64,000 nucleotides of DNA from Falsiroseomonas frigidaquae. Lineage in GTDB: Bacteria; Pseudomonadota; Alphaproteobacteria; Acetobacterales; Acetobacteraceae. Position numbers and translations under genes: made by a program. Below the pieces are notes generated by a model that ran no database searches, had not been told where the DNA came from, and saw nothing but the letters and a program-made list of their open reading frames with translations. Location: the NCBI RefSeq assembly GCF_012163145.1, contig NZ_JAAVTX010000005.1:124001-188000 (forward strand), in the 5' to 3' direction. Below are positions 1 to 64,000 of this stretch, piece by piece (positions within the stretch are counted from its first letter, which is position 1; the number at the start of each line of letters is the position of its first letter).

Positions 1-2
1 GC

Positions 3-740
3 ATGACGCTGGACCTGCCGCGCATCCGCGCCGCGCTGGACCAGGCCCGCCACCCGGCGCTGCTGCTGGCGGACATCATCTCCTCCCTCGGCTCCATCGA
101 ATTCCGCTTCGACGATTGGGGCATCGATGCCGCGGTGGGCGGCAGCCAGAAGGGGCTGATGCTGCCGGTCGGCTTCTCCTTCACCGGCGTCTCGGACAAG
201 GCGATGGCGGCGCACCAGTCCTCCGCCTTCCCGAAGCACTATTTCAACTGGACCACGATGCTGACGCGGCGCCACCGCAGCTTCATCGGCACCGTGCCCA
301 TCGCCCTGTTCTACGGGCTGCGGGAGGCGCTGCGCCTGATCGAGCAGGAGGAAGGCCTCGACAACGTGCTGGCCCGCCATGCGCGGCTGGCCGAAGCCAC
401 GCGGCGCTGCGTGCGGCATTGGGCAGGCAACAACGGGCCGCAGCTGTTCTGCCTCTCGCCCGAACGCGTCTCCGATTCCGTCACCTCGGTCCTGATGCCG
501 GAGGGGCATGATGCGGAGGCGCTGCGCAAGCGCGTGGGCACCATGAACGTGGCGCTGGGCACCGGTCTGTCCCGGCTGAATGGCAAGGTGTTCCGGATCG
601 GCCATCTGGGCGACCTGAACGAGCCGATGCTGCTCGGCACGCTGGCGGCGACGGAAATCGGCCTGCGCCTGCAGGGCGTGCCGCATGCCGCCGGCGGCTC
701 GGAAGCCGCGATCGCCTACCTCGCGGAGACGGCGCCCTGA
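3..740 (+). CDS. Serine--glyoxylate aminotransferase, C-terminal part (cut by window edge)
   Basis: The window opens inside this gene, so about 245 C-terminal residues are visible; the family is usually near 390-400 residues. It is a PLP-dependent class V aminotransferase. The segment GGSQKGLMLP carries the PLP-binding lysine at about visible residue 50, preceded by a SSLGS and DDWGIDAAVG block typical of the serine--glyoxylate/alanine--glyoxylate group. The known reaction of the closest group makes hydroxypyruvate and glycine from serine and glyoxylate, a step of the serine cycle and of photorespiratory-type metabolism. The downstream GNAT gene starts at or over its stop codon, suggesting co-transcription. 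Substrate choice within the group is inference; the fold is secure. Confidence 0.85.
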   Translation: MTLDLPRIRAALDQARHPALLLADIISSLGSIEFRFDDWGIDAAVGGSQKGLMLPVGFSFTGVSDKAMAAHQSSAFPKHYFNWTTMLTRRHRSFIGTVPIALFYGLREALRLIEQEEGLDNVLARHARLAEATRRCVRHWAGNNGPQLFCLSPERVSDSVTSVLMPEGHDAEALRKRVGTMNVALGTGLSRLNGKVFRIGHLGDLNEPMLLGTLAATEIGLRLQGVPHAAGGSEAAIAYLAETAP

Positions 741-1189
741 TCCGCCGCGCCACGCCGGCGGAAGCCCCGGCGCTGGCTGCGCTGGTGGAGCGCGCCTATG
801 CGCCCTGGGTGCCGATCACCGGCGCCCGGCCGCTGCCGATGGATGACGACTACGCCGCCCGCTGCGAGTCCGGCCAGGCCTTCGCCCTGGAGCAGGATGG
901 GGCGCTGGCCGGGCTGATCGTGCTGGTGGATTTCCCGACCCATCTCTGGATCGACAATGTCGCGGTGGAGCCGGCGCTGAAGGGCCAGGGGCTCGGCCGG
1001 GCGCTGATGGGTTTCGCCGAGACGGAAGCGCGGCGCCGCGGGCTGCCAGAGCTCCGCCTGCTGACCAATGCGCTGATGGCGGCGAACATCGCCCTCTACA
1101 CCCGCCTCGGCTTCATCGAGACGGAACGGCGGACGGAGAAGGGTCGCGCCCGGGTCTATATGGCAAAGCGGCTTCAGCCCTCCGGCTGA
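737..1189 (+). CDS. GNAT-family N-acetyltransferase
   Basis: A protein of about 150 residues with a GNAT fold. The acetyl-CoA pyrophosphate-binding motif is visible as QGLGRALM, preceded by the beta4 strand WIDNVAVEP and followed by LRLLTNALMAANIALYTRLGF, the usual C-terminal GNAT block. The N-terminal IRRATPAEAPALAAL block is conserved in the family and lies upstream of the first GTG (785), so the true start is probably the CTG at 737 that overlaps the preceding TGA; this non-standard start is inference. Its 3' end overlaps the convergent aroA by 16 bases. The substrate cannot be read from sequence. Confidence 0.8.
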   Translation: MIRRATPAEAPALAALVERAYAPWVPITGARPLPMDDDYAARCESGQAFALEQDGALAGLIVLVDFPTHLWIDNVAVEPALKGQGLGRALMGFAETEARRRGLPELRLLTNALMAANIALYTRLGFIETERRTEKGRARVYMAKRLQPSG

Positions 1190-2421
1190 AGCGCCACGCC
1201 CAGGCTCTCCAGGTCGCGCCAGTAGTCCGGATAGGTCTTGGCGACGCAGCCGGGGTCCAGGATGGTCACGCCCGGCACCATCAGCCCCACCAGCGCCAGG
1301 CTCATCGCGATGCGGTGGTCGGCATAGGTCTCGATCCGCGCGGGCCGGAAGGCTTCCCGCGGCTGCGGCGTCACCAGCAGGTCATCGCCGACCTCCACGG
1401 CCAGGCCGGGGGCGATGCGCGACAGTTCCGTCGCCATCGCCGCCACCCGGTCGCATTCCTTCACGCGCAGATTGGCGATGCCGGTGAAGCGCACCGGCGT
1501 GGCGTTGAAGGCGGCGAGCGCGGCCAGCGTCGGCACCGCATCCTGCATCTGCGACCCCTCGATCTCCGCCGGCAGATGCGGGAACAGCCGGATCAGCGCA
1601 TGGGCCTGCGCATCCGGCTGGGTGAAGGACTCTGTGCCGAGGTCGATCGCCCCGCCCGTCAGCACCTCCGCCGCCCAGAGATAGGTGGCGGCCGAGGCGT
1701 CGGGCTCCACATGCAGGTCCGCCGCCCGGTAGCCACCAGGCTGCACCAGCCAGGCCGCCGCACCCTCCTGCGCCACCATCGCGCCGAAGCGGCGCATGGC
1801 GGCGACGGTCAGGTCGATATAGCCGCGCGCGCCGATCGCATCACCCGCCAGCGAAACGCGCACCGGCTTCGCCCCGCAGGCCGCCAGCATCAGCAGGGCG
1901 GAGACATATTGGCTGGACAGGCCGGCATCCACCGTCACCGCCTCGCCCGCGAAGCCGCCGCGGCCCTGCACCGTCACCGGCGGGCAGCCCGTGGGCGCGG
2001 AAGCCTCGACGCCCAGCGCCGCCAGCGCGGCGACCAGCGGCGCGATCGGGCGCTTCTGCATATGGGCATCGCCGGTCAGCACCACCGGCCCATCCGCCAG
2101 CGCGGCGGCCGCGGTCAGGAAGCGCGTCGCCGTGCCGGCATTGCCGAGGAAGACCGGCTCCGCCGGCGCGCGCAGCGCCCCGCTGCCGGTGACGATGAAG
2201 GCGGTCGCATCCGGCTCCTCCACCGCCACGCCCATCGCCCGCAGCGCATTGGCCATGTGCCGCGTGTCGTCGCTTTTCAGCGCGCCGGTGATGCGGCTGG
2301 TGCCGCGCGCCAGCGCCGCCAGCAGCAGCGCCCGGTTGGTGATGGATTTCGACCCCGGCGGCGCCACGCGCCCGCGGAGCGGCCGGCCCGGCGGGGTGAT
2401 GGTCAGCGCCGCCATGGTCAT
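1174..2421 (-). CDS. aroA: 3-phosphoshikimate 1-carboxyvinyltransferase (EPSP synthase)
   Basis: This is the sixth step of the shikimate pathway: shikimate-3-phosphate plus PEP gives EPSP. The product has 415 residues, slightly short of the usual 425-450. Family blocks are clear: PPGSKSITNRALLLAAL at the N terminus, SDDTRHM, FLGNAGTATRFL, the GDAHMQKRPI block near residue 120, the RVKECDRVAAMATEL block near 320, and DHRIAMSLAL near 370. In the GNAGTA.R loop the residue after Arg is Phe, where E. coli AroA has Pro101. The start codon overlaps the gshA stop by four bases (ATGA), so the two are translationally coupled. The other aro gene in the window, aroC, is 40 kb away. Confidence 0.96.
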   Translation of the reverse strand: MTMAALTITPPGRPLRGRVAPPGSKSITNRALLLAALARGTSRITGALKSDDTRHMANALRAMGVAVEEPDATAFIVTGSGALRAPAEPVFLGNAGTATRFLTAAAALADGPVVLTGDAHMQKRPIAPLVAALAALGVEASAPTGCPPVTVQGRGGFAGEAVTVDAGLSSQYVSALLMLAACGAKPVRVSLAGDAIGARGYIDLTVAAMRRFGAMVAQEGAAAWLVQPGGYRAADLHVEPDASAATYLWAAEVLTGGAIDLGTESFTQPDAQAHALIRLFPHLPAEIEGSQMQDAVPTLAALAAFNATPVRFTGIANLRVKECDRVAAMATELSRIAPGLAVEVGDDLLVTPQPREAFRPARIETYADHRIAMSLALVGLMVPGVTILDPGCVAKTYPDYWRDLESLGVALQPEG

Positions 2422-3761
2422 GCCTCCGCTTCGGCGAAGATGCGGGAGACGTCGCCGCCCCAGGCCGTGTCCCAGCGTTGCAACCAGCGCTCCGCCTGGG
2501 TGATGCCGGATTCGGCGATTTCGGACAGCGGCGCCAGGTACACCTCCTCCCCCAGCCCGCGCGCCTTCAGCCCCTCGCGCGATATCGCCACCGCATCGCG
2601 GGCGATCGCCTGCAGGGTGCGGCCGTGGATGGTCGCCGCCAGCGCCTGCTTCGGCACCGCGTTGCGCAGCAGCTTCATCTCCTCCACCGTCCAGCCGCGG
2701 ATCAGCCCGGCGGCGGCCTTCTGGGCGGCATCGTCATACAGCAGCCCGGTCCAGAAGGCGGGCTTGGCCATCAGCATCGCCGGGCTACCGGCATCCGCCC
2801 CGCGCATCTCCAGGAAGCGCTTCAGGCGCACATCGGTGAAGACGGTGGTGACGTGGTCGGCCCAGTCGCCCATGGTCGGCTCATGCCCGGCCAGCTTCTC
2901 CGCGCGGCCTTCCAGGAAGGCGCGGAAGGACACGCCGGCGGCGTCGATGTACTGGCCATCGCGCATGATGAAATACATCGGCACGTCGAGCACGAACTGG
3001 GCGAAACGCTCGAAGCCGAAGCCCTCCTCGAAGGCCACGGGCGGAATGCCGGTGCGGTCCGGGTCGGTATCCGTCCAGACTCGCCCGCGCAGCGTCAGCA
3101 GGCCCGAGGGCTTGCCCTCGATGAAGGGGGAATTGGCGAACAGCGCGGTGGCCAGCGGCTGCAGCGCGAGCGACACGCGCAGCTTCTCCACCATGTCGGC
3201 CTCGTCGCCGAAATCCAGGTTCACCTGCACCGTGCAGGTGCGCAGCATCATATCCAGCCCCATGCCGCCGACCTGCGGCATGTAGCGACGCATGATGGCG
3301 TAGCGCCCCTTCGGCATCCAGGGCATCTCCTCCCGCGTTGCCAGCGGGTGGAAGCCGAGCGGGGCGAAGCCGAGGCCCAGCGGCCCGGCAATCTCATGCA
3401 CCTCGCGCAGATGGTCGCCGAGTTCGACGCGCGTCGCGTGCAGGTCTTCCATCGGCGCGCCGGACAGCTCGAACTGCCCACCCGGCTCCAGGCTGACGGA
3501 GCCGCCGTCGCGCTTCAGGCCGATGACGTTGCCGGCATCCAGAATCGGCTCCCAGCCCTTGCCCTGCAGCCCCTCCAGCATCGCCTTGATGCCGCCCGGC
3601 TCATAGGGCGGCGGCGCGAACTCTGCCCGTGAAAAGCCGAATTTCTCGTGCTCCGTGCCGATCCGCCAGGCGGATTTCGGCTTGCTGCCAGCCGCGAACC
3701 ACTCGGCCAACTGGCGCGTGGAGGTGATCGGCGTCAGGTCGGCCTCGCCGGGATTCGACAT
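2418..3761 (-). CDS. gshA: Glutamate--cysteine ligase (plant/alphaproteobacterial type)
   Basis: Catalyses the first and rate-limiting step of glutathione synthesis, ATP-dependent joining of glutamate and cysteine, in the cytoplasm. At 447 residues it fits the plant-like GCS class found in alphaproteobacteria, not the E. coli GshA class. Supporting segments are WRIGTEHEKFGF near residue 35, GGSVSLEPGGQFELSGAP near 85, the MLRTCTVQVNLDF block near 175, and the DVPMYFIMRDGQYIDAAG block near 265. It is upstream of and overlaps aroA, so the two are probably one transcript. The start at 3761 is the first ATG before the conserved TPITSTRQLAEWF block. Confidence 0.94.
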   Translation of the reverse strand: MSNPGEADLTPITSTRQLAEWFAAGSKPKSAWRIGTEHEKFGFSRAEFAPPPYEPGGIKAMLEGLQGKGWEPILDAGNVIGLKRDGGSVSLEPGGQFELSGAPMEDLHATRVELGDHLREVHEIAGPLGLGFAPLGFHPLATREEMPWMPKGRYAIMRRYMPQVGGMGLDMMLRTCTVQVNLDFGDEADMVEKLRVSLALQPLATALFANSPFIEGKPSGLLTLRGRVWTDTDPDRTGIPPVAFEEGFGFERFAQFVLDVPMYFIMRDGQYIDAAGVSFRAFLEGRAEKLAGHEPTMGDWADHVTTVFTDVRLKRFLEMRGADAGSPAMLMAKPAFWTGLLYDDAAQKAAAGLIRGWTVEEMKLLRNAVPKQALAATIHGRTLQAIARDAVAISREGLKARGLGEEVYLAPLSEIAESGITQAERWLQRWDTAWGGDVSRIFAEAEA

Positions 3762-3810
3762 GCGGTGCGTTCTCTTCCTGGCGTCCGGCCGGGGCGGCTG
3801 CCTCGTCCGA

Positions 3811-4530
3811 TCAGGCCCAATCGCCCAGTAGCGCCTGCAGCGCTGCCAGGCCGGCCACGGCCGCGGTCTCGGCCCGGAGGATCCGGGGCCCGAGCGCGGC
3901 GGGCACTACAAAGGGCCGCCGGCGCAGGTCGTCAAGCTCCGCCCCCATGAAGCCGCCCTCCGGCCCCACCAGAAGGGCGAGCGGCGCACCGGGCGGCAGC
4001 GCCAGGGCGCGGGCCGGGACAGCGACGCTGCGCTCCATCGCCACCACCAGCGGCACGCCATCCCAGGCATCCAGCACGCGGTGCAGCGGCGCGGCCTCCG
4101 TCACCTCCGGCACCGCAAGCCGTTCGCATTGCTCGGCGGCGCCGCGGGCGATCGCGGACAGGCGCGCGGCATTGGCGCGGTCGGCGACGGTGCGGCGGGT
4201 CAGCACGGGCTGGATTCGGGTGGCGCCGAGCTCCGTCGCCTTCTCCACCACCCAATCCATCGCATCCCGCTTCAGGGCGGCGACCAGCAGGCGGCATTCC
4301 GGTTCCGGCACCGGGGCGCGGGCCTGCGACTCCACTGCGAATCGGGCGCGGTCCTTGCGGATGGATTCGATGCGTGCCGCCCATTCGCCGTCGCGCGGGT
4401 TGAACAGGCGCACCTCGTCGCCCGGGCCGCGGCGCAGCACCGTGCCGATATGATGCGCCTGGCCGGGCGCGGCCTCCACAACCAGCCCCTCGGCCAGTGT
4501 GTCGTCCAGGTACAGTCGAGGGATGGACAT
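3811..4530 (-). CDS. rsmE: 16S rRNA (uracil(1498)-N(3))-methyltransferase
   Basis: A SPOUT-class (trefoil-knot) methyltransferase that methylates N3 of U1498 in 16S rRNA. The 239-residue length matches the family. The knot motif LLVGPEGGFMGAELD lies near residue 195, followed by a typical LGPRILRAETAAVAGLAALQ tail. The N-terminal PUA-like part shows HHIGTVLRRGPGDEVRLF-like residues. The middle carries the EKATELGATRIQPVLTRRT block. It is divergent from ubiA with only 29 bases between the start codons, so both promoters must overlap or lie in the coding ends. It sits 49 bases downstream of the gshA start and may be transcribed into gshA-aroA. Confidence 0.95.
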   Translation of the reverse strand: MSIPRLYLDDTLAEGLVVEAAPGQAHHIGTVLRRGPGDEVRLFNPRDGEWAARIESIRKDRARFAVESQARAPVPEPECRLLVAALKRDAMDWVVEKATELGATRIQPVLTRRTVADRANAARLSAIARGAAEQCERLAVPEVTEAAPLHRVLDAWDGVPLVVAMERSVAVPARALALPPGAPLALLVGPEGGFMGAELDDLRRRPFVVPAALGPRILRAETAAVAGLAALQALLGDWA

Positions 4531-4559
4531 CCGGAACCTCCGCGGACAGGTATAGGGCC

Positions 4560-5459
4560 ATGACCGGCTGGACCGATATCCGCGCTTCCGGCTGGGTGGC
4601 CCGCCTGCCCCCCGGCTGGCGGCCCTATGCCCTGCTCGGCCGCTTCGACCGGCCGATCGGTGCCTGGCTGCTGCTGCTGCCGGGCTTCTGGGCGTTTGCC
4701 GTGGCGGCGCCGGGATGGGCGGAGGGGTTGCGCCTGGCGCTGCTGTTCACGCTGGGCGCCTTCGCCATGCGGGCGGCAGGCTGCGTGGTGAACGACCTCT
4801 GGGACCGCGACCTGGACCGGCAGGTGGAGCGCACCCGCGGCCGGCCGCTGGCTGCCGGTACCGTAACGCCCTTGCGGGCGATGGTCTTCCTCGCCGCGCT
4901 CTGCGTGGTCGGACTGCTGGTGCTGGTGCAATTGCCGCTGGCGGCGATCTATGTGGGCCTGGGCTCGCTGGTACTGATCGCGCTGTATCCGCTGGCGAAG
5001 CGGGTGACGGACTGGCCGCAGGCGGTGCTGGGCCTGGTGTTCTCCTGGGCCGCGCCCACCGGCTATGCGGCGGCGACCGGCGGGCTGGGCTGGCCGGCGC
5101 TGGCGCTGTGGGCCGCCGGGTTCTTCTGGATCCTGGGCTACGACACGATCTACGCGCATCAGGACCGGGAGGATGATGCCAAGGTCGGCGTCCGCAGCAC
5201 CGCCCTGAAATTCGGCCGCGCCTCGGCCCGCTTCGTCGGCGCCTGCTATGCGGCGATGCTGGCGCTGCTGGTGGTGGCGGGGCTGCTGGCCGGCCTGGCC
5301 TGGCCTTTCCTGCCCGCGCTGCTGCTGCCGGCGGCGCTGCTGGCCTGGCAGGTGCGGACACTCGATATCGGCGACCCGGAGCGCTGCCTGATGCTGTTCA
5401 AGTCGAACCGCGAGGTCGGCTTCGCCATCGCGCTGGCCTTCCTGGCCGGCCGGTTGTGA
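4560..5459 (+). CDS. ubiA: 4-hydroxybenzoate polyprenyltransferase
   Basis: An integral membrane prenyltransferase of ubiquinone synthesis that attaches the polyprenyl tail to 4-hydroxybenzoate. With the ATG at 4560 it is 299 residues. The first Asp-rich motif NDLWDRDLDRQVERTRGRP is near residue 80 and the second, YDTIYAHQDREDD, near 200; both bind Mg-diphosphate. Seven to nine hydrophobic segments are visible. The longer in-frame start at 4497 would run into the divergent rsmE and is less likely. The stop overlaps the start of the next gene by GTGA, so translation is coupled. Confidence 0.95.
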   Translation: MTGWTDIRASGWVARLPPGWRPYALLGRFDRPIGAWLLLLPGFWAFAVAAPGWAEGLRLALLFTLGAFAMRAAGCVVNDLWDRDLDRQVERTRGRPLAAGTVTPLRAMVFLAALCVVGLLVLVQLPLAAIYVGLGSLVLIALYPLAKRVTDWPQAVLGLVFSWAAPTGYAAATGGLGWPALALWAAGFFWILGYDTIYAHQDREDDAKVGVRSTALKFGRASARFVGACYAAMLALLVVAGLLAGLAWPFLPALLLPAALLAWQVRTLDIGDPERCLMLFKSNREVGFAIALAFLAGRL

Positions 5460-6100
5460 GCGACGCCGAAGCGTTCATCCGCGCCCATACCGCAATCGCC
5501 CGCCCGGCCCTGGTGCCGGAACTTCGCCTGCACCTGGCCACCGAAATCACCCCGATCTGGCAGGCCACCGAGGCCTGGCTGGCCGAGGAAGGCATCGAGC
5601 CGCCCTTCTGGGCCTTCGCCTGGCCCGGCGGCCAGGCCCTGGCGCGCACCGTGCTGGACCAGCCCGCGCTGGTCGCCGGCCGGCGCGTGCTGGATTTTGC
5701 CGCCGGCTGCGGCATCGGCGCCATCGCCGCCGCGCTGGCCGGTGCCGCGGTGGTGGAGGCGGCGGAAATCGACCCTCTCGCCCTGGCCGCCACCCGGCTG
5801 AACGCGGCGCTGAACGGCGTGGCGGTGGCGACGCCGGATGGCGATGTGGTGGGCAGCGCCTGCCGCTGGGACCTGATCCTGGCCGGCGATGTCTGCTACG
5901 AGGCGCCGATGACGGCGCATATCCTGCCCTGGCTGCGCGCCATGGCGGGTGGCGGTGCCGAGGTGTGGATTGCCGATCCCGGCCGCGCCTACCTGCCGGT
6001 GGCCGGCATGGAACTGCTCTCCACCCATCTGGTACCGACGACGCGGGAGCTGGAGGACCGGGACACCCGGCAGGTGACCATCCACCGCCTGCTGGCCTGA
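5456..6100 (+). CDS. SAM-dependent methyltransferase, ETF-beta lysine methyltransferase type
   Basis: A 214-residue class I methyltransferase. The AdoMet-binding motif VLDFAAGCGIGAIAAAL is near residue 78, followed by the acidic EIDPLALAATRLNAALNGV segment and DLILAGDVCYE near 140. The conserved PPFWAFAWPGGQALAR block near residue 45 is characteristic of the METTL20/ETFBKMT group, whose bacterial member methylates lysines of the electron-transfer flavoprotein beta subunit; this assignment is from recalled family features. No ETF gene is in the window. Starts with GTG overlapping the ubiA stop and ends by overlapping the next gene (TGATG), so three genes form one coupled unit. Confidence 0.8.
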   Translation: MSDAEAFIRAHTAIARPALVPELRLHLATEITPIWQATEAWLAEEGIEPPFWAFAWPGGQALARTVLDQPALVAGRRVLDFAAGCGIGAIAAALAGAAVVEAAEIDPLALAATRLNAALNGVAVATPDGDVVGSACRWDLILAGDVCYEAPMTAHILPWLRAMAGGGAEVWIADPGRAYLPVAGMELLSTHLVPTTRELEDRDTRQVTIHRLLA

Positions 6101-6504
6101 TGCTCCTCACGGCGCGGCGCTTCCTGGAGACGCTCTGGCCGGAATGGCATGCGGAGCGTGGCCGGCCCCGGCCCGCCATCCCCTCCACCGGCACCTGCGG
6201 CCGCTCCGCCACCTTCCTCCAGCGCGTCCTGGCGGAGGTCGGGCGCGAGGCCGAGGTCCGCCATGGCTGGTTCCTGGCGCCGGCCGGTCCGGCGCGCCAT
6301 GCCTGGGTGGAATCGGGCGGGCTTATCCTGGATCTGACGGCGGACCAGTTCGGCGCGCCGCCGATCCTCGCCTGCCCGGCACCGGATGCCCGCTACCGCC
6401 CCGGCCCGGATACCACGGCCCCGAACTTCCAGGCGGCGCGCACAACGGCGGTGGCGGCGGTCTGGCCGCGCTGGCAGGCCTTCGTCGCCTTCAACCTGCC
6501 TTGA
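6100..6504 (+). CDS. Small unknown protein with transglutaminase-like Cys/His/Asp residues
   Basis: A 134-residue cytoplasmic protein with no signal peptide; I do not recognise a named family. Its layout is suggestive: STGTCGRSATFLQRVL puts Cys33 at the start of a helix, RHAWVE gives His67 in a strand, and LILDLTADQF gives Asp78 in the next strand. That order and spacing resembles the Cys-His-Asp triad of transglutaminase-like or papain-fold hydrolases, but the protein is shorter than most of them. Start at 6100 overlaps the stop of the methyltransferase gene (TGATG), which makes the upstream in-frame starts unlikely. Function is unknown; hydrolase activity is inference only. Confidence 0.7.
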   Translation: MLLTARRFLETLWPEWHAERGRPRPAIPSTGTCGRSATFLQRVLAEVGREAEVRHGWFLAPAGPARHAWVESGGLILDLTADQFGAPPILACPAPDARYRPGPDTTAPNFQAARTTAVAAVWPRWQAFVAFNLP

Positions 6505-6527
6505 GCCTGCGCTGTCATGATCGGGCC

Positions 6528-6950
6528 ATGCGCCCCATCCTGATCCTGCTCACCCTTCTCCTCGCGCTGCCCCAGCCCCTGCCGGCCGGGGCGCAGACAC
6601 AGCGCCAATATGACAGCCAGGGCCGCGCCACCGGCCGGGCGGAGACCCGCGGCGACACCACCCGGTATTACGACAGCCAGGGCCGCAGCCTCGGCCGCAG
6701 CGAAAGCCGCGGCGGCGTCACCCGGCATTACGACGCCCAGGGACGCGCCACCGGCCGCAGCGAGGATCGCGGCAACACCCAGCGCCACTACGATTCCCAG
6801 GGCCGCAGCACCGGCCGCAGCGAATACCGGGACACCACCCGGCGGGACTATGATGCCAGCGGCCGCAGCCAGGGCCGCGCGGAAAACCGCGGCGACACCA
6901 CGCGCTTCTACGACAGCCAGGGCCGCGCCACCGGGCGGGTGCAAAAATAG
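6528..6950 (+). CDS. Secreted 20-residue tandem-repeat protein
   Basis: A 140-residue protein with a clear signal peptide (MRPILILLTLLLALPQPLPAGAQ) followed by almost nothing but repeats. Five full units and one partial unit of 20 residues follow the pattern xYDSQGR(A/S)(T/S)GR(S/A)E.RG.T.R. The unit is Gly/Arg/Asp-rich, strongly basic and lacks Cys. The YDSQGR core resembles YD repeats of RHS-type proteins in spirit but the unit is shorter and there is no RHS core, so I do not assign that family. Likely periplasmic or surface exposed. It is tail to tail with the WD40-cytochrome c gene with zero bases between the stops. Confidence 0.75.
   Translation: MRPILILLTLLLALPQPLPAGAQTQRQYDSQGRATGRAETRGDTTRYYDSQGRSLGRSESRGGVTRHYDAQGRATGRSEDRGNTQRHYDSQGRSTGRSEYRDTTRRDYDASGRSQGRAENRGDTTRFYDSQGRATGRVQK
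6606..6947 (+). repeat. 60-bp coding tandem repeat (5.7 copies)
   Basis: The DNA repeats with a 60-base period inside the secreted repeat protein, units starting at 6606, 6666, 6726, 6786, 6846 and 6906. The GACAGCCAGGGCCGC core is nearly invariant while the second half of each unit drifts, so the copies are not all recent. Confidence 0.85.
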
Positions 6951-8207
6951 CTACCGCGTCGCCGCCTCCAGGAAATCCAGCAGCGCGGCCAGTTCCTCGG
7001 CATTGCCCACGGTCTGGATCGGCATCCGCGTGCCGGGCGTCACCTCATCCGGCCCGCGGGTGAACAGATCCGCCACCGTCTCCCGCGTCCAGACGATGTC
7101 GCCCCGCGCCAGGCGCTCGGAATAGGCATAGCCGGGCAGCGTGCCCATGCGGCGGCCGAAGATGCCGTGCAGATGCGGCCCGGCCATCGGCGGCGCATCC
7201 GCATCCAGCGCATGGCAGGCGGCGCAGGCGCGGAACACGCGGGCGCCCTGCGGATGCGGCCCGGCCGGAATGGCCTCGCTGGCCAGGGCATCCACCGGAC
7301 CCATCGGCCGGCCGGTCGTCGCATTCCAGCGCCGCACCCGGCGATCCGTGCCGCCGGTCCAAAGGCTTGCCCCATCCGCCGACCAGGCCACGGACCACAC
7401 AGGCAACCCCGGCCCCTCCAGCGTATGGCGCAGCCGCAGGGAGGCCGCGTCCCACAGCGTGACGCTGCCGCCGAGTCCGGCCGCCGCGACCTGCGTGCCG
7501 TCCGGGGATGCGGCGAGCGCCACGATCGGCCGGGCGCCGGCCTGCACCGCCCGCACCGCGCCATCCGGCCCGACCAGGCGCAACATCCCCTCCGCCCCGC
7601 CGACCGCCAGCACGCCTTCCGGCAGGGCGGCCAGCGCGTTGAGGGGCAGGCCGAACTCGGCCAGCGTCAGCGGCGCCTCGCCCGCCGGCCAGACCCGCAG
7701 CGTGCCGTCGAAGCCGGCGGTGGCGACCAGGCCGTCGCTGCGGAAGGCCACGGCGTTCACCTGGCCCTGGTGGCCCTCCAGCACCTTGACCGGCGCAACG
7801 CCCGCCAGGTCCCAGACCCGCGCGGTGCCGTCCCAGGATGCCGAGGCCAGGAGGTCACCCTGCGCCGCCAGCCCGGCCACCGGCCCCGCATGCCCCACCA
7901 GCACCCGAACCGGCTCCGGCCCCGGCTGCGGTGGCCACAGCGCCACCTGCCCATCCTCTCCGCTGCTGGCCAGCAGGCCGCCGGGCAGCGCCGCCAGCGC
8001 GTTCACCGCACCCTGGTGCCAGCGCAGCACAGCCCGCGCCCGCAGCCCGCCCGGCTGCCACAGGATGATCGCCTGGTCGAAGCCGGCCGAGGCCACGCCG
8101 CCATCCGGCGCCACCGCCAGGGCCCGCACCGGCCCGCCATGCACCGCCTCCTGCGCAATGGCGGATGCGGGCAGTAACAGGGCGAGGAGGATTGGCAGAA
8201 AGCGCAT
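6951..8207 (-). CDS. Periplasmic WD40-repeat protein with C-terminal cytochrome c domain
   Basis: A 418-residue fusion. Residues 1-19 form a signal peptide (MRFLPILLALLLPASAIAQ). Residues 20 to about 305 form WD40 repeats, with blade ends such as DGTARVWDLAG, DGTLRVWPAG, DGQVALWPP and DRRVRRWNATTG, consistent with a seven-bladed propeller. The C-terminal ~100 residues are a class I c-type cytochrome: heme site CAACH at 328-332 and a probable Met ligand in GTRMPIQ at about 395, with the GPHLHGIFGRRMGT segment seen in mitochondrial-type cytochromes c. The start at 8207 is chosen because it gives the signal peptide; a longer in-frame reading covers the divergent gene. Electron-transfer partner unknown. 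Confidence 0.88.
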   Translation of the reverse strand: MRFLPILLALLLPASAIAQEAVHGGPVRALAVAPDGGVASAGFDQAIILWQPGGLRARAVLRWHQGAVNALAALPGGLLASSGEDGQVALWPPQPGPEPVRVLVGHAGPVAGLAAQGDLLASASWDGTARVWDLAGVAPVKVLEGHQGQVNAVAFRSDGLVATAGFDGTLRVWPAGEAPLTLAEFGLPLNALAALPEGVLAVGGAEGMLRLVGPDGAVRAVQAGARPIVALAASPDGTQVAAAGLGGSVTLWDAASLRLRHTLEGPGLPVWSVAWSADGASLWTGGTDRRVRRWNATTGRPMGPVDALASEAIPAGPHPQGARVFRACAACHALDADAPPMAGPHLHGIFGRRMGTLPGYAYSERLARGDIVWTRETVADLFTRGPDEVTPGTRMPIQTVGNAEELAALLDFLEAATR

Positions 8208-8276
8208 GCCTGACAGGATGGCGCCTTCGCGCCGCTGGTCTAGCCTGTTCCCACAACCAGACGGGAATGTGCGGGG

Positions 8277-9047
8277 ATGACGAACGATATCGCCACGGAA
8301 GTATTCTGGGCACGGCTGACCGCCGCCGAGATCCAGGCGCGCGCGACGCCGGAGACGGTGGTGCTGATCCCCGTCGCCTCCATCGAGCAGCACGGCCCGC
8401 ACCTGGCCGTCGGCGTGGATACGGTGCTGGCGGGCGCGGTGGCGGAACGCACGGCGCGCCGCCTGCTGGCGGGCGGCACGCCAGCGCTGGTCACGCCGAC
8501 CATCTGGTCCGGCCTGGCCGAGCACCACATGGCCTTCGGCGGCACCATGACCCTGGACCTCGCCACCTTCTCCGCCCTGGTCGGTGGCATCGCCCGCAGC
8601 GTGGCGCGGCACGGGTTCCGGCGCATCGCCCTGGTCAATGGCCATGGCGGCAATACCGAGGCGATCGGCAGCGTCGCCATCGAGATGACGCGCAGCCTGG
8701 GCGTGCCGGTAGTGGGGCTGACCTACTGGCTGGCCAATGCCGACACTTTCGGGGCGATCCTGGAGAGCCAACCCAACGTCATGCATGCCTGCGAGGCCGA
8801 GACCTCGATGATGATGGCGCTGGCGCCGGATTGCGTGCGCACCGACCGCATCCAGGCCGCCGTGCCGAAGCGCTTCGCTCCCCCCGCCCCGCCCGGCTTC
8901 AAACGCAGCCGCCCCTTTGCGGAGATGACCGATACCGGCGTCATCGGCGACCCGCGCAGCGCCAGTGCGGAGAAGGGCGAGCGGCTGCTGGAGGCGGCGG
9001 CGAAGCGTCTGTCCGAGGAGTTTTCGCGGCCGGAGCTGTGGGCGTAG
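8277..9047 (+). CDS. Creatininase-family amidohydrolase
   Basis: A 256-residue cytoplasmic metal-dependent amidohydrolase of the creatininase fold. Metal-binding blocks are visible: VASIEQHGPHLAVGVDT near residue 35 (Glu, His, Asp), ALVNGHGGNTEAI near 118 (His), and the MHACEAETSMMMAL block near 165 (Glu). Members act on creatinine, mycofactocin precursors or cyclic formamidopyrimidines, so the substrate is not decided by sequence. It has its own upstream region of about 70 bases shared with the divergent WD40-cytochrome c gene. The next gene starts eight bases after its stop and may be co-transcribed. Confidence 0.88.
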   Translation: MTNDIATEVFWARLTAAEIQARATPETVVLIPVASIEQHGPHLAVGVDTVLAGAVAERTARRLLAGGTPALVTPTIWSGLAEHHMAFGGTMTLDLATFSALVGGIARSVARHGFRRIALVNGHGGNTEAIGSVAIEMTRSLGVPVVGLTYWLANADTFGAILESQPNVMHACEAETSMMMALAPDCVRTDRIQAAVPKRFAPPAPPGFKRSRPFAEMTDTGVIGDPRSASAEKGERLLEAAAKRLSEEFSRPELWA

Positions 9048-9054
9048 GGACGCG

Positions 9055-9696
9055 ATGATGCGTCTTCCTCTCATGCATCGCCGGCGGCTTCTCCCGGCCT
9101 TCCTCCTGCTGGCGGCCCTGCTCGCGCCGGGCGTGGTCGCAGCGCAGGAGGCGCGCGAGACCTCCGAGATCATCACGGTCGAGGTCGCGGGCCGCACCTT
9201 CCGCCTGCCGCTCGCCTACCTCCCGGCGCGCCCACCGGCGGAGGCGCTGGAGCGGATGCGACGGCAGCAGGTGAACCGCTGGAACAGCTTTGGCTTCGCC
9301 TTCCAGATGCCCGGCGGCCAGCCGCTGCCCGCGCCCATCGCGACCACGGGACGGCTTTATCTGCGGCCGGAGGAGATGCGGCCTAGCGAGCCAGAGGGCT
9401 ACGCCGTCCTCATCTCGCCTGTGCTGCGCGTGCAGGAGTGGCGCGAGGGCATGCCGGCGGAGTGGCGCATTACGCCTCCCGAGCGACGACTTCGCAATAT
9501 TCTGCTCGATACCAGGTGGCATGAATATGGTACGCATACCGGAATGATCGAAATACGGCCACTCGCTGGCCAGGAGCATATTGGCATCTATTACTACGGG
9601 TCGCGCCTGTACCCAGAGTTAGGGTTGGCGGCGTCTTTTCTCATGAATTGGCAGGCGCTGGTGCTGCTGAAAACCTGGGAAGTCCGTCAGCTCTAG
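9055..9696 (+). CDS. Secreted protein of unknown function
   Basis: A 213-residue protein with an N-terminal signal sequence ending near VVAAQEA at residue ~33. No family recognised. Downstream there is a hydrophilic region with FRLPLAYLPARPP and a mixed alpha/beta C-terminal half including GTHTGMIEIRPLAGQEHIG. Start at 9055 or 9058 (tandem ATGs) is chosen because it precedes the signal sequence. From about 9490 to 9660 the base composition drops clearly, with TAT, ATA, AAT and TTA codons that are rare in the neighbours, which hints at a different history for the 3' half. It ends four bases inside the convergent serralysin gene. Confidence 0.65.
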   Translation: MMRLPLMHRRRLLPAFLLLAALLAPGVVAAQEARETSEIITVEVAGRTFRLPLAYLPARPPAEALERMRRQQVNRWNSFGFAFQMPGGQPLPAPIATTGRLYLRPEEMRPSEPEGYAVLISPVLRVQEWREGMPAEWRITPPERRLRNILLDTRWHEYGTHTGMIEIRPLAGQEHIGIYYYGSRLYPELGLAASFLMNWQALVLLKTWEVRQL

Positions 9697-11429
9697 GCCA
9701 CGATATCCGCCGCCGTCAGCTGCCCCCGGGTCAGCCCCGCCAGCAGCACGCCGTCGCCCTCGCCGAGGTCGATCCGCAGCCCGTCCGAGACCTGCACCGC
9801 CAGCGCCAGCATCGCGCTGGCGCTGCGGCCGAAGCCGGTCAGCGCCAGCAGGTCGGTGCCGCTAACGAAATCCTCGATGCGGTCGAAGTCGTCGCCGTGG
9901 CGCAGCACGAACATGTCGGCGCCGGCGCCGCCCAGCAGCGTGTCGTTGCCGCGCCGCCCTTCCAGCATATCCGCGCCGCCATGGCCCTCCAGCCGGTTCG
10001 CCGCGGCGTTGCCGAGGATCAGGTTGCCCATGGCGTTGCCGATGCCGGTCACCGCTCCGTCACCGAGCACCAGCGCCTCCACCGCCTCAGGCAGGGTGAC
10101 GGTGGCGACGGCGCCGAGGATGGTGTCCGTGCCCTGGCCAGTCAGCTCCACCATTACATCGCCGGGATTATCCGCCTGGTAGCGGTCATGGCCGGTGCCA
10201 CCGACCAGGGTATCGGCGCCGGCGCCGCCATCCAGGATATCGTCCCCGGCCCGGCCCTCCAGCCGATCCTTCCCGGCGCCGCCCTGCAGGTGGTTGGTGG
10301 CGTCGTTGCCGGCCAGGGTATCCGCCCCCGCCCCGCCCACCGCGTTCTCGATCAGGGAGGCGGCATTGTCCTCGAACAGCAGGGCGTTGAAGACATTGCC
10401 GCGCGCCAGCACCTCCTGCCCCACCCTGGTATCCAGCCGGGCGAGCTGGTCCGTGGCGGTGACCGACCAGCCGCCGGGGGCGAGGTCCACGGCGACACCG
10501 CCGGCATAGGCCGAGAAATCAAAGGTATCGATGCCGCCGCCATCCCAGACCGTCAGGAACACCCGGTTGGCGCCCGGCGCGCCCTGGCCGGCGCCGTCGA
10601 TCAGCGTCTCCCCGGTCGCGGGGTTCCAGCTGTAGCGCGTGTTGCCGGCCTGGGCGGTGTAGTCCGCGCCATAGAGGTGCTGCAGGGCGGCGATGTCCAG
10701 CATCATCCAGCCCTGGGCATAGTCATGCGTGCCGTTGGTGTAGCCGCTGGTGGTGGTGGAGCCGGTATGGGACCGGTAGGACATCACGGTGAATTCCAGC
10801 GTGTCCCAGTCCCGCGGCATGGCGCCGAAGCCGTTCGCCGCCTCATGCGGGTGCTTAAGGCCCAGCGCGTGGCCGAGCTCATGCACCGCCACCATGAAGC
10901 CGTAGCTGCCGAGCGTCGGCGTGGTGTAGCTGCTGCGGCTGCCGAACCAGACATCGCCGCCCTCCCGCCCATTCGGATAATAGGCCCAGGCGGTGGAGGG
11001 CACGGAGGACCGGGCGATGCGGAGATCGGCGGTCCAGTCCTCCGCCGCCTCGAAGATCGCCAGGTTGGTGAAGCCGGTGACGGAGACGCCAGGGCTGCCC
11101 GGGCCGCCATCGGCCTGGCCGAGCAGGATCTTGCGCACCGCGTCGCGCATCATGCTGCTGACCGGCGCGAAGCCGCGGGTCGGTTCGCTGGTGCCGTACC
11201 AGGCCTCGTAGTCGCTGCCGCTGTCGGGGAAGGCGAAGCTCAGCGGGTCGCCCATGTCCCAGGCATAGCCGCTGAGCAGCCCATCCACCCCGGCATGGCC
11301 CGAGCTGGTGAACTGGAAGCGTGGCGCGGTTTCCTGCGGCTGATCCGCACCCAGGGCCGTGGCGGCGGCCTCGAACACGGAAGTCCCGCCGGGCGAGGCC
11401 CCACCCTGGGACCGGCAAAGCCAGCACAT
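9693..11429 (-). CDS. Serralysin-type M10 metalloprotease with RTX repeats
   Basis: A secreted zinc protease of 578 residues if started at the ATG at 11429. The zinc site HELGHALGLKH (183-193) and the Met-turn VMSYRS near 216 define the M10/serralysin catalytic domain. After a GGIDTFDFSAY-type linker come nonapeptide RTX repeats of the GGAGADTL type from about 340 to 530, which bind calcium and fold outside the cell. There is no classical signal peptide, in line with type I (ABC) export through a C-terminal signal; no type I exporter is in the window. A longer start at 11573 is open but gives a low-complexity, Cys/Pro-rich extension. The MCWLC N terminus is unusual. Confidence 0.88.
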   Translation of the reverse strand: MCWLCRSQGGASPGGTSVFEAAATALGADQPQETAPRFQFTSSGHAGVDGLLSGYAWDMGDPLSFAFPDSGSDYEAWYGTSEPTRGFAPVSSMMRDAVRKILLGQADGGPGSPGVSVTGFTNLAIFEAAEDWTADLRIARSSVPSTAWAYYPNGREGGDVWFGSRSSYTTPTLGSYGFMVAVHELGHALGLKHPHEAANGFGAMPRDWDTLEFTVMSYRSHTGSTTTSGYTNGTHDYAQGWMMLDIAALQHLYGADYTAQAGNTRYSWNPATGETLIDGAGQGAPGANRVFLTVWDGGGIDTFDFSAYAGGVAVDLAPGGWSVTATDQLARLDTRVGQEVLARGNVFNALLFEDNAASLIENAVGGAGADTLAGNDATNHLQGGAGKDRLEGRAGDDILDGGAGADTLVGGTGHDRYQADNPGDVMVELTGQGTDTILGAVATVTLPEAVEALVLGDGAVTGIGNAMGNLILGNAAANRLEGHGGADMLEGRRGNDTLLGGAGADMFVLRHGDDFDRIEDFVSGTDLLALTGFGRSASAMLALAVQVSDGLRIDLGEGDGVLLAGLTRGQLTAADIVA

Positions 11430-11690
11430 GGCGCGTGGTCCGGAACACCCGGCGCATTGGCCCGCGGCGTCGCCCAGGGCCGCTTTTGCGGCCGAGGGGT
11501 CACCCGGTGCCGGCCCTCCGCATGTTGCGGGGCCTGGAGGCAGGGCCCGCGCCGGCAGGCCCCGTGGCGGCATCCTGGCAGCGGGCGATGAAGCGGCGGT
11601 GAATCCCGGGATCGATTTCGCGACGCCTGGGGCGGTTGCAGCCGGCCGCCGGCTGCGCTACCCGATGCGCCGTCCCGCGACATGCAGGAT

Positions 11691-11765
<75 letters not shown>

Positions 11766-11783
11766 GATCACGGATCCCGCTGC

Positions 11784-11890
11784 ACAAGCATTTTCAAGCC
11801 TTGCAGCTTCGCACGGCGAGTCGGAAAATGCGTTGGAACAACAAGCTAGAGCCGTTTCGCCGTCTTCGCTTTCGGTGAAAGGGCTCTAGC
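11784..11890 (+). repeat. ~105-bp intergenic repeat, copy 1
   Basis: About 105 bases that align, with roughly four of five bases identical by eye, to the reverse complement of 12479-12583. Shared blocks include TTCAAGCC, GGCTTCGC-like, TCGGAAAATGCGT and GAGCCGTTTCGCCGTC. Its CAP-proximal end is a stem-loop with perfect arms CTAGAGCC (11854-11861) and GGCTCTAG (11882-11889). The stop codon of the CAP gene is inside this terminal CTAG. Could be a small non-autonomous mobile element or a bidirectional terminator. Confidence 0.7.
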
Positions 11891-12452
11891 GTTGCCGCAC
11901 TCCGGTCCGGGGCCGATCCGGGCCGGGACCGGCGAAGGTCTGCACCACGGCGATCTGGCCGCCCTGCACCGCCACCCCGAAGCCGAAGCGATCCAGCCCG
12001 CGCCGCAAGATGTTCTCGCGGTGCCCGGTGCTGGCCATGAAGCCTTCATGGAAGCGCCGGATGCGCGCCGCCTCGACCTGCGGCCCGCAGCCCGTGCAGC
12101 GGCCGATATTCTCCGCGATCAGCCCGGGCGGCGCCCCGCCGGCCTCGATGTAGCGGTCGCGGACGGAACTGCCGTCCGGCGCCTCATGCGCGAAATAATC
12201 CCGCCGCAGCATGTCCGCCGCATGCGCCTGGGCGGCTTCGTCCAGGTTCTCCCCCGGGCGCAGCGGATCGAGGTCCTGCGCCGCGCGGGACCGGTTCACC
12301 AACTCCAGCGCCTGCGCGCGCAGCGCCGCCATATTCGACGGCTCGGCTGCCAGGACGGGGGATGCACCGAGCAACGCAACCCCGGCCAGGACCGGAAGCG
12401 ACAGCAGCGCATGACGCAGGCCGCGACGGGGAAACCGGTAGTGGTCAGGCAT
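11886..12452 (-). CDS. Secreted CAP-domain (SCP/PR1-like) protein
   Basis: A 188-residue protein with a signal peptide ending near SPVLAAEP (about residue 36). The rest is a CAP domain: ALELVNRSRAAQDLDPL helix, ENLDEAAQAHAADMLRRDYFAH with the conserved His of the cavity, IAENIGR near 115, and the HRENILR block near 145 that supplies the second His. Bacterial CAP proteins are extracytoplasmic; their activities vary and none can be assigned here. The residues CTGCG near 122 add a Cys pair. Its stop codon is made by one copy of a repeat and the other copy ends 26 bases upstream of its start, so the gene is framed by an inverted repeat pair. Confidence 0.88.
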   Translation of the reverse strand: MPDHYRFPRRGLRHALLSLPVLAGVALLGASPVLAAEPSNMAALRAQALELVNRSRAAQDLDPLRPGENLDEAAQAHAADMLRRDYFAHEAPDGSSVRDRYIEAGGAPPGLIAENIGRCTGCGPQVEAARIRRFHEGFMASTGHRENILRRGLDRFGFGVAVQGGQIAVVQTFAGPGPDRPRTGVRQR

Positions 12453-12478
12453 CGAGGATCCTCCCTGTGCCTGGCCAT

Positions 12479-12583
12479 GCTAGAGCCGTTTCATCGAAAG
12501 CGGAGACGGCGAAACGGCTCCATCCATTCGTTCCCACGCATTTTCCGAGGCGCCTCGCGAAGCCGCGAGGCTTGAGAATGCTG
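12479..12583 (-). repeat. ~105-bp intergenic repeat, copy 2 (inverted)
   Basis: The inverted partner of 11784-11890. Its CAP-proximal end is again a stem-loop, arms GAGCCGTTTC (12483-12492) and GAAACGGCTC (12511-12520), followed by TTCCCACGCATTTTCCGA and a CGCGAAGCCGCGAGGCTT segment with its own GC-rich inverted symmetry. It lies between the CAP start and the end of the RND permease gene. Confidence 0.7.
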
Positions 12584-12598
12584 CGCCGGCAAAGCCTC

Positions 12599-15500
12599 TC
12601 AGGCCGTCACGGGCGCGGCGGCAGGGGTGGCCTGGCGGCGCGCCATGGCGCGCGCCACCACATAGAACAATGGCGTGAACAGCAGGCCGAACAGCGTCAC
12701 GCCCAGCATCCCGTAGAACACCGCGATGCCGAGGCTCTGCCGCATCTCCGCGCCCGCGCCGGTCGCCACCGTCAGCGGCAGCACGCCGAGGATGAAGGCC
12801 AGGCTGGTCATCAGGATCGGTCGCAGCCGGGTCTGCGCCGCCGCCGCGGCAGCCTCCCACCGCGTCGCGCCGGCCAGCTCCGCAGCCCGCGCGAATTCCA
12901 CGATCAGGATCGCGTTCTTCGCCGCCAGCCCGACCAGCACCACCAGCCCGACCTGCACCAGCACGTTGTTGTCGAGGCCGGAGAAGCCGACGCCGAGCAG
13001 CGCCGCCAGCACCGACATCGGCGCGATCATCACCACCGCCAGCGGCAGCAGCCAGCTTTCATACATCGCCGCCAGCACCAGGAAGACGAAGACCACAGCC
13101 ATGCCGAAGGCGATCGGCGCGGTGTTGCCGGCAATGCGTTCCTGCAGCGCCAGCTCGGTCCATTCATAGGAGAAGCCCTCCGGCAGGCTGGTGCGCAGCA
13201 CCTCCTCCATCGCCGCGATGGCCTGGCCGGTGGAGATGCCGGGCAGCGCCGCGCCCTGCACCTCCGCCGCCGGGAACAGATTGTAGCGCGGCACGCGATA
13301 GGGGCCGGAGGTCTCGTGGAAGGTGGCGATGCTGCCCAGCGGCACCATGCCACCCGTATCGCTGCGGGTGCGCAGCCGGGCGATGTCCTCCACCCCCATG
13401 CGGTGCTGCATGTCCGCCTGCGCCGTCACGCGCCAGGTGCGGCCGAGCAGGTTGAAGTCGTTGACGAAGGCGGAGCCCATGTAGATGCCCATCGCCTCAT
13501 GCACGCGGGAGATCGGCACGCCCAGCATCTCGGCCCGGGTGCGGTCGATCTCGGCGCGGATCTGCGGCGTGGCGGTGTTGAACAGGCTGAAGGCGAAGGC
13601 GATGCCGGGGGCGCCATTGGCCGCCGCCAGCACCTGATGCGTCGCCTGCTCCAGCGCCTGCGGGCCGCGGCCGGCGCGGTCCTGGATCATCAGCTTGAAA
13701 CCGCCGCCGGTGCCGATGCCGGGCACGGAGGGTGGCGGCAGCACCAGCACCTGGGCGTCCGATTCACCCATCAGACGGCCCTGCAGATCGGCCAGGATGC
13801 TGTTGCCGGTCACGCCCAGCGCGGCGCGTTCCTCGAACGGCTTCAGGCTGGCGAAGACCACGCCGGTATTCGGCGCGTTGGTGAAGGTGGCGCCGTCGAA
13901 GCCGACGAAGGCCACGGCGCTCTCGACGCCCGGGGTTGCCAGGATGGTGTCGGAGGCGCGACGCACCACCGCATCCGTGCGGCTCAGGCTGGAGCCTGGC
14001 GGCAGCTGGAAGGCGGCGATGAAATAGCCGCGGTCGAGCTGCGGGATCAGGCCGGTCGGCGTGGTCAGCACGGAATGGCCCGTGGCGGCCAGCAGCCCGG
14101 CATACAGCAGCAGCAGGATCACCGGCAGCCGCACCAGCCGGCGCGTCAGCCCGCCATAGCCGAGCGACAGCCGGTCGAACACCCAGTTGAAGCCGCGGAA
14201 GAACAGCCCGACCGGCGCCAGCAAGCCGCGCGGCTTGCTGTGGCCGTGCGGCTTCAGCAGCAGCGCCGCCAGCGCCGGCGACAAGGTCAGGGACACCAGC
14301 GCGGATAGCAGCGTGGCGACCGAGATCGTCACCGCGAACTGCCTGTAGAAGGTGCCGGAGATGCCGGTGATGAAGGCGGTCGGCACGAAGACCGCGACCA
14401 GCACCAGGGCGATGGCGATCAGCGCGAAGCCGACCTCGTCCATGGTGCGCCGCGTCGCCTCCAGCGGCGACAGGCCATCCGCCATGTGGCGCTCGACATT
14501 CTCCACCACCACGATGGCGTCATCGACGACGATGCCGATGGCGAGGATCAGGCCGAACATGGTCAGCGTGTTCAGCGTGAAGCCCAGCATCAGCAGCACG
14601 GCGAAGGTGCCGATGATGGAGACCGGGATGGCCAGCAGCGGAATTACCGCCGCGCGCCAGTTCTGCAGGAACAGGATCACCACCAGCACCACCAGCAGCA
14701 CGGCCTCCGCGAAGGTGTGCAGCACGGCTTCCATGCTCTGCGCGATGAACCGGGTGGGGTCGTAGACCACGCTCCAGCCGATGCCGGGCGGGAAGCTGCG
14801 GGCCGCCTCCTCCATCGTCGCCCGGACGGCGGCGGCGGTTTCCAGCGCGTTGCTGCCGGGCCGCTGGAAAATGACGATGGCGGTGGCGATCTGGTTGTTC
14901 AGCAGCGCGTTCACCGAATAATCCGCCGCACCGATCTCCGTCCGCGCGACGTCGCGCAGCCGCACCGGCGCGCCGCCGTTCCCGGTGGCGATCACCTGCT
15001 CATCGAATTGCTCGGGCGTCTCCAGCCGGCCCTGCGCCTGCACGCTGGTCTCGAAGGCACCGGCGCCATCGGCGCGCGGAGCCTGGCCGATGGCGCCGGC
15101 CGCGACCTGGGCATTGGCGCGCTGCAGCGCCTGCACCACCTCGCCCGGCGCCAGTCCGCGGGCCGCGACGCGGTCCGGATCAAGCCACACCCGCATGGCG
15201 TAATCGCGTGCGCCAAAAACCTGCGCGTCGCCAATGCCCTCGATGCGTGACAGCCGGTGCTTGATCGCGAGCGTCGCGTAGTTGGAGACGTATTCTGCGC
15301 TGCGGCTGGCATCCGGGGAGGTCATGTGCACGACCATCAGCAGGTCGGGCGAGGCCTTGCGCACCGTGATGCCGAGGCGGCGCACCTCCTCCGGCAATCG
15401 CGGCTCGGCCACCGCCACGCGGTTCTGCACCAGCACCTGCGCCTGGTCGACATCGACGCCCTGGCGGAACACCACGCTGATGGCGAGCCGGCCATCGCCG

Positions 15501-15754
15501 GTGGCCTGGGAGGAAAGGTACAGCATGCCGTCGACGCCGTTCACCTCCTGCTCGATGGGGCCGGCGACGGTCTGCGCGATGGTCTCGGCGGAAGCGCCGG
15601 GATAGGTCGCCGTGATCTGCACGGTGGGCGGCGCGATGTCGGGGTATTCGGCCACCGGCAGGCGCAGCGCCGCGATGGCGCCGACCAGGACGAGGGCGAT
15701 GGAGATCACCGCGGCGAAGACCGGGCGATCGATGAAGAAGCGGGCGAGGCGCAT
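12599..15754 (-). CDS. RND multidrug efflux permease (HAE1/AcrB type)
   Basis: A 1051-residue inner-membrane proton antiporter of the hydrophobe/amphiphile efflux family. It starts with the signature MRLARFFIDRPVFAAVISIAL. The proton-relay aspartates are in GIVVDDAIVVVENVERHM near residue 405, and the duplicated second half repeats the pattern with VGLVVLVGLAAKNAILIVEF near 925. Two large periplasmic loops flank twelve membrane segments. It is 26 bases downstream of the adaptor gene and shares its operon. No outer-membrane channel gene follows, so the pump must borrow a TolC-like protein from elsewhere. Likely repressed by the divergent TetR regulator. Confidence 0.95.
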   Translation of the reverse strand: MRLARFFIDRPVFAAVISIALVLVGAIAALRLPVAEYPDIAPPTVQITATYPGASAETIAQTVAGPIEQEVNGVDGMLYLSSQATGDGRLAISVVFRQGVDVDQAQVLVQNRVAVAEPRLPEEVRRLGITVRKASPDLLMVVHMTSPDASRSAEYVSNYATLAIKHRLSRIEGIGDAQVFGARDYAMRVWLDPDRVAARGLAPGEVVQALQRANAQVAAGAIGQAPRADGAGAFETSVQAQGRLETPEQFDEQVIATGNGGAPVRLRDVARTEIGAADYSVNALLNNQIATAIVIFQRPGSNALETAAAVRATMEEAARSFPPGIGWSVVYDPTRFIAQSMEAVLHTFAEAVLLVVLVVILFLQNWRAAVIPLLAIPVSIIGTFAVLLMLGFTLNTLTMFGLILAIGIVVDDAIVVVENVERHMADGLSPLEATRRTMDEVGFALIAIALVLVAVFVPTAFITGISGTFYRQFAVTISVATLLSALVSLTLSPALAALLLKPHGHSKPRGLLAPVGLFFRGFNWVFDRLSLGYGGLTRRLVRLPVILLLLYAGLLAATGHSVLTTPTGLIPQLDRGYFIAAFQLPPGSSLSRTDAVVRRASDTILATPGVESAVAFVGFDGATFTNAPNTGVVFASLKPFEERAALGVTGNSILADLQGRLMGESDAQVLVLPPPSVPGIGTGGGFKLMIQDRAGRGPQALEQATHQVLAAANGAPGIAFAFSLFNTATPQIRAEIDRTRAEMLGVPISRVHEAMGIYMGSAFVNDFNLLGRTWRVTAQADMQHRMGVEDIARLRTRSDTGGMVPLGSIATFHETSGPYRVPRYNLFPAAEVQGAALPGISTGQAIAAMEEVLRTSLPEGFSYEWTELALQERIAGNTAPIAFGMAVVFVFLVLAAMYESWLLPLAVVMIAPMSVLAALLGVGFSGLDNNVLVQVGLVVLVGLAAKNAILIVEFARAAELAGATRWEAAAAAAQTRLRPILMTSLAFILGVLPLTVATGAGAEMRQSLGIAVFYGMLGVTLFGLLFTPLFYVVARAMARRQATPAAAPVTA

Positions 15755-15780
15755 GGCGCGGGACCTTTGCTAAGCCGGCT

Positions 15781-16977
15781 TCAGCGGGCGGAGGCGAGCG
15801 GGCCGGTGCCGATGCGGCCCTGCTGGGCGGTCACCCGCGTTCCGGGTCGGGCGCGGTGCAGGCCGCCGATGATGACGCGGTCCTCCGCACCCAGCCCCGC
15901 GCGCACCACGCGCAGCCCGTCGACCAGCGGTCCGAGTTGCACCGGGCGCGGCGCCACCGTGCCGTCCGCCGCCACGGTCAGCACCATGCGGCCGGACTGG
16001 TCCGCCACCACGGCGGCATCCGGCACCATCAGCGAGGCCACCTCCCCGGCGAACAGGCGCAGCCGGGCGAAGCTGCCGGGGGTCAGGAACAGCTCGGGGT
16101 TCGCGATGGCGGCGCGCCCGCGGATGGTGCCGCTGCGCGGGTCGAAGGTGCTGTCGACGAAATCGACGCGGCCCTCATGCCCAAACTCGCCCTCGTCGAG
16201 GAGCCGAAGCTGGACCTGCGCGCCAGCCTCGCCACGGGCGGTCCGGAGGGTGCCGCGGGCGGCGCGGGCGTAGCGCAGGTACTGCGCCTCGCTGGCGTCG
16301 AAGCTGACATAGACCGGGTCCAGCGCCACCAGCGTGGTCAGCAGCGTCTCGCCCTGCTGCACAAGGTTCCCGGCATCGACGCGGCGGTCGCTGACCCGGC
16401 CGGGCCGCGGGGCGCGGATTTCGGTGAATTCCATTTCCAGCTCCGCCTGGCGGAGTGCCGCCTGGCTCGCGGCGAGGCCGGCCTGCGCCTCGCGCAGCGC
16501 GCTGCGGCGGGTGTCCTGCTCGGCCTCGGGGGCGATGCGCTGGGCGGTAAGGCCGGCGAAGCGCCGCAACTGCTGCTGCGCCAGGGTCAGCCGTGCCTCG
16601 TTGCGGGCAACCTCGGCGCGGGCGCTCTCGACGGCGATCTCGAAGGGGCGCTGGTCCAGGGTGAACAGCAACGCCCCCTCCGGCACCACGGCGCCGTCGC
16701 GGAAATGCACCTGGGTGACCTGCCCGGACACGCGCGGGCGGATCTCGACGCGGGCCGAGGCCTCGATCCGCCCGGTGTATTCATCCCATTGCGTGACGGA
16801 GCGGGCGAGCGGGGTGGCGACGGTGACCGGCGGCGGGGCCGGCTGGGCTGCAACCTCCCCCGCCAGGCTGACCGCAAGCAGCGCCGCAGCAGGCATCGGA
16901 AGCGCCCGACGCAACCATTCCGACCATATATTTCCGTGACTTGCAGGCTGCAGGGACTTGTTTAAAGGGGTCGCCAT
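15781..16977 (-). CDS. RND efflux periplasmic adaptor (membrane fusion protein)
   Basis: A 398-residue adaptor that links the inner-membrane pump to an outer-membrane channel. The N terminus has a signal sequence (hydrophobic stretch MPAAALLAVSLAGEVAAQ around residues 28-45). The lipoyl half-motifs are ARVEIRPRVSGQVTQVHFRDG near 75 and IRAPRPGRVSDRRVDAGNLVQ near 188; between them lies a coiled-coil hairpin with EVARNEARLTLAQQQLRRF. The beta-barrel and membrane-proximal parts follow (GSFARLRLFAGEV, GRMVLTVAADGTV). The ATG at 16977 has GGAG eight bases upstream. It is first in its operon and directly faces the TetR operator. Confidence 0.95.
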   Translation of the reverse strand: MATPLNKSLQPASHGNIWSEWLRRALPMPAAALLAVSLAGEVAAQPAPPPVTVATPLARSVTQWDEYTGRIEASARVEIRPRVSGQVTQVHFRDGAVVPEGALLFTLDQRPFEIAVESARAEVARNEARLTLAQQQLRRFAGLTAQRIAPEAEQDTRRSALREAQAGLAASQAALRQAELEMEFTEIRAPRPGRVSDRRVDAGNLVQQGETLLTTLVALDPVYVSFDASEAQYLRYARAARGTLRTARGEAGAQVQLRLLDEGEFGHEGRVDFVDSTFDPRSGTIRGRAAIANPELFLTPGSFARLRLFAGEVASLMVPDAAVVADQSGRMVLTVAADGTVAPRPVQLGPLVDGLRVVRAGLGAEDRVIIGGLHRARPGTRVTAQQGRIGTGPLASAR

Positions 16978-16996
16978 GACAATCTCCGGGGCCGAA

Positions 16997-17041
16997 TGAT
17001 ACCGACCGGTTCATCCCTAGGTAAGTGACCGGTCGGTATCA
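16997..17041. promoter_or_regulatory. Divergent promoter region with TetR-type operator (perfect 14-bp arms)
   Basis: Two perfect inverted arms, TGATACCGACCGGT (16997-17010) and ACCGGTCGGTATCA (17028-17041), separated by 17 bases. Each arm itself contains the ACCGGT palindrome, so the site may bind two repressor dimers. It lies 20 bases from the adaptor start and 49 bases from the tetR start, where it could repress both. Binding by the adjacent regulator is inferred from position and symmetry. Confidence 0.8.
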
Positions 17042-17089
17042 TCAAGAGGTGCCGCTGCTGCAGCGCAGCGAAAAGGAGGTTCCGCCGCC

Positions 17090-17677
17090 ATGTCCACCGT
17101 GCCCGCCGATCGTCCGAAGGCTGCCGAGCGCATCCAGGCGGCGGCGAAGGATCTGTTCTACCGCCAGGGCATCCGCGCCACGGGGATCGAGGAGGTCTGC
17201 CGGGTGGCCGATGCGACGAAGATGAGCCTGTACCGCAGCTATCCGAGCAAGGATGCGCTGGTGGCGGCCGTGCTCAGCCAGGATTCAGCCTGTTACGACC
17301 AATGGGTGCTGGAGGTGACGCAGGCCTGTGCCACCCCCGGGGACAAGCTGCGGGCGCTGGTCACCGCGATGGTGCACAAGCTGTCCGACGCCGAGTACCG
17401 CGGTTGCCCGCTGCTGCTGGCGCAGGCGGAGTTCCCCGACCGCGACCACCCGACCCATCAATGGGTGGCGGCGCAGAAGGCCCGCATGCGGGATGGGCTG
17501 GTCGAACTCGCCCGGCAGGCCGGCGCGGCGGAACCCGGCCTGCTGGGCGACGGCCTGTCCATGCTGATGGACGGCGCCTGGGCCAGCCTGCCCTATCTCG
17601 GGCCGGAGCGGGCTGGCCAGGTGGCGCGGCAGGGCGCCGAGGCGCTGCTGCGCGACGCGCTGCCACAGGGCGGCTGA
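17090..17677 (+). CDS. TetR/AcrR-family transcriptional regulator
   Basis: A 195-residue repressor-type protein. The N-terminal helix-turn-helix is RIQAAAKDLFYRQGIRATGIEEVCRVADATKMSLYRSYPSKDALVAAVL (about residues 10-60, the classic TetR layout). The C-terminal ligand domain carries CRGCPLLLAQAEFPD-like residues around position 100. The ATG at 17090 follows a strong AGGAGG ribosome-binding site. It is divergent from the RND efflux genes with a symmetric operator between them, so it is the probable local repressor, relieved by an unknown ligand. Confidence 0.92.
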   Translation: MSTVPADRPKAAERIQAAAKDLFYRQGIRATGIEEVCRVADATKMSLYRSYPSKDALVAAVLSQDSACYDQWVLEVTQACATPGDKLRALVTAMVHKLSDAEYRGCPLLLAQAEFPDRDHPTHQWVAAQKARMRDGLVELARQAGAAEPGLLGDGLSMLMDGAWASLPYLGPERAGQVARQGAEALLRDALPQGG

Positions 17678-17727
17678 GGCTTCCTCAGCGCCGCCCTCGG
17701 TGCGCCCAAGCGGGCCTGGGCCCGGCT

Positions 17728-18651
17728 CTACTCGTTGAGGCCCTTGCCCGGATAGGGGTGCGTCGCCGTCCAGTGCTTCGCGATGTCCACGCGCCGCGCG
17801 ATCCAGACATCGCGGCGCTGCATCATGTAGTCGAGCAACCGCCGCAGCCCGGCGGCGCGCGCCGGGTGGCCGATCAGCCGCATGTGCAGGCCCACCGACA
17901 TCATCTTCGGCGTTCGCGCGCCTTCCTCGTACAGCGTGTCGAAGGCATCGCGCACGAAGCTGAACCACTGCTCCGCGGTGCCGGTGACGCTGTTGTACTT
18001 GCCGTCATTGTTGGTCAGCGAATAGGGCACCACCAGCCGCCCCTGCCCTTCCACCGTGACCCAAAAGGGCAGTTCCTCGCCGTAATAGTCGCTGTCGTAC
18101 AGGAAGCCGCCATGTTCGGTGACCAGGCGGCGCGTATTCACCGAGGGTCCGTAGCGGCAGTACCAGCCATCCGGCTTCTGGCCGAGCGTACGTTCCAGGC
18201 TGGTGACGGCGCGCGCGATATGCTCGCGTTCCTCCGCCTCGGTCAGCTCATAGTGCTTCACCCAGCGCCAGCCATGGCAGCAGATGTCGTAGCCCGCATC
18301 CCGGATGGCGGCGGCGGCTTCCGGGTTGCGTTCCAGCGCCAGCGCGCAGGCGAAGATCGTCACCGGCAGGCCGCGTTCCTGGAACAGCCGGTGCAGCCGC
18401 CAGAAGCCGACGCGGCTGCCATATTCGAACATCCCTTCGGCTGCCAGGTCACGACCCTTCGGCACCGGCGTCGTGCCGTGCGATTCGGTATGGCCGTTTT
18501 CCGTATAGCCCTCGCCATCCTGCACGGAGGGCTCGGAGCCTTCCTCGTAGTTGATGACGAAATTCACCGCGAGCCGCGCGCCGCCCGGCCATTGCGGATC
18601 GGGCGGATTGCCGCCGTAGCCGATGTAGTCGCGCTTCACCTCGTAGGTCAT
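17728..18651 (-). CDS. puuE: Allantoinase PuuE (polysaccharide-deacetylase fold)
   Basis: A 307-residue cofactor-independent-type allantoinase that opens allantoin to allantoate in purine breakdown. The N terminus YEVKRDYIGYGGNPPDPQWP is highly characteristic, as are INYEEGSEPSVQDG, the HTESHG motif, EYGSRVGFWRL and the CHGWRW motif near residue 160. The polysaccharide deacetylase fold is thus secure and PuuE is the best fit. The start overlaps the allA stop by four bases (ATGA), giving a two-gene purine-catabolism operon. A distinct set of xanthine or urate genes is not visible in the window. Confidence 0.92.
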   Translation of the reverse strand: MTYEVKRDYIGYGGNPPDPQWPGGARLAVNFVINYEEGSEPSVQDGEGYTENGHTESHGTTPVPKGRDLAAEGMFEYGSRVGFWRLHRLFQERGLPVTIFACALALERNPEAAAAIRDAGYDICCHGWRWVKHYELTEAEEREHIARAVTSLERTLGQKPDGWYCRYGPSVNTRRLVTEHGGFLYDSDYYGEELPFWVTVEGQGRLVVPYSLTNNDGKYNSVTGTAEQWFSFVRDAFDTLYEEGARTPKMMSVGLHMRLIGHPARAAGLRRLLDYMMQRRDVWIARRVDIAKHWTATHPYPGKGLNE

Positions 18652-19130
18652 GCAGGGTCTCCACTGAGATCGACTTCGAAGGGCGCGACCTGGACGAATT
18701 CCTCATCCGCCGCGGTGCCGTCCTTCCACATGAACACCGCGAAGCGCCCGGGCCGCTCGATCACGGTGAAGGGGTGGTGCCAGACATCGGCGCCATAGGT
18801 CACGCCCTGGCCTGGCTGCGCGAGGAAGGCCTGTGCGCGCGCCATGTCCGGCCCGCCATCCACGCCATGCGGCGCGACGATCGCGATGAAGCGCGCCGCA
18901 TCCATCGGCACAAAGGATTGCGAGGAATGGCGGTGCCGCTCCATCGTGGTGGAGGAGATCGGCAGCGCCGTGGGCACCTTGCAGGTGAAGGACAGGCTGG
19001 GGGCGGCGGTGGCCCGGCGGTTGGACAGCGCCGCGTCGCTGGCGATGCGCCCGGGCGCCTGCGGTGCGCAGAACACATCGCCGAAGGGGGCGAAGGCTTC
19101 GCTGGTCAGGGGTGTCGCGATCAGGCGCAT
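18648..19130 (-). CDS. allA: Ureidoglycolate lyase
   Basis: A 160-residue enzyme that splits ureidoglycolate to glyoxylate and urea, late in allantoin use. Family blocks are visible: the TPLTSEAFAPFGDVF start, MERHRHSSQSFVPM with the catalytic-region His residues near 65, and YGADVWHHPFTVIERPGRFAV near 120. It is the first gene of the coupled allA-puuE pair. The 266 bases upstream, shared with the divergent SDR gene, contain a small stem CCGAAAGATTCGG but no motif I can assign. Confidence 0.92.
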   Translation of the reverse strand: MRLIATPLTSEAFAPFGDVFCAPQAPGRIASDAALSNRRATAAPSLSFTCKVPTALPISSTTMERHRHSSQSFVPMDAARFIAIVAPHGVDGGPDMARAQAFLAQPGQGVTYGADVWHHPFTVIERPGRFAVFMWKDGTAADEEFVQVAPFEVDLSGDPA

Positions 19131-19397
19131 GCGGCGGCCTCGGCTGTTGGCGGGAAGGGTGGCCCGGACATCAGCCTGCCTCGCGGGGACCCGTCGCTCA
19201 ATACGCAGGCGGTCACGCTGTCACAACGGCCGGTGGAGCGGCTAAAAGCGCCGCCGTTGCCGTTCTGCCGAAAGATTCGGCGGCGGTTGCACGTAAGGTG
19301 GCGCGGCGGCCTGCCCCGGCCGGCCGGACCTTGCCCTTCCGGGTTGGCACACCGGTCGCATGCCGCCGGCAGCGCGGAATGAGGGAGAGATCGCCAG

Positions 19398-20171
19398 ATG
19401 CGCCTGAAGGACAAGGTCGTGGTCGTCACCGGCGGTGCGTCGGGCATCGGCCGCGCCATTTCCATCCTGTTCGCCCGCGAAGGCGCCACGGTCGCGATCG
19501 GCGACCTGACGGAGGATGTGAAGGAAGGCGGTGCGCCGACACGCGACCTGATCGAGCAGGCCGGCGGCACCGCGCGCTTCCACCACTGCGACGTGGCGAA
19601 ATGGGACGATGTGGATGCGCTGGTGACGAAGACCGTGGCGGAATTCGGCAGGCTCGATGTCATCGTCAACAACGCCGCCACGCTCGGCAGCGGCACAAGG
19701 CTGCTGGAGACGAGCGAGGCGGATTGGGACCATGTGATGGCGGTGAACGCGAAGGGCGTGTTCTTCGGCTGCAAGCGCGCGATCCAGCAATTCCTGACGC
19801 AGCCCGTGGTCGGCGATGCGCGCGGGCGCATCGTCAACATCTCCTCCCAGCACGGCATGGTCTGCGCGCCGGGCAAGATCGCCTACGGCACCGGCAAGGC
19901 GGCCGCGGTCTACATCACGCGCCAGGTCGCGGTGGATTATGCGGAGGACCACATCATCTGCAACGCCGTGGCGCCGGGCCGCATCCTGACGGGCAAGCCG
20001 CTGGGCGGGCCGGGCTCCGATTCACTGGACTACTCGAAGGCGCGCACGCCGATGCCCCGCCTGGGCCGACCCGGCGACGTCGCCAGCGCCGCGCTGTTCC
20101 TGGCCAGCGAGGAGGCCAGCTACATCACCGGGCACAACCTGATGGTGGATGGCGGCTGGATGGCCTATTGA
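19398..20171 (+). CDS. SDR-family oxidoreductase
   Basis: A 257-residue short-chain dehydrogenase/reductase of the classical type. The nucleotide motif TGGASGIGRA is at residues 12-21, NNAA near 90, and the catalytic Ser (NISSQHG near 145) plus Tyr-Lys (YGTGK near 160) are all present. The C terminus ends GHNLMVDGGWMAY, the usual SDR tail. Substrate unknown; the position divergent from allantoin genes does not settle it. A GGGAGAGA stretch 10 bases upstream of the ATG serves as ribosome-binding site. Confidence 0.92.
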   Translation: MRLKDKVVVVTGGASGIGRAISILFAREGATVAIGDLTEDVKEGGAPTRDLIEQAGGTARFHHCDVAKWDDVDALVTKTVAEFGRLDVIVNNAATLGSGTRLLETSEADWDHVMAVNAKGVFFGCKRAIQQFLTQPVVGDARGRIVNISSQHGMVCAPGKIAYGTGKAAAVYITRQVAVDYAEDHIICNAVAPGRILTGKPLGGPGSDSLDYSKARTPMPRLGRPGDVASAALFLASEEASYITGHNLMVDGGWMAY

Positions 20172-20180
20172 GCGCCGCCG

Positions 20181-21428
20181 TCAGAAGACGCCGCGGAACG
20201 GCAGCACGACGATGCGGTCGCCGGGGCCGACGACCGTGACGTCCTCCGGCAATTCGGCCAGCGCGTCGGATTGGGTCAGGGAGGTCAGCAGCCCCGCACC
20301 CTCGCGCGGAAATTTCTCCGCCCGCGGCAGGCCATCGCCTGCCACCAGGCGCACCCGCACATATTCGCGCCGGCCGGCCTTCTTCCGGTAGGCGAAGCCG
20401 GCCTCGGCCGGGAAGCGCGGCAGGGGCTCGGGCCGCGCGCCGGCCAGCCGCAGCACCATCGGCCGCGCCAGGTGCAGGAAGGTGACCACGGCGGCCACCG
20501 GATTGCCCGGCAGCCCCACCACCGGGGTGCCGCCGATCACCCCCATCGCCGCCGGCCGCCCCGGCTTGATCGCCAGGCGCCAGAACACCAGGCGACCGCC
20601 CTGCTCGATCGCCGCCTTCACGTGGTCGGCCTCCCCGGTCGAGACGCCGCCGGAGGTCAGCAGCAGGTCATGCGTCGCCGCGGCGCCGGTGAGCGCTGCG
20701 GCGGTGGCGGCCGGCTCATCGGGCAGGATGCCGAGGTCGCTGGCCTCCACCGGCAGCCCGGCCAGCAGCGCCAGCAAAGTGAAGCGGTTGGAATCATAGG
20801 TCCGCGCCGCGCCCAGCGCCGTACCCGGCTCGGCCAGTTCATCGCCGGTGGAGAAGACGCCGACCCGCACCCGCCGCCGCACCGCCAGGCTGGTGAGGCC
20901 CAGCGCCGCGACCAGGCCGATATCCTGCGGCAGCAGGCGGCGGCCGGCTTCCAGCGCCACCGCGCCCTGCGCCACATCCTCCCCGGCCGGGCGGCAATTG
21001 GCGCCGCGCTTCAGGCCCGGCACGAGCAGCACCGCGCCATCTTCCTCCCGCGCATCCTCCTGCATCATCACCGTATCGGCGCCACCCGGCATCGGCGCGC
21101 CGGTGAAGATGCGGATGGCGGTGCCGGGGGCGATGCCGTTCATGGCCTGGCCCGCCTGCAGCCGCGCCACCACCGGCAGCCGCGTCTCGCCCGCAGCCGC
21201 AAGATCGATGTGGCGGAAGGCATAGCCATCGACCGCCGCGTTGAAGAAGGGCGGCAGCGGCAGCGGGGCGCGCAGATCCTCCGCCAGCACGCGGCCCAGC
21301 GCCTGCAGCAGCCCCGCTTGCTCCGAACCTGGCAGCGGCGGGACACGCTCCGCGATCAGGGCCTGCGCCTCGTCCACGGACATCAAGGGTCCGCCGAAGG
21401 CGAAGCAATCGTCGCTGAGCTGCGCCAT
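20181..21428 (-). CDS. moeA: Molybdopterin molybdenumtransferase
   Basis: Inserts molybdate into adenylyl-molybdopterin to make the molybdenum cofactor. The 415-residue length fits. Blocks seen are LGRVLAEDLRAPLPLPPF, NAAVDGYAF near residue 65, RIFTGAPMPGGADTVMMQED near 110, GVFSTGDELAEPG near 190, LLTSGGVSTGEADHVK near 255, and GLPGNPVAAVVTF near 320. It lies at the downstream end of the formate dehydrogenase run, 12 bases after mobB, so cofactor assembly genes sit beside their user enzyme. A terminator-like hairpin upstream of mobB may separate it from the FDH transcript. Confidence 0.95.
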   Translation of the reverse strand: MAQLSDDCFAFGGPLMSVDEAQALIAERVPPLPGSEQAGLLQALGRVLAEDLRAPLPLPPFFNAAVDGYAFRHIDLAAAGETRLPVVARLQAGQAMNGIAPGTAIRIFTGAPMPGGADTVMMQEDAREEDGAVLLVPGLKRGANCRPAGEDVAQGAVALEAGRRLLPQDIGLVAALGLTSLAVRRRVRVGVFSTGDELAEPGTALGAARTYDSNRFTLLALLAGLPVEASDLGILPDEPAATAAALTGAAATHDLLLTSGGVSTGEADHVKAAIEQGGRLVFWRLAIKPGRPAAMGVIGGTPVVGLPGNPVAAVVTFLHLARPMVLRLAGARPEPLPRFPAEAGFAYRKKAGRREYVRVRLVAGDGLPRAEKFPREGAGLLTSLTQSDALAELPEDVTVVGPGDRIVVLPFRGVF

Positions 21429-21440
21429 GCCGGCCTCCCC

Positions 21441-21944
21441 TCACCCGCGCAGCGGAATCGCCCGCGCCAGCACCAGATCGGCGATGCCGCCGATATCGTC
21501 CAGGTGCAGATGCGGCAGGCCGGGGACGGGCGGCGGGGTATCGGCGGCGATGCCGATGATGGCGGGGTCATCGGGATGCAGCCAGGGCTTGGCGTTGGCG
21601 GCGCGGAACACCTCGATCTTCGGATGCGGGTCGCGCTTGAAGCCCTCGACGATCACCAGATCCACCGGCTCGAAGCGGGCCAGCAGATCCGGCAGGGCCG
21701 GTTCCGCCGCGCCGCGCAGTTCCGTCATCAGCGCCCAGCGGCGGGAGGAGGAGACCAGCACCTGGCGCGCCCCGGCCTGGCGATGCGCGTGGCTGTCCTT
21801 GCCCGGCTGGTCCACGTCGAATTCATGATGCGCGTGCTTGAGCGTGGAGACCGCCACGCCCCGGGCCGTCAGTTCCGGGATCAGGCGCGTCAGCAGCGTC
21901 GTCTTGCCGGAGCCGCTCCAGCCGGCCAGTCCGATCAGGCGCAA
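21441..21944 (-). CDS. mobB: Molybdopterin-guanine dinucleotide biosynthesis protein MobB
   Basis: A P-loop GTPase that assists attachment of GMP to the molybdenum cofactor. With a TTG start at 21944 it has 167 residues and begins LRLIGLAGWSGSGKTTLL; the Walker A motif is GWSGSGKTT. KHAHHEFDVDQPGKDSHAHRQAGA and DLVIVEGFKRDPHPKIEVFR complete the MobB signature. A longer frame opens with GTG at 21992, but that codon lies inside a strong terminator-like hairpin, so the TTG (or CTG at 21950) is preferred; no start has a convincing ribosome-binding site. Pairs with moeA downstream. Confidence 0.85.
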   Translation of the reverse strand: MRLIGLAGWSGSGKTTLLTRLIPELTARGVAVSTLKHAHHEFDVDQPGKDSHAHRQAGARQVLVSSSRRWALMTELRGAAEPALPDLLARFEPVDLVIVEGFKRDPHPKIEVFRAANAKPWLHPDDPAIIGIAADTPPPVPGLPHLHLDDIGGIADLVLARAIPLRG

Positions 21945-21970
21945 GGTCAGGGGATCCCGGAAAATGGAAA

Positions 21971-22001
21971 GGGCCGGCCGTGGCTTCACCACGGCCGGCC
22001 C
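21971..22001 (-). terminator. Rho-independent terminator after the FDH operon
   Basis: Perfect 13-bp arms GGGCCGGCCGTGG (21971-21983) and CCACGGCCGGCCC (21989-22001) with a five-base loop. Read on the minus strand it is followed by TTTCCATTTT, a T-rich tail. It comes 22 bases after the stop of the FDH gamma subunit and before mobB, so it should at least attenuate read-through into mobB-moeA. Confidence 0.75.
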
Positions 22002-22022
22002 CGGTTGGGCAAGTGGGACGGT

Positions 22023-23225
22023 TCAGTCCGCGCCGAGCGGGCGTGCGGCCGCCGGCCCGACGACGGTGGTACGGGCCTTCGCCAGTTCGTCATCGACCCA
22101 CATCGAATGGTGTTCCTTCGCCCAGTTCAGATCCACCTGGCCGGAACCCATGGCGTCGAAGGCGCCCTTCATGCCGATCGAGCCGATGTAGATATGCGCC
22201 AGCATCGCGGCCACCATGAGCACCGAGAGGATGCCATGCACGGTGTGGGCAAGCTGCTGCCCGGCCATGTCGGTGACGGTGAAGGGGAAGATCAGCACAT
22301 AGCCGGAGATGGCGACCAGCGTGCCGCCGATCACGGTGATCCAGAACACCATCTTCTGCCCGGCATTGAAGCGCCCGGCCTGCGGATGCTCCCGCCCGAT
22401 GAAGCCACCGCCCGTCTTCAGCCAGACCAGGTCCAGCCTGTTCGGGATGTTGTCCTTCACCCAGATCAGGAACAGCAGCAGGATGCCCAGGGTGAAGGGG
22501 AAGGCCAGGTAGTTGTGCGCGATCTTGCCCCACAGGCTGAACGCGGTGAACGCCTCCGGCCCGATGATCGGCAGCAGCAGGAAGCGGCCGAAGGTGAGGT
22601 TCAGGCCGGACAGGCCGAGCACGATGAAGCTGCTCGCCGTCATCCAATGCGCCACGCGCTCGAACAGGTTGAAGCGCTGGATGGTGCGGCCGGCGGGGCC
22701 GGCCTCGGTGGTCAGCCGGCCCTTGGCCAGGAAGAACAGCAGCAGGATCGCCAGCATGCCGAGCACGGCCACGCCGCCGACCCAGGTCAGCGTACGGTTG
22801 TGGAATTCCCGCCAGTCCCGCCCCTCGGGCTGGATCAGCGTGGCGGCCTGGCGGTCCGGGATGGTGATCCGGCCGCCGATACGCTCTCCGCGCAACGCCG
22901 CCTGAAGCTCCATCTCCTCGGCCGAAAGCTGGCCGCGGTCACTGAAGGGCGCCGGCGTCGGCGGTACGTTGGAAGGCTGGCGCGCCTGTGGCGCGGTCAC
23001 CGCCCCGGCCGCGGCAGGGGCCGGCGTGCCGGTGGGCGCATCGCCCTGCGCGGTGGATTCCGGCACCTGCCCGGCGGGCTGCGAGCCGCGCCCGGCACCG
23101 ACTTCCGGCACCGGCGCCTGGATCTCGGGGGCGCCGGCGGCGGGCGCGCCGGGCTGGGATTGCCCGAAGGCGGGCGCCGCGAGCAGCAGCGCCATCAAGG
23201 CAAGGGTGGGGGTGCTGCGGGTCAT
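22023..23225 (-). CDS. Formate dehydrogenase gamma subunit (cytochrome b556)
   Basis: The membrane anchor that passes electrons from formate dehydrogenase to quinone. It has 400 residues from the ATG at 23225. A signal sequence (LALMALLLAAPAFG) is followed by a Pro/Ala/Gly-rich periplasmic stretch of about 90 residues with few structured segments, then the FdnI-type membrane domain from about 135 with at least four helices (LTWVGGVAVLGMLAILLLFFL, ERVAHWMTASSFIVLGLSG, NYLAFPFTLGILLLFLIWV, MVFWITVIGGTLVAISGYV are abbreviated parts). Candidate heme ligands are the His of RVAHW and HNY and HTVHG. It overlaps the beta subunit gene by four bases. Confidence 0.9.
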   Translation of the reverse strand: MTRSTPTLALMALLLAAPAFGQSQPGAPAAGAPEIQAPVPEVGAGRGSQPAGQVPESTAQGDAPTGTPAPAAAGAVTAPQARQPSNVPPTPAPFSDRGQLSAEEMELQAALRGERIGGRITIPDRQAATLIQPEGRDWREFHNRTLTWVGGVAVLGMLAILLLFFLAKGRLTTEAGPAGRTIQRFNLFERVAHWMTASSFIVLGLSGLNLTFGRFLLLPIIGPEAFTAFSLWGKIAHNYLAFPFTLGILLLFLIWVKDNIPNRLDLVWLKTGGGFIGREHPQAGRFNAGQKMVFWITVIGGTLVAISGYVLIFPFTVTDMAGQQLAHTVHGILSVLMVAAMLAHIYIGSIGMKGAFDAMGSGQVDLNWAKEHHSMWVDDELAKARTTVVGPAAARPLGAD

Positions 23226-23818
23226 ACCGTCACCGTCTCGCGATAGGCGGTGCGCCAACCCCAGGCGCCGGCGCCGTAGCCGCGGGCCTGCACGCGTTCG
23301 CGGTAGATGGTGGCGATCATCTCGCCGTCTCCTGCAAGGAGCGCTTTCGTGCTGCACATCTCGGCGCAGAGCGGCAGCTTGCCCTCCGCGATGCGGTTGG
23401 CGCCGTACTGCGTGTATTCGACGATGGTGTTGTCCTGCTGCGGCCCACCGGCGCAGTAGGTGCATTTGTCCATCTTGCCGCGGCCGCCGAAATTGCCGAC
23501 GCGCGGATACTGCGGCGCCCCGAACGGGCAGGCGTAGAAGCAGTAGCCGCAGCCGATGCACAGGTCCTTGTCGTGCAGCACGATCGCATCCGCCGTCGTG
23601 TAGAAACAACTGACGGGACAGACCGCGGCGCAGGGCGCGTCGGTGCAGTGCATGCAGGCCATGGAGATCGATCGCTCGCCGGGCCGGCCATCATTGATGG
23701 TGACGACGCGGCGGCGGTTGATGCCCCAGGGCACCTCATGCTCGTTCTTGCAGGCGGTGACGCAGGCGTTGCATTCGATGCAGCGGTCGCTGTCACAGAG
23801 GAACTTCATGCGCGCCAT
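23222..23818 (-). CDS. Formate dehydrogenase beta subunit (4x[4Fe-4S])
   Basis: A 198-residue iron-sulfur electron-transfer subunit of the FDH3B/DmsB type. Four cysteine groups are present: CIECNACVTACKNEHEVPWG near residue 13, CMHCTDAPCAAVCP near 55, CIGCGYCFYACPFGAP near 87, and CTYCAG with CAEMCSTKAL near 118-155. The cluster spacing supports four [4Fe-4S] centres in a wire from the molybdenum subunit to cytochrome b. It has no signal of its own and should be exported with the TAT-targeted alpha subunit. Two bases separate it from the alpha gene and its stop overlaps the gamma start. Confidence 0.95.
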   Translation of the reverse strand: MARMKFLCDSDRCIECNACVTACKNEHEVPWGINRRRVVTINDGRPGERSISMACMHCTDAPCAAVCPVSCFYTTADAIVLHDKDLCIGCGYCFYACPFGAPQYPRVGNFGGRGKMDKCTYCAGGPQQDNTIVEYTQYGANRIAEGKLPLCAEMCSTKALLAGDGEMIATIYRERVQARGYGAGAWGWRTAYRETVTV

Positions 23819-23820
23819 GA

Positions 23821-26745
23821 TTAGGCACTCCTGATCTGGCAGAGCGTGACCTTGGTTTCCTGCATGAAGGTCACCGGATCGTAGCCATAGGTGGTGATCG
23901 CATTCACGCTCTCACCCAACACGATCGGGTCGGTGCCCTGCGGATACTTGCTGCGCTGGTCCTCGCCCATGAACCAGCCGGCGAAGTGGAAGGGCATCCA
24001 GGCCACGCCACGGCCGACCCGTTCCGTCACGAGCGCCTTCACCCGCGCCTTGGAATTGTTCTCCGGCCCCATCACCCAGACGAACTGGCCGTCGCGGATA
24101 TTGCGGGTAGCCGCATCCTCCGGGTTGATCTCGACGAACATGTCCTGCTGCAACTCCGCCAGCCACTTGTTGGAGCGCGTCTCCTCGCCGCCACCCTCGT
24201 ATTCGACCAGGCGGCCGGAGGTGAGGATGATGGGGAAGTCGGGTGCAACCTGGTGGCTGCGGTTCTGCACGGATTGCCCGAGATGCGGCAGGCGGAATCC
24301 GCGGCGGTCCGGCAGGGTCGGATATTGCGCGATCAGGTCGGTGCGCGGCGTGTAGATCGGCTCGCGGTGCACCGGCACAGGGTCGGGCAGGTTCCACGCC
24401 ACGGCGCGCGCCTTGGCGTTGCCGTAGGGCACGCAGCCATGCTCCATCGCCACGCGGATGATGCCGCAGGACAGGTCGGTGGCCCAGGAGAAGTTGCCGC
24501 CGTTGCTCTCGATCCAGCCGCGCTCGGCCTCCGTCAGCTCCTCGTACCAGCCGAGGCGCTTCAGCACGGCGACGGTGAATTCCGGGTAGCCGTCCTGGAT
24601 CTCCGAACCCACGGAGTAGGAGCCCTCCGCCAGCAGCGTCTTGCCCTCCCGCTCCACGCCGAAGCGGGCCCGAAAAGTGCCGCCGCCGTTCTTCACATGC
24701 AGGTTCGTGTTGTACAGGACGTGCGTGCCGGGGTGCTTCATCTCCGGCGTGCCCCAGCAGGGCCAGGGCAGGCCGTAGAATTCATTCTCCACCGGCGTGC
24801 CGGCGGCGCCGCGCAGGGTCACCAGGTCGAACTTGTCCTGGTGTTCCATGTGCAGCTTCAGCCGCTCCGGCGACTGGCCGGAATAGCCGGTGCTGATCGA
24901 GCCGCGGTTGATCTCGCGCAGGATGCTCTCGGCGGTCGGCGCGTTGTCGCGGATCTCGTAGGGCTTGAACATCTCCGCCTGGATGCGGATCGGCATGCCC
25001 TTGCGCTCCGCCGCGCCATCCAGCGCCCCGGCCAGGCGGTACATCAGCTCGTAGTCGGTCTTCGATTCGAACAGCGGCGCGACGATGCGGCTGCCCCATT
25101 GCAGGGACCGGTTGGAGGCGGTGCGGCTGCCGTCGCATTCGAACTGCGTGCTGGCCGGCAGCAGGTAGGTGTTTTCCTTGCGGTTCGACAGCACCGCGAA
25201 GGTGGTGGGGTGCGGGTCCGCGACCACCAGCAGGTCCAGCGCCTCCAGCCCCTTCACCGCCTCAGGCATGCGGGTGACGGTGTTGCCGCCATGGCCGACC
25301 ACCAGCATGCCACGCAGCCGGTCGCGCTGCTGGATCTGGTCCTTCGGCAGCGTGATGGCATCGAAGTAGCGGGTCGTCGGGATGCCCGGCGTGCCCATCA
25401 TCGCCGGGCTGTCGAAGCGCGGCACCATGTCTTCGTAGCGCACGTTCCAGACGCGCGACCAATGCCGCCAGGCATTCTCGTCAATGCCGTAATAGGCCGG
25501 CAGCGAGGTGACATCGAGGCCGAAATCGGTGGCGCCCTGCACGTTGCAATGGCCGCGGAAGATGTTCGCGCCGCCGCCATTGTTGCCGACATTGCCGGTG
25601 GCCAGCAGCAGGATGGAGAAGGCGCGCACATTGGCGGTGCCCACCGTCTTCTGCGTGGCGCCCATGCACCAGATCAGAGTTGACGGCTTCTGGGTCGCGA
25701 AGGCCTCCGCCACCTTCTTCAGCTGCGCGCCCGGCACGCCGGTGACGCGCTGCACTTCCTCCGGCGTCCACTTCGCGCATTCGGCGCGGATCTCGTCCAT
25801 GCCGTAGACGCGCTGGGCGATGAAGTCCTTGTCTTCCCAGCCATTGGCGAAGATGTGGTGCAGCATCCCCCAGATGATCGGGATGTCCGTGCCCGGCCGG
25901 ATGCGGACAAATTCATTGGCGTGGGCCGCGGTGCGGGTGAAGCGCGGGTCGATGACGATCAGGTTCGCGCGGTTGCGTTCCTTGCCCGACAGCACGTGCT
26001 GGAGCGAAACCGGATGCGCCTCCGCCGGATTCCCGCCCATGATGATCATGGTCTTGGAATTGCGGATGTCGTTGTAGGAATTGGTCTGCGCGCCATAGCC
26101 CCAGGTGTTCGCCACGCCGGCGACGGTGGTGGAATGGCAGATGCGCGCCTGGTGATCGACCGAATTGGTGCCCCAGAACGCCGCGAACTTCCGGAACAGA
26201 TACGCGCCCTCGTTCGAGAACTTCGCGCTGCCGAGAAGGAACATGCTGTCCGGTCCGGAATCCTGCCGGATCGTCATCATCTTGTCGGCGATTTCGTTCA
26301 GCGCCACGTCCCAGGACAGGCGCTGCCACTGGCCGCCCACCAGCTTCATCGGGTATTTCAGGCGCCGGTCGCCATGCACCAGCTCACGCACCGAGGCGCC
26401 CTTGGCGCAATGCGTGCCGCGGTTGATCGGGCTGGCCCAGGTCGGCTCCTGCCCGGTCCAGACGCCGTTCTGCACTTCCGCCGTCACGGTGCAGCCGACC
26501 GAGCAATGGGTGCAGATGTTCTTGATGCGCTGGACCGGCATGCTGTGGTCCTGCACGCCCATGGCGGCACCCGGCGCCGCCTGCGCCCGCGAAGCCCCAA
26601 GCGAGCCGAGCGCCGCAAGCCCGGCCCCGGCGAAGCCCGCCTGGCGCAGGAAGCTGCGGCGGTCCAGCCCGCCGGATGAAAGGCCCTGGTAGGCGGCGGC
26701 AAGGCGCTGGCGCGCGGCCTTGCCTTCGGAGCGCTTGATCAGCAT
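23821..26745 (-). CDS. Formate dehydrogenase alpha subunit (Mo-bis-MGD, cysteine type)
   Basis: The 974-residue catalytic subunit. A twin-arginine signal (DRRSFLRQAG, Arg29-Arg30) is followed by the [4Fe-4S] ligands Cys78, Cys81, Cys85 and Cys113. In the FDH-N family the metal ligand is selenocysteine in QARVUHGPT; here the matching segment QARICHSTTVAG carries an ordinary Cys at about residue 203 followed by the catalytic-region His204, so no selenium machinery is needed. Further blocks include MIIMGGNPAEAHP, GNNGGGANIFRGHCNVQGATD and the C-terminal dinucleotide-binding domain ILTSGRLVEYEGGGEETRS. It sits between the TAT-peptide gene and the beta subunit gene in one operon. Confidence 0.95.
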   Translation of the reverse strand: MLIKRSEGKAARQRLAAAYQGLSSGGLDRRSFLRQAGFAGAGLAALGSLGASRAQAAPGAAMGVQDHSMPVQRIKNICTHCSVGCTVTAEVQNGVWTGQEPTWASPINRGTHCAKGASVRELVHGDRRLKYPMKLVGGQWQRLSWDVALNEIADKMMTIRQDSGPDSMFLLGSAKFSNEGAYLFRKFAAFWGTNSVDHQARICHSTTVAGVANTWGYGAQTNSYNDIRNSKTMIIMGGNPAEAHPVSLQHVLSGKERNRANLIVIDPRFTRTAAHANEFVRIRPGTDIPIIWGMLHHIFANGWEDKDFIAQRVYGMDEIRAECAKWTPEEVQRVTGVPGAQLKKVAEAFATQKPSTLIWCMGATQKTVGTANVRAFSILLLATGNVGNNGGGANIFRGHCNVQGATDFGLDVTSLPAYYGIDENAWRHWSRVWNVRYEDMVPRFDSPAMMGTPGIPTTRYFDAITLPKDQIQQRDRLRGMLVVGHGGNTVTRMPEAVKGLEALDLLVVADPHPTTFAVLSNRKENTYLLPASTQFECDGSRTASNRSLQWGSRIVAPLFESKTDYELMYRLAGALDGAAERKGMPIRIQAEMFKPYEIRDNAPTAESILREINRGSISTGYSGQSPERLKLHMEHQDKFDLVTLRGAAGTPVENEFYGLPWPCWGTPEMKHPGTHVLYNTNLHVKNGGGTFRARFGVEREGKTLLAEGSYSVGSEIQDGYPEFTVAVLKRLGWYEELTEAERGWIESNGGNFSWATDLSCGIIRVAMEHGCVPYGNAKARAVAWNLPDPVPVHREPIYTPRTDLIAQYPTLPDRRGFRLPHLGQSVQNRSHQVAPDFPIILTSGRLVEYEGGGEETRSNKWLAELQQDMFVEINPEDAATRNIRDGQFVWVMGPENNSKARVKALVTERVGRGVAWMPFHFAGWFMGEDQRSKYPQGTDPIVLGESVNAITTYGYDPVTFMQETKVTLCQIRSA

Positions 26746-26763
26746 CTGGCGTGCTCCCGGTTC

Positions 26764-26979
26764 TTATTCGTAACGGTTGGTGCGATAGAAGGCCTGCACA
26801 TGCGCCGAATCCGGCTGGTACCGTGCGGCCAGGCGCTGCGCCTCGTTTTCCTTGCGGGCCTCGCGCGACGGCACGCTGTCCGCGCGCTGCGCCAGGGCCG
26901 GCGTGGCCACGGCCGCACCCAGGCCGAGCGCTTTCAGGAAACCGCGGCGGACGGGCTTTTCGGCTGCCTGTTCGCTCAT
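26764..26979 (-). CDS. Small TAT-signal protein of the formate dehydrogenase region
   Basis: A 71-residue peptide with a twin-arginine leader (KPVRRGFLKALGLGAAVATPALAQ) and a short hydrophilic tail rich in charged residues ending FYRTNRYE. It matches the small 'formate dehydrogenase region TAT target' family that is found beside FDH operons. The role is unproven; position directly before the alpha gene (18 bases) suggests a companion of export or assembly. The ATG at 26979 follows a GGGAGAG ribosome-binding site. Its ORF can be extended upstream but that reads through the TorD gene. Confidence 0.85.
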   Translation of the reverse strand: MSEQAAEKPVRRGFLKALGLGAAVATPALAQRADSVPSREARKENEAQRLAARYQPDSAHVQAFYRTNRYE

Positions 26980-26995
26980 CTTGGCTCTCCCCCGA

Positions 26996-27595
26996 TCAGG
27001 CCGGCAGATCCGCTGCCGCGGCCTCGAGTTCCACGGCAAGGCGACCGAGTCGCCCCACCGCACGATAGAAATCCGCCGTCTCCGCCTTCTCCAGGTCCGC
27101 GAAGAAGCGCGCGGCCCAGGGGCGGATGTGACGGGTGAAGAACGGCAGGGATGCGTCCGGCTCGCCTGGAAAGGCGCCGGCCAACAGCCCTGCATAGGCT
27201 TCGCACAGGAAGGCGATATGGTCTTCCGGTTCCGCAACGCCCTCGGCCCGCAGGATGCCGAGCCGCGCCAGATCACCACGCAGATCGGCGAGCGGCCGCT
27301 CATGCAGGAAGCCGGTCAGGTAGTAGCTGGCATAGGGCAGCAGCTCACCGCGCCCGACCCCGATGAACAGGTTGAAGAACTCCCGCTCGGTCGCATCGGC
27401 CCGGCACCGGCCGGCCGCTTCGGCGAGGGCGCCATAGGCCGCGCCAAGCTCGCCGGTCTCGGCGCGCAGGGCCCGCATGCGGATCAACAAGCCGGCATCG
27501 GGCGCCGCGCCCAGCAGGCGGCCCAGCAGCGCGAACAACCGCGCTCGCTCGGCATCCACCGGGTCGAGAACCACTTGCGCCTGTTCTTCCTGCAT
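26996..27595 (-). CDS. TorD/DmsD-family molecular chaperone
   Basis: A 199-residue, all-helical cytoplasmic chaperone of the TorD family, which binds TAT leaders of molybdoenzymes until cofactor loading is complete. Visible blocks are the ERARLFALLGRLLGAAPD N-terminal helix, EFFNLFIGVGRGELLPYASYYLTGFLHE near residue 80 (compare the Y.S.YL.g...P family block), EPEDHIAFLCEAYAGLL near 125 and FFTRHIRPWAARFFADLE near 150. The start at 27595 is chosen over one 16 codons upstream because it better fits the family length. First gene before the TAT peptide and alpha subunit, so its client is most likely that FDH. Confidence 0.88.
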   Translation of the reverse strand: MQEEQAQVVLDPVDAERARLFALLGRLLGAAPDAGLLIRMRALRAETGELGAAYGALAEAAGRCRADATEREFFNLFIGVGRGELLPYASYYLTGFLHERPLADLRGDLARLGILRAEGVAEPEDHIAFLCEAYAGLLAGAFPGEPDASLPFFTRHIRPWAARFFADLEKAETADFYRAVGRLGRLAVELEAAAADLPA

Positions 27596-27708
27596 CCCGC
27601 CGACTTTGTCCGCCACGACGGTCGCGCAGCTCCCCAGCCACATGCGCCCGCCGCAAGGAAACCAGCGAAGCGCAAAGATCGGATTTAGGCAAGGCTTTGA
27701 TTATTAAC

Positions 27709-27723
27709 TGAGAATCGTTCTCA
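27709..27723. promoter_or_regulatory. Fur/Irr-like inverted repeat upstream of the chaperone-FDH genes
   Basis: TGAGAATCGTTCTCA, with six-base perfect arms TGAGAA/TTCTCA around three bases. It matches the 7-1-7 Fur-box pattern at most positions and also resembles the Irr iron-control element. It lies 114 bases upstream of the TorD start, in a locally AT-richer patch (TTTGATTATTAAC), and directly against the stop of the Nif11-like gene. Iron control of this iron-rich enzyme is inference. Confidence 0.45.
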
Positions 27724-27724
27724 T

Positions 27725-27997
27725 CTACCCTCCAGGGCCGTCCTCGAAGGGGCTGACCGTGGTCCTGAGATGCATGAAGCCGCCGGCCACGCGATCCAGC
27801 GTCGCCTCGTCCAGCGGTCGCGGCGCGGCATGCGGGCCGGGAAGCTCCGCGGCGTCGATGGCGTAGCCCGCCGCGCGGAAGGCGGCGGCGGCCGCCACCG
27901 GATCGGCGCCCGGCTGCAGGGAAGGTGCCAGGCGCTCGACCAATGCGGGATGGGCGACCAGGTCGCTGGCCAGGCGGTCCAGTTCAGCGCTGCTCAT
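27725..27997 (-). CDS. Nif11-like leader-type peptide
   Basis: A 90-residue peptide from the ATG at 27997. It has the shape of a Nif11-like protein: an N-terminal helix ELDRLASDLVAHPALVERLA, a second helix ending AAFRAAGYAIDAAEL (the GY....EL signature), and then LDEATLDRVAGG, the double-glycine type motif at residues ~70-75. After VAGG come 17 residues (FMHLRTTVSPFEDGPGG) that could be a core peptide but contain no Cys, one Ser and two Thr. Nif11-type leaders occur in RiPP precursors and in orphan proteins linked to nitrogen fixation. No modifying enzyme or peptidase-transporter is in the window, so the role is unknown. It belongs to the FDH-accessory gene run. Confidence 0.7.
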   Translation of the reverse strand: MSSAELDRLASDLVAHPALVERLAPSLQPGADPVAAAAAFRAAGYAIDAAELPGPHAAPRPLDEATLDRVAGGFMHLRTTVSPFEDGPGG

Positions 27998-28083
27998 CGG
28001 CTGTTCCTGCGGTGTCCAGGCGGCAAATACCGCGCCCGGCGCTTCGCCGGTCAACCCATTGGCCGCGCACGAAATCCGGCGGT

Positions 28084-28740
28084 TCAGCCGGGCATGGCGC
28101 CGCCATGGCGGCGGCGCGGCACCGGCGGGTCCTCGGCCGGCAGCGCCGCCTGCTGCAGCGCGTCCGGCACCGACGCCACCTCGCCCCCCTCATCGTATTC
28201 GGCATCGTGGTCAGCTTCGGCCGCCAGCTGTGGCGCTGCCGCTTCTTCGGCGGTGGCGACGGACGGACCAGGCTGTGGTGCCTCCCCCTCCGGCCGCTCT
28301 CCGATCGCCTGGGCCAGCAATTCCTTCAGCTTGCCGCCGATATCCAGCGAAAAGCCGGGCGGCATGCCGGCCGGGTTGTTGTAGTCCCAGGCGTAATCCG
28401 CGGGGCCGATGAAATCGCGGATCGTCGGGTCCAGCGACCACATCCGCCGCAGCGCCGCACCGCGCAGCGCGGCCGGGACGCCGGGGCGGAGGAACAGGGT
28501 GAAGTCGCTGGATTCGGTCAGATCCTCGATCCGTGGCAGGGCCGACAGGTCGATTTCCGGCACGCCGGGAATCGGGCAGGCCTGTGGCGCGGGGGATTTG
28601 AACCCGCCCTCCGCCATGGCGTCCGCTCCCGGCGTGACTTCAGGCTCCGGCGTGACATCAGGCCCTGGCGTGACCTCAGGCTCTGGGCGGCGCTTCAGGC
28701 GGGACCAGCGGCTGAGGAAGCCGTCTTCCGCGTCGCTCAT
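28084..28740 (-). CDS. DUF3306 protein, formate dehydrogenase cluster
   Basis: A 218-residue cytoplasmic protein that begins FLSRWSRLKRRPEPE, the usual DUF3306 start. A central conserved region SALPRIEDLTESSDFTLFLRPGVPAALRGAALRRMWSLDP-type with FIGPADYAWDYN (residues ~70-120) is followed by a long acidic, low-complexity tail. Near the N terminus the sequence (EVTPGPDVTPEP...) is made of three 18-bp DNA repeats (28631-28684). The biochemical role of this family is not known; it is recurrently found with FDH operons and DUF3305. Its start overlaps the DUF3305 stop (ATGA). Confidence 0.85.
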   Translation of the reverse strand: MSDAEDGFLSRWSRLKRRPEPEVTPGPDVTPEPEVTPGADAMAEGGFKSPAPQACPIPGVPEIDLSALPRIEDLTESSDFTLFLRPGVPAALRGAALRRMWSLDPTIRDFIGPADYAWDYNNPAGMPPGFSLDIGGKLKELLAQAIGERPEGEAPQPGPSVATAEEAAAPQLAAEADHDAEYDEGGEVASVPDALQQAALPAEDPPVPRRRHGGAMPG

Positions 28741-29258
28741 TCCTCCCCCTCCGCGATGCGGCTGCGATGTGCCAGGGCCTCCGGGTCCGCCTGGTCGCGC
28801 TTGCGCTTCCAGAAGCCGCGTTCCTTGTGATGCCGGGCGACGAATTCCTGCAGCACCGCATGCAGGCGCGGCGGCATGGGCAGCGATTCCAGCAAGTCCT
28901 GCCCGACATCGGCATAGAGATGCGCCTCCCCCGGATCGGCGGTGACGGTCTGCAGCGTCCAGCCGGAAACGGTCTCCGCCGGCCGCAGCAGCACCCAGAC
29001 CAGCGGCTGCGCGGAGGCAAGGTTGTGGCGGTAATTGTCGGTGTCGGTCGGGTACAGCGCCACCTCCGCGCGTCCGGCGAAGAACACGGTGCGGCCCGCC
29101 TCCTCCCGCAGCACGGTCCAGGGCGGCAGGTCCGGCGCCTCCTCCAGCACCTCGATCGCGCGCCAGGCGTATTCGGCCCAGCGGGTCACGCCGCGGCGGC
29201 GTTCCACCAGCACGGCCAGCGGGATGAACAGGCTGTCCGGGTTAACCGCGCGGGTCAT
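28737..29258 (-). CDS. DUF3305 protein, formate dehydrogenase cluster
   Basis: A 173-residue protein of the DUF3305 family: FIPLAVLVERRRGVTRWAEYAWRAIEVLE at the N terminus, FFAGRAEVALYPTDTDNYRHNL in the middle and a basic C terminus HHKERGFWKRKRDQADPEAL. No enzyme motif is apparent. ATG at 29258 is preferred over a GTG six bases earlier because GGAG lies eight bases upstream of the ATG. That same ribosome site and the ATGA junction have been copied four times in tandem directly upstream. Overlaps DUF3306 downstream. Confidence 0.87.
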   Translation of the reverse strand: MTRAVNPDSLFIPLAVLVERRRGVTRWAEYAWRAIEVLEEAPDLPPWTVLREEAGRTVFFAGRAEVALYPTDTDNYRHNLASAQPLVWVLLRPAETVSGWTLQTVTADPGEAHLYADVGQDLLESLPMPPRLHAVLQEFVARHHKERGFWKRKRDQADPEALAHRSRIAEGEE

Positions 29259-29358
29259 GCGCACCGCTCCGCGGTGGGGGTCATGCGCACCGCTCCACGG
29301 TGGCGGTCATGCGCACCGCTCCACGGTGGGGGTCATGCGCACCGCTCCACGGTGGGGG
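29255..29358 (-). repeat. 26-bp tandem repeat (4 units) forming four chained 9-codon mini-ORFs
   Basis: Four head-to-tail 26-base units (29255-29280, 29281-29306, 29307-29332, 29333-29358) sit exactly at the DUF6352/DUF3305 junction. On the minus strand each unit holds GGAGCGGTGCGCATGA, a ribosome-binding site plus overlapping start and stop. Because 26 is not a multiple of three, each ATG opens a nine-codon frame (MTPTVERCA, with variants MTATVERCA and MTPTAERCA) that stops at the next ATGA. The chain runs from the DUF6352 stop (29359-29361) to the DUF3305 ATG (29258), so ribosomes could re-initiate five times in a row. Confidence 0.9.
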
Positions 29359-30420
29359 TCATGCGCCATTCTCCCGCGCCCGCAGCGGCAGGCCGGCGAC
29401 CAGGTTCTGCGGCTTCATCCGCAGCTTCTGGGCCGCATCCATGGCGAGTGCCAGATACACCGGCTTGCCCGCGACGCGCGGCAGCACGCGGGACGATTCC
29501 TGAAAATCCAGCACGCCGAGCCAGAGGATGCGCGCCAGCCGCGCCTGCTTCACCTTCCTGCCCTGCCACAGATCATTGGCGATGCCCGTCGCCTCCGCAT
29601 CCAGCCCGACATGCCAGGTCCAGTTGCGGTCCTCGATCACCGGCACCGGGCGGATCGTCACCTCCTCCCCCATCACATGGCCGATGAAGCGTTCCAGCGC
29701 GCGCGCCAGCCCGTGCTGGCCGGGCCGGTTCTCGGCGATGTCGAGCGCGAAATCATGTGCATCCGACCGCCCGCGATAGAGCGGCGCATTGTCCTCCGAC
29801 AGCACATCCAGCTCGACCTCGCGGGGCGGCGATCCGGCCTCCACCAGCAACTGCCCGAGCGCGCCGAAGCCGCCATCGGCGCCGCGCATCTCCAGCACTT
29901 CCTCATCGGCCAGCAGCAGCGCGCCCTGGTGGATGGCGGCGCGCTGCGGGCGGAAGAACAGCTCCGCCGCACGCAGGGTGAAGGCATCCTCCACCCCCTC
30001 CAGCGCGGCTCGGGTCACGAGGTGGGTCAGCATCTGCAGGAAGATCGGCGGCACGCCCTGCACGCCGCCGCGGAACAGGTCGAGCCAGGCTGCTTCCAGG
30101 CTCGGCTGCGCCGCCACCCGGTCGCGGAAGCCGAGGAACACCGCGAAATTCTCCCGCGCATCCGCATCCGCCAGCCGCGCCAGCTCCGCGGCCGCCACCG
30201 CCCGCATCGGGTCGGCCAGCAGCGCGGCATGCAGCGCGCGCTCCGCCGGGCAGGCCTCCTCCGGCGGCACCAGCTCCGGCCGGGCGCAGAAGGCGCGCCA
30301 GAGATCGGGCGTGCCGAGGATGCGGCCCTGCTCGTCCCGGTCGCACAGATGGTGGCCGGAAGCGACCCAGAAATCGCCCGGGGCCAGGCCGAGGGGGGCC
30401 AATCCTGCGGGGGCGCTCAT
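29359..30420 (-). CDS. DUF6352-type protein, formate dehydrogenase cluster
   Basis: A 353-residue cytoplasmic protein. The N terminus GDFWVASGHHLCDRDEQGRILGTPDLWRAF is a well conserved block in this FDH-associated family, as are the DNAPLYRGRSDAHDFALDIA block near 210 and the NWTWHVGLDAEATGIANDLW block near 280. No nucleotide-binding or redox motif is visible. The family has no known activity; by context it is an assembly or maturation factor of formate dehydrogenase. The stop codon overlaps the first mini-ORF of the 26-bp repeat array. Overlaps the DUF6505 gene upstream by four bases. Confidence 0.82.
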   Translation of the reverse strand: MSAPAGLAPLGLAPGDFWVASGHHLCDRDEQGRILGTPDLWRAFCARPELVPPEEACPAERALHAALLADPMRAVAAAELARLADADARENFAVFLGFRDRVAAQPSLEAAWLDLFRGGVQGVPPIFLQMLTHLVTRAALEGVEDAFTLRAAELFFRPQRAAIHQGALLLADEEVLEMRGADGGFGALGQLLVEAGSPPREVELDVLSEDNAPLYRGRSDAHDFALDIAENRPGQHGLARALERFIGHVMGEEVTIRPVPVIEDRNWTWHVGLDAEATGIANDLWQGRKVKQARLARILWLGVLDFQESSRVLPRVAGKPVYLALAMDAAQKLRMKPQNLVAGLPLRARENGA

Positions 30421-30956
30421 GGCCGGTTCAATCGGGTCAGGTCGGGGTGCTCCACGGCTTCGTCCTCGCTCTCCACCACGGCGAAGACCGGCAGGCTGGT
30501 GAACTGGCTGTGCGGCGTCTCGCGCCGATGCAGGGTGCGGAAACGCTCCCGCACCTGGCCGTCCTCGACGCTGCGGGACAGGGCGAGCACCGTGCCGGGC
30601 GGATGGTCGCAGAGGCTTTCGGCGAAGGCGATCTCCTCCCGCGCCGCGTCCTCCGCCGCCGCGTCATCGGGCGCGCCATGGCGGGTGCGGATGTGCCGGG
30701 CGAGCGCGGCCAGCGCCGCAGCCCGTTCCACCTCGCTCGCCTCCGCCACTTCGACCAGGGTGGACCAGCCGAAGGAGGTCAGGCCGAGGAAGCCGCCCCG
30801 GAACGCCTGACGGCGCTTGCCGGACAGGGATTCCGGCGCCTCGTCCCAGAATTCGAAGCCACCCGGCACCGCCCATTCGCCCGGCTCGGCCGGCTCGGCG
30901 AAGATCACGGTGTCGGAAGGGTCGAGCCGCAGGGTGCGCGGCAGGCGATGCGTCAT
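30417..30956 (-). CDS. DUF6505-type protein, formate dehydrogenase cluster
   Basis: A 179-residue protein from the ATG at 30956 (MTHRLPRTLRLDPSDTVIF). Blocks EPGEWAVPGGFEFWDEAP, FRGGFLGLTSFGWSTLVEVAEA and FAESLCDHPPGTVLALSRSVEDG match the small family seen next to DUF6352 and a ligase-fold protein in FDH clusters; the name is from memory and is moderately sure. No catalytic motif. A longer reading frame upstream overlaps the ligase-fold gene and is rejected. It overlaps both neighbours by four bases, so the four genes from 31675 to 28737 are translationally coupled. Confidence 0.78.
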   Translation of the reverse strand: MTHRLPRTLRLDPSDTVIFAEPAEPGEWAVPGGFEFWDEAPESLSGKRRQAFRGGFLGLTSFGWSTLVEVAEASEVERAAALAALARHIRTRHGAPDDAAAEDAAREEIAFAESLCDHPPGTVLALSRSVEDGQVRERFRTLHRRETPHSQFTSLPVFAVVESEDEAVEHPDLTRLNRP

Positions 30957-31675
30957 GCGGCCTCCATCAGTGCGGCGGCCAGCGGGTGCAGGCGGCGCGT
31001 GCCATCCTGTTCCAGCACCAGCGCGCCGGTCGCCGGGTCCAGCCCACGCCGTGCCTCGCCCATCCAGGGCGCGGCCTCCATGCGGGACAGGTACCGGTCG
31101 GCCAGGCGGCGGAAGCCGCCCTGCGGGCCGGGGTGCTGCCATTCGGCCAGCCCCGCCATCAGGTGCCGCGCCCAGGCGGCGGTGAGCTCGGCGGCGGAGA
31201 CATCCTCCTCCGCCCAGCCTTCCTCGCGCAGCGCCGTCTGTTGCAGGCCATGGCCGGGTTCCCAGCCGGCGGGGAAGGTCAGCCGCGCCTCGATGCCCAC
31301 CACCAGCCAATCCGGCACCGCCTCCTCCGCCGCGCCATGCGGCCAGGCGAGGCGGGCCCGGCCGATGCGGCCGCCATTGACGTGGATCGTGGACGGCCAG
31401 CCAAGGGTGATGGCGACCTCCGCCGGGCCATAGGCGCCCAGCGCATCAGCCAGCGCATTGGCGGCGGCGAACAGCGCCGGGCGGGCGGCGGCCAGCGGCA
31501 GTTCCGGCTCCAGCACCACCGCCGCCTCGATCCGCGCGACGGAGCGCACCCAGGCCAGTGTGCCGGCGCCATGCTGCGGGGCGAGTTCCACGGCGCGGCG
31601 CAGGGCATCGCCACCCTCGCGCAGGGCAATGACGGGGCTGAAGGCGGTGGGCAGATCGGGCAGGCCGGTTGTCAC
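30953..31675 (-). CDS. Biotin/lipoate protein ligase-fold protein (degenerate active site)
   Basis: A 240-residue protein with the BirA/LplA ligase fold: the ALPQHGAGTLAW-like loop near 35, the LFAAANALADALGAYG helix near 75 and the LGWPSTIHVNGGRIGRARLA strand pair near 92. In true ligases these read GRGRxGR, and KWPND...KLAGIL with a catalytic lysine. Here the Gly/Arg nucleotide loop is AGTLAWVRS, WPND is WPST and the lysine is Arg or Gly. It therefore looks non-catalytic or re-purposed. It is the first gene of the accessory run and is divergent from the polyferredoxin gene over 111 bases. Confidence 0.8.
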   Translation of the reverse strand: MTTGLPDLPTAFSPVIALREGGDALRRAVELAPQHGAGTLAWVRSVARIEAAVVLEPELPLAAARPALFAAANALADALGAYGPAEVAITLGWPSTIHVNGGRIGRARLAWPHGAAEEAVPDWLVVGIEARLTFPAGWEPGHGLQQTALREEGWAEEDVSAAELTAAWARHLMAGLAEWQHPGPQGGFRRLADRYLSRMEAAPWMGEARRGLDPATGALVLEQDGTRRLHPLAAALMEAA

Positions 31676-31786
31676 GGCGGCGGTGTCTTTCCCGGTGTCC
31701 CTCGCAAGGGCGCGAGGCTGGGGATATATGACGGGTCAACCACCTGGCCTAGAGCCGGGGCAGGCACGAGGACGCCCGGCGCCCGC

Positions 31787-33838
31787 ATGACCCGATCCCC
31801 CATCACCTTCGCCTGCACCTGCGAGGACACGATGCCGCTGGATGGCCGCGCCATCGCACGCGGCTGCGCCGGCGGCGCGCCGCGCCTCGCGGAACAGCTT
31901 TGCCAATCGCAACTCGACCGGTTCCTTGCCGCCCTGGCGGAGGATGTACCGGTGACGGTCGCCTGCACCGCCCAGGCGCCACTATTTGCCGAGGTGGCGG
32001 AGGATGCCGGCTTCGCGCAGCCGCTCGACTTCGTGAACATCCGCGAGACGGCCGGCTGGTCGGCGGAGGCGAAGGCCGCCGGGCCGAAGATGGCGGCGCT
32101 GATCGCCGCCGCCGCCGTGCCGATGCCCGCGACGCCGCTGGTGCCGCTGAAAAGCGAGGGCGTCACCCTGATCCTTGGCCGGGACGAGGCTTCGCTGCAT
32201 GCGGCCGAACGCCTGGCGGGCGCGCTGGATGTGACGGTGTTGCTGGATGGCAGCGCGCCCATCGCCCCGCTGCGGGCCGCGGAATTCCCGGTGGCGCGGG
32301 GCCACGCCCGCAGCGCGACCGGCTGGCTCGGCGCCTTCGAGGTGGTGGTGGATGGCCACGCCATGCCGCGCCCTTCCTCCCGCACCGCCTATGAATGGGG
32401 GCCGCGGCGCGATGGCACGGTCAGCCGCTGCGACGTGCTGCTGGACCTGACCGGCGGCGCACCGCTGTTCCCGGCCGCGGAAGTGCGCCAGGGCTATCTG
32501 CGCGCCGACCCCGCGGATGCCGCCGCGGTGGAACGCGCGATCGGCGCGGCGAAGGATCTGGTGGGCGAGTTCGACAAGCCGCGCTTCATCGACTTCGATG
32601 CGGGGCTGTGTGCCCATTCGCGCAACAAGCGCGTGGCCTGCACCCGCTGCCTGGATCTGTGCCCGACCGGCGCCATCACGCCCGGGGCCCTGACGCGCCG
32701 CGACAGCGTGGTGATCTCCGCCGAGATCTGCGCCGGCTGCGGCGCCTGCGCCGCCGTCTGCCCCACGGGCGCCGCCAGCTACGCCCTGCCGGCGTCGGAG
32801 AACCTGCTGCGCCGGCTGCGCGCCCTGCTGCTGACCTATCGCGAGGCGGGCGGCGAGGCGCCGGCGGTGCTGGTGCATGATGCCGAGCATGGCGAGGCGC
32901 TGATCGACGCGCTGGCCCGCCACGGCAGCGGCCTGCCGGCGCGCGTGCTGCCGCTGCGGGTGAACGAGGTCTCGCAGCTCGACCTCGCCTTCCTGCTGGC
33001 CGGCTTCGCCTGGGGTGCGGCGCAGATCCGCCTGCTGCTGCGCGGCCGCCGCGCGCATGGGGTGGAGGGCGTGCTGCGGAACCTGGATTTCGCCACGCAG
33101 ATCCTGTCCGGCCTGGCGGTGCCCGAACACGGCGCAGCCCGCGCCGCCGCGATCGAGACGGACGACCCCTTCACGCTGGGCGAGCAACTGGCCGGCCTGC
33201 CCCGCCGCGGCCTGCCCTTCCCGCCCGCCACCTTCCTGGCCATCGGCACGCCGCGGGAGATGCTGCGCCAGGCCGGGCGTGCCCTGGCCGAGGGAATGAA
33301 CCGGCGGGAGGCGGTGCTGCCGATGCCCGCACTCGCCCCCTTCGGCCAGGCGAAGGTGGATACGGCGGGCTGCACCCTGTGCCTGGCCTGCACCATGGTC
33401 TGCCCGACCGCCGCCTTCACCGCGAACCCCGAGACACCGCAGCTCCGCTTCCTGGAGGATGCCTGCGTGCAATGCGGCCTCTGCGCCACGACCTGCCCGG
33501 AGAAGGTCATCACGCTGGAGCCGCGGCTGAACCTGGCGCCGGAGGCGGCGCGGATGCAGGTTGTGAAGCAGGAGGACCCCTTCTGCTGCGAACGCTGCGC
33601 GAAACCCTTCGGCGTGAAGTCGCAGATCGACCGGGTGACCCGCAAGTTGCAGGAAGGCGGCCACTGGATGTTCCGTGACCCAAAGCAATTGGCACTGCTG
33701 CGGCTGTGCGAGGATTGCCGCCCCTTCGCCGCGACCGATGCCGCGCTGGACCCCTATGCCGGCCCCGACCGCCCGGTGGCCAAGACCACGGAGGATTGGC
33801 TGCGGGAGGCGGAGCGGGCGAAGCGGGAGACGTCCTGA
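31787..33838 (+). CDS. Polyferredoxin-type 4Fe-4S protein of the FDH cluster
   Basis: A 683-residue cytoplasmic protein with five cysteine-rich regions: CTC near residue 10; CTRCLDLCPTGAI near 285 and CAGCGACAAVCPTGA near 315 (one two-cluster ferredoxin domain); CTLCLACTMVCPTAAF near 530 and CVQCGLCATTCPEKVI near 560 (a second); and a C-terminal CCERCAKPF...LCEDCRPF pair near 602 and 643 that resembles a zinc ribbon. The region between the two ferredoxin domains is a Rossmann-like alpha/beta domain (LLLTYREAGGEAPAVLVHDAEHG is its start). It diverges from the accessory run and is conserved with it; it may deliver electrons or clusters, which is inference. Confidence 0.88.
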   Translation: MTRSPITFACTCEDTMPLDGRAIARGCAGGAPRLAEQLCQSQLDRFLAALAEDVPVTVACTAQAPLFAEVAEDAGFAQPLDFVNIRETAGWSAEAKAAGPKMAALIAAAAVPMPATPLVPLKSEGVTLILGRDEASLHAAERLAGALDVTVLLDGSAPIAPLRAAEFPVARGHARSATGWLGAFEVVVDGHAMPRPSSRTAYEWGPRRDGTVSRCDVLLDLTGGAPLFPAAEVRQGYLRADPADAAAVERAIGAAKDLVGEFDKPRFIDFDAGLCAHSRNKRVACTRCLDLCPTGAITPGALTRRDSVVISAEICAGCGACAAVCPTGAASYALPASENLLRRLRALLLTYREAGGEAPAVLVHDAEHGEALIDALARHGSGLPARVLPLRVNEVSQLDLAFLLAGFAWGAAQIRLLLRGRRAHGVEGVLRNLDFATQILSGLAVPEHGAARAAAIETDDPFTLGEQLAGLPRRGLPFPPATFLAIGTPREMLRQAGRALAEGMNRREAVLPMPALAPFGQAKVDTAGCTLCLACTMVCPTAAFTANPETPQLRFLEDACVQCGLCATTCPEKVITLEPRLNLAPEAARMQVVKQEDPFCCERCAKPFGVKSQIDRVTRKLQEGGHWMFRDPKQLALLRLCEDCRPFAATDAALDPYAGPDRPVAKTTEDWLREAERAKRETS

Positions 33839-33894
33839 TTGCGGGCGCGCCGTCGCCCGCCTAGCTTGATGTGGCGTAGGCAGGAGCTTTCCGC

Positions 33895-34140
33895 ATGAAC
33901 GCCCCCTTCCCCGGCGGCAAGCGCCCGGTGGTGCAGGAGTTGGACGAGGCGCTGGTGCAGCGCGCGGAGAAGCTGAACCGCGACCTGCCCGGCACGATCG
34001 AGCGGCTGCTGGAAGCCCATCTCGCCGAACAGGATGCGAAGCTGGCCGAAAGCCGCGCGGCGGCGGAGGAACATGCCCGCTTCACCAACGCCTTCATCGA
34101 GAAGCACGGCTTCTGGGCCGAGGAATACCGGCAATTCTGA
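33895..34140 (+). CDS. ccdA: CcdA-like type II antitoxin
   Basis: An 81-residue antitoxin. The C-terminal half matches CcdA, with LNRDLPGTIERLLEAHLAEQ and NAFIEKHGFWAEEYRQF, the segment that wraps the toxin in the family. The N-terminal DNA-binding ribbon is short (KRPVVQEL). It is followed 13 bases later by a ccdB homologue whose frame is broken, so the antitoxin stands alone unless the break is a sequencing error. Starts with ATG at 33895 after AGGAG. Confidence 0.85.
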   Translation: MNAPFPGGKRPVVQELDEALVQRAEKLNRDLPGTIERLLEAHLAEQDAKLAESRAAAEEHARFTNAFIEKHGFWAEEYRQF

Positions 34141-34153
34141 CGACCTGCCGCTG

Positions 34154-34481
34154 ATGGCGCAGTTCGACGTGCACCGGAACCTCGGCGCCGACCGCGCCGC
34201 CGTTCCCTTCGTGGTCGTGCTGCAATCCCGGGCGCATGACCATGTGCCGACACGCCTGGTCGCGCCGCTGCTCGATGGCGGCGCGGCGGCACCACTGCGC
34301 CCACCAGCCACCCCTACCCCGCTTCACCGTGGCGGGCCGCCCGGTCATCCTCGACATCCTGCAGACCACCGCCATCCCGCGCGGCGCCCTCGGCCCATTG
34401 GTCGGCTCGCCGGCCGATGACAACAGCGCGACGCGCATCGTCGCAGCGGTGGACGAGGCGATCTCGCGCGCCCATGGCTGA
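34154..34481 (+). pseudogene. ccdB: CcdB-like toxin, frameshifted
   Basis: The N-terminal half (MAQFDVHRNLGADRAAVPFVVVLQS, then PTRLVAPLL) reads in one frame from 34154. The C-terminal half (RFTVAGRPVILDILQTTA, then IPRGALG and DDNSATRIVAAVDEAI) reads in the next frame and ends at the TGA 34479-34481. Removing one C from the ACCCCG run near 34316-34322 would join them into a normal ~108-residue CcdB gyrase inhibitor. As written the product ends with an unrelated Arg/Pro-rich tail. The terminal residues important for gyrase poisoning in CcdB would be lost. Confidence 0.8.
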
Positions 34482-34505
34482 GCGGACAACCCGGAGGACC
34501 CAGCA

Positions 34506-35519
34506 ATGATGAACCAGCAGATCCTGCTCGCCCGCCGCCCGCAGGGCGCACCCGTCGCCGAGGACTTCCGGCTGGTGGAAACCCCGATCCCTGATCCCGG
34601 CCCCGGCGACGTGCTGGTGCAGCACCGCTTCATCTCGCTGGACCCCTACCAGCGCGGCCGCATGGATGACGTGAAATCCTACTCCGCCCCGGTCGCCATC
34701 GGCGGCGTCATGGAATGCGGGGCGGTGGGCCAGGTGGCGGCCAGCAGCGATGCCAGGTTCCGCGAGGGTGACTGGGTGCTGGGCGGCTTCGGCTGGCAGA
34801 GCTATTCGGTGCGGCCGGCCAAGTCGCTGATCGCGATCGACCCGGATGAGGCGCCGCCCTCCACCGCGCTCGGCGTCCTCGGCATGCCGGGGCTGACCGC
34901 CTGGGTCGGGCTGGAGGATATCGGCCAGCCCAAGGCCGGGGAGATGCTGGTGGTCTCCGCCGCCTCCGGTGCCGTGGGCCAGGTGGCGGGCCAGCTTGGC
35001 AAGATCCGTGGCGCCAAGGTGGTGGGCATCGCCGGCGGCGCGGAGAAATGCGCCTTCGTGAAGGACACGCTGGGCTTCGACGCCGCGATCGACCACCGCG
35101 GCAACCTCGATGCGCAGCTCGATGCCGCCTGCCCGGATGGCATCGACGTTTATTGGGAGAATGTCGGCGGCGCGGTTCAGGCGGCGGTCTTCCCGCGCTT
35201 CCGAGATTTCGGCCGCATGGTGATGTGCGGCATGATCTCGCAATACAACACCGCCCCCGGCGCCGCCGCCGCGGGGGCGCCGCCGGGGCCGAATCTCGGG
35301 CCCGTGGTGCGCAAGCGGCTGCGCATCCAGGGCTTCATCGTCTCCGACACCGGCTGGCCGCGCTATGGGCAGTTCCGCAAGGAAATGCTGGGCCATATCA
35401 AGGCCGGGCGGATCAAGTGGCGGGAGGATGTGGCGCACGGCCTGGCCAATGCCCCCGCCGCCTTCATGGGGATGCTGGAGGGGCAGAATTTCGGCAAGCA
35501 GCTCGTCGCGCTGGACTGA
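34506..35519 (+). CDS. NADP-dependent zinc-independent oxidoreductase (MDR/CurA-PTGR type)
   Basis: A 337-residue medium-chain reductase. The N-terminal QQILLARRPQGAPVAEDFRL and LDPYQRGRM blocks near 45-55 and the nucleotide-binding VVSAASGAVGQVAGQLGKIRGAKVVGIAGG (Gly motif ASGAVG near 158) are typical of the leukotriene B4/2-alkenal reductase group that uses NADPH to reduce alpha,beta-unsaturated carbonyls. There are no zinc ligands. A close hydrolase gene follows after four bases, indicating an operon. The exact substrate is unknown. Confidence 0.92.
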   Translation: MMNQQILLARRPQGAPVAEDFRLVETPIPDPGPGDVLVQHRFISLDPYQRGRMDDVKSYSAPVAIGGVMECGAVGQVAASSDARFREGDWVLGGFGWQSYSVRPAKSLIAIDPDEAPPSTALGVLGMPGLTAWVGLEDIGQPKAGEMLVVSAASGAVGQVAGQLGKIRGAKVVGIAGGAEKCAFVKDTLGFDAAIDHRGNLDAQLDAACPDGIDVYWENVGGAVQAAVFPRFRDFGRMVMCGMISQYNTAPGAAAAGAPPGPNLGPVVRKRLRIQGFIVSDTGWPRYGQFRKEMLGHIKAGRIKWREDVAHGLANAPAAFMGMLEGQNFGKQLVALD

Positions 35520-35523
35520 GCCG

Positions 35524-36309
35524 ATGCAGGACGCCGTGCTGGCCGAGAGGCTGGCCGGCACCCGCGTGCTGCTGTGCTACGGCCTGCTGGGGGAGGTGAT
35601 CGCCGGCCTCGCCCCGGTCGGCCTCGACTACATGGGCGCGCAGCTGGCCTGGCTGGCCGGGCTAGGCGTCGCGGCGCAGGTGGTGAAGCTGCCAACCGCC
35701 GCGCCGGTCGGTGTCAATGCCGGGCGGATCGCCGCCGCCATGCTGGCCGATCCGCGCCCTTCCATCCTGGTCGGCCATTCCAAGGGCGGGCTGGAGGCGC
35801 TGGCGGCGCTGCTGCGGCCCGGCATGGCGGAACGCTGCCGCGGATTCATCGCCTTGCAGACGCCCTTCCTCGGCTCCCCGGTCGCCGACCTGGTGCTGCG
35901 GCGGCGGCCGGTGCTGCTGGCGGTGCATCATGCGGCCCGGCTGTCGCGGCTCGGCACCGGGCGCGGGCTGCGGGACCTGACGACGCCGGTACGGCAGGAC
36001 TGGATGCGCGCCCATGCGGCGGAAATCGCGGCGCTGACCGCCGCGCTGCCGGTGCTGACCCTGGCCACCGATCTCGGGCCGGAGGGCGGCGACTGGCACG
36101 ACGGAATCTACCATCCGCTAGCGCGCTGGATGCTGGCACAGGGCGCCGGGCCGAATGACGGGCTGGTACCGGTCGCTTCCGCCCTGCTGCCCGGCGCGCA
36201 ACAGAAGGTGCTGCCGGGTTGCCACCGCGCGCTGGTCACGCGCGGCCCCGGACGGGACCCGGTAGGGGTGCTGCGTGAGGCGCTGCGGCAGCTTGCCCCA
36301 GCGCCTTGA
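35524..36309 (+). CDS. Alpha/beta-hydrolase fold protein
   Basis: A 261-residue cytoplasmic hydrolase. The nucleophile elbow GHSKGGLEALAAL is at about residue 80 (Ser in GHSKG), the acid is likely in GPNDGLVPVASALLPG near 215 and the His in CHRALVT near 235. The N terminus VLLCYGLLGEVIAGL contains the usual oxyanion region. There is no lid or signal sequence. It is co-transcribed with the upstream NADPH reductase. Substrate unknown, lipase or esterase-like by fold. Confidence 0.8.
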   Translation: MQDAVLAERLAGTRVLLCYGLLGEVIAGLAPVGLDYMGAQLAWLAGLGVAAQVVKLPTAAPVGVNAGRIAAAMLADPRPSILVGHSKGGLEALAALLRPGMAERCRGFIALQTPFLGSPVADLVLRRRPVLLAVHHAARLSRLGTGRGLRDLTTPVRQDWMRAHAAEIAALTAALPVLTLATDLGPEGGDWHDGIYHPLARWMLAQGAGPNDGLVPVASALLPGAQQKVLPGCHRALVTRGPGRDPVGVLREALRQLAPAP

Positions 36310-36321
36310 GCGAAGCGCGCC

Positions 36322-37758
36322 TCAGCCGAAGATCACGTCGCCTTCCGCCAGGGCGGAGACGCCGCGCAGCGTCGCGATCAGCACCGCGTCGCCGCCCCCC
36401 GGCCCGTCCATATCCATGCTCAGATCGCCATTGGTGGTGTTGAACAGAAGGGTCGGCCCCTCCCCGCCCACAGGCGCCTCACCCTGCACCAGCGGCCCGC
36501 TGAACGGCAGGAACAGGCGGATCTGATCCTCGCCGCTGACAAAGCCGCGGATGATGTCGCCGCCATCCTCGAAGGAGGTGTAGACAAAGACGTCCTGGTC
36601 GCCATCGGCCTGGGTCTGGATCAGGTCGGAGCCGACATTGCCGAAGATCGTATCGGCACCGGCGCCGCCGATCAGCGTGTCGTCCCCGGCGCCACCCAGG
36701 ATCAGGTCGATGCCGGCGCCGCCATTGACCAGGTCGTTGCCCCAATTGCCGTAGAGCAGGTCGTCGCCCGCGCCGCCCAGCACGCTGTCATCGTCGTCGC
36801 CACCATCCAGCGTATCGGCGCCGTCGCCGCCATTCAGCAGGTCGTTGCCGGCGTCGCCATCGATCTCGTCGGCGCCGGCATTGCCCTGGATGCGATCGGC
36901 GTCGTCGCCGCCCGAAATGAAGTCGTCGCCGTTCTCGCCGCGCATCGTGTCGGCGCCGTCGACGCCATACATGAAGTCCCGGCCGCCGCCGCCCCGCAGG
37001 ATGTCCTGGCCTGCGCCGCCATCCATGTCGTCATTGCCATCGCCACCGGACAGCACGTCGTTGCCCGCGCCGGCGAAGATCCCGTCGCCACCGGCACCGC
37101 CAAGCAGATGGTCGTCGTCGGCACCGCCCTGCATGAAGTCGTTGCCGTCGCCGCCGGTCAGCGTGTCGTTGCCTTCATCGCCATACAGCGCGTCGTCGCC
37201 GAAGCCGCCGACCACGCGGTCATCATCCGCACCACCCTGGAGGTAGTCGTTGCCCGCTCCACCGATCAGCGTGTCGTTGCCGCCCTCGCCATAGCTCCCG
37301 TCATCGCCGGCCATGCCCATGATGAGGTCGCCACCCTGGCCGCCATGCACGGTATCGCGCTGCGCACCGCCTACCAGCGTGTCGTTGCCGCTGCCGGTGA
37401 CGATCAGGCTGCGGAAATCGTCACGTTCGTCGCGGTCCTGCGGCGTGGCGAGATCCGGGCTGAGATGGATCGAGACATGCTCCACCTGGGTATCGCCGGG
37501 CGGGTCGAGCAGGTTGGCGGTGAAGCTGGCGACGCCGTCGACCAGCAGCGCCTCGCCGGGCTGCGGCACATAGCTGAAGGCCCAGGTGAAGGCGAAGCTC
37601 GGCTCGGTCGGCGTGACCAGTTCCGACACGCCATTGCCCCAGTCATCGACCTGCACGGAGACCGCCTGCAGCGGCCCGGTGGTGAACAGCCAGACCGGCG
37701 TGATCGCGGTGAAGCCCAGGAACTGGACTCGGCCAAGATTGACGACATCGACAAGCAT
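36322..37758 (-). CDS. RTX calcium-binding repeat protein
   Basis: A 478-residue protein from the ATG at 37758. Residues 1 to ~105 are a beta-rich domain without known motif. Residues ~110 to 390 are nearly uninterrupted RTX nonapeptides of the GGxGNDxLx type (GSGNDTLVGGAQRDTV, GGAGNDYLQGGADDD and so on), roughly thirty units. A C-terminal ~80-residue segment (QDVFVYTSFEDGGDIIRGF, then DLSMDMDGPGGGDAVLIATLRGVSAL) resembles type I secretion targets. No protease, lipase or adhesin domain is seen. It is probably a secreted calcium-binding or surface protein. Confidence 0.85.
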   Translation of the reverse strand: MLVDVVNLGRVQFLGFTAITPVWLFTTGPLQAVSVQVDDWGNGVSELVTPTEPSFAFTWAFSYVPQPGEALLVDGVASFTANLLDPPGDTQVEHVSIHLSPDLATPQDRDERDDFRSLIVTGSGNDTLVGGAQRDTVHGGQGGDLIMGMAGDDGSYGEGGNDTLIGGAGNDYLQGGADDDRVVGGFGDDALYGDEGNDTLTGGDGNDFMQGGADDDHLLGGAGGDGIFAGAGNDVLSGGDGNDDMDGGAGQDILRGGGGRDFMYGVDGADTMRGENGDDFISGGDDADRIQGNAGADEIDGDAGNDLLNGGDGADTLDGGDDDDSVLGGAGDDLLYGNWGNDLVNGGAGIDLILGGAGDDTLIGGAGADTIFGNVGSDLIQTQADGDQDVFVYTSFEDGGDIIRGFVSGEDQIRLFLPFSGPLVQGEAPVGGEGPTLLFNTTNGDLSMDMDGPGGGDAVLIATLRGVSALAEGDVIFG

Positions 37759-37903
37759 GCAGGCGCTCCCTTGGGGCGGCGCCACCGTTCGGGCGCCCCA
37801 CAATGGATAAAGGCGCGCAACGTTCTGGAAATCAATGCCGGAAATCTAGCCACATGAGACGAATCGGCGACCCCGGGGCTAATCCCTGGGGCCGCCTCAC
37901 CGG

Positions 37904-38614
37904 CTACTCCTTCGCCACCTCGACCATCACCAGTTCCGCATCCTCCTCGGCCGTGATCTGGATGGCGGGCTCGTCGACGATGCCGGCGCCGTCGCGGGTG
38001 GCCAGCGAAGCGCCGTTCACCGTCGCCGCGCCCTTCGCGACAACCAGATAGGCGGCGCGGCCGGGCTCCAGCGCCTGGGTCAGCGTCTGGCCCTTGGCCA
38101 GCGTCGCCGCCAGCACCGCGCCATTGACGTTGATCGGCAGCGCGCCCGAGCCGGCATCGCCCGGGCGGCCGGAAGCCAGCACCTCGAACCCGGCGTCACG
38201 CGCCACCTTGGGGAATTCCTTGGCACCCCAGTTCGGCTTTGCACCACGCACATCCGGCGTGATCCAGATCTGGAAGATCTTCGTCACATCGGGTTCCAGG
38301 TTGTACTCGGCATGCACCACGCCACTGCCGGCGGACATGATCTGGACGTCCCCCGCCGCCGTGCGGCCCTCATTGCCCAGATTGTCCCGGTGCGTGATGG
38401 CGCCCTCGCGGACATAGGTGATGATTTCCATGTCGCGATGCGGATGCGCATCGAAGCCCGTGCCGGGGGCGATCTCGTCGTCGTTCCACACGCGCAGCCG
38501 GCCCCAGCTCATGCGCTTCGGGTCGTTGTAGTTGGCGAAGGAGAAGTGGTGCTTCGCCTTGAGCCAGCCATGGTTGGCGCCGCCGAGGCTGGCGAAGGGG
38601 CGGACATCGATCAT
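37904..38614 (-). CDS. Pirin-family protein
   Basis: A 236-residue bicupin of the pirin family. The metal-binding block GFDAHPHRDMEIITYVREG near residue 55 supplies two His and one Glu, with HAEYN near 103 giving the third His and a further acidic ligand. The C-terminal cupin is less conserved, as usual. Bacterial pirins may act as quercetinases or regulators; the function here is open. The ATG at 38614 has CGGAG nearby, and a strong stem-loop lies in its leader. Confidence 0.92.
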   Translation of the reverse strand: MIDVRPFASLGGANHGWLKAKHHFSFANYNDPKRMSWGRLRVWNDDEIAPGTGFDAHPHRDMEIITYVREGAITHRDNLGNEGRTAAGDVQIMSAGSGVVHAEYNLEPDVTKIFQIWITPDVRGAKPNWGAKEFPKVARDAGFEVLASGRPGDAGSGALPINVNGAVLAATLAKGQTLTQALEPGRAAYLVVAKGAATVNGASLATRDGAGIVDEPAIQITAEEDAELVMVEVAKE

Positions 38615-38631
38615 CGATTTTCTCCGTTCCT

Positions 38632-38656
38632 GCGCCCCGGTACGGAACCGGGGCGC
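38632..38656. other. Stem-loop in the pirin leader
   Basis: Perfect 10-bp arms GCGCCCCGGT (38632-38641) and ACCGGGGCGC (38647-38656) with a five-base loop, 18 bases upstream of the pirin start. It could terminate the upstream USP transcript or act in the 5' leader. No T-tract follows it on the minus strand, so a simple terminator is not assured. Confidence 0.5.
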
Positions 38657-38749
38657 TTCTGTTGGACGGAGAGATAGGCGTGCCGGCCCGGCGGCGCAGC
38701 AACGAAGCCGGGATGGGGGCCATTCAGCCGGTGAATGACCCCGGCCGGA

Positions 38750-39628
38750 TCAGCGGCACATCAGGATCGGGATTTCCGCATTCTCCAGCACATGCCGGGT
38801 GACGCCACCCAGGATCAGCTGGCGCAGGCGGGAATGGCTGTAGGCGCCCTGGCACATCAGGTCGGCGCCGAAATCCCGTGCCGCGCCCAGCAGGCCCGCG
38901 CCCACTTCGCGGGTCTGCGACTTGAAGGCGACCACCTCGGCGTCGATCTCGTGCCAGCGCAGATAGGCCTGGATGCCCTCCGCCGCCGGGCCGCGCCGCT
39001 GGTAGTCCTGGGAATGCAGGATGCGGACGGCCTGGGCGCGGTGCAGCCAGGGCAGCGCAGCCGCGACGGCGGCCGCACTTTCCGCACTGCCGTTCCAGGC
39101 GATGCAGACGCGGGAGCCCATCACCTCCGGCGCCGTGCGCGGCGCGATCAGCACCGGGCGGCCCGAATCGAACAGCACGGCATGCAGCGCGTCGGAGGAG
39201 GAGACATCCTCATCCGCCTCCGGATGCGGCACCACCGCCATGTCGTAGAGGCGCGACTGCTGCGCGACGATATCCTCCTCACGCCCCGCGATCGCCTCGA
39301 AGGACAGGGTGACGCCGGGCACCTTCAGCGCAGTGTTCGGGTCCGCGGCCATGGTCAGGTCGCCATGGGTGGCGGTGAACTTCTCGAACAGCGCGCGGAC
39401 GCGGCCGGCGCGTTCGCCGGATTCGCGCTCGGTGGCGGCCATCATCTCCTCGATCATGGCGCCCGACAGGCCTTCGCCGGCCAGCGGCGCGACATCGCGC
39501 GCATCGACGCGCACATGCAGGCAGTGCAGATGCGCGCTCCAGATCCGCGCGACCATCAGGCCCGTGGCGAGCGCGGCTTCCCCGGCCGCGGTACCGGTCA
39601 ATGGCAGCAACAGGCGGCGATAAGCCAT
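38750..39628 (-). CDS. Universal stress protein, tandem-domain
   Basis: A 292-residue protein with two USP-like halves. The first half begins YRRLLLPLTGTAAGEAALATGLMVARIWSAHLHCLHV, the second begins VCIAWNGSAESAAAVAAALPWLHRA near residue 173. The second half ends with the ATP-binding type segment GADLMCQGAYSHSRLRQLILGGVTRHVLENAEIPILM; the G-x2-G-x9-G(S/T) pattern is approximated as GAYSHSRLRQLILGGVT. Cytoplasmic stress-response protein; the precise role is unknown. The gene stands apart from its neighbours by 71 and 135 bases. Confidence 0.88.
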   Translation of the reverse strand: MAYRRLLLPLTGTAAGEAALATGLMVARIWSAHLHCLHVRVDARDVAPLAGEGLSGAMIEEMMAATERESGERAGRVRALFEKFTATHGDLTMAADPNTALKVPGVTLSFEAIAGREEDIVAQQSRLYDMAVVPHPEADEDVSSSDALHAVLFDSGRPVLIAPRTAPEVMGSRVCIAWNGSAESAAAVAAALPWLHRAQAVRILHSQDYQRRGPAAEGIQAYLRWHEIDAEVVAFKSQTREVGAGLLGAARDFGADLMCQGAYSHSRLRQLILGGVTRHVLENAEIPILMCR

Positions 39629-39699
39629 CGCGCCTCTCCTTCATCCAGATTTGGGTGCGAAAAGCCTTCCCGAGGACTTTATGCCCTAGTTTCGCGGCG

Positions 39700-41163
39700 T
39701 CACGCCAGCGTGGCCCGCGCAGGCCCCAGCGGTGCGGTGGCGTCCAGCACCTGCCAGGTGATCGGCCCCGGATCGGCCGCCGCCGCCTGGTCCAGCACAT
39801 CGACCGTGGCATCGGAGGCATCGCGGCCCTCGGCGGTTCGTGCGGCAACGCGGCGGCGCAGCAGGTCCAGCGGCGCGGCCAGCCAGAAGCCGATGAAGGG
39901 GTACGGCGCGGCGGCCGATTCGGCCGCCTGGCGCTGCGCCGGGTCGAGGAACACCGCATCCAGCACCACGCTGTGCCCGGCCGCCAGCGCCTGCCGGGCG
40001 GCGGCGAAGATCTCGGCATGCACCGCGCGGCTTTCCGCCTCGGCATAGGCTTCGGGCGGCAGCCGTGCCTCCGGCGCCACGCCGGCGCGGCGCTTGCGCG
40101 TTTCATCCGTGCGCAGGTGCAGCGCGCCGGGGGCGACGCCGAGATCGGGCGCGATCTGCCGGGCCAGCCAGGTCTTGCCGGTGCCCTGAAGGCCACCCAC
40201 CGCCACCAGCCGCGGCGGAACCTGGCGCAGATGCGCCTCCGCCGCCGCCAGATAGGCCAGCCCATCCGCGCCACGGCGTGCCGTGACATGCGCCCGCACC
40301 ATGGCCCGCAGCGCCATCCAGAAGCCGAGCGCCGGCAGTAGGCCGAAATCGCCGGTGCGCGCCAGGTAGCGGTTCATCACCCGGTTAGCCGCCGGGCGCT
40401 GGCCGGACCGGCACAGATCCATCAGCAGGAAGGCGAGGTCGTAGCCGGTATCGGTGGTGGCCAGCGCCTCGTCGAATTCCAGCGCGTCGAAGGGCGTTGG
40501 CCTTCCCTGCCACAGGCACAGATTGCCCAGATGCAGGTCGCCATGGCAGCGCCGCACATGCCCCGCCGTCGCGCGCGCCGCCAGATGCGGGCCGAGCGCC
40601 GCAAGCCGCGCGGCCATGCCGGCGCCAAGTGCCGCGACGCGGTCCTCCGGCAGGCCGGTGGCGCGGCAGTCGCGGATATTTCCCGCCAGCACGCGGGCCA
40701 TGGCGGCGGGCGCATCGAAGCCGGGCGGCGCCGGGGCTGCGGCCTGGTGCAGTGCCGCCACGGCATCCGCGGTTGCATCCAGCAATTCCGGCGTCAGCGC
40801 GCCACGCCGGGCGATGACATCGAGAAAGTCATCCTTCGGCACCGGCGCCATGCGGAGCACCCACTCCACCGGCTCGCCCGCGCCATCCACAGCAAGGGTG
40901 CCATCCGGCGCGCGGGTCACCGGCACCACGTCCCGGTACAGGCCGGGCGCATGGGGCTGGTTCAGCTCCAATTCGCGCCGGGCGAAATGCTGCCGCGCCG
41001 CCAGCCCGGAGAAATCCAGGAAGCCCAGGCGGACCGCCTTCTTCAGCTTCCACACCGTGTCCCGGCCGATGAAGACGGCCGAGATATGCGTCTCCACCGG
41101 ATCCGCCCCCGCCAGGCGCCGCAACAGCGCCGCGACCGGGGCCTGATCCTGGGGAATGGTCAC
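39700..41163 (-). CDS. Bifunctional APH-like kinase / P-loop ATPase protein
   Basis: A 487-residue two-domain protein. The N-terminal half is an aminoglycoside phosphotransferase-like kinase fold: [22 protein letters not shown] near residue 30, [17 protein letters not shown] near 205 (catalytic loop HGDLHLGN) and [21 protein letters not shown] near 228. The C-terminal half from about 317 is an AAA-33-type P-loop kinase, [21 protein letters not shown] (Walker A). Such fusions are common and their substrates are unknown. Starts with GTG overlapping the pdxH stop. Confidence 0.88.
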
Positions 41164-41750
41164 GGGTACAGCATCTCGATCCGCCAGCCGGCGCCGTCCC
41201 GGTGGAAGACGCGGCGCTCATGCAGCCGGAACGGCATGTCGCGCCACAATTCCATGCGATCCGGCAGAAGGCGGAAACCGGACCAATGCGCCGGGCGGGG
41301 GATCTCGCCCAGGCCGAAGCGCAGCGTCTGCTCCGCCACCGCCTTCTCCAGCGCGAAGCGGGATTCGAGCGGCCGGGACTGCCGGCTCGCCCAGGCGCCG
41401 ATGCGCGAACCGCGGGCGCGGGAGGCATAATAGGCGTCGGCCTCCGCCGCGGTCACCGGTTGCACAGCGCCTTCCACCCGCACCGAACGCTGCAGGGTCT
41501 TCCAGTGGAAGCACAGCGCGGCGAAGGGGTTGGCGGCGAGTTCCTGGCCCTTGCGGCTTTCGAGGTTGGTGTAGAAGACGAAGCCGGCCTGATCGACGCC
41601 CTTCAGCAGCACCATGCGGGCCGAGGGCCGCCCCTCCGGCGTCGCGGTGGCCAGGCAGACCGCGTTCGGGTCGTTCGGCTCCGTCTTCGCCGCCTCCGCC
41701 ATCCAGGCCTCGAAGATGGCGATGGGGTCTTCGGTTGTAGGCGAATCCAA
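41160..41750 (-). CDS. pdxH: Pyridoxamine 5'-phosphate oxidase
   Basis: An FMN enzyme that makes pyridoxal 5'-phosphate from pyridoxine or pyridoxamine phosphate. 196 residues from the TTG at 41750. Blocks: [84 protein letters not shown] and the C-terminal [26 protein letters not shown] start with AGGAG eight bases before is favoured; an ATG in another frame lies between them and the longer ATG frame (41840) gives a Cys/Gly/His tail not seen in the family. Overlaps the kinase gene downstream. Supplies PLP, used by the class V aminotransferase at the left edge. Confidence 0.92.
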
Positions 41751-41863
41751 GGGGCATACTCCTGGGCAGGCGGGGCCAGACAGGTGTGAGGCCCCTTGCC
41801 CGTGACAAGGGCATGTGCCACCACCGGGGGCCCATCGCAACCAGCCTCCGGTGCCCCCTTTCC

Positions 41864-42712
41864 ATGCCAGATGACGTCACGTCCGAAGCTGCCAGCACGG
41901 GAGTGCCCACGGGTACGCTGATGGCGGGGAAGCGCGGCGTCATCATGGGCGTCGCGAATGACCGCTCCATCGCCTGGGGCATCGCGCAATACCTGGCCGC
42001 CCAGGGCGCCGAGATCGCCTTCACCTATCAGGGGGAAGCGCTGGAGCGCCGGGTGCGGCCGCTGGCCGAGAGCATCGGCAGCAAGCACGTGCTGCCCTGC
42101 GACGTGACCGACGATGCCAGCGTGGACGCGGTGTTCGCGACGCTGGGCCGGGAATGGGGCGGGCTGGATTTCGTGGTCCACGCCATCGGCTTCGCCGACA
42201 AGCAGTTCCTGCGCGGCCGCTACATGGATACGCCGCGCGCGGCCTTCCTGCAGGCGATGGATATTTCGGTGTACTCCTTCGTCAGCGTGGCGCAGCGCGC
42301 CGTGCCGCTGATGAAGCCGGGCGGATCCCTGCTGACCATGTCCTACCTGGGCGCGGAACGGGTGACGCCGCATTACAACGTCATGGGCGTGGCCAAGGCG
42401 GCGCTGGAGGCCAGCGTGCGCTACATGGCCGCCGACCTCGGCAAATCCGGCATCCGGGTGAACGCGATCTCGGCCGGGCCGATCAAGACGCTCGCCGCCA
42501 GCGGCATCGGCGACTTCCGCTACATCCTGAAGTGGAACCAGTACAACGCGCCGCTGGAGCGGAACGTGACGATCGAGGATGTCGGCGGGGCCGGGCTGTA
42601 CCTGCTCTCCGACCTGTCCTCCGGCGTCACCGGCGAAGTGCACCATGTGGATTGCGGCTACCACATCGTCGGCATGAAGAACCCGGACGCACCGGATATC
42701 GCGACGGTCTGA
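41864..42712 (+). CDS. fabI: Enoyl-[acyl-carrier-protein] reductase (NADH)
   Basis: The last step of each fatty-acid elongation cycle. 282 residues from the ATG at 41864. The atypical SDR Gly motif of Fab[16 protein letters not shown], is near residue 28, with [10 protein letters not shown] near 52 and the catalytic pair Tyr and Lys in [11 protein letters not shown] near 170 (Tyr-x6-Lys). [13 protein letters not shown] and [10 protein letters not shown] close the protein. It is a single-gene unit or the first gene before aroC, which is 85 bases downstream with a short repeat between them. Confidence 0.96.
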
Positions 42713-42713
42713 G

Positions 42714-42762
42714 CGGGGGCGCCCCAAGGGGGTGGCCCAAGGGGGTGTCCCTGAGGGGGTGC
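42714..42762. repeat. GC-rich ~13-bp imperfect tandem repeat between fabI and aroC
   Basis: Four imperfect units of the type AAGGGGGTGnCCC lie in the 85 bases between fabI and aroC. They are not palindromic enough to be a terminator and carry no start codon in frame. Probably slippage-derived. Confidence 0.55.
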
Positions 42763-42797
42763 CTCTCCGCCGCTTGTTGCGGTAAGCGAGGGGGACC

Positions 42798-43901
42798 ATG
42801 TCCCACAACACCTTCGGCCACCTCTTCCGCGTCACCACCTGGGGCGAGTCCCACGGCCCGGCCATCGGCTGCGTCGTCGATGGCTGCCCGCCGCGCCTGG
42901 CGCTGACCGAGGCGGATATCCAGCCCTTCCTGGACCGCCGCCGCCCCGGCCAGTCCAAGTTCGTGACGCAGCGCCAGGAAGCCGATGCCGTCCGCATCCT
43001 GTCCGGCACCTTCGAGGGCGTCACCACCGGCACCCCCATCGCGCTGCACATCGAGAATACGGACCAGCGCTCCAAGGACTACGGCGAGATCAAGGACCGT
43101 TTCCGGCCCGGCCACGCCGACCTGACCTATGAGCTGAAATACGGCGTGCGCGACTATCGCGGCGGCGGGCGTTCCAGCGCCCGGGAGACCGCGATGCGGG
43201 TCGCCGCCGGCGCCATCGCCCGCCGCGTGCTGGAGGGCGTGACCATCCGCGGCGCCCTGGTGAACATGGGCGGCGACACCATCGACCGCAGCCGCTTCGA
43301 CTGGGCGCAGGTGGACCAGAACCCCTTCTTCTGCCCGGACCCAGAGGCCGCCGCCCGCTGGGAAGCCACGCTCACCGCCGCCCGCAAATCCGGCTCCTCC
43401 CTCGGCGCCGTGGTGGAGGTGGTGGCGGAGGGTGTGCCGCCGGGCCTCGGCGCGCCGATCTACGGCAAGCTGGATGCGGAACTCGCCAGTGCGCTGATGA
43501 GCATCAATGCCGTGAAGGGCGTCGAGATCGGCGATGGCTTCGCGGCGGCCGCCCTGTCCGGGGAAGGCAATGCCGATGAGATGCGGATGGGCCCGGATGG
43601 CCAGGTGCTGTTCGGCTCCAACCACGCCGGCGGCATCCTGGGCGGCATCTCCACCGGCCAGCCCATCGTCGCCCGCTTCGTGGTGAAGCCCACCTCCTCC
43701 ATCCTGACGCCCCGCCAATCCGTGGACCGCTTCGGGGCGGAGGTGGAGGTGCTGACCAAGGGTCGCCACGACCCCTGCGTCGGCATCCGCGCCGTGCCGG
43801 TGGGCGAGGCGATGCTGGCCCTGGTGCTGGCCGATGCCCTGCTGCGCCACCGCGCGCAGAACCCGGATGCGCCGGAACGGGCCCGCCTGCCGCGCAACTG
43901 A
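42798..43901 (+). CDS. aroC: Chorismate synthase
   Basis: Flavin-dependent conversion of EPSP to chorismate, the last shikimate step. 367 residues. Signatures: [19 protein letters not shown] at the N terminus, [18 protein letters not shown] near 48, [30 protein letters not shown] near 105-130 (continuous catalytic block), [17 protein letters not shown] near 275. Together with aroA at the left end the window has two shikimate genes at distant sites. It starts at ATG 42798 after a purine-rich GAGGGGGA ribosome-binding region. Confidence 0.97.
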
Positions 43902-44012
43902 GGCCAAGAAACGTATATCCGACGAATTTACTCGCCTATCACGCATCCGGAACTTGACGTTACCCCCTCGTAAGGCGTTAGGGATGACGGTCAACGTGAT
44001 CGGGCCGCCGTC

Positions 44013-45215
44013 ATGCCATTCGCCGACCATCGGCCGGACCCGGCCGATCTCGATCGTTTTCGCACCCTCTGCGGCGCCCGGCTCTGGGCGAAGCGGCTGG
44101 GCGACATCGCCCAGCGCGCCGCCGCCCCTTCCCTCTCCGGCCGTGCCATGCAGCAGCGCCATGCGCTGGAGCTGGTGCTGGCGCGCCTAGCCGATCCGAA
44201 GGCGCTGGCCCGCGCCACCCCCGCCGAGCGCCACGCCACCGCCTTCGCGCGGGAGGCGGTGAAGCTCGCCGCGCGGCTGCCGGTGCCGCAGCGCGCCCGG
44301 CTGCGCGCCGAGATCGCCGCCGGCCTGACCGGCGAGGCCACGCTGATGCCGCTGTTCCACCTGCTGCGGACCGCCGCCCTGCACCGCAGCCGTGGCTTCG
44401 AGGTGGAATTCAGCGGCCTGGCCGAGGAAGCCCCCTTCGACCTGCTGATCCGGCGCGACGGCGTCGAGGCCGAGGTGGTCTGCGAAACCGTCTCCGCCGA
44501 GGATGGGCGGGAGGTGCATCGCGGCGACTGGTGCGCCCTGGTCGACAAGGTCAACCCCGAACTGCAGACATGGCTGGCCTCGCACCCCGGCCGCTACCTG
44601 CTGAAGATGACCCTGCCCGGCGGCATGGCGACCGATGCCCAGGTGGCGGAGCTGCATGGCCGCATCGCGGCCCTGCTGGCGGCGCAGAAGCGCCAGGATG
44701 CCAGCGCCGATGCCGTGCTGAAGCTGGACCCGCTGGTATTGGCCGGCGCCCAGGCCAGCGTGCAGGGCCTGCCGGCGCAGCTTCGCGCCCAGTTCGGCGA
44801 GGAAGCGCACCTGGCCGTCACTGCCGGCCCCGGCGGCGGGTCCGTCTTCGTCATGGCGGCGCGGGCAGGACGAGAGAATTCCATCGCCACCGCGGTGACC
44901 CGGCGCTGCGCCCTGGTGGCGGAAAGCCGCCTCAGCGGCAGCCGACCCGGGCTGCTGGCGATGTTCGTGGAGGATGTGGACCGCGCCGAATGGCGCGGTT
45001 TGCGTGAGCGGCTGGAGCTGGAAGGCGCCGCCCGCCGCTGGATGACGGAACCGGCCGCGCGCCGCGTCGTCGCCGTGGCCTGCACCAGCCGGATGGAGCT
45101 GTTCGGCGTGGCCCCGCCCGATGGCGCCGCGGATGGCGAGCTGCGCTTCCGCAACCCGGGCCACCCGGCCGCGAAGAACCCGGCTTTGGCCCCCGCCATC
45201 GCCTCCTCGCTCTGA
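44013..45215 (+). CDS. Unknown protein, possible nuclease-fold motif
   Basis: A 400-residue cytoplasmic protein that I do not recognise. The first ~120 residues are helical and Arg/Ala-rich. From about residue 125 (RSRGFEVEFSG, then PFDLLIRRDGVEAEVVCETVS) comes a beta-alpha fold in which the D...(14)...E-x-V-x-C-E spacing looks a little like a PD-(D/E)xK nuclease core, but the Lys of the motif is missing. A C-terminal half has VFVMAARAGRENSIATAVTRRCALVAES near 285. The start at 44013 follows the unusually AT-rich, 111-base upstream region. Function unknown. Confidence 0.6.
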   Translation: MPFADHRPDPADLDRFRTLCGARLWAKRLGDIAQRAAAPSLSGRAMQQRHALELVLARLADPKALARATPAERHATAFAREAVKLAARLPVPQRARLRAEIAAGLTGEATLMPLFHLLRTAALHRSRGFEVEFSGLAEEAPFDLLIRRDGVEAEVVCETVSAEDGREVHRGDWCALVDKVNPELQTWLASHPGRYLLKMTLPGGMATDAQVAELHGRIAALLAAQKRQDASADAVLKLDPLVLAGAQASVQGLPAQLRAQFGEEAHLAVTAGPGGGSVFVMAARAGRENSIATAVTRRCALVAESRLSGSRPGLLAMFVEDVDRAEWRGLRERLELEGAARRWMTEPAARRVVAVACTSRMELFGVAPPDGAADGELRFRNPGHPAAKNPALAPAIASSL

Positions 45216-45273
45216 TCCGGGTGCCGATCCGGGTGCCGATCCGGGTGCCGGTCTGGGTGCCGGTCTGGGCGGC
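45214..45273. repeat. 12-bp tandem repeat (5 units)
   Basis: Units of GATCCGGGTGCC at 45214-45225, 45226-45237 and 45238-45249, then GGTCTGGGTGCC and GGTCTGGGCGGC. The array begins on the last two bases of the preceding gene's TGA stop codon and runs into the leader of the GntR regulator. Confidence 0.85.
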
Positions 45274-45377
45274 GAGGACGCAGTGACATTTGCGCCAGCG
45301 GGAACGCCCGCTGCGCGGCAGGCGCCCGATCCTTCGTCCTCTCAGTTTGCCCAGGCCCGGGGGCCGGTATACATCCT

Positions 45378-46118
45378 GTGCAGCCGGATACGCCGCGCGC
45401 GAAGCCGGATGCACAGGAACCAGACGCGCCGATGACACCGGACAAGACCGACCCGCCCCGCAGCCTGCGGGAGCAGGCCTATGAGGCGATCAAGCGCGGC
45501 ATCCTGGATTCGCGCTACGCCCCGGGTGCCCTGCTGTCCGAGAACCAGCTCGCGGAGGAGCTGCAGATCAGCCGCACCCCGATCCGGGAAGCGCTGCGCG
45601 AGCTCGCCGGCGGCGGGCTGGTGCGGATCCTGCCGCAGCGCGGCATCGTGGTGTCCGAGCTTTCGGTGCACGACATCGTCGAGGTCTACCAGCTTCGCGA
45701 ACAGCTCGAGGGCTTCGCGGTGCGCGTCGCGGCGGAACGGCTGGGACCCGCGGATGCCGAGGGGCTGCTGGCGGACCATCGGGACGCGGTGGCGCATATG
45801 CAGGCCGGCGCGCTGCGCGCCGCCTATGACAGCTCCGTCCTGATGCACAGCCGCATCCTGGCGCTTGCCGGCAATTCGCGGCTGAAGCAGTTCATGGCGC
45901 AGCTCGGCGACCAGGTGCACCGCTTCGGCCTGCTGACCCTGCGGCACGGCCGGGTCGAGCGGGCGCTGGCCGAGCACGGCCAGATCATCGAGGCGCTGAT
46001 CGCCAACCGGCCGGAGGACGCGGAAACCCTGATGCGCCTGCACCTGCGCGCCGATCGCGACCTTGCGCTGCGCGTGGTGCTGCCCGCCGGGGTGATGCAG
46101 CCCGAACTGACGGCCTGA
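45378..46118 (+). CDS. GntR-family transcriptional regulator (FCD type)
   Basis: A 246-residue regulator, or 228 if started at the second ATG (45432). The winged-helix is SLREQAYEAIKRGILDSRYAPGALLSENQLAEELQISRTPIREALRELAGGGLVRIL-type, ending with the wing PQRGIVVSEL. The C-terminal FCD ligand domain follows, with VYQLREQLEGFAVRVAA and DSSVLMHSRILALAGN containing the metal/acid-binding residues. It ends about 70 bases from the convergent FAD oxidoreductase gene, so the two need not be regulated together. Effector unknown, often a small carboxylic acid. Confidence 0.92.
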   Translation: MQPDTPRAKPDAQEPDAPMTPDKTDPPRSLREQAYEAIKRGILDSRYAPGALLSENQLAEELQISRTPIREALRELAGGGLVRILPQRGIVVSELSVHDIVEVYQLREQLEGFAVRVAAERLGPADAEGLLADHRDAVAHMQAGALRAAYDSSVLMHSRILALAGNSRLKQFMAQLGDQVHRFGLLTLRHGRVERALAEHGQIIEALIANRPEDAETLMRLHLRADRDLALRVVLPAGVMQPELTA

Positions 46119-46185
46119 GGGCGCGTCGCGGGTTCCGCAAGGCCGGGCGGGACGTCCTGGACCCCCTCAGCCAAGCTTTCGCGCC

Positions 46186-47634
46186 TCAGGCCTGCACACC
46201 CTCCAGCGCACCGGGGTTCATCCGGCCGCGCGGGTCCAGCATGGCCTTCACGCTGTGCAGCAACTGCGCCGCCCCCGGCTCCATGCGAGAGCCGAGCCGG
46301 TAGAAGCGGCCGAGCTGGGCGTGCACCGCGCCATGCTGGTCCATGATGCCGGACAGCACCTCCCTCGCGCGGCGCACCAGGTCGCGGGCCGCGGGGTTGG
46401 CCGGATGGTTGCCGAAGCGGGCGCGGTTGGACTCCGACAGGTGCTGCAGGTGCAGCGGGTCCAGCGCATCGCGCCAGTAGAACATCGGCTCGATCGCCAC
46501 ATAGGCGCCGAGCGAGGAGATGACATGGCTGGTGCTGACACCGACCGCCGCCATCTCCGCCGCCATTGCCGCGTGCTGTGCCTCCACCGCCGCCAGGCAG
46601 GCGCGGGCATTGCCCAGCGGCAGCATGCCATGCACCGGCACCCAGCGCTCGCCTTCCGGCCCGACCAGCCCGCGGATGGAATAGGGCCGGGCGCGCAGCG
46701 CCTTGGGGATGGTGGCCGCAACCTCCTGCCCGCCATGCCCGGTGGCGAGGGCGCGCGCCGCCTGCACCCCCGCCTCGGCCGCTTCCGGGGTCACGCCCTC
46801 GGCGGTCAGGTGCAGGGTCCAGGCGAATTCGGGCCGCGCCTCGCGCCGGCGGGCGGGCGCCGTTGTCGGCGTTGCACTGCGGACCGGGTCCAGCGCAAAG
46901 GCCCGGCCGACGGTGCCGGCCTGCGCCACCGCCACCATCGCCGCCATCATCGCGTCGCCGCTATCGAAGGCGAAGGACCCGAAGGCGCCGGGGCGGTCCG
47001 GCGCCAGGCGCAGCGCGACCTCCGTCTTCACCCCGAAGGCGCCGCAATCGCCGAGGAACAGGCCGGTGAGGTCCGGCCCCATGTGCCGCCAGAAGGGTGG
47101 CGCGCCGCGCAGCGCCAGCGCCCCGGTGCAGACCGCATTGCCATCCGCCAGCACCACCGTCAGGCCGAGGATGCCATCCATGCCGCCCGGCAGGTTCTGC
47201 GCCACCGTGCCGCCCACCGTGCTGACCGAGCCCGAGACCGGCGACGCCTGCGCCGCACGTAGCCCATGCGGTGCCAGCGCCGCCGCCAGCGCCTGCCAGG
47301 TGGTGCCTGCGCCGACCACCGCCGTCAGGTTCTCCGCGTCGATCGAGATGCTGTCGAGCCGCGTGGTGTCCACCACCACCGCCGGCGCCCGTGGCACCAC
47401 GCCCGCGCTGTAGGACATGCCGGCCCCGCGCGGCACGATGGTACGGCCGAATTCCGCCAGCAGGCGCAGCGCCGTGGCGGTATCGGCGGTGCTGCCGGGG
47501 CGGATGACGATCTCGGCCGGGGCGGCGCCGGGCCAGTCGAACAGGTCGGAGGTAGCCAGCGCGCAGCTTGCCGCGTCGGTGGCGACATGGGCGGCGCCGA
47601 TTCGTTGCGCCAATGCGGCGGCGAGGCTGCTCAT
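46186..47634 (-). CDS. FAD-binding oxidoreductase, GlcD/VAO type
   Basis: A 482-residue flavoprotein of the vanillyl-alcohol-oxidase family. The FAD-binding segment VIRPGSTADTATALRLLAEFGRTIVPRGAGMSYSAGVVP-type is near residue 50 with the PRGAGMSY motif, followed by VGAGTTWQALAAALAPHGL and the GGTVAQNLPG block near 155. The C-terminal cap contains the YVAIEPMFYWRDALDP block. No iron-sulfur motif is present, so it is not the GlcF-type partner. The substrate is an alpha-hydroxy acid or alcohol by family; not decided here. Confidence 0.88.
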   Translation of the reverse strand: MSSLAAALAQRIGAAHVATDAASCALATSDLFDWPGAAPAEIVIRPGSTADTATALRLLAEFGRTIVPRGAGMSYSAGVVPRAPAVVVDTTRLDSISIDAENLTAVVGAGTTWQALAAALAPHGLRAAQASPVSGSVSTVGGTVAQNLPGGMDGILGLTVVLADGNAVCTGALALRGAPPFWRHMGPDLTGLFLGDCGAFGVKTEVALRLAPDRPGAFGSFAFDSGDAMMAAMVAVAQAGTVGRAFALDPVRSATPTTAPARRREARPEFAWTLHLTAEGVTPEAAEAGVQAARALATGHGGQEVAATIPKALRARPYSIRGLVGPEGERWVPVHGMLPLGNARACLAAVEAQHAAMAAEMAAVGVSTSHVISSLGAYVAIEPMFYWRDALDPLHLQHLSESNRARFGNHPANPAARDLVRRAREVLSGIMDQHGAVHAQLGRFYRLGSRMEPGAAQLLHSVKAMLDPRGRMNPGALEGVQA

Positions 47635-47866
47635 CGCGGTGCGCCCGCGCGGTCAGGCATCCAGTCCATCGCAGCCTCCAGGGTGATCCTGGCCCGATTC
47701 ACCAAGCCGGAAATGGATCGCACCTGGCACAGGCATCGGGCGCGGACCCGGGGCGCAGAGCGGTGCGGAGCGTGCTTATGCGCTCCGCCGCGACCGGCGG
47801 CGAACACATTCCGGTGTGGTTTGCAACCAACTGCTTCATGGCCTGCCCCGCATGGCCGGCCCCCAC

Positions 47867-48508
47867 TCAGGCGTCCATCGCCCGCATCGCCCGCTTGCCC
47901 CAGATTCGCGAAAACAGCATCACCAGCAGCACCGACCCGCCATGCCAGATCAGCACCATGGCCGCGGCCTCCAGGTGATGCACCAGCGACAGGCCGACGG
48001 AAGCCAGCGCCGCCGCCGCCAGCCCGGCCAGCGCCGCCACCGGGCCGGGACGGATGCGGGCCGCGTGGCGGGTCATCCACAGCATGCCGAGCGTCAGCGG
48101 CACGCCGAAGCCGATGATGAAGCTCATGCAGCCGAAACTGACGCGCAGTGCCGGCCAGCCGCGCTCGATGAATTCCGCGATGCAGCCCCAGCCGAGGCCG
48201 GAGACCCAGAAGGCGGCGAAGGGCAGCGGCAGCAGTGCCCAGCGGTCGGACCGGTCGGGCAGCGCCAGGTGGAAGGCGGCCACCGCCGCGGCGGCCCCGG
48301 TGGCCAGCGCCGCCAGCAGGTTCACCTGCTCATGCATCAGCATCAGCCGCTGTTCCAGATCATGCCGGAAGCCGGACAGCAGCACGACGGCCGCCACCAC
48401 GCCCAGGGCCATCGCCAGCCAACGCAGCGCGGCCTGCATCGGCGGCGTCACCCGGCGCACCGGCGGCACGTCCTGCGACAGGCGGCTGATCAGCTCATCG
48501 GTCTGCAC
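47867..48508 (-). CDS. NrsF-family (DUF1109) anti-sigma factor
   Basis: A 213-residue membrane protein with six hydrophobic segments (for example LRWLAMALGVVAAVVLLSGF, FIIGFGVPLTLGMLWM, and a last one near AAAMVLIWHGGSVLLVMLFS). This is the NrsF/DUF1109 family, which in Caulobacter retains an ECF sigma factor at the membrane until oxidative or metal stress. The GTG at 48508 has a perfect GGAG seven bases upstream and begins VQTDELISRLSQD; a longer ATG start adds only seven residues. It overlaps the sigma gene by 14 bases, confirming they work as a pair. Confidence 0.88.
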   Translation of the reverse strand: MQTDELISRLSQDVPPVRRVTPPMQAALRWLAMALGVVAAVVLLSGFRHDLEQRLMLMHEQVNLLAALATGAAAAVAAFHLALPDRSDRWALLPLPFAAFWVSGLGWGCIAEFIERGWPALRVSFGCMSFIIGFGVPLTLGMLWMTRHAARIRPGPVAALAGLAAAALASVGLSLVHHLEAAAMVLIWHGGSVLLVMLFSRIWGKRAMRAMDA

Positions 48509-49097
48509 GATCTTCTCCTTCCCCCCCAACGCCGAAGCGGCGGCGCAGGGAACGCATGGCGCGATGGGTCGCCACCTTCAGCGCACCGACGCTGAGGCCG
48601 GAGCGGGCGGAGGCCTCGGCCAGCGACAGATCCTCCAGCTTCGCCAGGCGCAGCGCCGTGCGCTGGCTTTCCGGCAGTTCCGCCACCGCATCGCGCAGGT
48701 TGCGCGCGACGATCCGGTCCTCCGCCACCGGCGCGACGGAGGCGGCGGATTCCGGCAGGTCGTCCAGGTTGGATTCGCGCCCGGCGCCACGGCCGCGGCG
48801 GCGCAGCCGGTCGATGGCGCGGCGGGTGGCGATGGTGGTCACCCAGGGGCCGAAGGGGCGCATCGGGTCGTAGGTGTGGCGCAGCGCGTGGATCGTCATC
48901 AGCGCGTCCTGCACCGCATCCTCCACCTCCGCCGCATCGCGGATGCGGGCGCGGGCCAACTGGCGCAGCCGCGGCGTCACCTCCCGCAGCAGGGTGTCGT
49001 AGGCGCGGGCATCGCCTGTCTGGGCCGCGGCCAGCAGGCCACCCCAGCGCTGCTCCTGCGCCAGGCGCGGGTCGGCCACATGCCCATCCAGCGTCAT
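48495..49097 (-). CDS. ECF sigma factor (SigF-like)
   Basis: A 200-residue sigma-70 family factor. Region 2 shows ARAYDTLLREVTPRLRQLARARIRDAAEVEDAVQDALMTIHALRHTYDPMRPFGPWVTTIATRRAIDRLRRRGR-type residues and region 4 shows LPESQRTALRLAKLEDLSLAEASARSGLSVGALKVATHRAMRSLR. It has no regions 1 or 3, as in ECF sigmas. It is co-encoded with the NrsF anti-sigma, matching the SigF-NrsF pair known from Caulobacter. The likely ATG is at 49097 (MTLDGHVAD). The downstream YHS gene on the same strand may be a target, which is inference. Confidence 0.93.
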   Translation of the reverse strand: MTLDGHVADPRLAQEQRWGGLLAAAQTGDARAYDTLLREVTPRLRQLARARIRDAAEVEDAVQDALMTIHALRHTYDPMRPFGPWVTTIATRRAIDRLRRRGRGAGRESNLDDLPESAASVAPVAEDRIVARNLRDAVAELPESQRTALRLAKLEDLSLAEASARSGLSVGALKVATHRAMRSLRRRFGVGGEGEDRADR

Positions 49098-49161
49098 GCC
49101 GGCCGGCCGGGCCGGGCCGGCCGGTAAGGATCCGGCCCGCAGCAGCGCGGCGCAGGACATC

Positions 49162-49608
49162 TCAGCTGTCCGCAAGCCGCGGCCAATTGGCCTCGGCGCG
49201 GGCGATGTTGCCGGGAATGTCCCGTTGCCACTGCCTTTGCACTCCCCGATCGTAGTTCAGGTACAGCACGCCGTTGCGGATGTGCCACGCCTCGGGGTCG
49301 ATATCCACCTTGTAGCCGCGCGCCACGCCAAAGGCGCAGAAGCCGCCATAGCGCGGCACATGCGCGGCCGGGTCCGCCTGGAACCGGGCCAGGTGGTCGG
49401 CGGAGGCGAAATGCCAGGCAACGCCCGCATGCTCCGCGCGGAAGGCCGCGCTGCCCCGGCGCGGCCGGCCCTCGGTGAACCAGGCGACCGTGTCCCAGCC
49501 ATCCAGCGCGACACCGGCCTTGTGGTTGACGGAGCGCGGGAAGGCTTCGGCGCGGACGGAGCCGGCAAGCAGCGCCGGCGCCAGGGCCAGCAGGGTGCGG
49601 CGATGCAT
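49162..49608 (-). CDS. YHS-domain protein, secreted
   Basis: A 148-residue protein with a short signal sequence (MHRRTLLALAPALLAGSVRAEA). The YHS-like segment RPRRGSAAFRAEHAGVAWHFASADHLARFQADPAAHVPRYGGFCAFGVARG (residues ~50-100) is intact, with the FCAFGVARGYKVD continuation typical of periplasmic YHS proteins. A metal role is likely for the family. It is just upstream of and on the same strand as the sigma/anti-sigma pair (64 bases from the sigma start), so it may be in the same regulon. Confidence 0.88.
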   Translation of the reverse strand: MHRRTLLALAPALLAGSVRAEAFPRSVNHKAGVALDGWDTVAWFTEGRPRRGSAAFRAEHAGVAWHFASADHLARFQADPAAHVPRYGGFCAFGVARGYKVDIDPEAWHIRNGVLYLNYDRGVQRQWQRDIPGNIARAEANWPRLADS

Positions 49609-49653
49609 GGGTGCAGGGCCTTTTCGGTTGCGATGCCCAGGCTTCGCCGCCGG

Positions 49654-49742
49654 CCCCGCCGCGGTTACGCGGCCCTGTCACAGTCCACGGTTACGCGGCC
49701 CTGACGCAACCCCGCCGCGGTTACGCGGCCTAGTCACAGTCC
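49654..49742. repeat. Triple CCGCGGTTACGCGG hairpin-repeat block
   Basis: Three copies of (CCGCG/CCACG)GTTACGCGG, cores at 49662, 49688 and 49718, lie just upstream of the NUDIX gene. Outer copies sit inside two nearly identical 33-base direct repeats (49654-49686 and 49710-49742). Each core is itself a small inverted repeat, CCGCG/CGCGG around GTTA. Confidence 0.7.
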
Positions 49743-49786
49743 GCCCCGGCTTGCCTGCCGCCACCCTGCCGCGCAAGGGTGACCGC

Positions 49787-50362
49787 ATGGACACCGAAAC
49801 CCCCCCCTGGACCACCACCCATTCCGAGATCCTGGTCGAGGATCGCTGGATCCGCCTGCGCGCCGACCGCCTGCGCACCCAGTCGGGCGCCGAGATCGCG
49901 CCCTGGTACGTGCTGGACTACCCCGACTGGTGCGCCGTGGTGGCGCTGACCGAAGATCACCGCCTGGTGCTGGTGCGGCAGTGGCGGCACGGCGCGCAGA
50001 GCTGGTCGCTGGAGCTGCCCGGCGGCGTGATGGACCGGGAGGATGCCGACCCGATCGCCGCCGCGCAGCGGGAATTGCTGGAGGAGACCGGCCATGGCGG
50101 CGGCGAATGGAGCTACCTGTATGCCGGCCACGCCAACCCCTCGATCCAGAACAACCGCCTGCACATCGTGCTGGCCACCGGCATCCGCCGCATCGCCGCC
50201 GCGACTCCGGAGCCCGGCGAGGTGATCAGCGTGGAATGTCCAACCGTAGCGGAGGTAATGGACGGGCTGCGGCGCGGGCTGATCGGCCAGGCCATGCATG
50301 TCGGCGCCATCTGCGTAGGCCTCGCCGCGGCGGGGTGCATCAAGCTGGAGGCCAAGGCATGA
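49787..50362 (+). CDS. NUDIX hydrolase (ADP-ribose pyrophosphatase-like)
   Basis: A 191-residue NUDIX protein. The Nudix box is present at about residues 80-105 as GGVMDREDADPIAAAQRELLEETGH, i.e. G-x5-E-x7-REL-x-EE-x-G. Upstream there is WYVLDYPDWCAVVALTEDHRLVLVRQWRHG, close to ADP-ribose or nucleotide-sugar pyrophosphatases. Cytoplasmic housecleaning enzyme; substrate not decided. The stop overlaps the next gene (ATGA). Confidence 0.92.
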   Translation: MDTETPPWTTTHSEILVEDRWIRLRADRLRTQSGAEIAPWYVLDYPDWCAVVALTEDHRLVLVRQWRHGAQSWSLELPGGVMDREDADPIAAAQRELLEETGHGGGEWSYLYAGHANPSIQNNRLHIVLATGIRRIAAATPEPGEVISVECPTVAEVMDGLRRGLIGQAMHVGAICVGLAAAGCIKLEAKA

Positions 50363-50811
50363 GCGGCTTCACCATCACCCCCCTCGCCGCCCGCCACCGT
50401 GCGGATTGGGAGCGGCTCTATGCCGCCTATGCGGCGTTCTACAAGGTCGAGCAGACGGCGGAGATGCGCGAGCGCGTCTGGGGCTGGATCATGGACCCGG
50501 CGCATGAGGTGAAGGCGCTGGTGGCGGAGGATGCGGATGGACGGGCGATCGGCCTGGCGCATTATCGCCCCTTCGCCCGCCCGCTGGCCGCCGGCACCGG
50601 CGGCTTCCTGGACGATCTGTTCGTGGACCCGGCCCAGCGCGGCCGGCGAATCGCCGATGCGCTGATCGAGGCCGTGGCCGAGATCGGCCGGCAGCGCGGC
50701 TGGGGCGTGATCCGCTGGATCACCGCGGATGACAACTACCGCGGCCGCGGCGTGTATGACCGGCTGGCGACCCGGACCATGTGGATCACTTACGACCGCA
50801 AGCTGGGATAG
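50359..50811 (+). CDS. GNAT-family N-acetyltransferase
   Basis: A 150-residue acetyltransferase. The acetyl-CoA motif QRGRRIADALI is near residue 93, preceded by GGFLDDLFVDPAQ and followed by GVIRWITADDNYRGRGVYDRLATRT. The N-terminal TITPLAARHRADWERLYAAYAAFYKVEQ matches the short GNATs found after NUDIX genes. Translationally coupled to the NUDIX gene. Substrate unknown. Confidence 0.9.
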   Translation: MSGFTITPLAARHRADWERLYAAYAAFYKVEQTAEMRERVWGWIMDPAHEVKALVAEDADGRAIGLAHYRPFARPLAAGTGGFLDDLFVDPAQRGRRIADALIEAVAEIGRQRGWGVIRWITADDNYRGRGVYDRLATRTMWITYDRKLG

Positions 50812-51070
50812 AATTCTTCCTGAGCCCAAGGCGCCAGCGAGGCCTGCAGCCCTTTGGCTGCGCGTCCCTGGGCGCGGCGGCAAGGTTTGATCGCCGCATT
50901 CCTGAAGGTCTCGCCACCCACCCGCACGACAAATCCGGCCGGCATTAACCGCACCGTTACCCCGCACCCGGCAGAACCTGCCGGGCCGGCTTGGTCCGGC
51001 CTGGGGATGGCAGGATGCGATCGGCGGGGCATGGCGCAATCGGCGCGGATGGGCAGTGCGGAGGCAGCGC

Positions 51071-52774
51071 ATGGGTACGCTGACCGCGCAGCTCCGCGCC
51101 CTCGGGTCGCTGCGGCTGGCAGCGCTGCTGGGCGTCGGCCTGGCGGTGCTCGGGCTGGTCGCGATGCTGGCGATGCGCGCCTCCGACCCGCCCATGGCGC
51201 TGCTGTATGGCGACCTGGACCCGCGTGACGCCGGGCAGATGGTGGCGGTCCTGGAACGCGCACGAATCCCGCATCGCCTGGCCGCCGGCGGCGCGCAGAT
51301 CATGGTGCCGGAATCGGAAGTGCCGCGCGTCCGGCTGATGCTGGCGCGCGACGGCCTGCCGAGTGGCGGCTCGGTCGGCTACGAGATATTCGACCGCGGC
51401 GAAAGCCTGACAACGACGCCCTTCCAGCAGGATGTGAACCGGCTGCGCGCGCTGGAAGGCGAATTGTCCCGCACCATCCGCGGCCTGTCCGGCGTGCGCC
51501 AGGCCCGCGTGCACTTGGTGCTGCCGCGGCGCGAGCCCTTCTCCCGCGAACGCGGCGAGGCGCAGGCCAGCGTGGTGCTGACCATGCAGGGTTCGCAGCG
51601 GCTGGACCGGGAAGGCGTGCAGGCGGTGCTGCACCTGGTCGCCGCCGCCGTGCCGGGCCTGCGCCCGCAGCAGGTCTCCATCGTCGACAGCCGGGGCGAG
51701 CTGATGGCGCGCGGCGGCCAGGCACTCAGCGGCCCCGCCGCCGCGCAGACGGCGGAGGAGCTGCGCCGTGCGGCGGAGCGGCGCCTGGCCCGCGCGGTGG
51801 AGGAATTGCTGGAACGCACGCTGGGCCCGGGACGGGTGCGCGCGGAAGCCTCGGTCGAGATGGATTTCGATCGTGTGCAGACCATGGAGGAACGCTTCGA
51901 CCCGGAAAACCAGGTGCCGCGCAGCACCCAATCCGCCACCGAGAGCAACCGCAGCGGCGAAGCCGGCAACGTCTCCGTCGCCAACCAGCTGCCGGGCGCG
52001 GATGCGGCGGCCGGCGGCAGCCGCAGCGAACAGCAGCGATCCGAGGAGACGACGAATTTCGAGATCGGCCGCACCACGCGCAACGTGCTGCGCGAACAGC
52101 CGGCGCTGAAGCGCCTGTCGTTGGCCGTGCTGGTCGATGGCATCTGGGAACCGCAGCCGGATGGTGCGCCGCCGCGCTTCCGCGAACGCAACGCGGATGA
52201 GATCCAGCGCATCATGTCGCTCGCGCGGTCCGCCGTCGGCTTCAACGAGGAACGTGGCGACAAGGTGGAGGTGGTGAGCCTGCGCTTCGCCGAGCCGCCG
52301 ATGGCGGATGCCACATCGGATGGCTTCTCCATCCTCGGCCAGGCGGTGCCGCCGGCGCTGATCGGGCGGTTGATCGAAAGCAGCATCCTGGCGCTGGTGG
52401 CGCTGGCGGCGATCCTGCTGATCGGCAAGCCGGTGACCAACCGCCTGCTGCTGGCGATGGCGCCGCAGCCGGTGCTGGTCGGCATCGGGCCGGATGGCAC
52501 CGCCATCACCTTCACCAGCGCGGCGGAAGCGGCGGCGGCGCAGGCGAATGGCCTGATCACCGGTGCAGCCCAGGTGGCCGGGCCGGACGGCACGCCGCTG
52601 ATCCAGCAGGGCGAGGCCGTGGCGGAGGAGGAGGACGCGATGGTCAAGCTCGCCCGCGTCGAGGGCCAGATGCGCGCCTCCGCCCTCGCGGCGCTGGCGG
52701 AGATGGTCGACAGCAACCCCGATGCCGCGGTGACGGTGATCCGCCGCTGGCTCGCACCGCCGGAGACATTGTGA
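51071..52774 (+). CDS. fliF: Flagellar MS-ring protein FliF
   Basis: 567 residues; a membrane ring protein of the flagellar basal body. The first membrane helix is [18 protein letters not shown] near residue 20, a second near 440 ([17 protein letters not shown]). The ring-building motifs [34 protein letters not shown] are clear near 100. The C terminus from about 500 ([32 protein letters not shown]) is the FliG-binding tail. It is first in the flagellar operon. Upstream, 259 bases carry a small stem CCGGCAG/CTGCCGG (50968-50984); a sigma-54 promoter was searched for but no convincing GG/GC spacing was found. The ATG at 51071 is preferred over a GTG at 51056. Confidence 0.95.
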
Positions 52775-53769
52775 GCAACACCCTGACTGGCCCGCAGAAG
52801 GCCGCCACGCTGATGCTCGCGCTGGGCGACGAGCACGCCGCGAAAATCTTCACCCGGCTGCATGAGGACGAGATCCGCGACCTGTCGCTGGCGATGGCCG
52901 CGCTGGGCTCCGTCGGCGCCAGCACGGTCGAGGCGGTGGTGGAGGAATTCGCCAGCCAGATCGGCCAGGCAGGGCATCTGGTGGGCTCCTATGAGAGCAC
53001 GGAGCGGATGCTGCTGAAGACGCTGCCGAAGGAGCGCGTCGCCCAGATCATGGAGGAAATCCGCGGCCCAGCCGGCCGCACCATGTGGGACAAGCTGGGC
53101 AATGTGAATGAGGCGGTGCTGGCGAACTACCTGAAGAACGAATACCCGCAGACCGTCTCCGTGGTGCTTTCCAAGGTGCGGCCGGACCATGCCGCGCGCG
53201 TGCTGTCCCTGCTGCCCGAAGGCTTCGCCATGGAAGTGGTGATGCGCATGCTGCGGATGGAGACGGTGCAGAAGGAAGCGCTGGAGGGCGTGGAGCGCAC
53301 GCTGCGGATGGAGTTCATGTCGAACCTCGCCCGCGGCTCGCGCCGCGATGCGCATGAGGTGATGGCGGAAATCTTCAACAACCTGGACCGCGCCGCGGAA
53401 GGCCGCATCCTGTCCGCGCTGGAGGAACGTTCGCGCGAGAGTGCGGAGAAGATCCGCGCGCTGATGTTCACCTTCGACGACCTGCAGCGGCTGGACCAGG
53501 CGGGCGTGCAGGCGCTGCTGCGCGCGGTGCCGAAGGACAAGCTCACCCTGGCGCTGAAGGGCGCGTCGGAGGCGCTGCGCGACATCTTCTTCCGCAACCT
53601 GTCCGACCGCGCGTCGAAGCTGCTGAAGGACGATCTGGCCGGCATGGGCCCGGTTAAGCTGCGCGACGTGGACGACGCACAGGCGCAGATCGTCGGCATC
53701 GCCAAGGACCTGGCGGCGCAGGGCCAGATCCAGATCGCCGACGGGCGCGACGACGAGATGCTGGCATGA
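52771..53769 (+). CDS. fliG: Flagellar motor switch protein FliG
   Basis: 332 residues, the torque-generating part of the C-ring. Characteristic blocks: [42 protein letters not shown] at the N terminus (FliF-binding), the [27 protein letters not shown] middle block, and the C-terminal torque helix [34 protein letters not shown] with the conserved charged residues. Starts with GTG overlapping the fliF stop and its own stop overlaps fliH. Confidence 0.96.
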
Positions 53770-54380
53770 TGAATGCGCTGCGACTGCCCGATCTCGGCGC
53801 CCCGCCGCCCGCGCCGCCGCCACCACCGCCGGACCCGGAGGTGCTGCTGGCCGAGGCCCGCGCCGCCGGCTTCGCCGAGGGCCGCGCTGCCGGCCACGCG
53901 GCCGGGCTGAAGGAAGGCCGCGCCGATCAGGCCCGCGCGCAGGAGGCCGCGATCCAGCGCGCGCTGGAACGCATGGCCGCGCTGCTGGCCGATGCCGCGG
54001 AAGCGGGCCGCGCGGTCGCCACCGAATCCGCCCAGGCGCTGGCCGAGCTGGTGATGGAGGCGGTGGATTTCGGCCTGCCTGGCGCCGCCGAAAGGCTCGG
54101 CGCGGATCTGGTGCCGCGGCTGGTCGTGCCGCTGCTGCCGGCCATCGCCGACAGGCCGGAGGCGGTGCTGCATGTGGCGCCCGAGCTGGCGGCGGCGACG
54201 GCCGCGCGGATGCCGCATGGCGGGCCGGAAGTGCGCGGCGATGCGGCGGTCAAGCCGGGTGACGCGCGGCTTGAATGGCGCGACGGCGCGCTGGTGATCT
54301 CGCTCGATGCGCGCCGCCAGGCCCTGGCGGAGGTGCTGCGGAATGCTGGGCTCGGAACGGACAAGGAAATCACGGCATGA
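53766..54380 (+). CDS. fliH: Flagellar assembly protein FliH
   Basis: 204 residues; the export ATPase regulator. The N terminus is Pro-rich ([17 protein letters not shown]), followed by a GxxxG-like stretch [29 protein letters not shown] (residues ~30-60), typical of FliH. The C-terminal half is FliH-like with [21 protein letters not shown]. Position between fliG and fliN is the Caulobacter order (flbE/fliH). ATGA overlap with fliG. Confidence 0.85.
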
Positions 54381-54700
54381 GCGCGCAGGATGGCTTCGAG
54401 GCGGTTCCGGCGACGGAGGCGCAGCACAGTTCCGGCGGCGCCAGCGGGCCGCGCGACCTCGATGCGGTCTACGACATCCCGGTGCAGGTCAGCGCCGTGC
54501 TCGGCCGCGCCACCATGCAGGTCTCGCAGCTTCTCAAGCTGGGCCGCGGCGCGGTGGTGGAGCTGGATCGCAAGCTGGGCGAGGCGGTGGACATCTACGT
54601 CAACAACCGCCTGGTGGCGCGCGGCGAGGTGGTGATGGTGGATGACAACCGGCTCGGCGTGACGATGACGGAAATCGTCAAGTCCGACCGGGGCGGCTGA
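54377..54700 (+). CDS. fliN: Flagellar motor switch protein FliN
   Basis: 107 residues; C-ring component. The SpoA/FliN domain is visible as LDAVYDIPVQVSAVLGRATMQVSQLLKLGRGAVVELDRKLGEAVDIYVNNRLVARGEVVMVDDNRLGVTMTEIV-type from residue 30 to the end, including the DRKLGEAVDIYVNNRL core. ATGA overlap with fliH. The longer in-frame start 102 bases upstream lies inside fliH and is rejected. Confidence 0.95.
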   Translation: MSAQDGFEAVPATEAQHSSGGASGPRDLDAVYDIPVQVSAVLGRATMQVSQLLKLGRGAVVELDRKLGEAVDIYVNNRLVARGEVVMVDDNRLGVTMTEIVKSDRGG

Positions 54701-54704
54701 GGCC

Positions 54705-56123
54705 ATGGCGCGGCTGCTGATCATCGGTTCCCTGGAAGGGGAGCTGGGCGCCGCCGCCCGCGTCGCCATCGCGCGCGGTGCCAGGCTGGGCCATGCGGAA
54801 GGCGTCGGCGCCGGACTGGAACGGCTGCGCGTGGAAGGCGCCGACCTCGCGCTGGTCGATCTGCGGCATGATGTGGTGTGGCTGGTGCAGGCGCTGGCGG
54901 CCGAGCGCATTGCCTGCCCCGTGGTCGCCTGCGGCCGCGCCGAGGATGCCGAGGCGGCGGTGCGCGCGATCGAGGGTGGGGCGCGGGATTTCCTGCCGCT
55001 GCCGCCGGATGCCGACCTCATCATCGCCATGCTGGAGGCCGCCGGTGCCGCGCCACGCGCCGATGCGCCGCTGGCGCGCGACCCGGCGATGGCGACGCTG
55101 CTGGCGCGCGTGGCGCAGGTGGCGCGGGCCGAGGCCTCCGTCCTGCTTACCGGCGAAAGCGGCACCGGCAAGGAAGTGATGGCGCGCCACCTGCACGCGC
55201 TGTCGAAGCGCGCGCGCGGCCCCTTCGTCGCGCTGAACTGCGCGGCGCTGCCGGAGACGCTGCTGGAATCGGAATTGTTCGGCCACGAGAAAGGCGCCTT
55301 CTCCGGCGCCGTCGCCGCGCGCAAGGGCAAGTTCGAGCAGGCCGATGGCGGCACGCTGCTGCTGGATGAGATCGGCGAGATGGACCCGCGGCTGCAGGCA
55401 AAGATTCTCCGGGTTCTCCAGGAACGGGAAGTGGACCGGCTGGGTGGCGGCGCGCCCTGCAAGGTGGATGTGCGCATCATCGCCGCGACGCATCGCGACC
55501 TGCTGACGGAAGTCGGCGCGGGACGGTTCCGGGAGGATCTGTACTTCCGGCTCAACGTGGTGGCGCTGCGGATTCCGCCGCTGCGCGAACGCCCCTCGGA
55601 CATCCTGCCGCTGGCCGACCATTTCGCCGCCCGCTACGCGCAGGTGAACGGCCTGCCGGAACGCGCGCTTGCGCCGCTGGCGCGCCACCGGCTGATGGCG
55701 CATCCCTGGCCGGGCAATGTGCGGGAGCTGGAGAACGCCATCCACCGCGCCGTGCTGCTGGCGGAAGGCCATGAGATCGGGCCGGATGCGATCGAGCTGT
55801 CGCAGCCCGCCACGCCGCGCGCCACGATGACGACCGCCCCCGCCGCACCTGCCGCCGTACCGCCCTCATCCCCGCCGGGCCAGGTCGCCGCCCTGGTCGG
55901 CCGCAAGGTGGAGGAGGTGGAGCGGGAGCTGATCCTGGAGACGCTGTCGCATTGCCTCGGCAACCGCACGCGCGCGGCCGAGATCCTCGGCATCTCGATC
56001 CGCACGCTGCGCAACAAGCTCGGCGAATACCGCACCGCCGGCATCGTCGTGACCCCGGCACCGGGCCAGCCACCATCACCGCCACAATCATCCCCGCAAT
56101 CGACGCTGCAGATCGCCGTCTGA
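54705..56123 (+). CDS. flbD: Sigma-54-dependent flagellar regulator FlbD
   Basis: 472 residues. The N-terminal ~115 are an atypical receiver (LLIIGSLEGELGAAARVAI) like Caulobacter FlbD, lacking the usual acidic pair. The AAA+ domain has Walker A GESGTGKEV near 155, the loop FGHEKGAFSGAVAARKGKF near 200 (GAFTGA in most activators), and GGTLLLDEIGEMDPRLQAKIL near 220. A Fis-type helix-turn-helix ends the protein (NRTRAAEILGISIRTLRNKLGEY). It sits inside the operon it most likely controls together with sigma-54. Confidence 0.92.
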   Translation: MARLLIIGSLEGELGAAARVAIARGARLGHAEGVGAGLERLRVEGADLALVDLRHDVVWLVQALAAERIACPVVACGRAEDAEAAVRAIEGGARDFLPLPPDADLIIAMLEAAGAAPRADAPLARDPAMATLLARVAQVARAEASVLLTGESGTGKEVMARHLHALSKRARGPFVALNCAALPETLLESELFGHEKGAFSGAVAARKGKFEQADGGTLLLDEIGEMDPRLQAKILRVLQEREVDRLGGGAPCKVDVRIIAATHRDLLTEVGAGRFREDLYFRLNVVALRIPPLRERPSDILPLADHFAARYAQVNGLPERALAPLARHRLMAHPWPGNVRELENAIHRAVLLAEGHEIGPDAIELSQPATPRATMTTAPAAPAAVPPSSPPGQVAALVGRKVEEVERELILETLSHCLGNRTRAAEILGISIRTLRNKLGEYRTAGIVVTPAPGQPPSPPQSSPQSTLQIAV

Positions 56124-56127
56124 TCGC

Positions 56128-58191
56128 ATGGGAAGCCTGGTGATTCCGGCCTGGCTGATCCGCGCCCGGCCAACGGGCGACGTGGCGCTTGGTCTCGGCG
56201 TGGTGATGCTGGTGGCGGTGCTGGTGGTGCCGCTGCCATCCTGGCTGATGGATGCCGGGCTGGCGCTGTCCATCACCGCATCCGTGCTGGTGCTGATGGT
56301 GTCGCTGTTCATGCGGCGGCCGCTGGATTTCACATCCTTCCCCACGGTGCTGCTGCTGACCACGCTGCTGCGCCTGGCGCTGAACGTTGCCACCACGCGC
56401 GCCATCCTGACCAATGGGCATGAGGGGCCGAACGCCGCTGGGCATGTGATCTCTGCCTTCGGCGGCTTCCTGATGGGTGGCGATGTCCTTGTCGGCATCA
56501 TCGTCTTCGCCATCTTGCTGCTGGTGAATTTCGTCGTCGTCTCCAAGGGCTCCGGCCGCATCGCGGAAGTGGCGGCGCGGTTCAGCCTGGATGCGATGCC
56601 GGGCAAGCAGATGGCAATCGATGCCGACCTGTCCGCCGGCCTGCTGACGGAAGACCAGGCACGGTTGCGGCGGCGGGAGCTGGAGGAAGAAAGCGGCTTC
56701 TACGGTGCCATGGACGGTGCCGCGAAGTTCGTCCGCGGCGATGCGATCGCCGGCCTCGTCACCACGCTGATCAACCTGCTGGCCGGCATCGCCATCGGCA
56801 CCATCCGCCAGGGCCTGCCCTTCGGCGAGGCGGTCACCACCTATTCGATGCTGACGGTGGGCGATGGGCTGGTCGGGCAGATCCCGGCGCTGCTGGTCTC
56901 GCTCGCCGCCGGCATCGTGGTGACCAAGGGCGGCGTCGAGGGTCGGGCGGACCAGGCGCTGGTGCTGCAGCTCGGCGGTGCTAAGCCGCTGCGGCTGGCC
57001 GCAGGTGCGGCGGTGGTGATGGGGCTGCTGCCGGGCATGCCGATCATCCCCTTCCTGGCGCTGGCCGGCGCCGCCGCCTATGGCGCGCATCTGCAGGACC
57101 TGGCCGCCCGCACCCGCCGCGCGGTGGCGGAGGCGCCGCCGCCACCACCCGGCGAACCGCCGGCCAGCGATTCGCTGAAGATGGACCTGCTGCGGCTGGA
57201 ACTCGGCTATGGCCTTCTCAGCCTGGCCGCCGGCGATGCGCCTCGCCTGTCCGAGCAGATCCGCACATTGCGGAAAACCACGGCGCAGGAGCTGGGCTTC
57301 GTGCTGCCCAGCGTGCGCATCCAGGACAATCTGCAGCTGCCGGCCGATACCTATGTGATCCGGGTGAAGGAGATCGAGGCCGGGCGCGGATCGCTGAAGC
57401 CGCCGCTGCACCTGGCGATCGACCCTTCCGGCAACCCGCCCGCCTTGCCGGGGGAGCGCGTGCAGGAACCCACCTTCGGCCTGCCCGCCGCCTGGATCGA
57501 GGAATTCCGGCGGGAGGAGGCGCTGGCGCTGGGCTGCACCGTGGTGGACGCCGCCGGCGTGCTGGCGACCCACCTGACGGAGGTCACCCGGGAAAACATG
57601 CCGGAGATGCTGTCTTTCGCGGAAACACAGAAGCTGCTGGATGAGATGACGCCGGAGCACAAGCGCCTGGTCTCCGACCTCGTCCCGGCGCAGGCCAGCA
57701 TCGGCACGGTGCAGCGGCTGTTGCAGGCGCTGCTGGCGGAGCGTGTCTCCATCCGCGACCTGCCGACCATCCTGGAAGGCATGCAGGAGGCGGCGGCCAG
57801 CGGCGCGCGCTCGCTCAGTCCGATCCTGGCGATGGTGCGGATGCGGCTCGCCCGGCAGATCAGCGACGCGGCGCGCGGGCCGCAGGGCTATGTGCCCATC
57901 ATCGCGCTGTCCGGCGAATGGGAGCAGGCCTTCGCCGAGGCGCTGGTCGGCCCCGGGGAGGAAAAGCAGCTCGCCATGGCGCCGTCGAAGCTGTCTTCCT
58001 TCATGACGGCGCTGCGCGCCGCCTTCGATGCGGCGAGCAGCCAGGGGGAGCCTGCGGTTCTCGTCTGTTCCGGCAGCATCCGCGCGCATGTGCGCGCCGT
58101 GGTCGAACGTTTCCGGCCGGCGACCAGCGTGCTGGCGCATAACGAGATCCATGCGCGCGCGCGCATCCGTACGATCGGCACGGTGCTATGA
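56128..58191 (+). CDS. flhA: Flagellar export gate protein FlhA
   Basis: 687 residues, an inner-membrane component of the flagellar type III exporter. Membrane helices occupy residues ~15-320 with the FHIPEP region TTLLRLALNVATTRAILTNG and NFVVVSKGSGRIAEVAARF near 110-150. The cytoplasmic C-terminal half has GFVLPSVRIQDNLQLPADTYVIRVKEIEAGRG and EHKRLVSDLVPAQASIGTVQRLLQALLAERVSIRDLPTILEG. Five bases after flbD, 13 bases before flhF. Confidence 0.97.
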   Translation: MGSLVIPAWLIRARPTGDVALGLGVVMLVAVLVVPLPSWLMDAGLALSITASVLVLMVSLFMRRPLDFTSFPTVLLLTTLLRLALNVATTRAILTNGHEGPNAAGHVISAFGGFLMGGDVLVGIIVFAILLLVNFVVVSKGSGRIAEVAARFSLDAMPGKQMAIDADLSAGLLTEDQARLRRRELEEESGFYGAMDGAAKFVRGDAIAGLVTTLINLLAGIAIGTIRQGLPFGEAVTTYSMLTVGDGLVGQIPALLVSLAAGIVVTKGGVEGRADQALVLQLGGAKPLRLAAGAAVVMGLLPGMPIIPFLALAGAAAYGAHLQDLAARTRRAVAEAPPPPPGEPPASDSLKMDLLRLELGYGLLSLAAGDAPRLSEQIRTLRKTTAQELGFVLPSVRIQDNLQLPADTYVIRVKEIEAGRGSLKPPLHLAIDPSGNPPALPGERVQEPTFGLPAAWIEEFRREEALALGCTVVDAAGVLATHLTEVTRENMPEMLSFAETQKLLDEMTPEHKRLVSDLVPAQASIGTVQRLLQALLAERVSIRDLPTILEGMQEAAASGARSLSPILAMVRMRLARQISDAARGPQGYVPIIALSGEWEQAFAEALVGPGEEKQLAMAPSKLSSFMTALRAAFDAASSQGEPAVLVCSGSIRAHVRAVVERFRPATSVLAHNEIHARARIRTIGTVL

Positions 58192-58204
58192 AAGCATCGG
58201 GGCA

Positions 58205-59329
58205 GTGAAACTACGCGTCATCCGCGCGGCGAAGATGTCGGACGCCATGGCGCAGCTGCGCGCCGAGCTGGGCGAGGATGCGGTGCTGCTCTCCACCCGC
58301 CGCATCGCCGGCGGCGTGGAGGTGACGGCGGCGCAGGACCAGGACGACGAGCCGCTGATGATCGCGCCGGATGCGGTGCCGAACCATCGCGCCATCCCGC
58401 CCGACCTGGCGCGCCACAACGTACCGGCGGCGCTGGCGCACCGGCTGGCGGAGGGCCGGCTGGCGGCGGCGCTGGACAACGTGCTCGGCTTCGCCCGCCT
58501 GCCGCTCGGCCCGGCGCCGCTGCTGCTGGCCGGGCCGCCGGGTGCGGGCAAGACACTGACGGCGGCCAAGCTCGCCACGAGGCTGGTGCTGGCCGGCAAG
58601 CCGCCGCTGCTGATCAGCGCCGATGGCCGCAAGGCGGGCGCGGCCGAACAGCTCGCCGCCTTCGCCCGGGTGTTGGATCTGCCGCTGGCGATCGCGGGTG
58701 GGCCCGCCGCGCTGGGCAAGGCGCTGGCGCGGCGTGGCGCGGGGCAGCCGGTGCTGGTGGACCTGCCGGGCTGCGATCCCTTCGACCCGGCGGGCGCCCG
58801 CACCCTCGCCGCGATGCTGGAAGTGGCGAAGGGCGCCTGCGTGCTGGTGCTGCCGGCGGGGCTGGACCCGGAGGAAGCGGCGGAGACGGCGGGCGCCTTC
58901 CGCCTGCTCGGCTGCCGGCACCTGCTGCCGACGCGGCTGGATTGCGCGCGGCGGCTCGGCAGCGTGCTGGCGGCCGCCGCGGTCGGCCTGCCGCTGACCG
59001 AGGCCGGCACCGGGCCGGATGCCTCGGGCGGGCTGGAACCCTTGACGCCGGAAGGCCTGGCGCGGCGCCTCGCCGCGCCGGCCGCGCACGCATCCGGCGC
59101 ATCGGGCTCGGCGCGGGCGGGGCCATCGGGCACCGCACGGGCCGAGCCACCAGGCGCCGTTCGAGCTGGCGCATCGGGCGCCCTTCGGGATGCTGTATCG
59201 GGCGCCCTTCGGGATGCTGCATCGGGCGCCCTTCGGGCTGAACCATCGGGCGCCCTTCGGGCTGAGCCACCGGGCGCCCTTCGGGCTGAACCATCGGGCG
59301 CCCTTCGGGCGACGCAGGAGAAAGCATGA
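58205..59329 (+). CDS. flhF: FlhF-like SRP-type GTPase with repeat tail
   Basis: 374 residues from the GTG at 58205. The N-terminal part is FlhF-like (KMSDAMAQLRAELGEDAVLLSTRRIAGGVEVTAAQ). The NG domain follows: GPPGAGKTLTAAKLATRLV at ~120, then ADGRKAGAAEQL at ~140 (DTYR in SRP GTPases), DLPGCDP at ~185 (DTAGR), and PTRLDC at ~240 (TKLDE). These G motifs are diverged. The last ~55 residues are six copies of an eight-residue unit around SGALRAEP, made by a 24-bp tandem repeat. It lies before flhG as in polar flagellates, consistent with a polar flagellum role. Confidence 0.82.
   Translation: MKLRVIRAAKMSDAMAQLRAELGEDAVLLSTRRIAGGVEVTAAQDQDDEPLMIAPDAVPNHRAIPPDLARHNVPAALAHRLAEGRLAAALDNVLGFARLPLGPAPLLLAGPPGAGKTLTAAKLATRLVLAGKPPLLISADGRKAGAAEQLAAFARVLDLPLAIAGGPAALGKALARRGAGQPVLVDLPGCDPFDPAGARTLAAMLEVAKGACVLVLPAGLDPEEAAETAGAFRLLGCRHLLPTRLDCARRLGSVLAAAAVGLPLTEAGTGPDASGGLEPLTPEGLARRLAAPAAHASGASGSARAGPSGTARAEPPGAVRAGASGALRDAVSGALRDAASGALRAEPSGALRAEPPGALRAEPSGALRATQEKA
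59171..59314 (+). repeat. 24-bp tandem repeat (6 units) in flhF
   Basis: Six contiguous 24-base units (starts 59171, 59195, 59219, 59243, 59267, 59291) that encode the SGALR-type octapeptides at the end of FlhF. The core CGGGCGCCCTTCGGG is identical in all six; variation is confined to the last five bases. Confidence 0.95.
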
Positions 59330-60072
59330 CGGGACGGATCATCGCCGTCGCATCCGGCAAGGGCGGCGTCGGCAAGACCTGGCTGTCCATCACCCTGGCG
59401 CATGCGCTGGCCGAACAGGGTCGCCGCGTGGTGCTGATGGACGCGGATCTCGGGCTGGCCAATGCGGATGTGCAACTCGGCCTGAATCCCGGCCGGGACC
59501 TTGGCGCGGTGCTGGGTGGCGCGGCGGTGGAGGACGCGGCGCAGGCACTGCCTGCCGGCTTTCATCTGCTGGCCGGGCGGTCGGGCAGCGGGGCGCTGGC
59601 GGGCCTGGCAGGCGCCGGGCTGGAGGCGGCGCTGGACCTGCCGCGGCGCCTGGCCGCGCGGTTCCAGGATGTGGTGGTGGATCTCGGCGCGGGGGTGGAG
59701 GCGCCGCAGCGCCGTCTCGCCGCGCTGGCCGACCTGCTGCTGGTGCTGGCGACGGAGGAACCGACCAGCCTGACGGACGCCTATGCCGTTCTGAAGCTGC
59801 ATGCGCGGGATGCTCCGCAGGGCGATGCGCGGCTGGTGGTGAACCTGGCCGGCACCGCCGCCACCGGCCAGCGCACCCATGCGACGCTGGCCGCCGCGGT
59901 GCGCCGCTTCCTGGCGCGCGGGCTGCCCCTGGCCGGCGTGGTGCGTCGCGATGCCAAGGTGCCGGATGCCATCCGCCACCAGACCCCGCTGCTGACCCGG
60001 CACCCGGGCTGCGTTGCCGCGCAGGATGTCCGCGCGCTGGCGCGCGGGCTGCTGGCTTCAGCCGCGGCGTAG
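59326..60072 (+). CDS. flhG: MinD/ParA-family ATPase FlhG
   Basis: 248 residues; with FlhF it is thought to set flagellar number and place. The deviant Walker A SGKGGVGKTWLS is near residue 10, DADLGLANADVQLGL near 40, VVDLGAGVEAPQRRLAAL near 120, ATEEPTSLTDAYAVLK near 145. It starts directly with the ATPase core and lacks the N-terminal DQAxxLR activation helix of typical FlhG. ATGA overlap with flhF. Its 3' end overlaps the convergent TPR-methyltransferase by 15 bases. Confidence 0.88.
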   Translation: MTGRIIAVASGKGGVGKTWLSITLAHALAEQGRRVVLMDADLGLANADVQLGLNPGRDLGAVLGGAAVEDAAQALPAGFHLLAGRSGSGALAGLAGAGLEAALDLPRRLAARFQDVVVDLGAGVEAPQRRLAALADLLLVLATEEPTSLTDAYAVLKLHARDAPQGDARLVVNLAGTAATGQRTHATLAAAVRRFLARGLPLAGVVRRDAKVPDAIRHQTPLLTRHPGCVAAQDVRALARGLLASAAA

Positions 60073-61275
60073 CACCAGCAGGACGCCGGCGACGGGGGCG
60101 CCCTTTTCCTCCCGCAACGGCGCATCCTGCCGGGCCAGCAGGGCCAGGCCCGCCTCGGCGGCCAGCGCCAGCACATGCGCGGGATCGTGGCGGTAGCGCA
60201 GACCCTCCCCCAGTGCGAAGGGCGCGCCCTCGCCGGCCTCGATGCTGAAGGCCGCCACCCCGCCCGGCGCCAGCGCGCCGGCGATGCCCGCCAGTGCGGG
60301 GGCGAGGTCGCCCAGGTAGTTCAGCACATCCACCGCTGCCACCAGGTCGAAGCCGGCCCGCCGCGTGGCGAGGAAATCCACCAGCTCGGCCTCATGCAGC
60401 GCATCGTACAGCCCGCGGCGGCGCGCTTCGGCCAGCATCCGCGGCGACAGGTCCAGCCCCTCCAGCCGCTGCGCCCAGGGCTTCAGCGCCAGGCCGGAAA
60501 GCCCGGTGCCGCAGCCGAGGTCCAGCACCCGGCGCCCGCCATCCGCCGCGATGCCCGCCTGCGCCAGCAGCGCCGCCAGCAATTCGGGGGTGCGGTAGTG
60601 CAGCCGGTCCTGCAGATCGGCGTCGAAGCGTGGCGCGTACTGGTCGAACAGGTCGCGCACATAGGCGGCCGGGGCGCGATCCGGCGCTGCCTCCGCACCC
60701 AGCGCCGCCAGCAGGAAGCGCGCCTGGGCGGCGAGGTCGGCCGCCAGCCCCGGCAGCGCCAGCACGCGCCGCGCCGCGGCTTCCGCCGCCTCCCGCGCCC
60801 CGGGCTGCCCGGCCTCCCGCAGCGCATGGGCCAAGGCGAGCCAGGGCTCGGGCGCCTGCGGGGCGATCTGCGCCGCCTGGCGCAGCGGCGCCAGCGCGGC
60901 CGCCGCCTGGCCCAGCGCACACAGCGCCTGGCCGAGGTTGCGCAGCGCCGTCGCATCGCCCGGGCGGCGGGCCAGCGCGGCGCGCAGGGCGCCCACGGCC
61001 GGCTCAAGCTGGCCAGCCTCCGCCAGCGTGGCGCCGCGATTGGCCAGGAAGATCGCGCTGTCCGGCTGGGCGGCCAGCGCCTGCGCGGACAGCGCCAGCG
61101 CCGCCTCCAGGTCACCGCGCTGGCGGGCGGCGACGCCCAGCAGGTTCAGCGCATTGCCATCCCCCGGGCGCAGCTTCAGTACGCGGTGGTACAGCCGCTC
61201 CGCCATTGCCAGGTCGCCACGGCCGTGCCGGGACGCGGCCTCGCGCAGCAGGTCGTCAGCCGATGGTTGCGCCAA
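60058..61275 (-). CDS. TPR-repeat SAM-dependent methyltransferase
   Basis: 405 residues. Residues 1 to ~185 are tetratricopeptide repeats (RLYHRVLKLRPGDGNALNLLG, ALAAQPDSAIFLANRGATLAEAGQLEPAVGAL-type). The C-terminal part is a class I methyltransferase with VLDLGCGTGLSGLALKPWAQRLEGLDLSPRMLAEARRRGLYDALHEAEL near residue 255. This layout is common in alphaproteobacteria; targets are unknown. It is head to head with the OpgC-like gene, 29 bases apart. Confidence 0.9.
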   Translation of the reverse strand: MAQPSADDLLREAASRHGRGDLAMAERLYHRVLKLRPGDGNALNLLGVAARQRGDLEAALALSAQALAAQPDSAIFLANRGATLAEAGQLEPAVGALRAALARRPGDATALRNLGQALCALGQAAAALAPLRQAAQIAPQAPEPWLALAHALREAGQPGAREAAEAAARRVLALPGLAADLAAQARFLLAALGAEAAPDRAPAAYVRDLFDQYAPRFDADLQDRLHYRTPELLAALLAQAGIAADGGRRVLDLGCGTGLSGLALKPWAQRLEGLDLSPRMLAEARRRGLYDALHEAELVDFLATRRAGFDLVAAVDVLNYLGDLAPALAGIAGALAPGGVAAFSIEAGEGAPFALGEGLRYRHDPAHVLALAAEAGLALLARQDAPLREEKGAPVAGVLLVLRRG

Positions 61276-61304
61276 GCCCTGCCCTTCCGCGATGCTGTAC
61301 GTGC

Positions 61305-62471
61305 ATGAAATCCCCCTCCGTCGCCGCCGGCCCCTCCACGCGTGACATCCGGGTGGATTTCCTGCGTGGCCTGGCGCTGTGGTTCATCTTCATCACCCAC
61401 ACGCCGGGCAATCTGCTGGCTCACGCCACCTTGCGCAACGTGGCGCTCTGCGATGCGACGGAGGTGTTCGTGCTGCTGGCGGGCTATGCCGCAGGCATCG
61501 CCTATGGCCGCATGCTGGAACGCGATGGCTGGCTGACGGCGGCGGCGCGGATCGTTGGCCGGATGGGCACGCTTTATGTGGCGCACATCTTCCTGTTCGT
61601 GGTGTTCGCCGCGCAGGTGGGCTTCTCCGCCGCCGCGCTGAACCAGGCGGCCTATCTGGACGAGTTGCACCTGGACCCCTTCGGGCAGGAGCCCTACCGC
61701 GCGCTGCTGGAGGCGCTGCTGCTGCGCTACCAGCCGCATTTCCTGGACATCCTGCCGTTATATATCGTGGTGCTCGGGTTGTTCGCGCTGGCGCTGCCGC
61801 TGATCCGGCGGCCGGCTTGGCTGCTCGGCATGTCGGTCGCGCTCTATGCGCTGACGCGGGCGCTGGGCATCGGCCTGCCGTCCTGGACCGGCGGCGGCTG
61901 GTTCTTCAATCCCTTCGCCTGGCAGCTTCTGTTCGCCATCGGCGTGGTGCTGGGCCGCGCCGATCCGGCGATGCTGGCGCGGCGGCTGCCCTGGAACCGG
62001 GGCCTGGCAGTGCTGGCGGGGCTGCTGCTGCTGGCGATCGCGCTGGCGCTGAACCTGGTTTGGCACGGGCCGGTCCTCGGCACCTATGCGCCGGAATGGA
62101 TGGCGGCGGCCATCGCCACGGTGGACAAGGCCGGGCTGCACCCGGCGCGGCTGGCTTCCGTGCTGCTGCTGGGCTGGCTGGTGGCGCATCTGATCCCGCG
62201 TGACGCGGCCTGGCTTTCGCATCCCCTGCCGGCGGTATTCGTGATGATGGGGCAGCAGGGGCTGGCGGTGTTCTGCGCCGGCATCTTCCTGTCCTTCCTC
62301 GGCAGGCTGGCGCTGGAAATGGCCTATGGCCCGGCAGCGCAGGCGCTGGTGAACCTGGTGGGGCTGCTGGCGCTGATCGGCGTGGCGGTGGTTTCCGCCT
62401 GGTATGGCGGCGAGGGAAAGCGGGCGCGGAAACCATCCTTGCCGGCCGCACCGGGGACCGTTACGCCATGA
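61305..62471 (+). CDS. OpgC-domain membrane protein
   Basis: 388 residues from the ATG at 61305; about ten hydrophobic segments spread over the length (for example LALWFIFITHTPGNLLAH near 20, LTRALGIGLPSWTGGGWFF near 180, VLAGLLLLAIALALNLVW near 225). The opening DIRVDFLRGLALWFIFITHTPGN matches OpgC, the membrane succinyl/acyltransferase that modifies osmoregulated periplasmic glucans. OpgG and OpgH are not in the window. Coupled to the downstream SGNH gene (ATGA), which suggests the pair acts on a surface polymer. Confidence 0.85.
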   Translation: MKSPSVAAGPSTRDIRVDFLRGLALWFIFITHTPGNLLAHATLRNVALCDATEVFVLLAGYAAGIAYGRMLERDGWLTAAARIVGRMGTLYVAHIFLFVVFAAQVGFSAAALNQAAYLDELHLDPFGQEPYRALLEALLLRYQPHFLDILPLYIVVLGLFALALPLIRRPAWLLGMSVALYALTRALGIGLPSWTGGGWFFNPFAWQLLFAIGVVLGRADPAMLARRLPWNRGLAVLAGLLLLAIALALNLVWHGPVLGTYAPEWMAAAIATVDKAGLHPARLASVLLLGWLVAHLIPRDAAWLSHPLPAVFVMMGQQGLAVFCAGIFLSFLGRLALEMAYGPAAQALVNLVGLLALIGVAVVSAWYGGEGKRARKPSLPAAPGTVTP

Positions 62472-63244
62472 AAGCCATGTCCCTCGCGCCCGCATCCTGG
62501 CTGCCCCTGCTCGTCCTGGCCGGCGCCCTCGCCTGGACCCCGGCGCGGGCCACCGATGTGGCCTGCGGCGCGCCGGTGGAGGCGATGGAGGCGGCGCCGA
62601 TGGCGGGCGTCTTCGCCGCCCTGTCGCATACCGATCTCCGCATCCTGGTGGTCGGCAGCGCCTCCACCCAGGGCGGCGGCACCTCCGGCCGCGCCGCGAC
62701 CTGGCCGGAGCGGCTGCAATCCGTGCTGGCGGAACGGGTCGCCCCGGTGACGGTGGCGGTGGAGGTGTTCGGCCGGCGCGGTACCACCGCTTCCGACCAT
62801 GCCCGTATCCTGGCCGAGCAGGCGCCCCGCCTGCGGCCGCACCTCATCATCTGGCAGCTCGGCACGGTGGAGGCCGCGCGCGGCCTGCCGGTGGAGGAGA
62901 TGGCGGAGACTGTGCAGGAAGCCGTGGCGCGGCTGCACGCGGTGCGCGGCGAACGCACCGACGTGGTGCTGATGGACCCGCAATTCTCCCGCTTCCTGCG
63001 CGGCAATGCGGATGTCGACAGCTACCGCGACTGGCTGCGGATTGCCGCCGCCGCGAGTGGCGCGCAGCTTTTCAGCCGCTGGGCGATCATGCGCCATTGG
63101 GTGGAGACGGACCGGCTGGACCTGGAGCGGGCGCCGACAGCGCAGCGGGTGGCGGTGGCCGACCGGCTGCATGATTGCCTGGCGCAGGCGATGGCCGAAT
63201 TCATCATGAGCGGCGCCCAGCGCGGGCGCCTGCCGCGAAACTAG
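62468..63244 (+). CDS. SGNH/GDSL-type hydrolase, secreted
   Basis: 258 residues with a signal sequence (LAPASWLPLLVLAGALAWTPARA). The first SGNH block is ILVVGSASTQGGG near 55, where the usual GDS is GSA followed by S/T, so the Ser is likely Ser of GSAST. GTVEAAR near 135 takes the block III place. The catalytic Asp-His block is near the end with ADVDSYRDWLR. Likely an esterase of a polysaccharide or lipid; coupled to the OpgC-like gene. Confidence 0.75.
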   Translation: MKAMSLAPASWLPLLVLAGALAWTPARATDVACGAPVEAMEAAPMAGVFAALSHTDLRILVVGSASTQGGGTSGRAATWPERLQSVLAERVAPVTVAVEVFGRRGTTASDHARILAEQAPRLRPHLIIWQLGTVEAARGLPVEEMAETVQEAVARLHAVRGERTDVVLMDPQFSRFLRGNADVDSYRDWLRIAAAASGAQLFSRWAIMRHWVETDRLDLERAPTAQRVAVADRLHDCLAQAMAEFIMSGAQRGRLPRN

Positions 63245-63355
63245 AACATTTCAGCCCGGGCGGAATCGCCCGGCAGCCCCCCAATAATGCGGCGGAACGG
63301 CAGGCGGGAGGCGATTCGCCGTGCCAGGGCACGGGAAATCCTCTCCAAGCGCAAC

Positions 63356-63586
63356 ATGCCGAAACCAGCCGCAACGCAACATGCGGGAACCGTCGGGGCT
63401 GCCAAGCGCTTTGTCGGCATGAACTGTCACCTGCAACCCCTTGCCAAGCCTGCCCCGCCGCCGCCAGGCCCGACGCCGCGCGCTTTCGACCGCTGGCTGC
63501 AGGATGAATTGGCGCGCCGCTACGACAGCGCGCTGGCCGAGCCGGTGCCGGAGGAATTGCTGCGCCTGCTGCGCGAGACGCACTGA
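63356..63586 (+). CDS. NepR-like anti-sigma factor
   Basis: A 76-residue protein from the ATG at 63356; longer and shorter starts (63287, 63419) exist. The C-terminal RAFDRWLQDELARRYDSALAEPVPEELLRLLRETH matches the NepR family, with the conserved RxL..LYD...EPVP..LL..L shape. NepR binds the EcfG sigma factor in the alphaproteobacterial general stress response and is released by PhyR. Neither ecfG nor phyR is in the window, so the locus may be a lone copy. N-terminal half is of low complexity. Confidence 0.65.
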   Translation: MPKPAATQHAGTVGAAKRFVGMNCHLQPLAKPAPPPPGPTPRAFDRWLQDELARRYDSALAEPVPEELLRLLRETH

Positions 63587-63590
63587 AGGG

Positions 63591-64000
63591 TCAGAACAGC
63601 CCCTCGATCAGCCCCTCCGCATCCAGCCCGATCGTCTCCGCCGCCGGCCGTCGCGGCAGGCCGGGCATGGTCATGATCTCGCCGCACATCGCCACCACGA
63701 AGCCGGCGCCCGCCGAAAGCCGTACGTCCCGCACCGGCAGGATGTGATCCACCGGCGCGCCGAGCGCGGTGGGATCGGCGCTGAAGGAATACTGCGTCTT
63801 GGCGACGCAGACCGGCAGGTGGCCGAAGCCCTCCGCCTCCCACCGCGCCAGCTTCTGCGCGGCCGGTGCCGGAATCGCCACGTCACGGGCGCGGTAGACC
63901 TGCTGCGCGATGGTCCGCAGCTTCTCGGCCAGCGGCATCGCATCCGGATATAGCGGCTGGAAGCGCGCGGCGCCGGCGGCGATACGGGCCTGCACCGCCT
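63591..64000 (-). CDS. fhs: Formate--tetrahydrofolate ligase, C-terminal part (cut by window edge)
   Basis: Only the last ~136 residues are seen; the gene continues beyond the window. The family C-terminal block [60 protein letters not shown] is complete in pieces and unmistakable. The enzyme activates formate to 10-formyl-THF with ATP. It is convergent to the NepR-like gene with four bases between the stops. Along with the FDH at 22-27 kb and the serine--glyoxylate aminotransferase at the left edge, it adds to the one-carbon theme of the region. Confidence 0.93.

Follow-up and report, generated by a model that had tools for sequence, protein, structure and literature searches.

Four 26-bp units in tandem part the stop codon of a DUF6352 gene from the start codon of a DUF3305 gene on the minus strand of the 64,000-nt stretch of DNA analysed here (the window; array at 29255-29362), in a genome of 6.08 Mb assembled in 19 contigs. 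Judged from the sequence, the array appears to be a duplicated coupling junction, a variant of translational coupling that is apparently new. Whether the tandemly duplicated junction, made of a Shine-Dalgarno (SD) sequence and an ATGA overlap, works as a translation relay is a proposition on which we stand evenly balanced, and the array is probably one form of a relay that occurs at tight gene junctions of the genus.

The units follow the consensus ATGACC(C/G)CCACCG(T/C)GGAGCGGTGCGC. The 3' end of the DUF6352 gene reads ...GGCGCATGA, and its TGA is the TGA within the first ATGA of the array. On the minus strand, five ATGA sites have their first bases at 29362, 29336, 29310, 29284 and 29258, and five GGAG sites, at 29374, 29348, 29322, 29296 and 29270, each lie 8 nt 5' of the corresponding ATGA. 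Of the five ATG codons, the first shares bases with the stop of DUF6352 and the last serves as the start codon of DUF3305; each of the first four opens a frame of nine codons that closes at the next ATGA of the array. We thus found the -4/-1 stop/start overlap of termination-reinitiation coupling at five sites in series, with an SD sequence (GGAG, 8 nt before the ATG) within the upstream frame near every start, and also, as in leaders and minigenes, short ORFs (four, of nine codons) that close on the following start. The initial annotation had described the four copies with their GGAG and ATGA, the positions at which DUF6352 stops and DUF3305 starts, and the nine-codon frames (MTPTVERCA and near copies). 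All of these were borne out, the copies both on the sequence and by TRF, and the ends of the two genes are fixed by relatives that have no insert.

Table 1. Coordinates of the array, its mini-ORFs and the neighbouring genes in the window.
Feature	Position	Strand	Remarks
DUF6352 gene, upstream partner, 353 aa	30420-29359	-	Pfam E 1.6e-67
26-bp tandem array	29252..29366	-	TRF: period 26, 4.4 copies, 96% matches, score 216
Mini-ORF 1, MTPTVERCA	29333..29362	-	begins on DUF6352 stop
Mini-ORF 2, MTPTVERCA	29307..29336	-	sequence
Mini-ORF 3, MTATVERCA	29281..29310	-	sequence
Mini-ORF 4, MTPTAERCA	29255..29284	-	closes on DUF3305 start
DUF3305 gene, downstream partner, 173 aa	28737..29258	-	Pfam E 1.3e-35; ATG 29258-29256, stop 28739-28737
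DUF3306 gene	28084..28740	-	Pfam E 1.1e-23; ATGA overlap with DUF3305

Allowing up to 3 mismatches, a 25-nt probe of the unit found four matches in the window versus 0.00 expected in shuffles; chance matches are excluded as an account of the array. Genome-wide, a 26-nt probe with the same tolerance likewise found four matches, all in this array, and a dispersed element of the REP or MITE type was rejected on that result. The nine-codon chain follows automatically from a tandem repeat that has ATGA, no other stop and a period of 2 modulo 3, the last being a property of roughly one in three. Because every unit stops itself with its own ATGA, a change in copy number is unable to shift the DUF3305 frame, which restarts at any unit number, and frame-switch phase variation was rejected from the sequence.

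DUF3305 is followed on its own strand by DUF3306, a gene for a Nitrate_red_del-family protein and one for a molybdopterin oxidoreductase. DUF3305 is present in all 16 genus members compared, and at its junction with DUF3306 the stop of DUF3305 lies in an ATGA or GTGA, without insert, in 16/16. In a previous study, DUF3305/DUF3306 are reported upstream in 60% of linked dmsD-fdhGHI operons (PMC4464133).

To describe the DUF6352/DUF3305 junction across the genus, we denote the genome bearing the four-unit array as G000 and its relatives, one genome per species, by other G numbers. The unit number is 4, 1, 0, 0 and 0 in G000, G002, G001, G003 and G008, respectively, a comparison between species with one genome each; in the last three, the two genes overlap directly (-4, -4 and -1). 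The single 26-nt unit of G002, the nearest relative compared, is a nine-codon frame, VTPTAERRP, which begins on the DUF6352 stop (GTGA) and closes on the ATGA of DUF3305. This extra unit aligns with the adjacent junction, SD and start included, and looks like a copy of it. The simplest history would be one duplication of the junction before the split of G000 and G002 and a later expansion to four units in G000, the order being inferred. Two further proposals of the initial annotation agree with these data, namely that the junction itself had been duplicated and that unit number could change. It missed, however, that other kinds of insert form the same stop-on-start relay, both here and at other junctions.

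Extra DNA of three seemingly unrelated kinds is found at the DUF6352/DUF3305 junction in 6 of the 16 genus members, and all six inserts are open relay frames running from the DUF6352 stop to the DUF3305 start. A palindromic element with the ends GCGCCCCCGAT/ATCGGGGGCGC is present in one copy in G009 (with diverged ends), in two copies in G012 and in at least four in G011. The relay has 26 codons in G009 and 50 codons in G012, where two 72-bp repeats lie in frame. The G011 array, with an in-frame period of 87 bp, is split over contigs C206 and C278; of these two contig parts, the left opens on the DUF6352 stop with GTGACC, and the right closes on DUF3305 with ACCATGA. The script had labelled this junction 'direct', and the label was set aside, as the relay had been mistaken for the upstream gene. 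G013 carries 157 nt of another repeat, forming a relay of 53-54 codons. By eye, neither the palindromic element nor the G013 repeat resembles the 26-bp unit.

The palindromic element of this junction in G012, G009 and G011 also occurs at G012:C1:355187-355263 (L075:1188-1264), where, with inverted ends of 11 bp, it forms a 26-codon relay between two genes. These genes look like M16 peptidases; a 200-aa piece had no match in Pfam. The pair has a plain -4 overlap in 13 other genus members. Among 398 family genomes, the exact pattern of the element (gap 6-36) was found in G012 only, a pattern that cannot match the G009 and G011 variants, and a looser 22-nt probe with 3 mismatches found 15 places in 8 of the 16 genus genomes, several of them probably by chance.

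Three further gene pairs gave similar results. In an AAA pair, 12 of 15 junctions are direct, and the inserts of G002, G003 and G010 are all relays. In a transglutaminase-like pair, 11 of 15 junctions are direct or abutting and the inserts of G013, G014, G006 and G011 are relays in all four cases, with the start of the G014 relay lying 3 nt past a TAA. The third pair, presumably dppC/dppD-like and with a Pfam ABC_tran match, is direct at 8 of 11 places, and its inserts in G000, G007 and G009 are relays (3/3); 11 of 21 places were used here, the ten lowest (identity of 63% or less) having been dropped as likely paralogues. By ATG starts, the inserts measure 115 nt in G000 (L258) and 145 nt in G007 (L267), and in both an in-frame TTG lies 7 or 10 nt past the stop, where a possible N-terminal extension could begin. 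The script label 'direct' was overruled for L016, L258 and L267, and all three were counted as inserts and relays. The insert of G009 (L268) has 46 nt and is open as a relay, ending in TGATG, not ATGA.

The repeat inserted in G013 is dispersed, with many copies across the genome: we counted at least 26 matches in G000, 46 in G013, 31 in G002 and 42 in G012. At L013:2005-2164 it is seen as an abundant palindromic repeat of about 160 bp in these four genomes, with no match in Rfam. A few copies are in tandem, and at L152 (G000) four lie in one frame of 149 codons. We surveyed 78 loci with 88 copies (52 co-directional, 24 convergent, 6 divergent, 4 inside a frame and 2 unclear); L105, L108 and L113, of 20 loci, were left out and replaced by L178 and L179. 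Relays were found at 7 of 45 co-directional loci (L094, L097, L101, L130, L151, L152, with a TTG start, and L173), and the other 38 are not relays. The AAA, transglutaminase-like and dppC/dppD-like pairs compared across the genus were taken from among these relay loci. Of two near misses, L136 has a frame broken after five codons and flanking genes that look unrelated, and L137 has a frame that continues beyond the next gene.

Altogether, the five gene pairs comprise 71 junctions, of which 54 overlap or abut and 17 have inserts, and all 17 inserts are relays; three of the pairs were chosen for holding a relay and a fourth for holding the palindromic element. The strict -4/-1 overlap is present in 15 of the 16 inserts that the script could test, and absent from L229. 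In random segments of G000 taken in random phase, a strict relay arises by chance at 24-31% for 14 of the 16 inserts, at 1.7% for L229 and at 2.4% for L268; under looser rules the values are 27-45%, L229 excepted. Any single relay is weak evidence. For eight seemingly independent inserts, none itself the reason for looking, the product of the chances is about 3e-6, or 3.5e-5 if L268 is set at 0.3, a product that assumes independence and takes no account of the post hoc choice of pairs. These eight are the G009/G012/G011 element and the G013 insert at DUF6352/DUF3305, the M16 case of G012, which was met while following the palindromic element, G011 at the transglutaminase-like pair, G003 and G010 at the AAA pair, and G007 and G009 at the dppC/dppD-like pair. 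A genome-wide test on 1.224 Mb of G000 showed no excess of the relay frame (31 versus 25 and 42) among 510 non-overlapping co-directional pairs, with a crude gene caller that overlooked the DUF6352/DUF3305 array itself; the matches listed include 10 chains or single relays, several of them probably real genes. Taken together, ordinary gaps show no enrichment of relays, but DNA inserted at a tight overlap seems to form one.

In the relay that we propose, ribosomes finishing DUF6352 would restart at the overlapping ATG, read nine codons, stop at the next ATGA and so pass stepwise to DUF3305. What is maintained would be the unbroken stop-on-start path, and the mini-peptides would probably be by-products; a function of the mini-peptides is not favoured, as their sequences vary between G000 and G002 as well as among the units. 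Termination-reinitiation coupling at ATGA or TGATG overlaps is known (PMC6728339, PMC10666635, PMC12548453). According to these reports, coupling is best at spacings between -4 and +3 nt and has dropped 3- to 10-fold at about +40, some exceptions aside (PMC12548453, which also cites studies with coupling over larger spacings), and coupling is nearly abolished at about 20-38 nt (PMC10666635). Since spacings of a few tens of nt are thus reported to weaken or abolish coupling, there would be reason for the unbroken path to be kept. Because coupling falls with distance, inserts of 22-157 nt should weaken it unless translated through, and a relay frame would mean that the insert is translated through and coupling is spared. 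The best reading of the relays may thus be that they preserve translational coupling over insertions.

According to the initial annotation, a ribosome finishing DUF6352 could reach DUF3305 only by re-initiating through the four mini-ORFs in turn. This is unsupported, as each unit has its own GGAG and fresh initiation at the last one is possible; with an SD sequence in every unit, the array would allow both re-initiation and fresh initiation. Because GGAG is retained in each unit, part of DUF3305 initiation is probably fresh, and for that reason DUF3305 output is maybe little changed or modestly lowered. The SD of the last start is poor (-1.7) at DUF6352/DUF3305 of G013 and at the transglutaminase-like pair of G011, versus a fair -7.3 in the array, energies that were computed with an assumed anti-SD sequence; being poor, these two starts would lean more on the relay. 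More broadly, we tentatively suggest, with somewhat less than even confidence, that tight ATGA junctions of the genus tolerate only inserts that are open relays, joined stop-on-start at both ends, that tandem copies of the junction and two or more kinds of palindromic repeat have come to serve interchangeably as relays, and that some 'intergenic' repeats are translated cistrons with the role of handing ribosomes on.

A quite possible alternative, which we would not call the likelier outcome, is a neutral minisatellite, in which slippage has amplified a junction unit, ribosomes newly bound at the last GGAG start DUF3305, and the chain is an accident of the period. The strength of the SD at the last unit and the lack of a genome-wide excess of the relay frame are in line with this. 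Arrays are also common, 23 TRF rows, some overlapping, being found in 1.22 Mb of G000 (period 10-60, at least 2.8 copies, 85% matches, score 100), and several sit at gene ends, one example being the groES/groEL junction, where no relay is formed. A neutral origin, however, does not account for the relays formed by all 17 inserts at five junctions that are normally tight.

We consider it improbable that the chain is a regulatory buffer or tuner, lowering or conditioning DUF3305/DUF3306 output with a unit number adjusted by slippage. The unit number does vary between species (4, 1, 0), and minigenes are able to modulate a downstream gene, as described in PMC8708949; against this, self-stopping units make a frame switch impossible, and the peptide is not conserved (MTPTVERCA in G000, VTPTAERRP in G002). 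Control by RNA structure, with hairpins near GGAG or ATG (CACCG/CGGTG) governing access to the start, appears very unlikely indeed. A small hairpin (-7.3 kcal/mol) is possible in each unit, and adjacent units can pair around the ATG, but the fold energy of the array is within the range of shuffles (z -1.1; 40 of 300 as stable), and 133 of 300 shuffled units set in tandem were as stable as the array. A search of six loci, L002 included, gave no Rfam match up to E 1. A structured regulatory RNA was rejected on both counts, the fold being no better than that of shuffles.

In bicistronic design leaders, the stop codon overlaps the start of the target cistron, and Rickettsia palindromic elements are small mobile repeats carrying reading frames. 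The array resembles several known systems and differs from each. It shares with termination-reinitiation pairs the 4-nt stop-start overlap and the SD in the upstream frame, both present at each link of its chain, but those pairs have one overlap per two genes, whereas the array has five in series through four mini-cistrons derived from a duplicated overlap. Bicistronic design (PMC5995908) likewise sets a short first cistron before the target, with a leader that is engineered and single, in contrast to a natural, tandem arrangement between two genes. The axe-txe minigene (PMC8708949), for which it matters how far the stop lies from the next start, is also a mini-ORF acting in cis on the next gene, but has two codons and is single, unlike a tandem chain of stop-on-start units. 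Also similar is mgtQ between mgtC and mgtB, a short intercistronic ORF affecting translation of the second gene; it is regulated, being tied to stem-loops and acidic codons, and the accessible sections of that report describe no tandem units (PMC8092293). RU elements, beside which the Rickettsia elements are mentioned (PMC2759123), are dispersed palindromic repeats open in frame, as are the G013 and G012 inserts, but they fuse with a protein, whereas these inserts form a separate cistron between two genes, and the 26-bp unit, unlike RU elements, is not dispersed. In the accessible portions of the open-licence PMC literature, we found no description of a tandem mini-cistron chain or of repeat-borne relays.

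A second chain of duplicated starts lies at G000:C9:61879-61956 (L191:1879-1956), between two genes that Pfam assigns to the gamma-glutamyltranspeptidase family and to the aminotransferases; about three copies of a 26-bp unit that includes the start site are present there. Its mini-ORFs MIAWR, MALKVGLSAWR and MALKIGKSAWR lie ahead of the gene MALKIGRGAEAPP..., and each shares 10 nt with the frame that follows it. Other arrays were also seen, and those of the sample that lie at gene junctions form no such chain. At G000:C12:347594-347698 (L225), a 26-bp array that is not a relay lies right after a stop (TGATG) and before a gene that we take to be groEL-like. In the window, a 24-bp array of 6.6 copies (59153-59310) is in frame at the C-terminus of a gene, with the ATGA of the next gene directly after it, and 36640-37309 holds TRF repeats of 27, 54 and 108 bp. 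Arrays of 24-26 bp with palindromic units lie at gene 3' ends at G000:C15:37282-37454 and C15:22219-22325 (L057).

If the relays are translated, the DUF6352/DUF3305 junction, with 0, 1 or 4 units and other inserts, would offer a natural series for the passage of ribosomes from gene to gene. Translation would also account for the reading frames retained by repeats at operon junctions, and would reveal a group of short cistrons probably overlooked by annotation. These data suggest that short relay frames may keep the translation of neighbouring genes linked.
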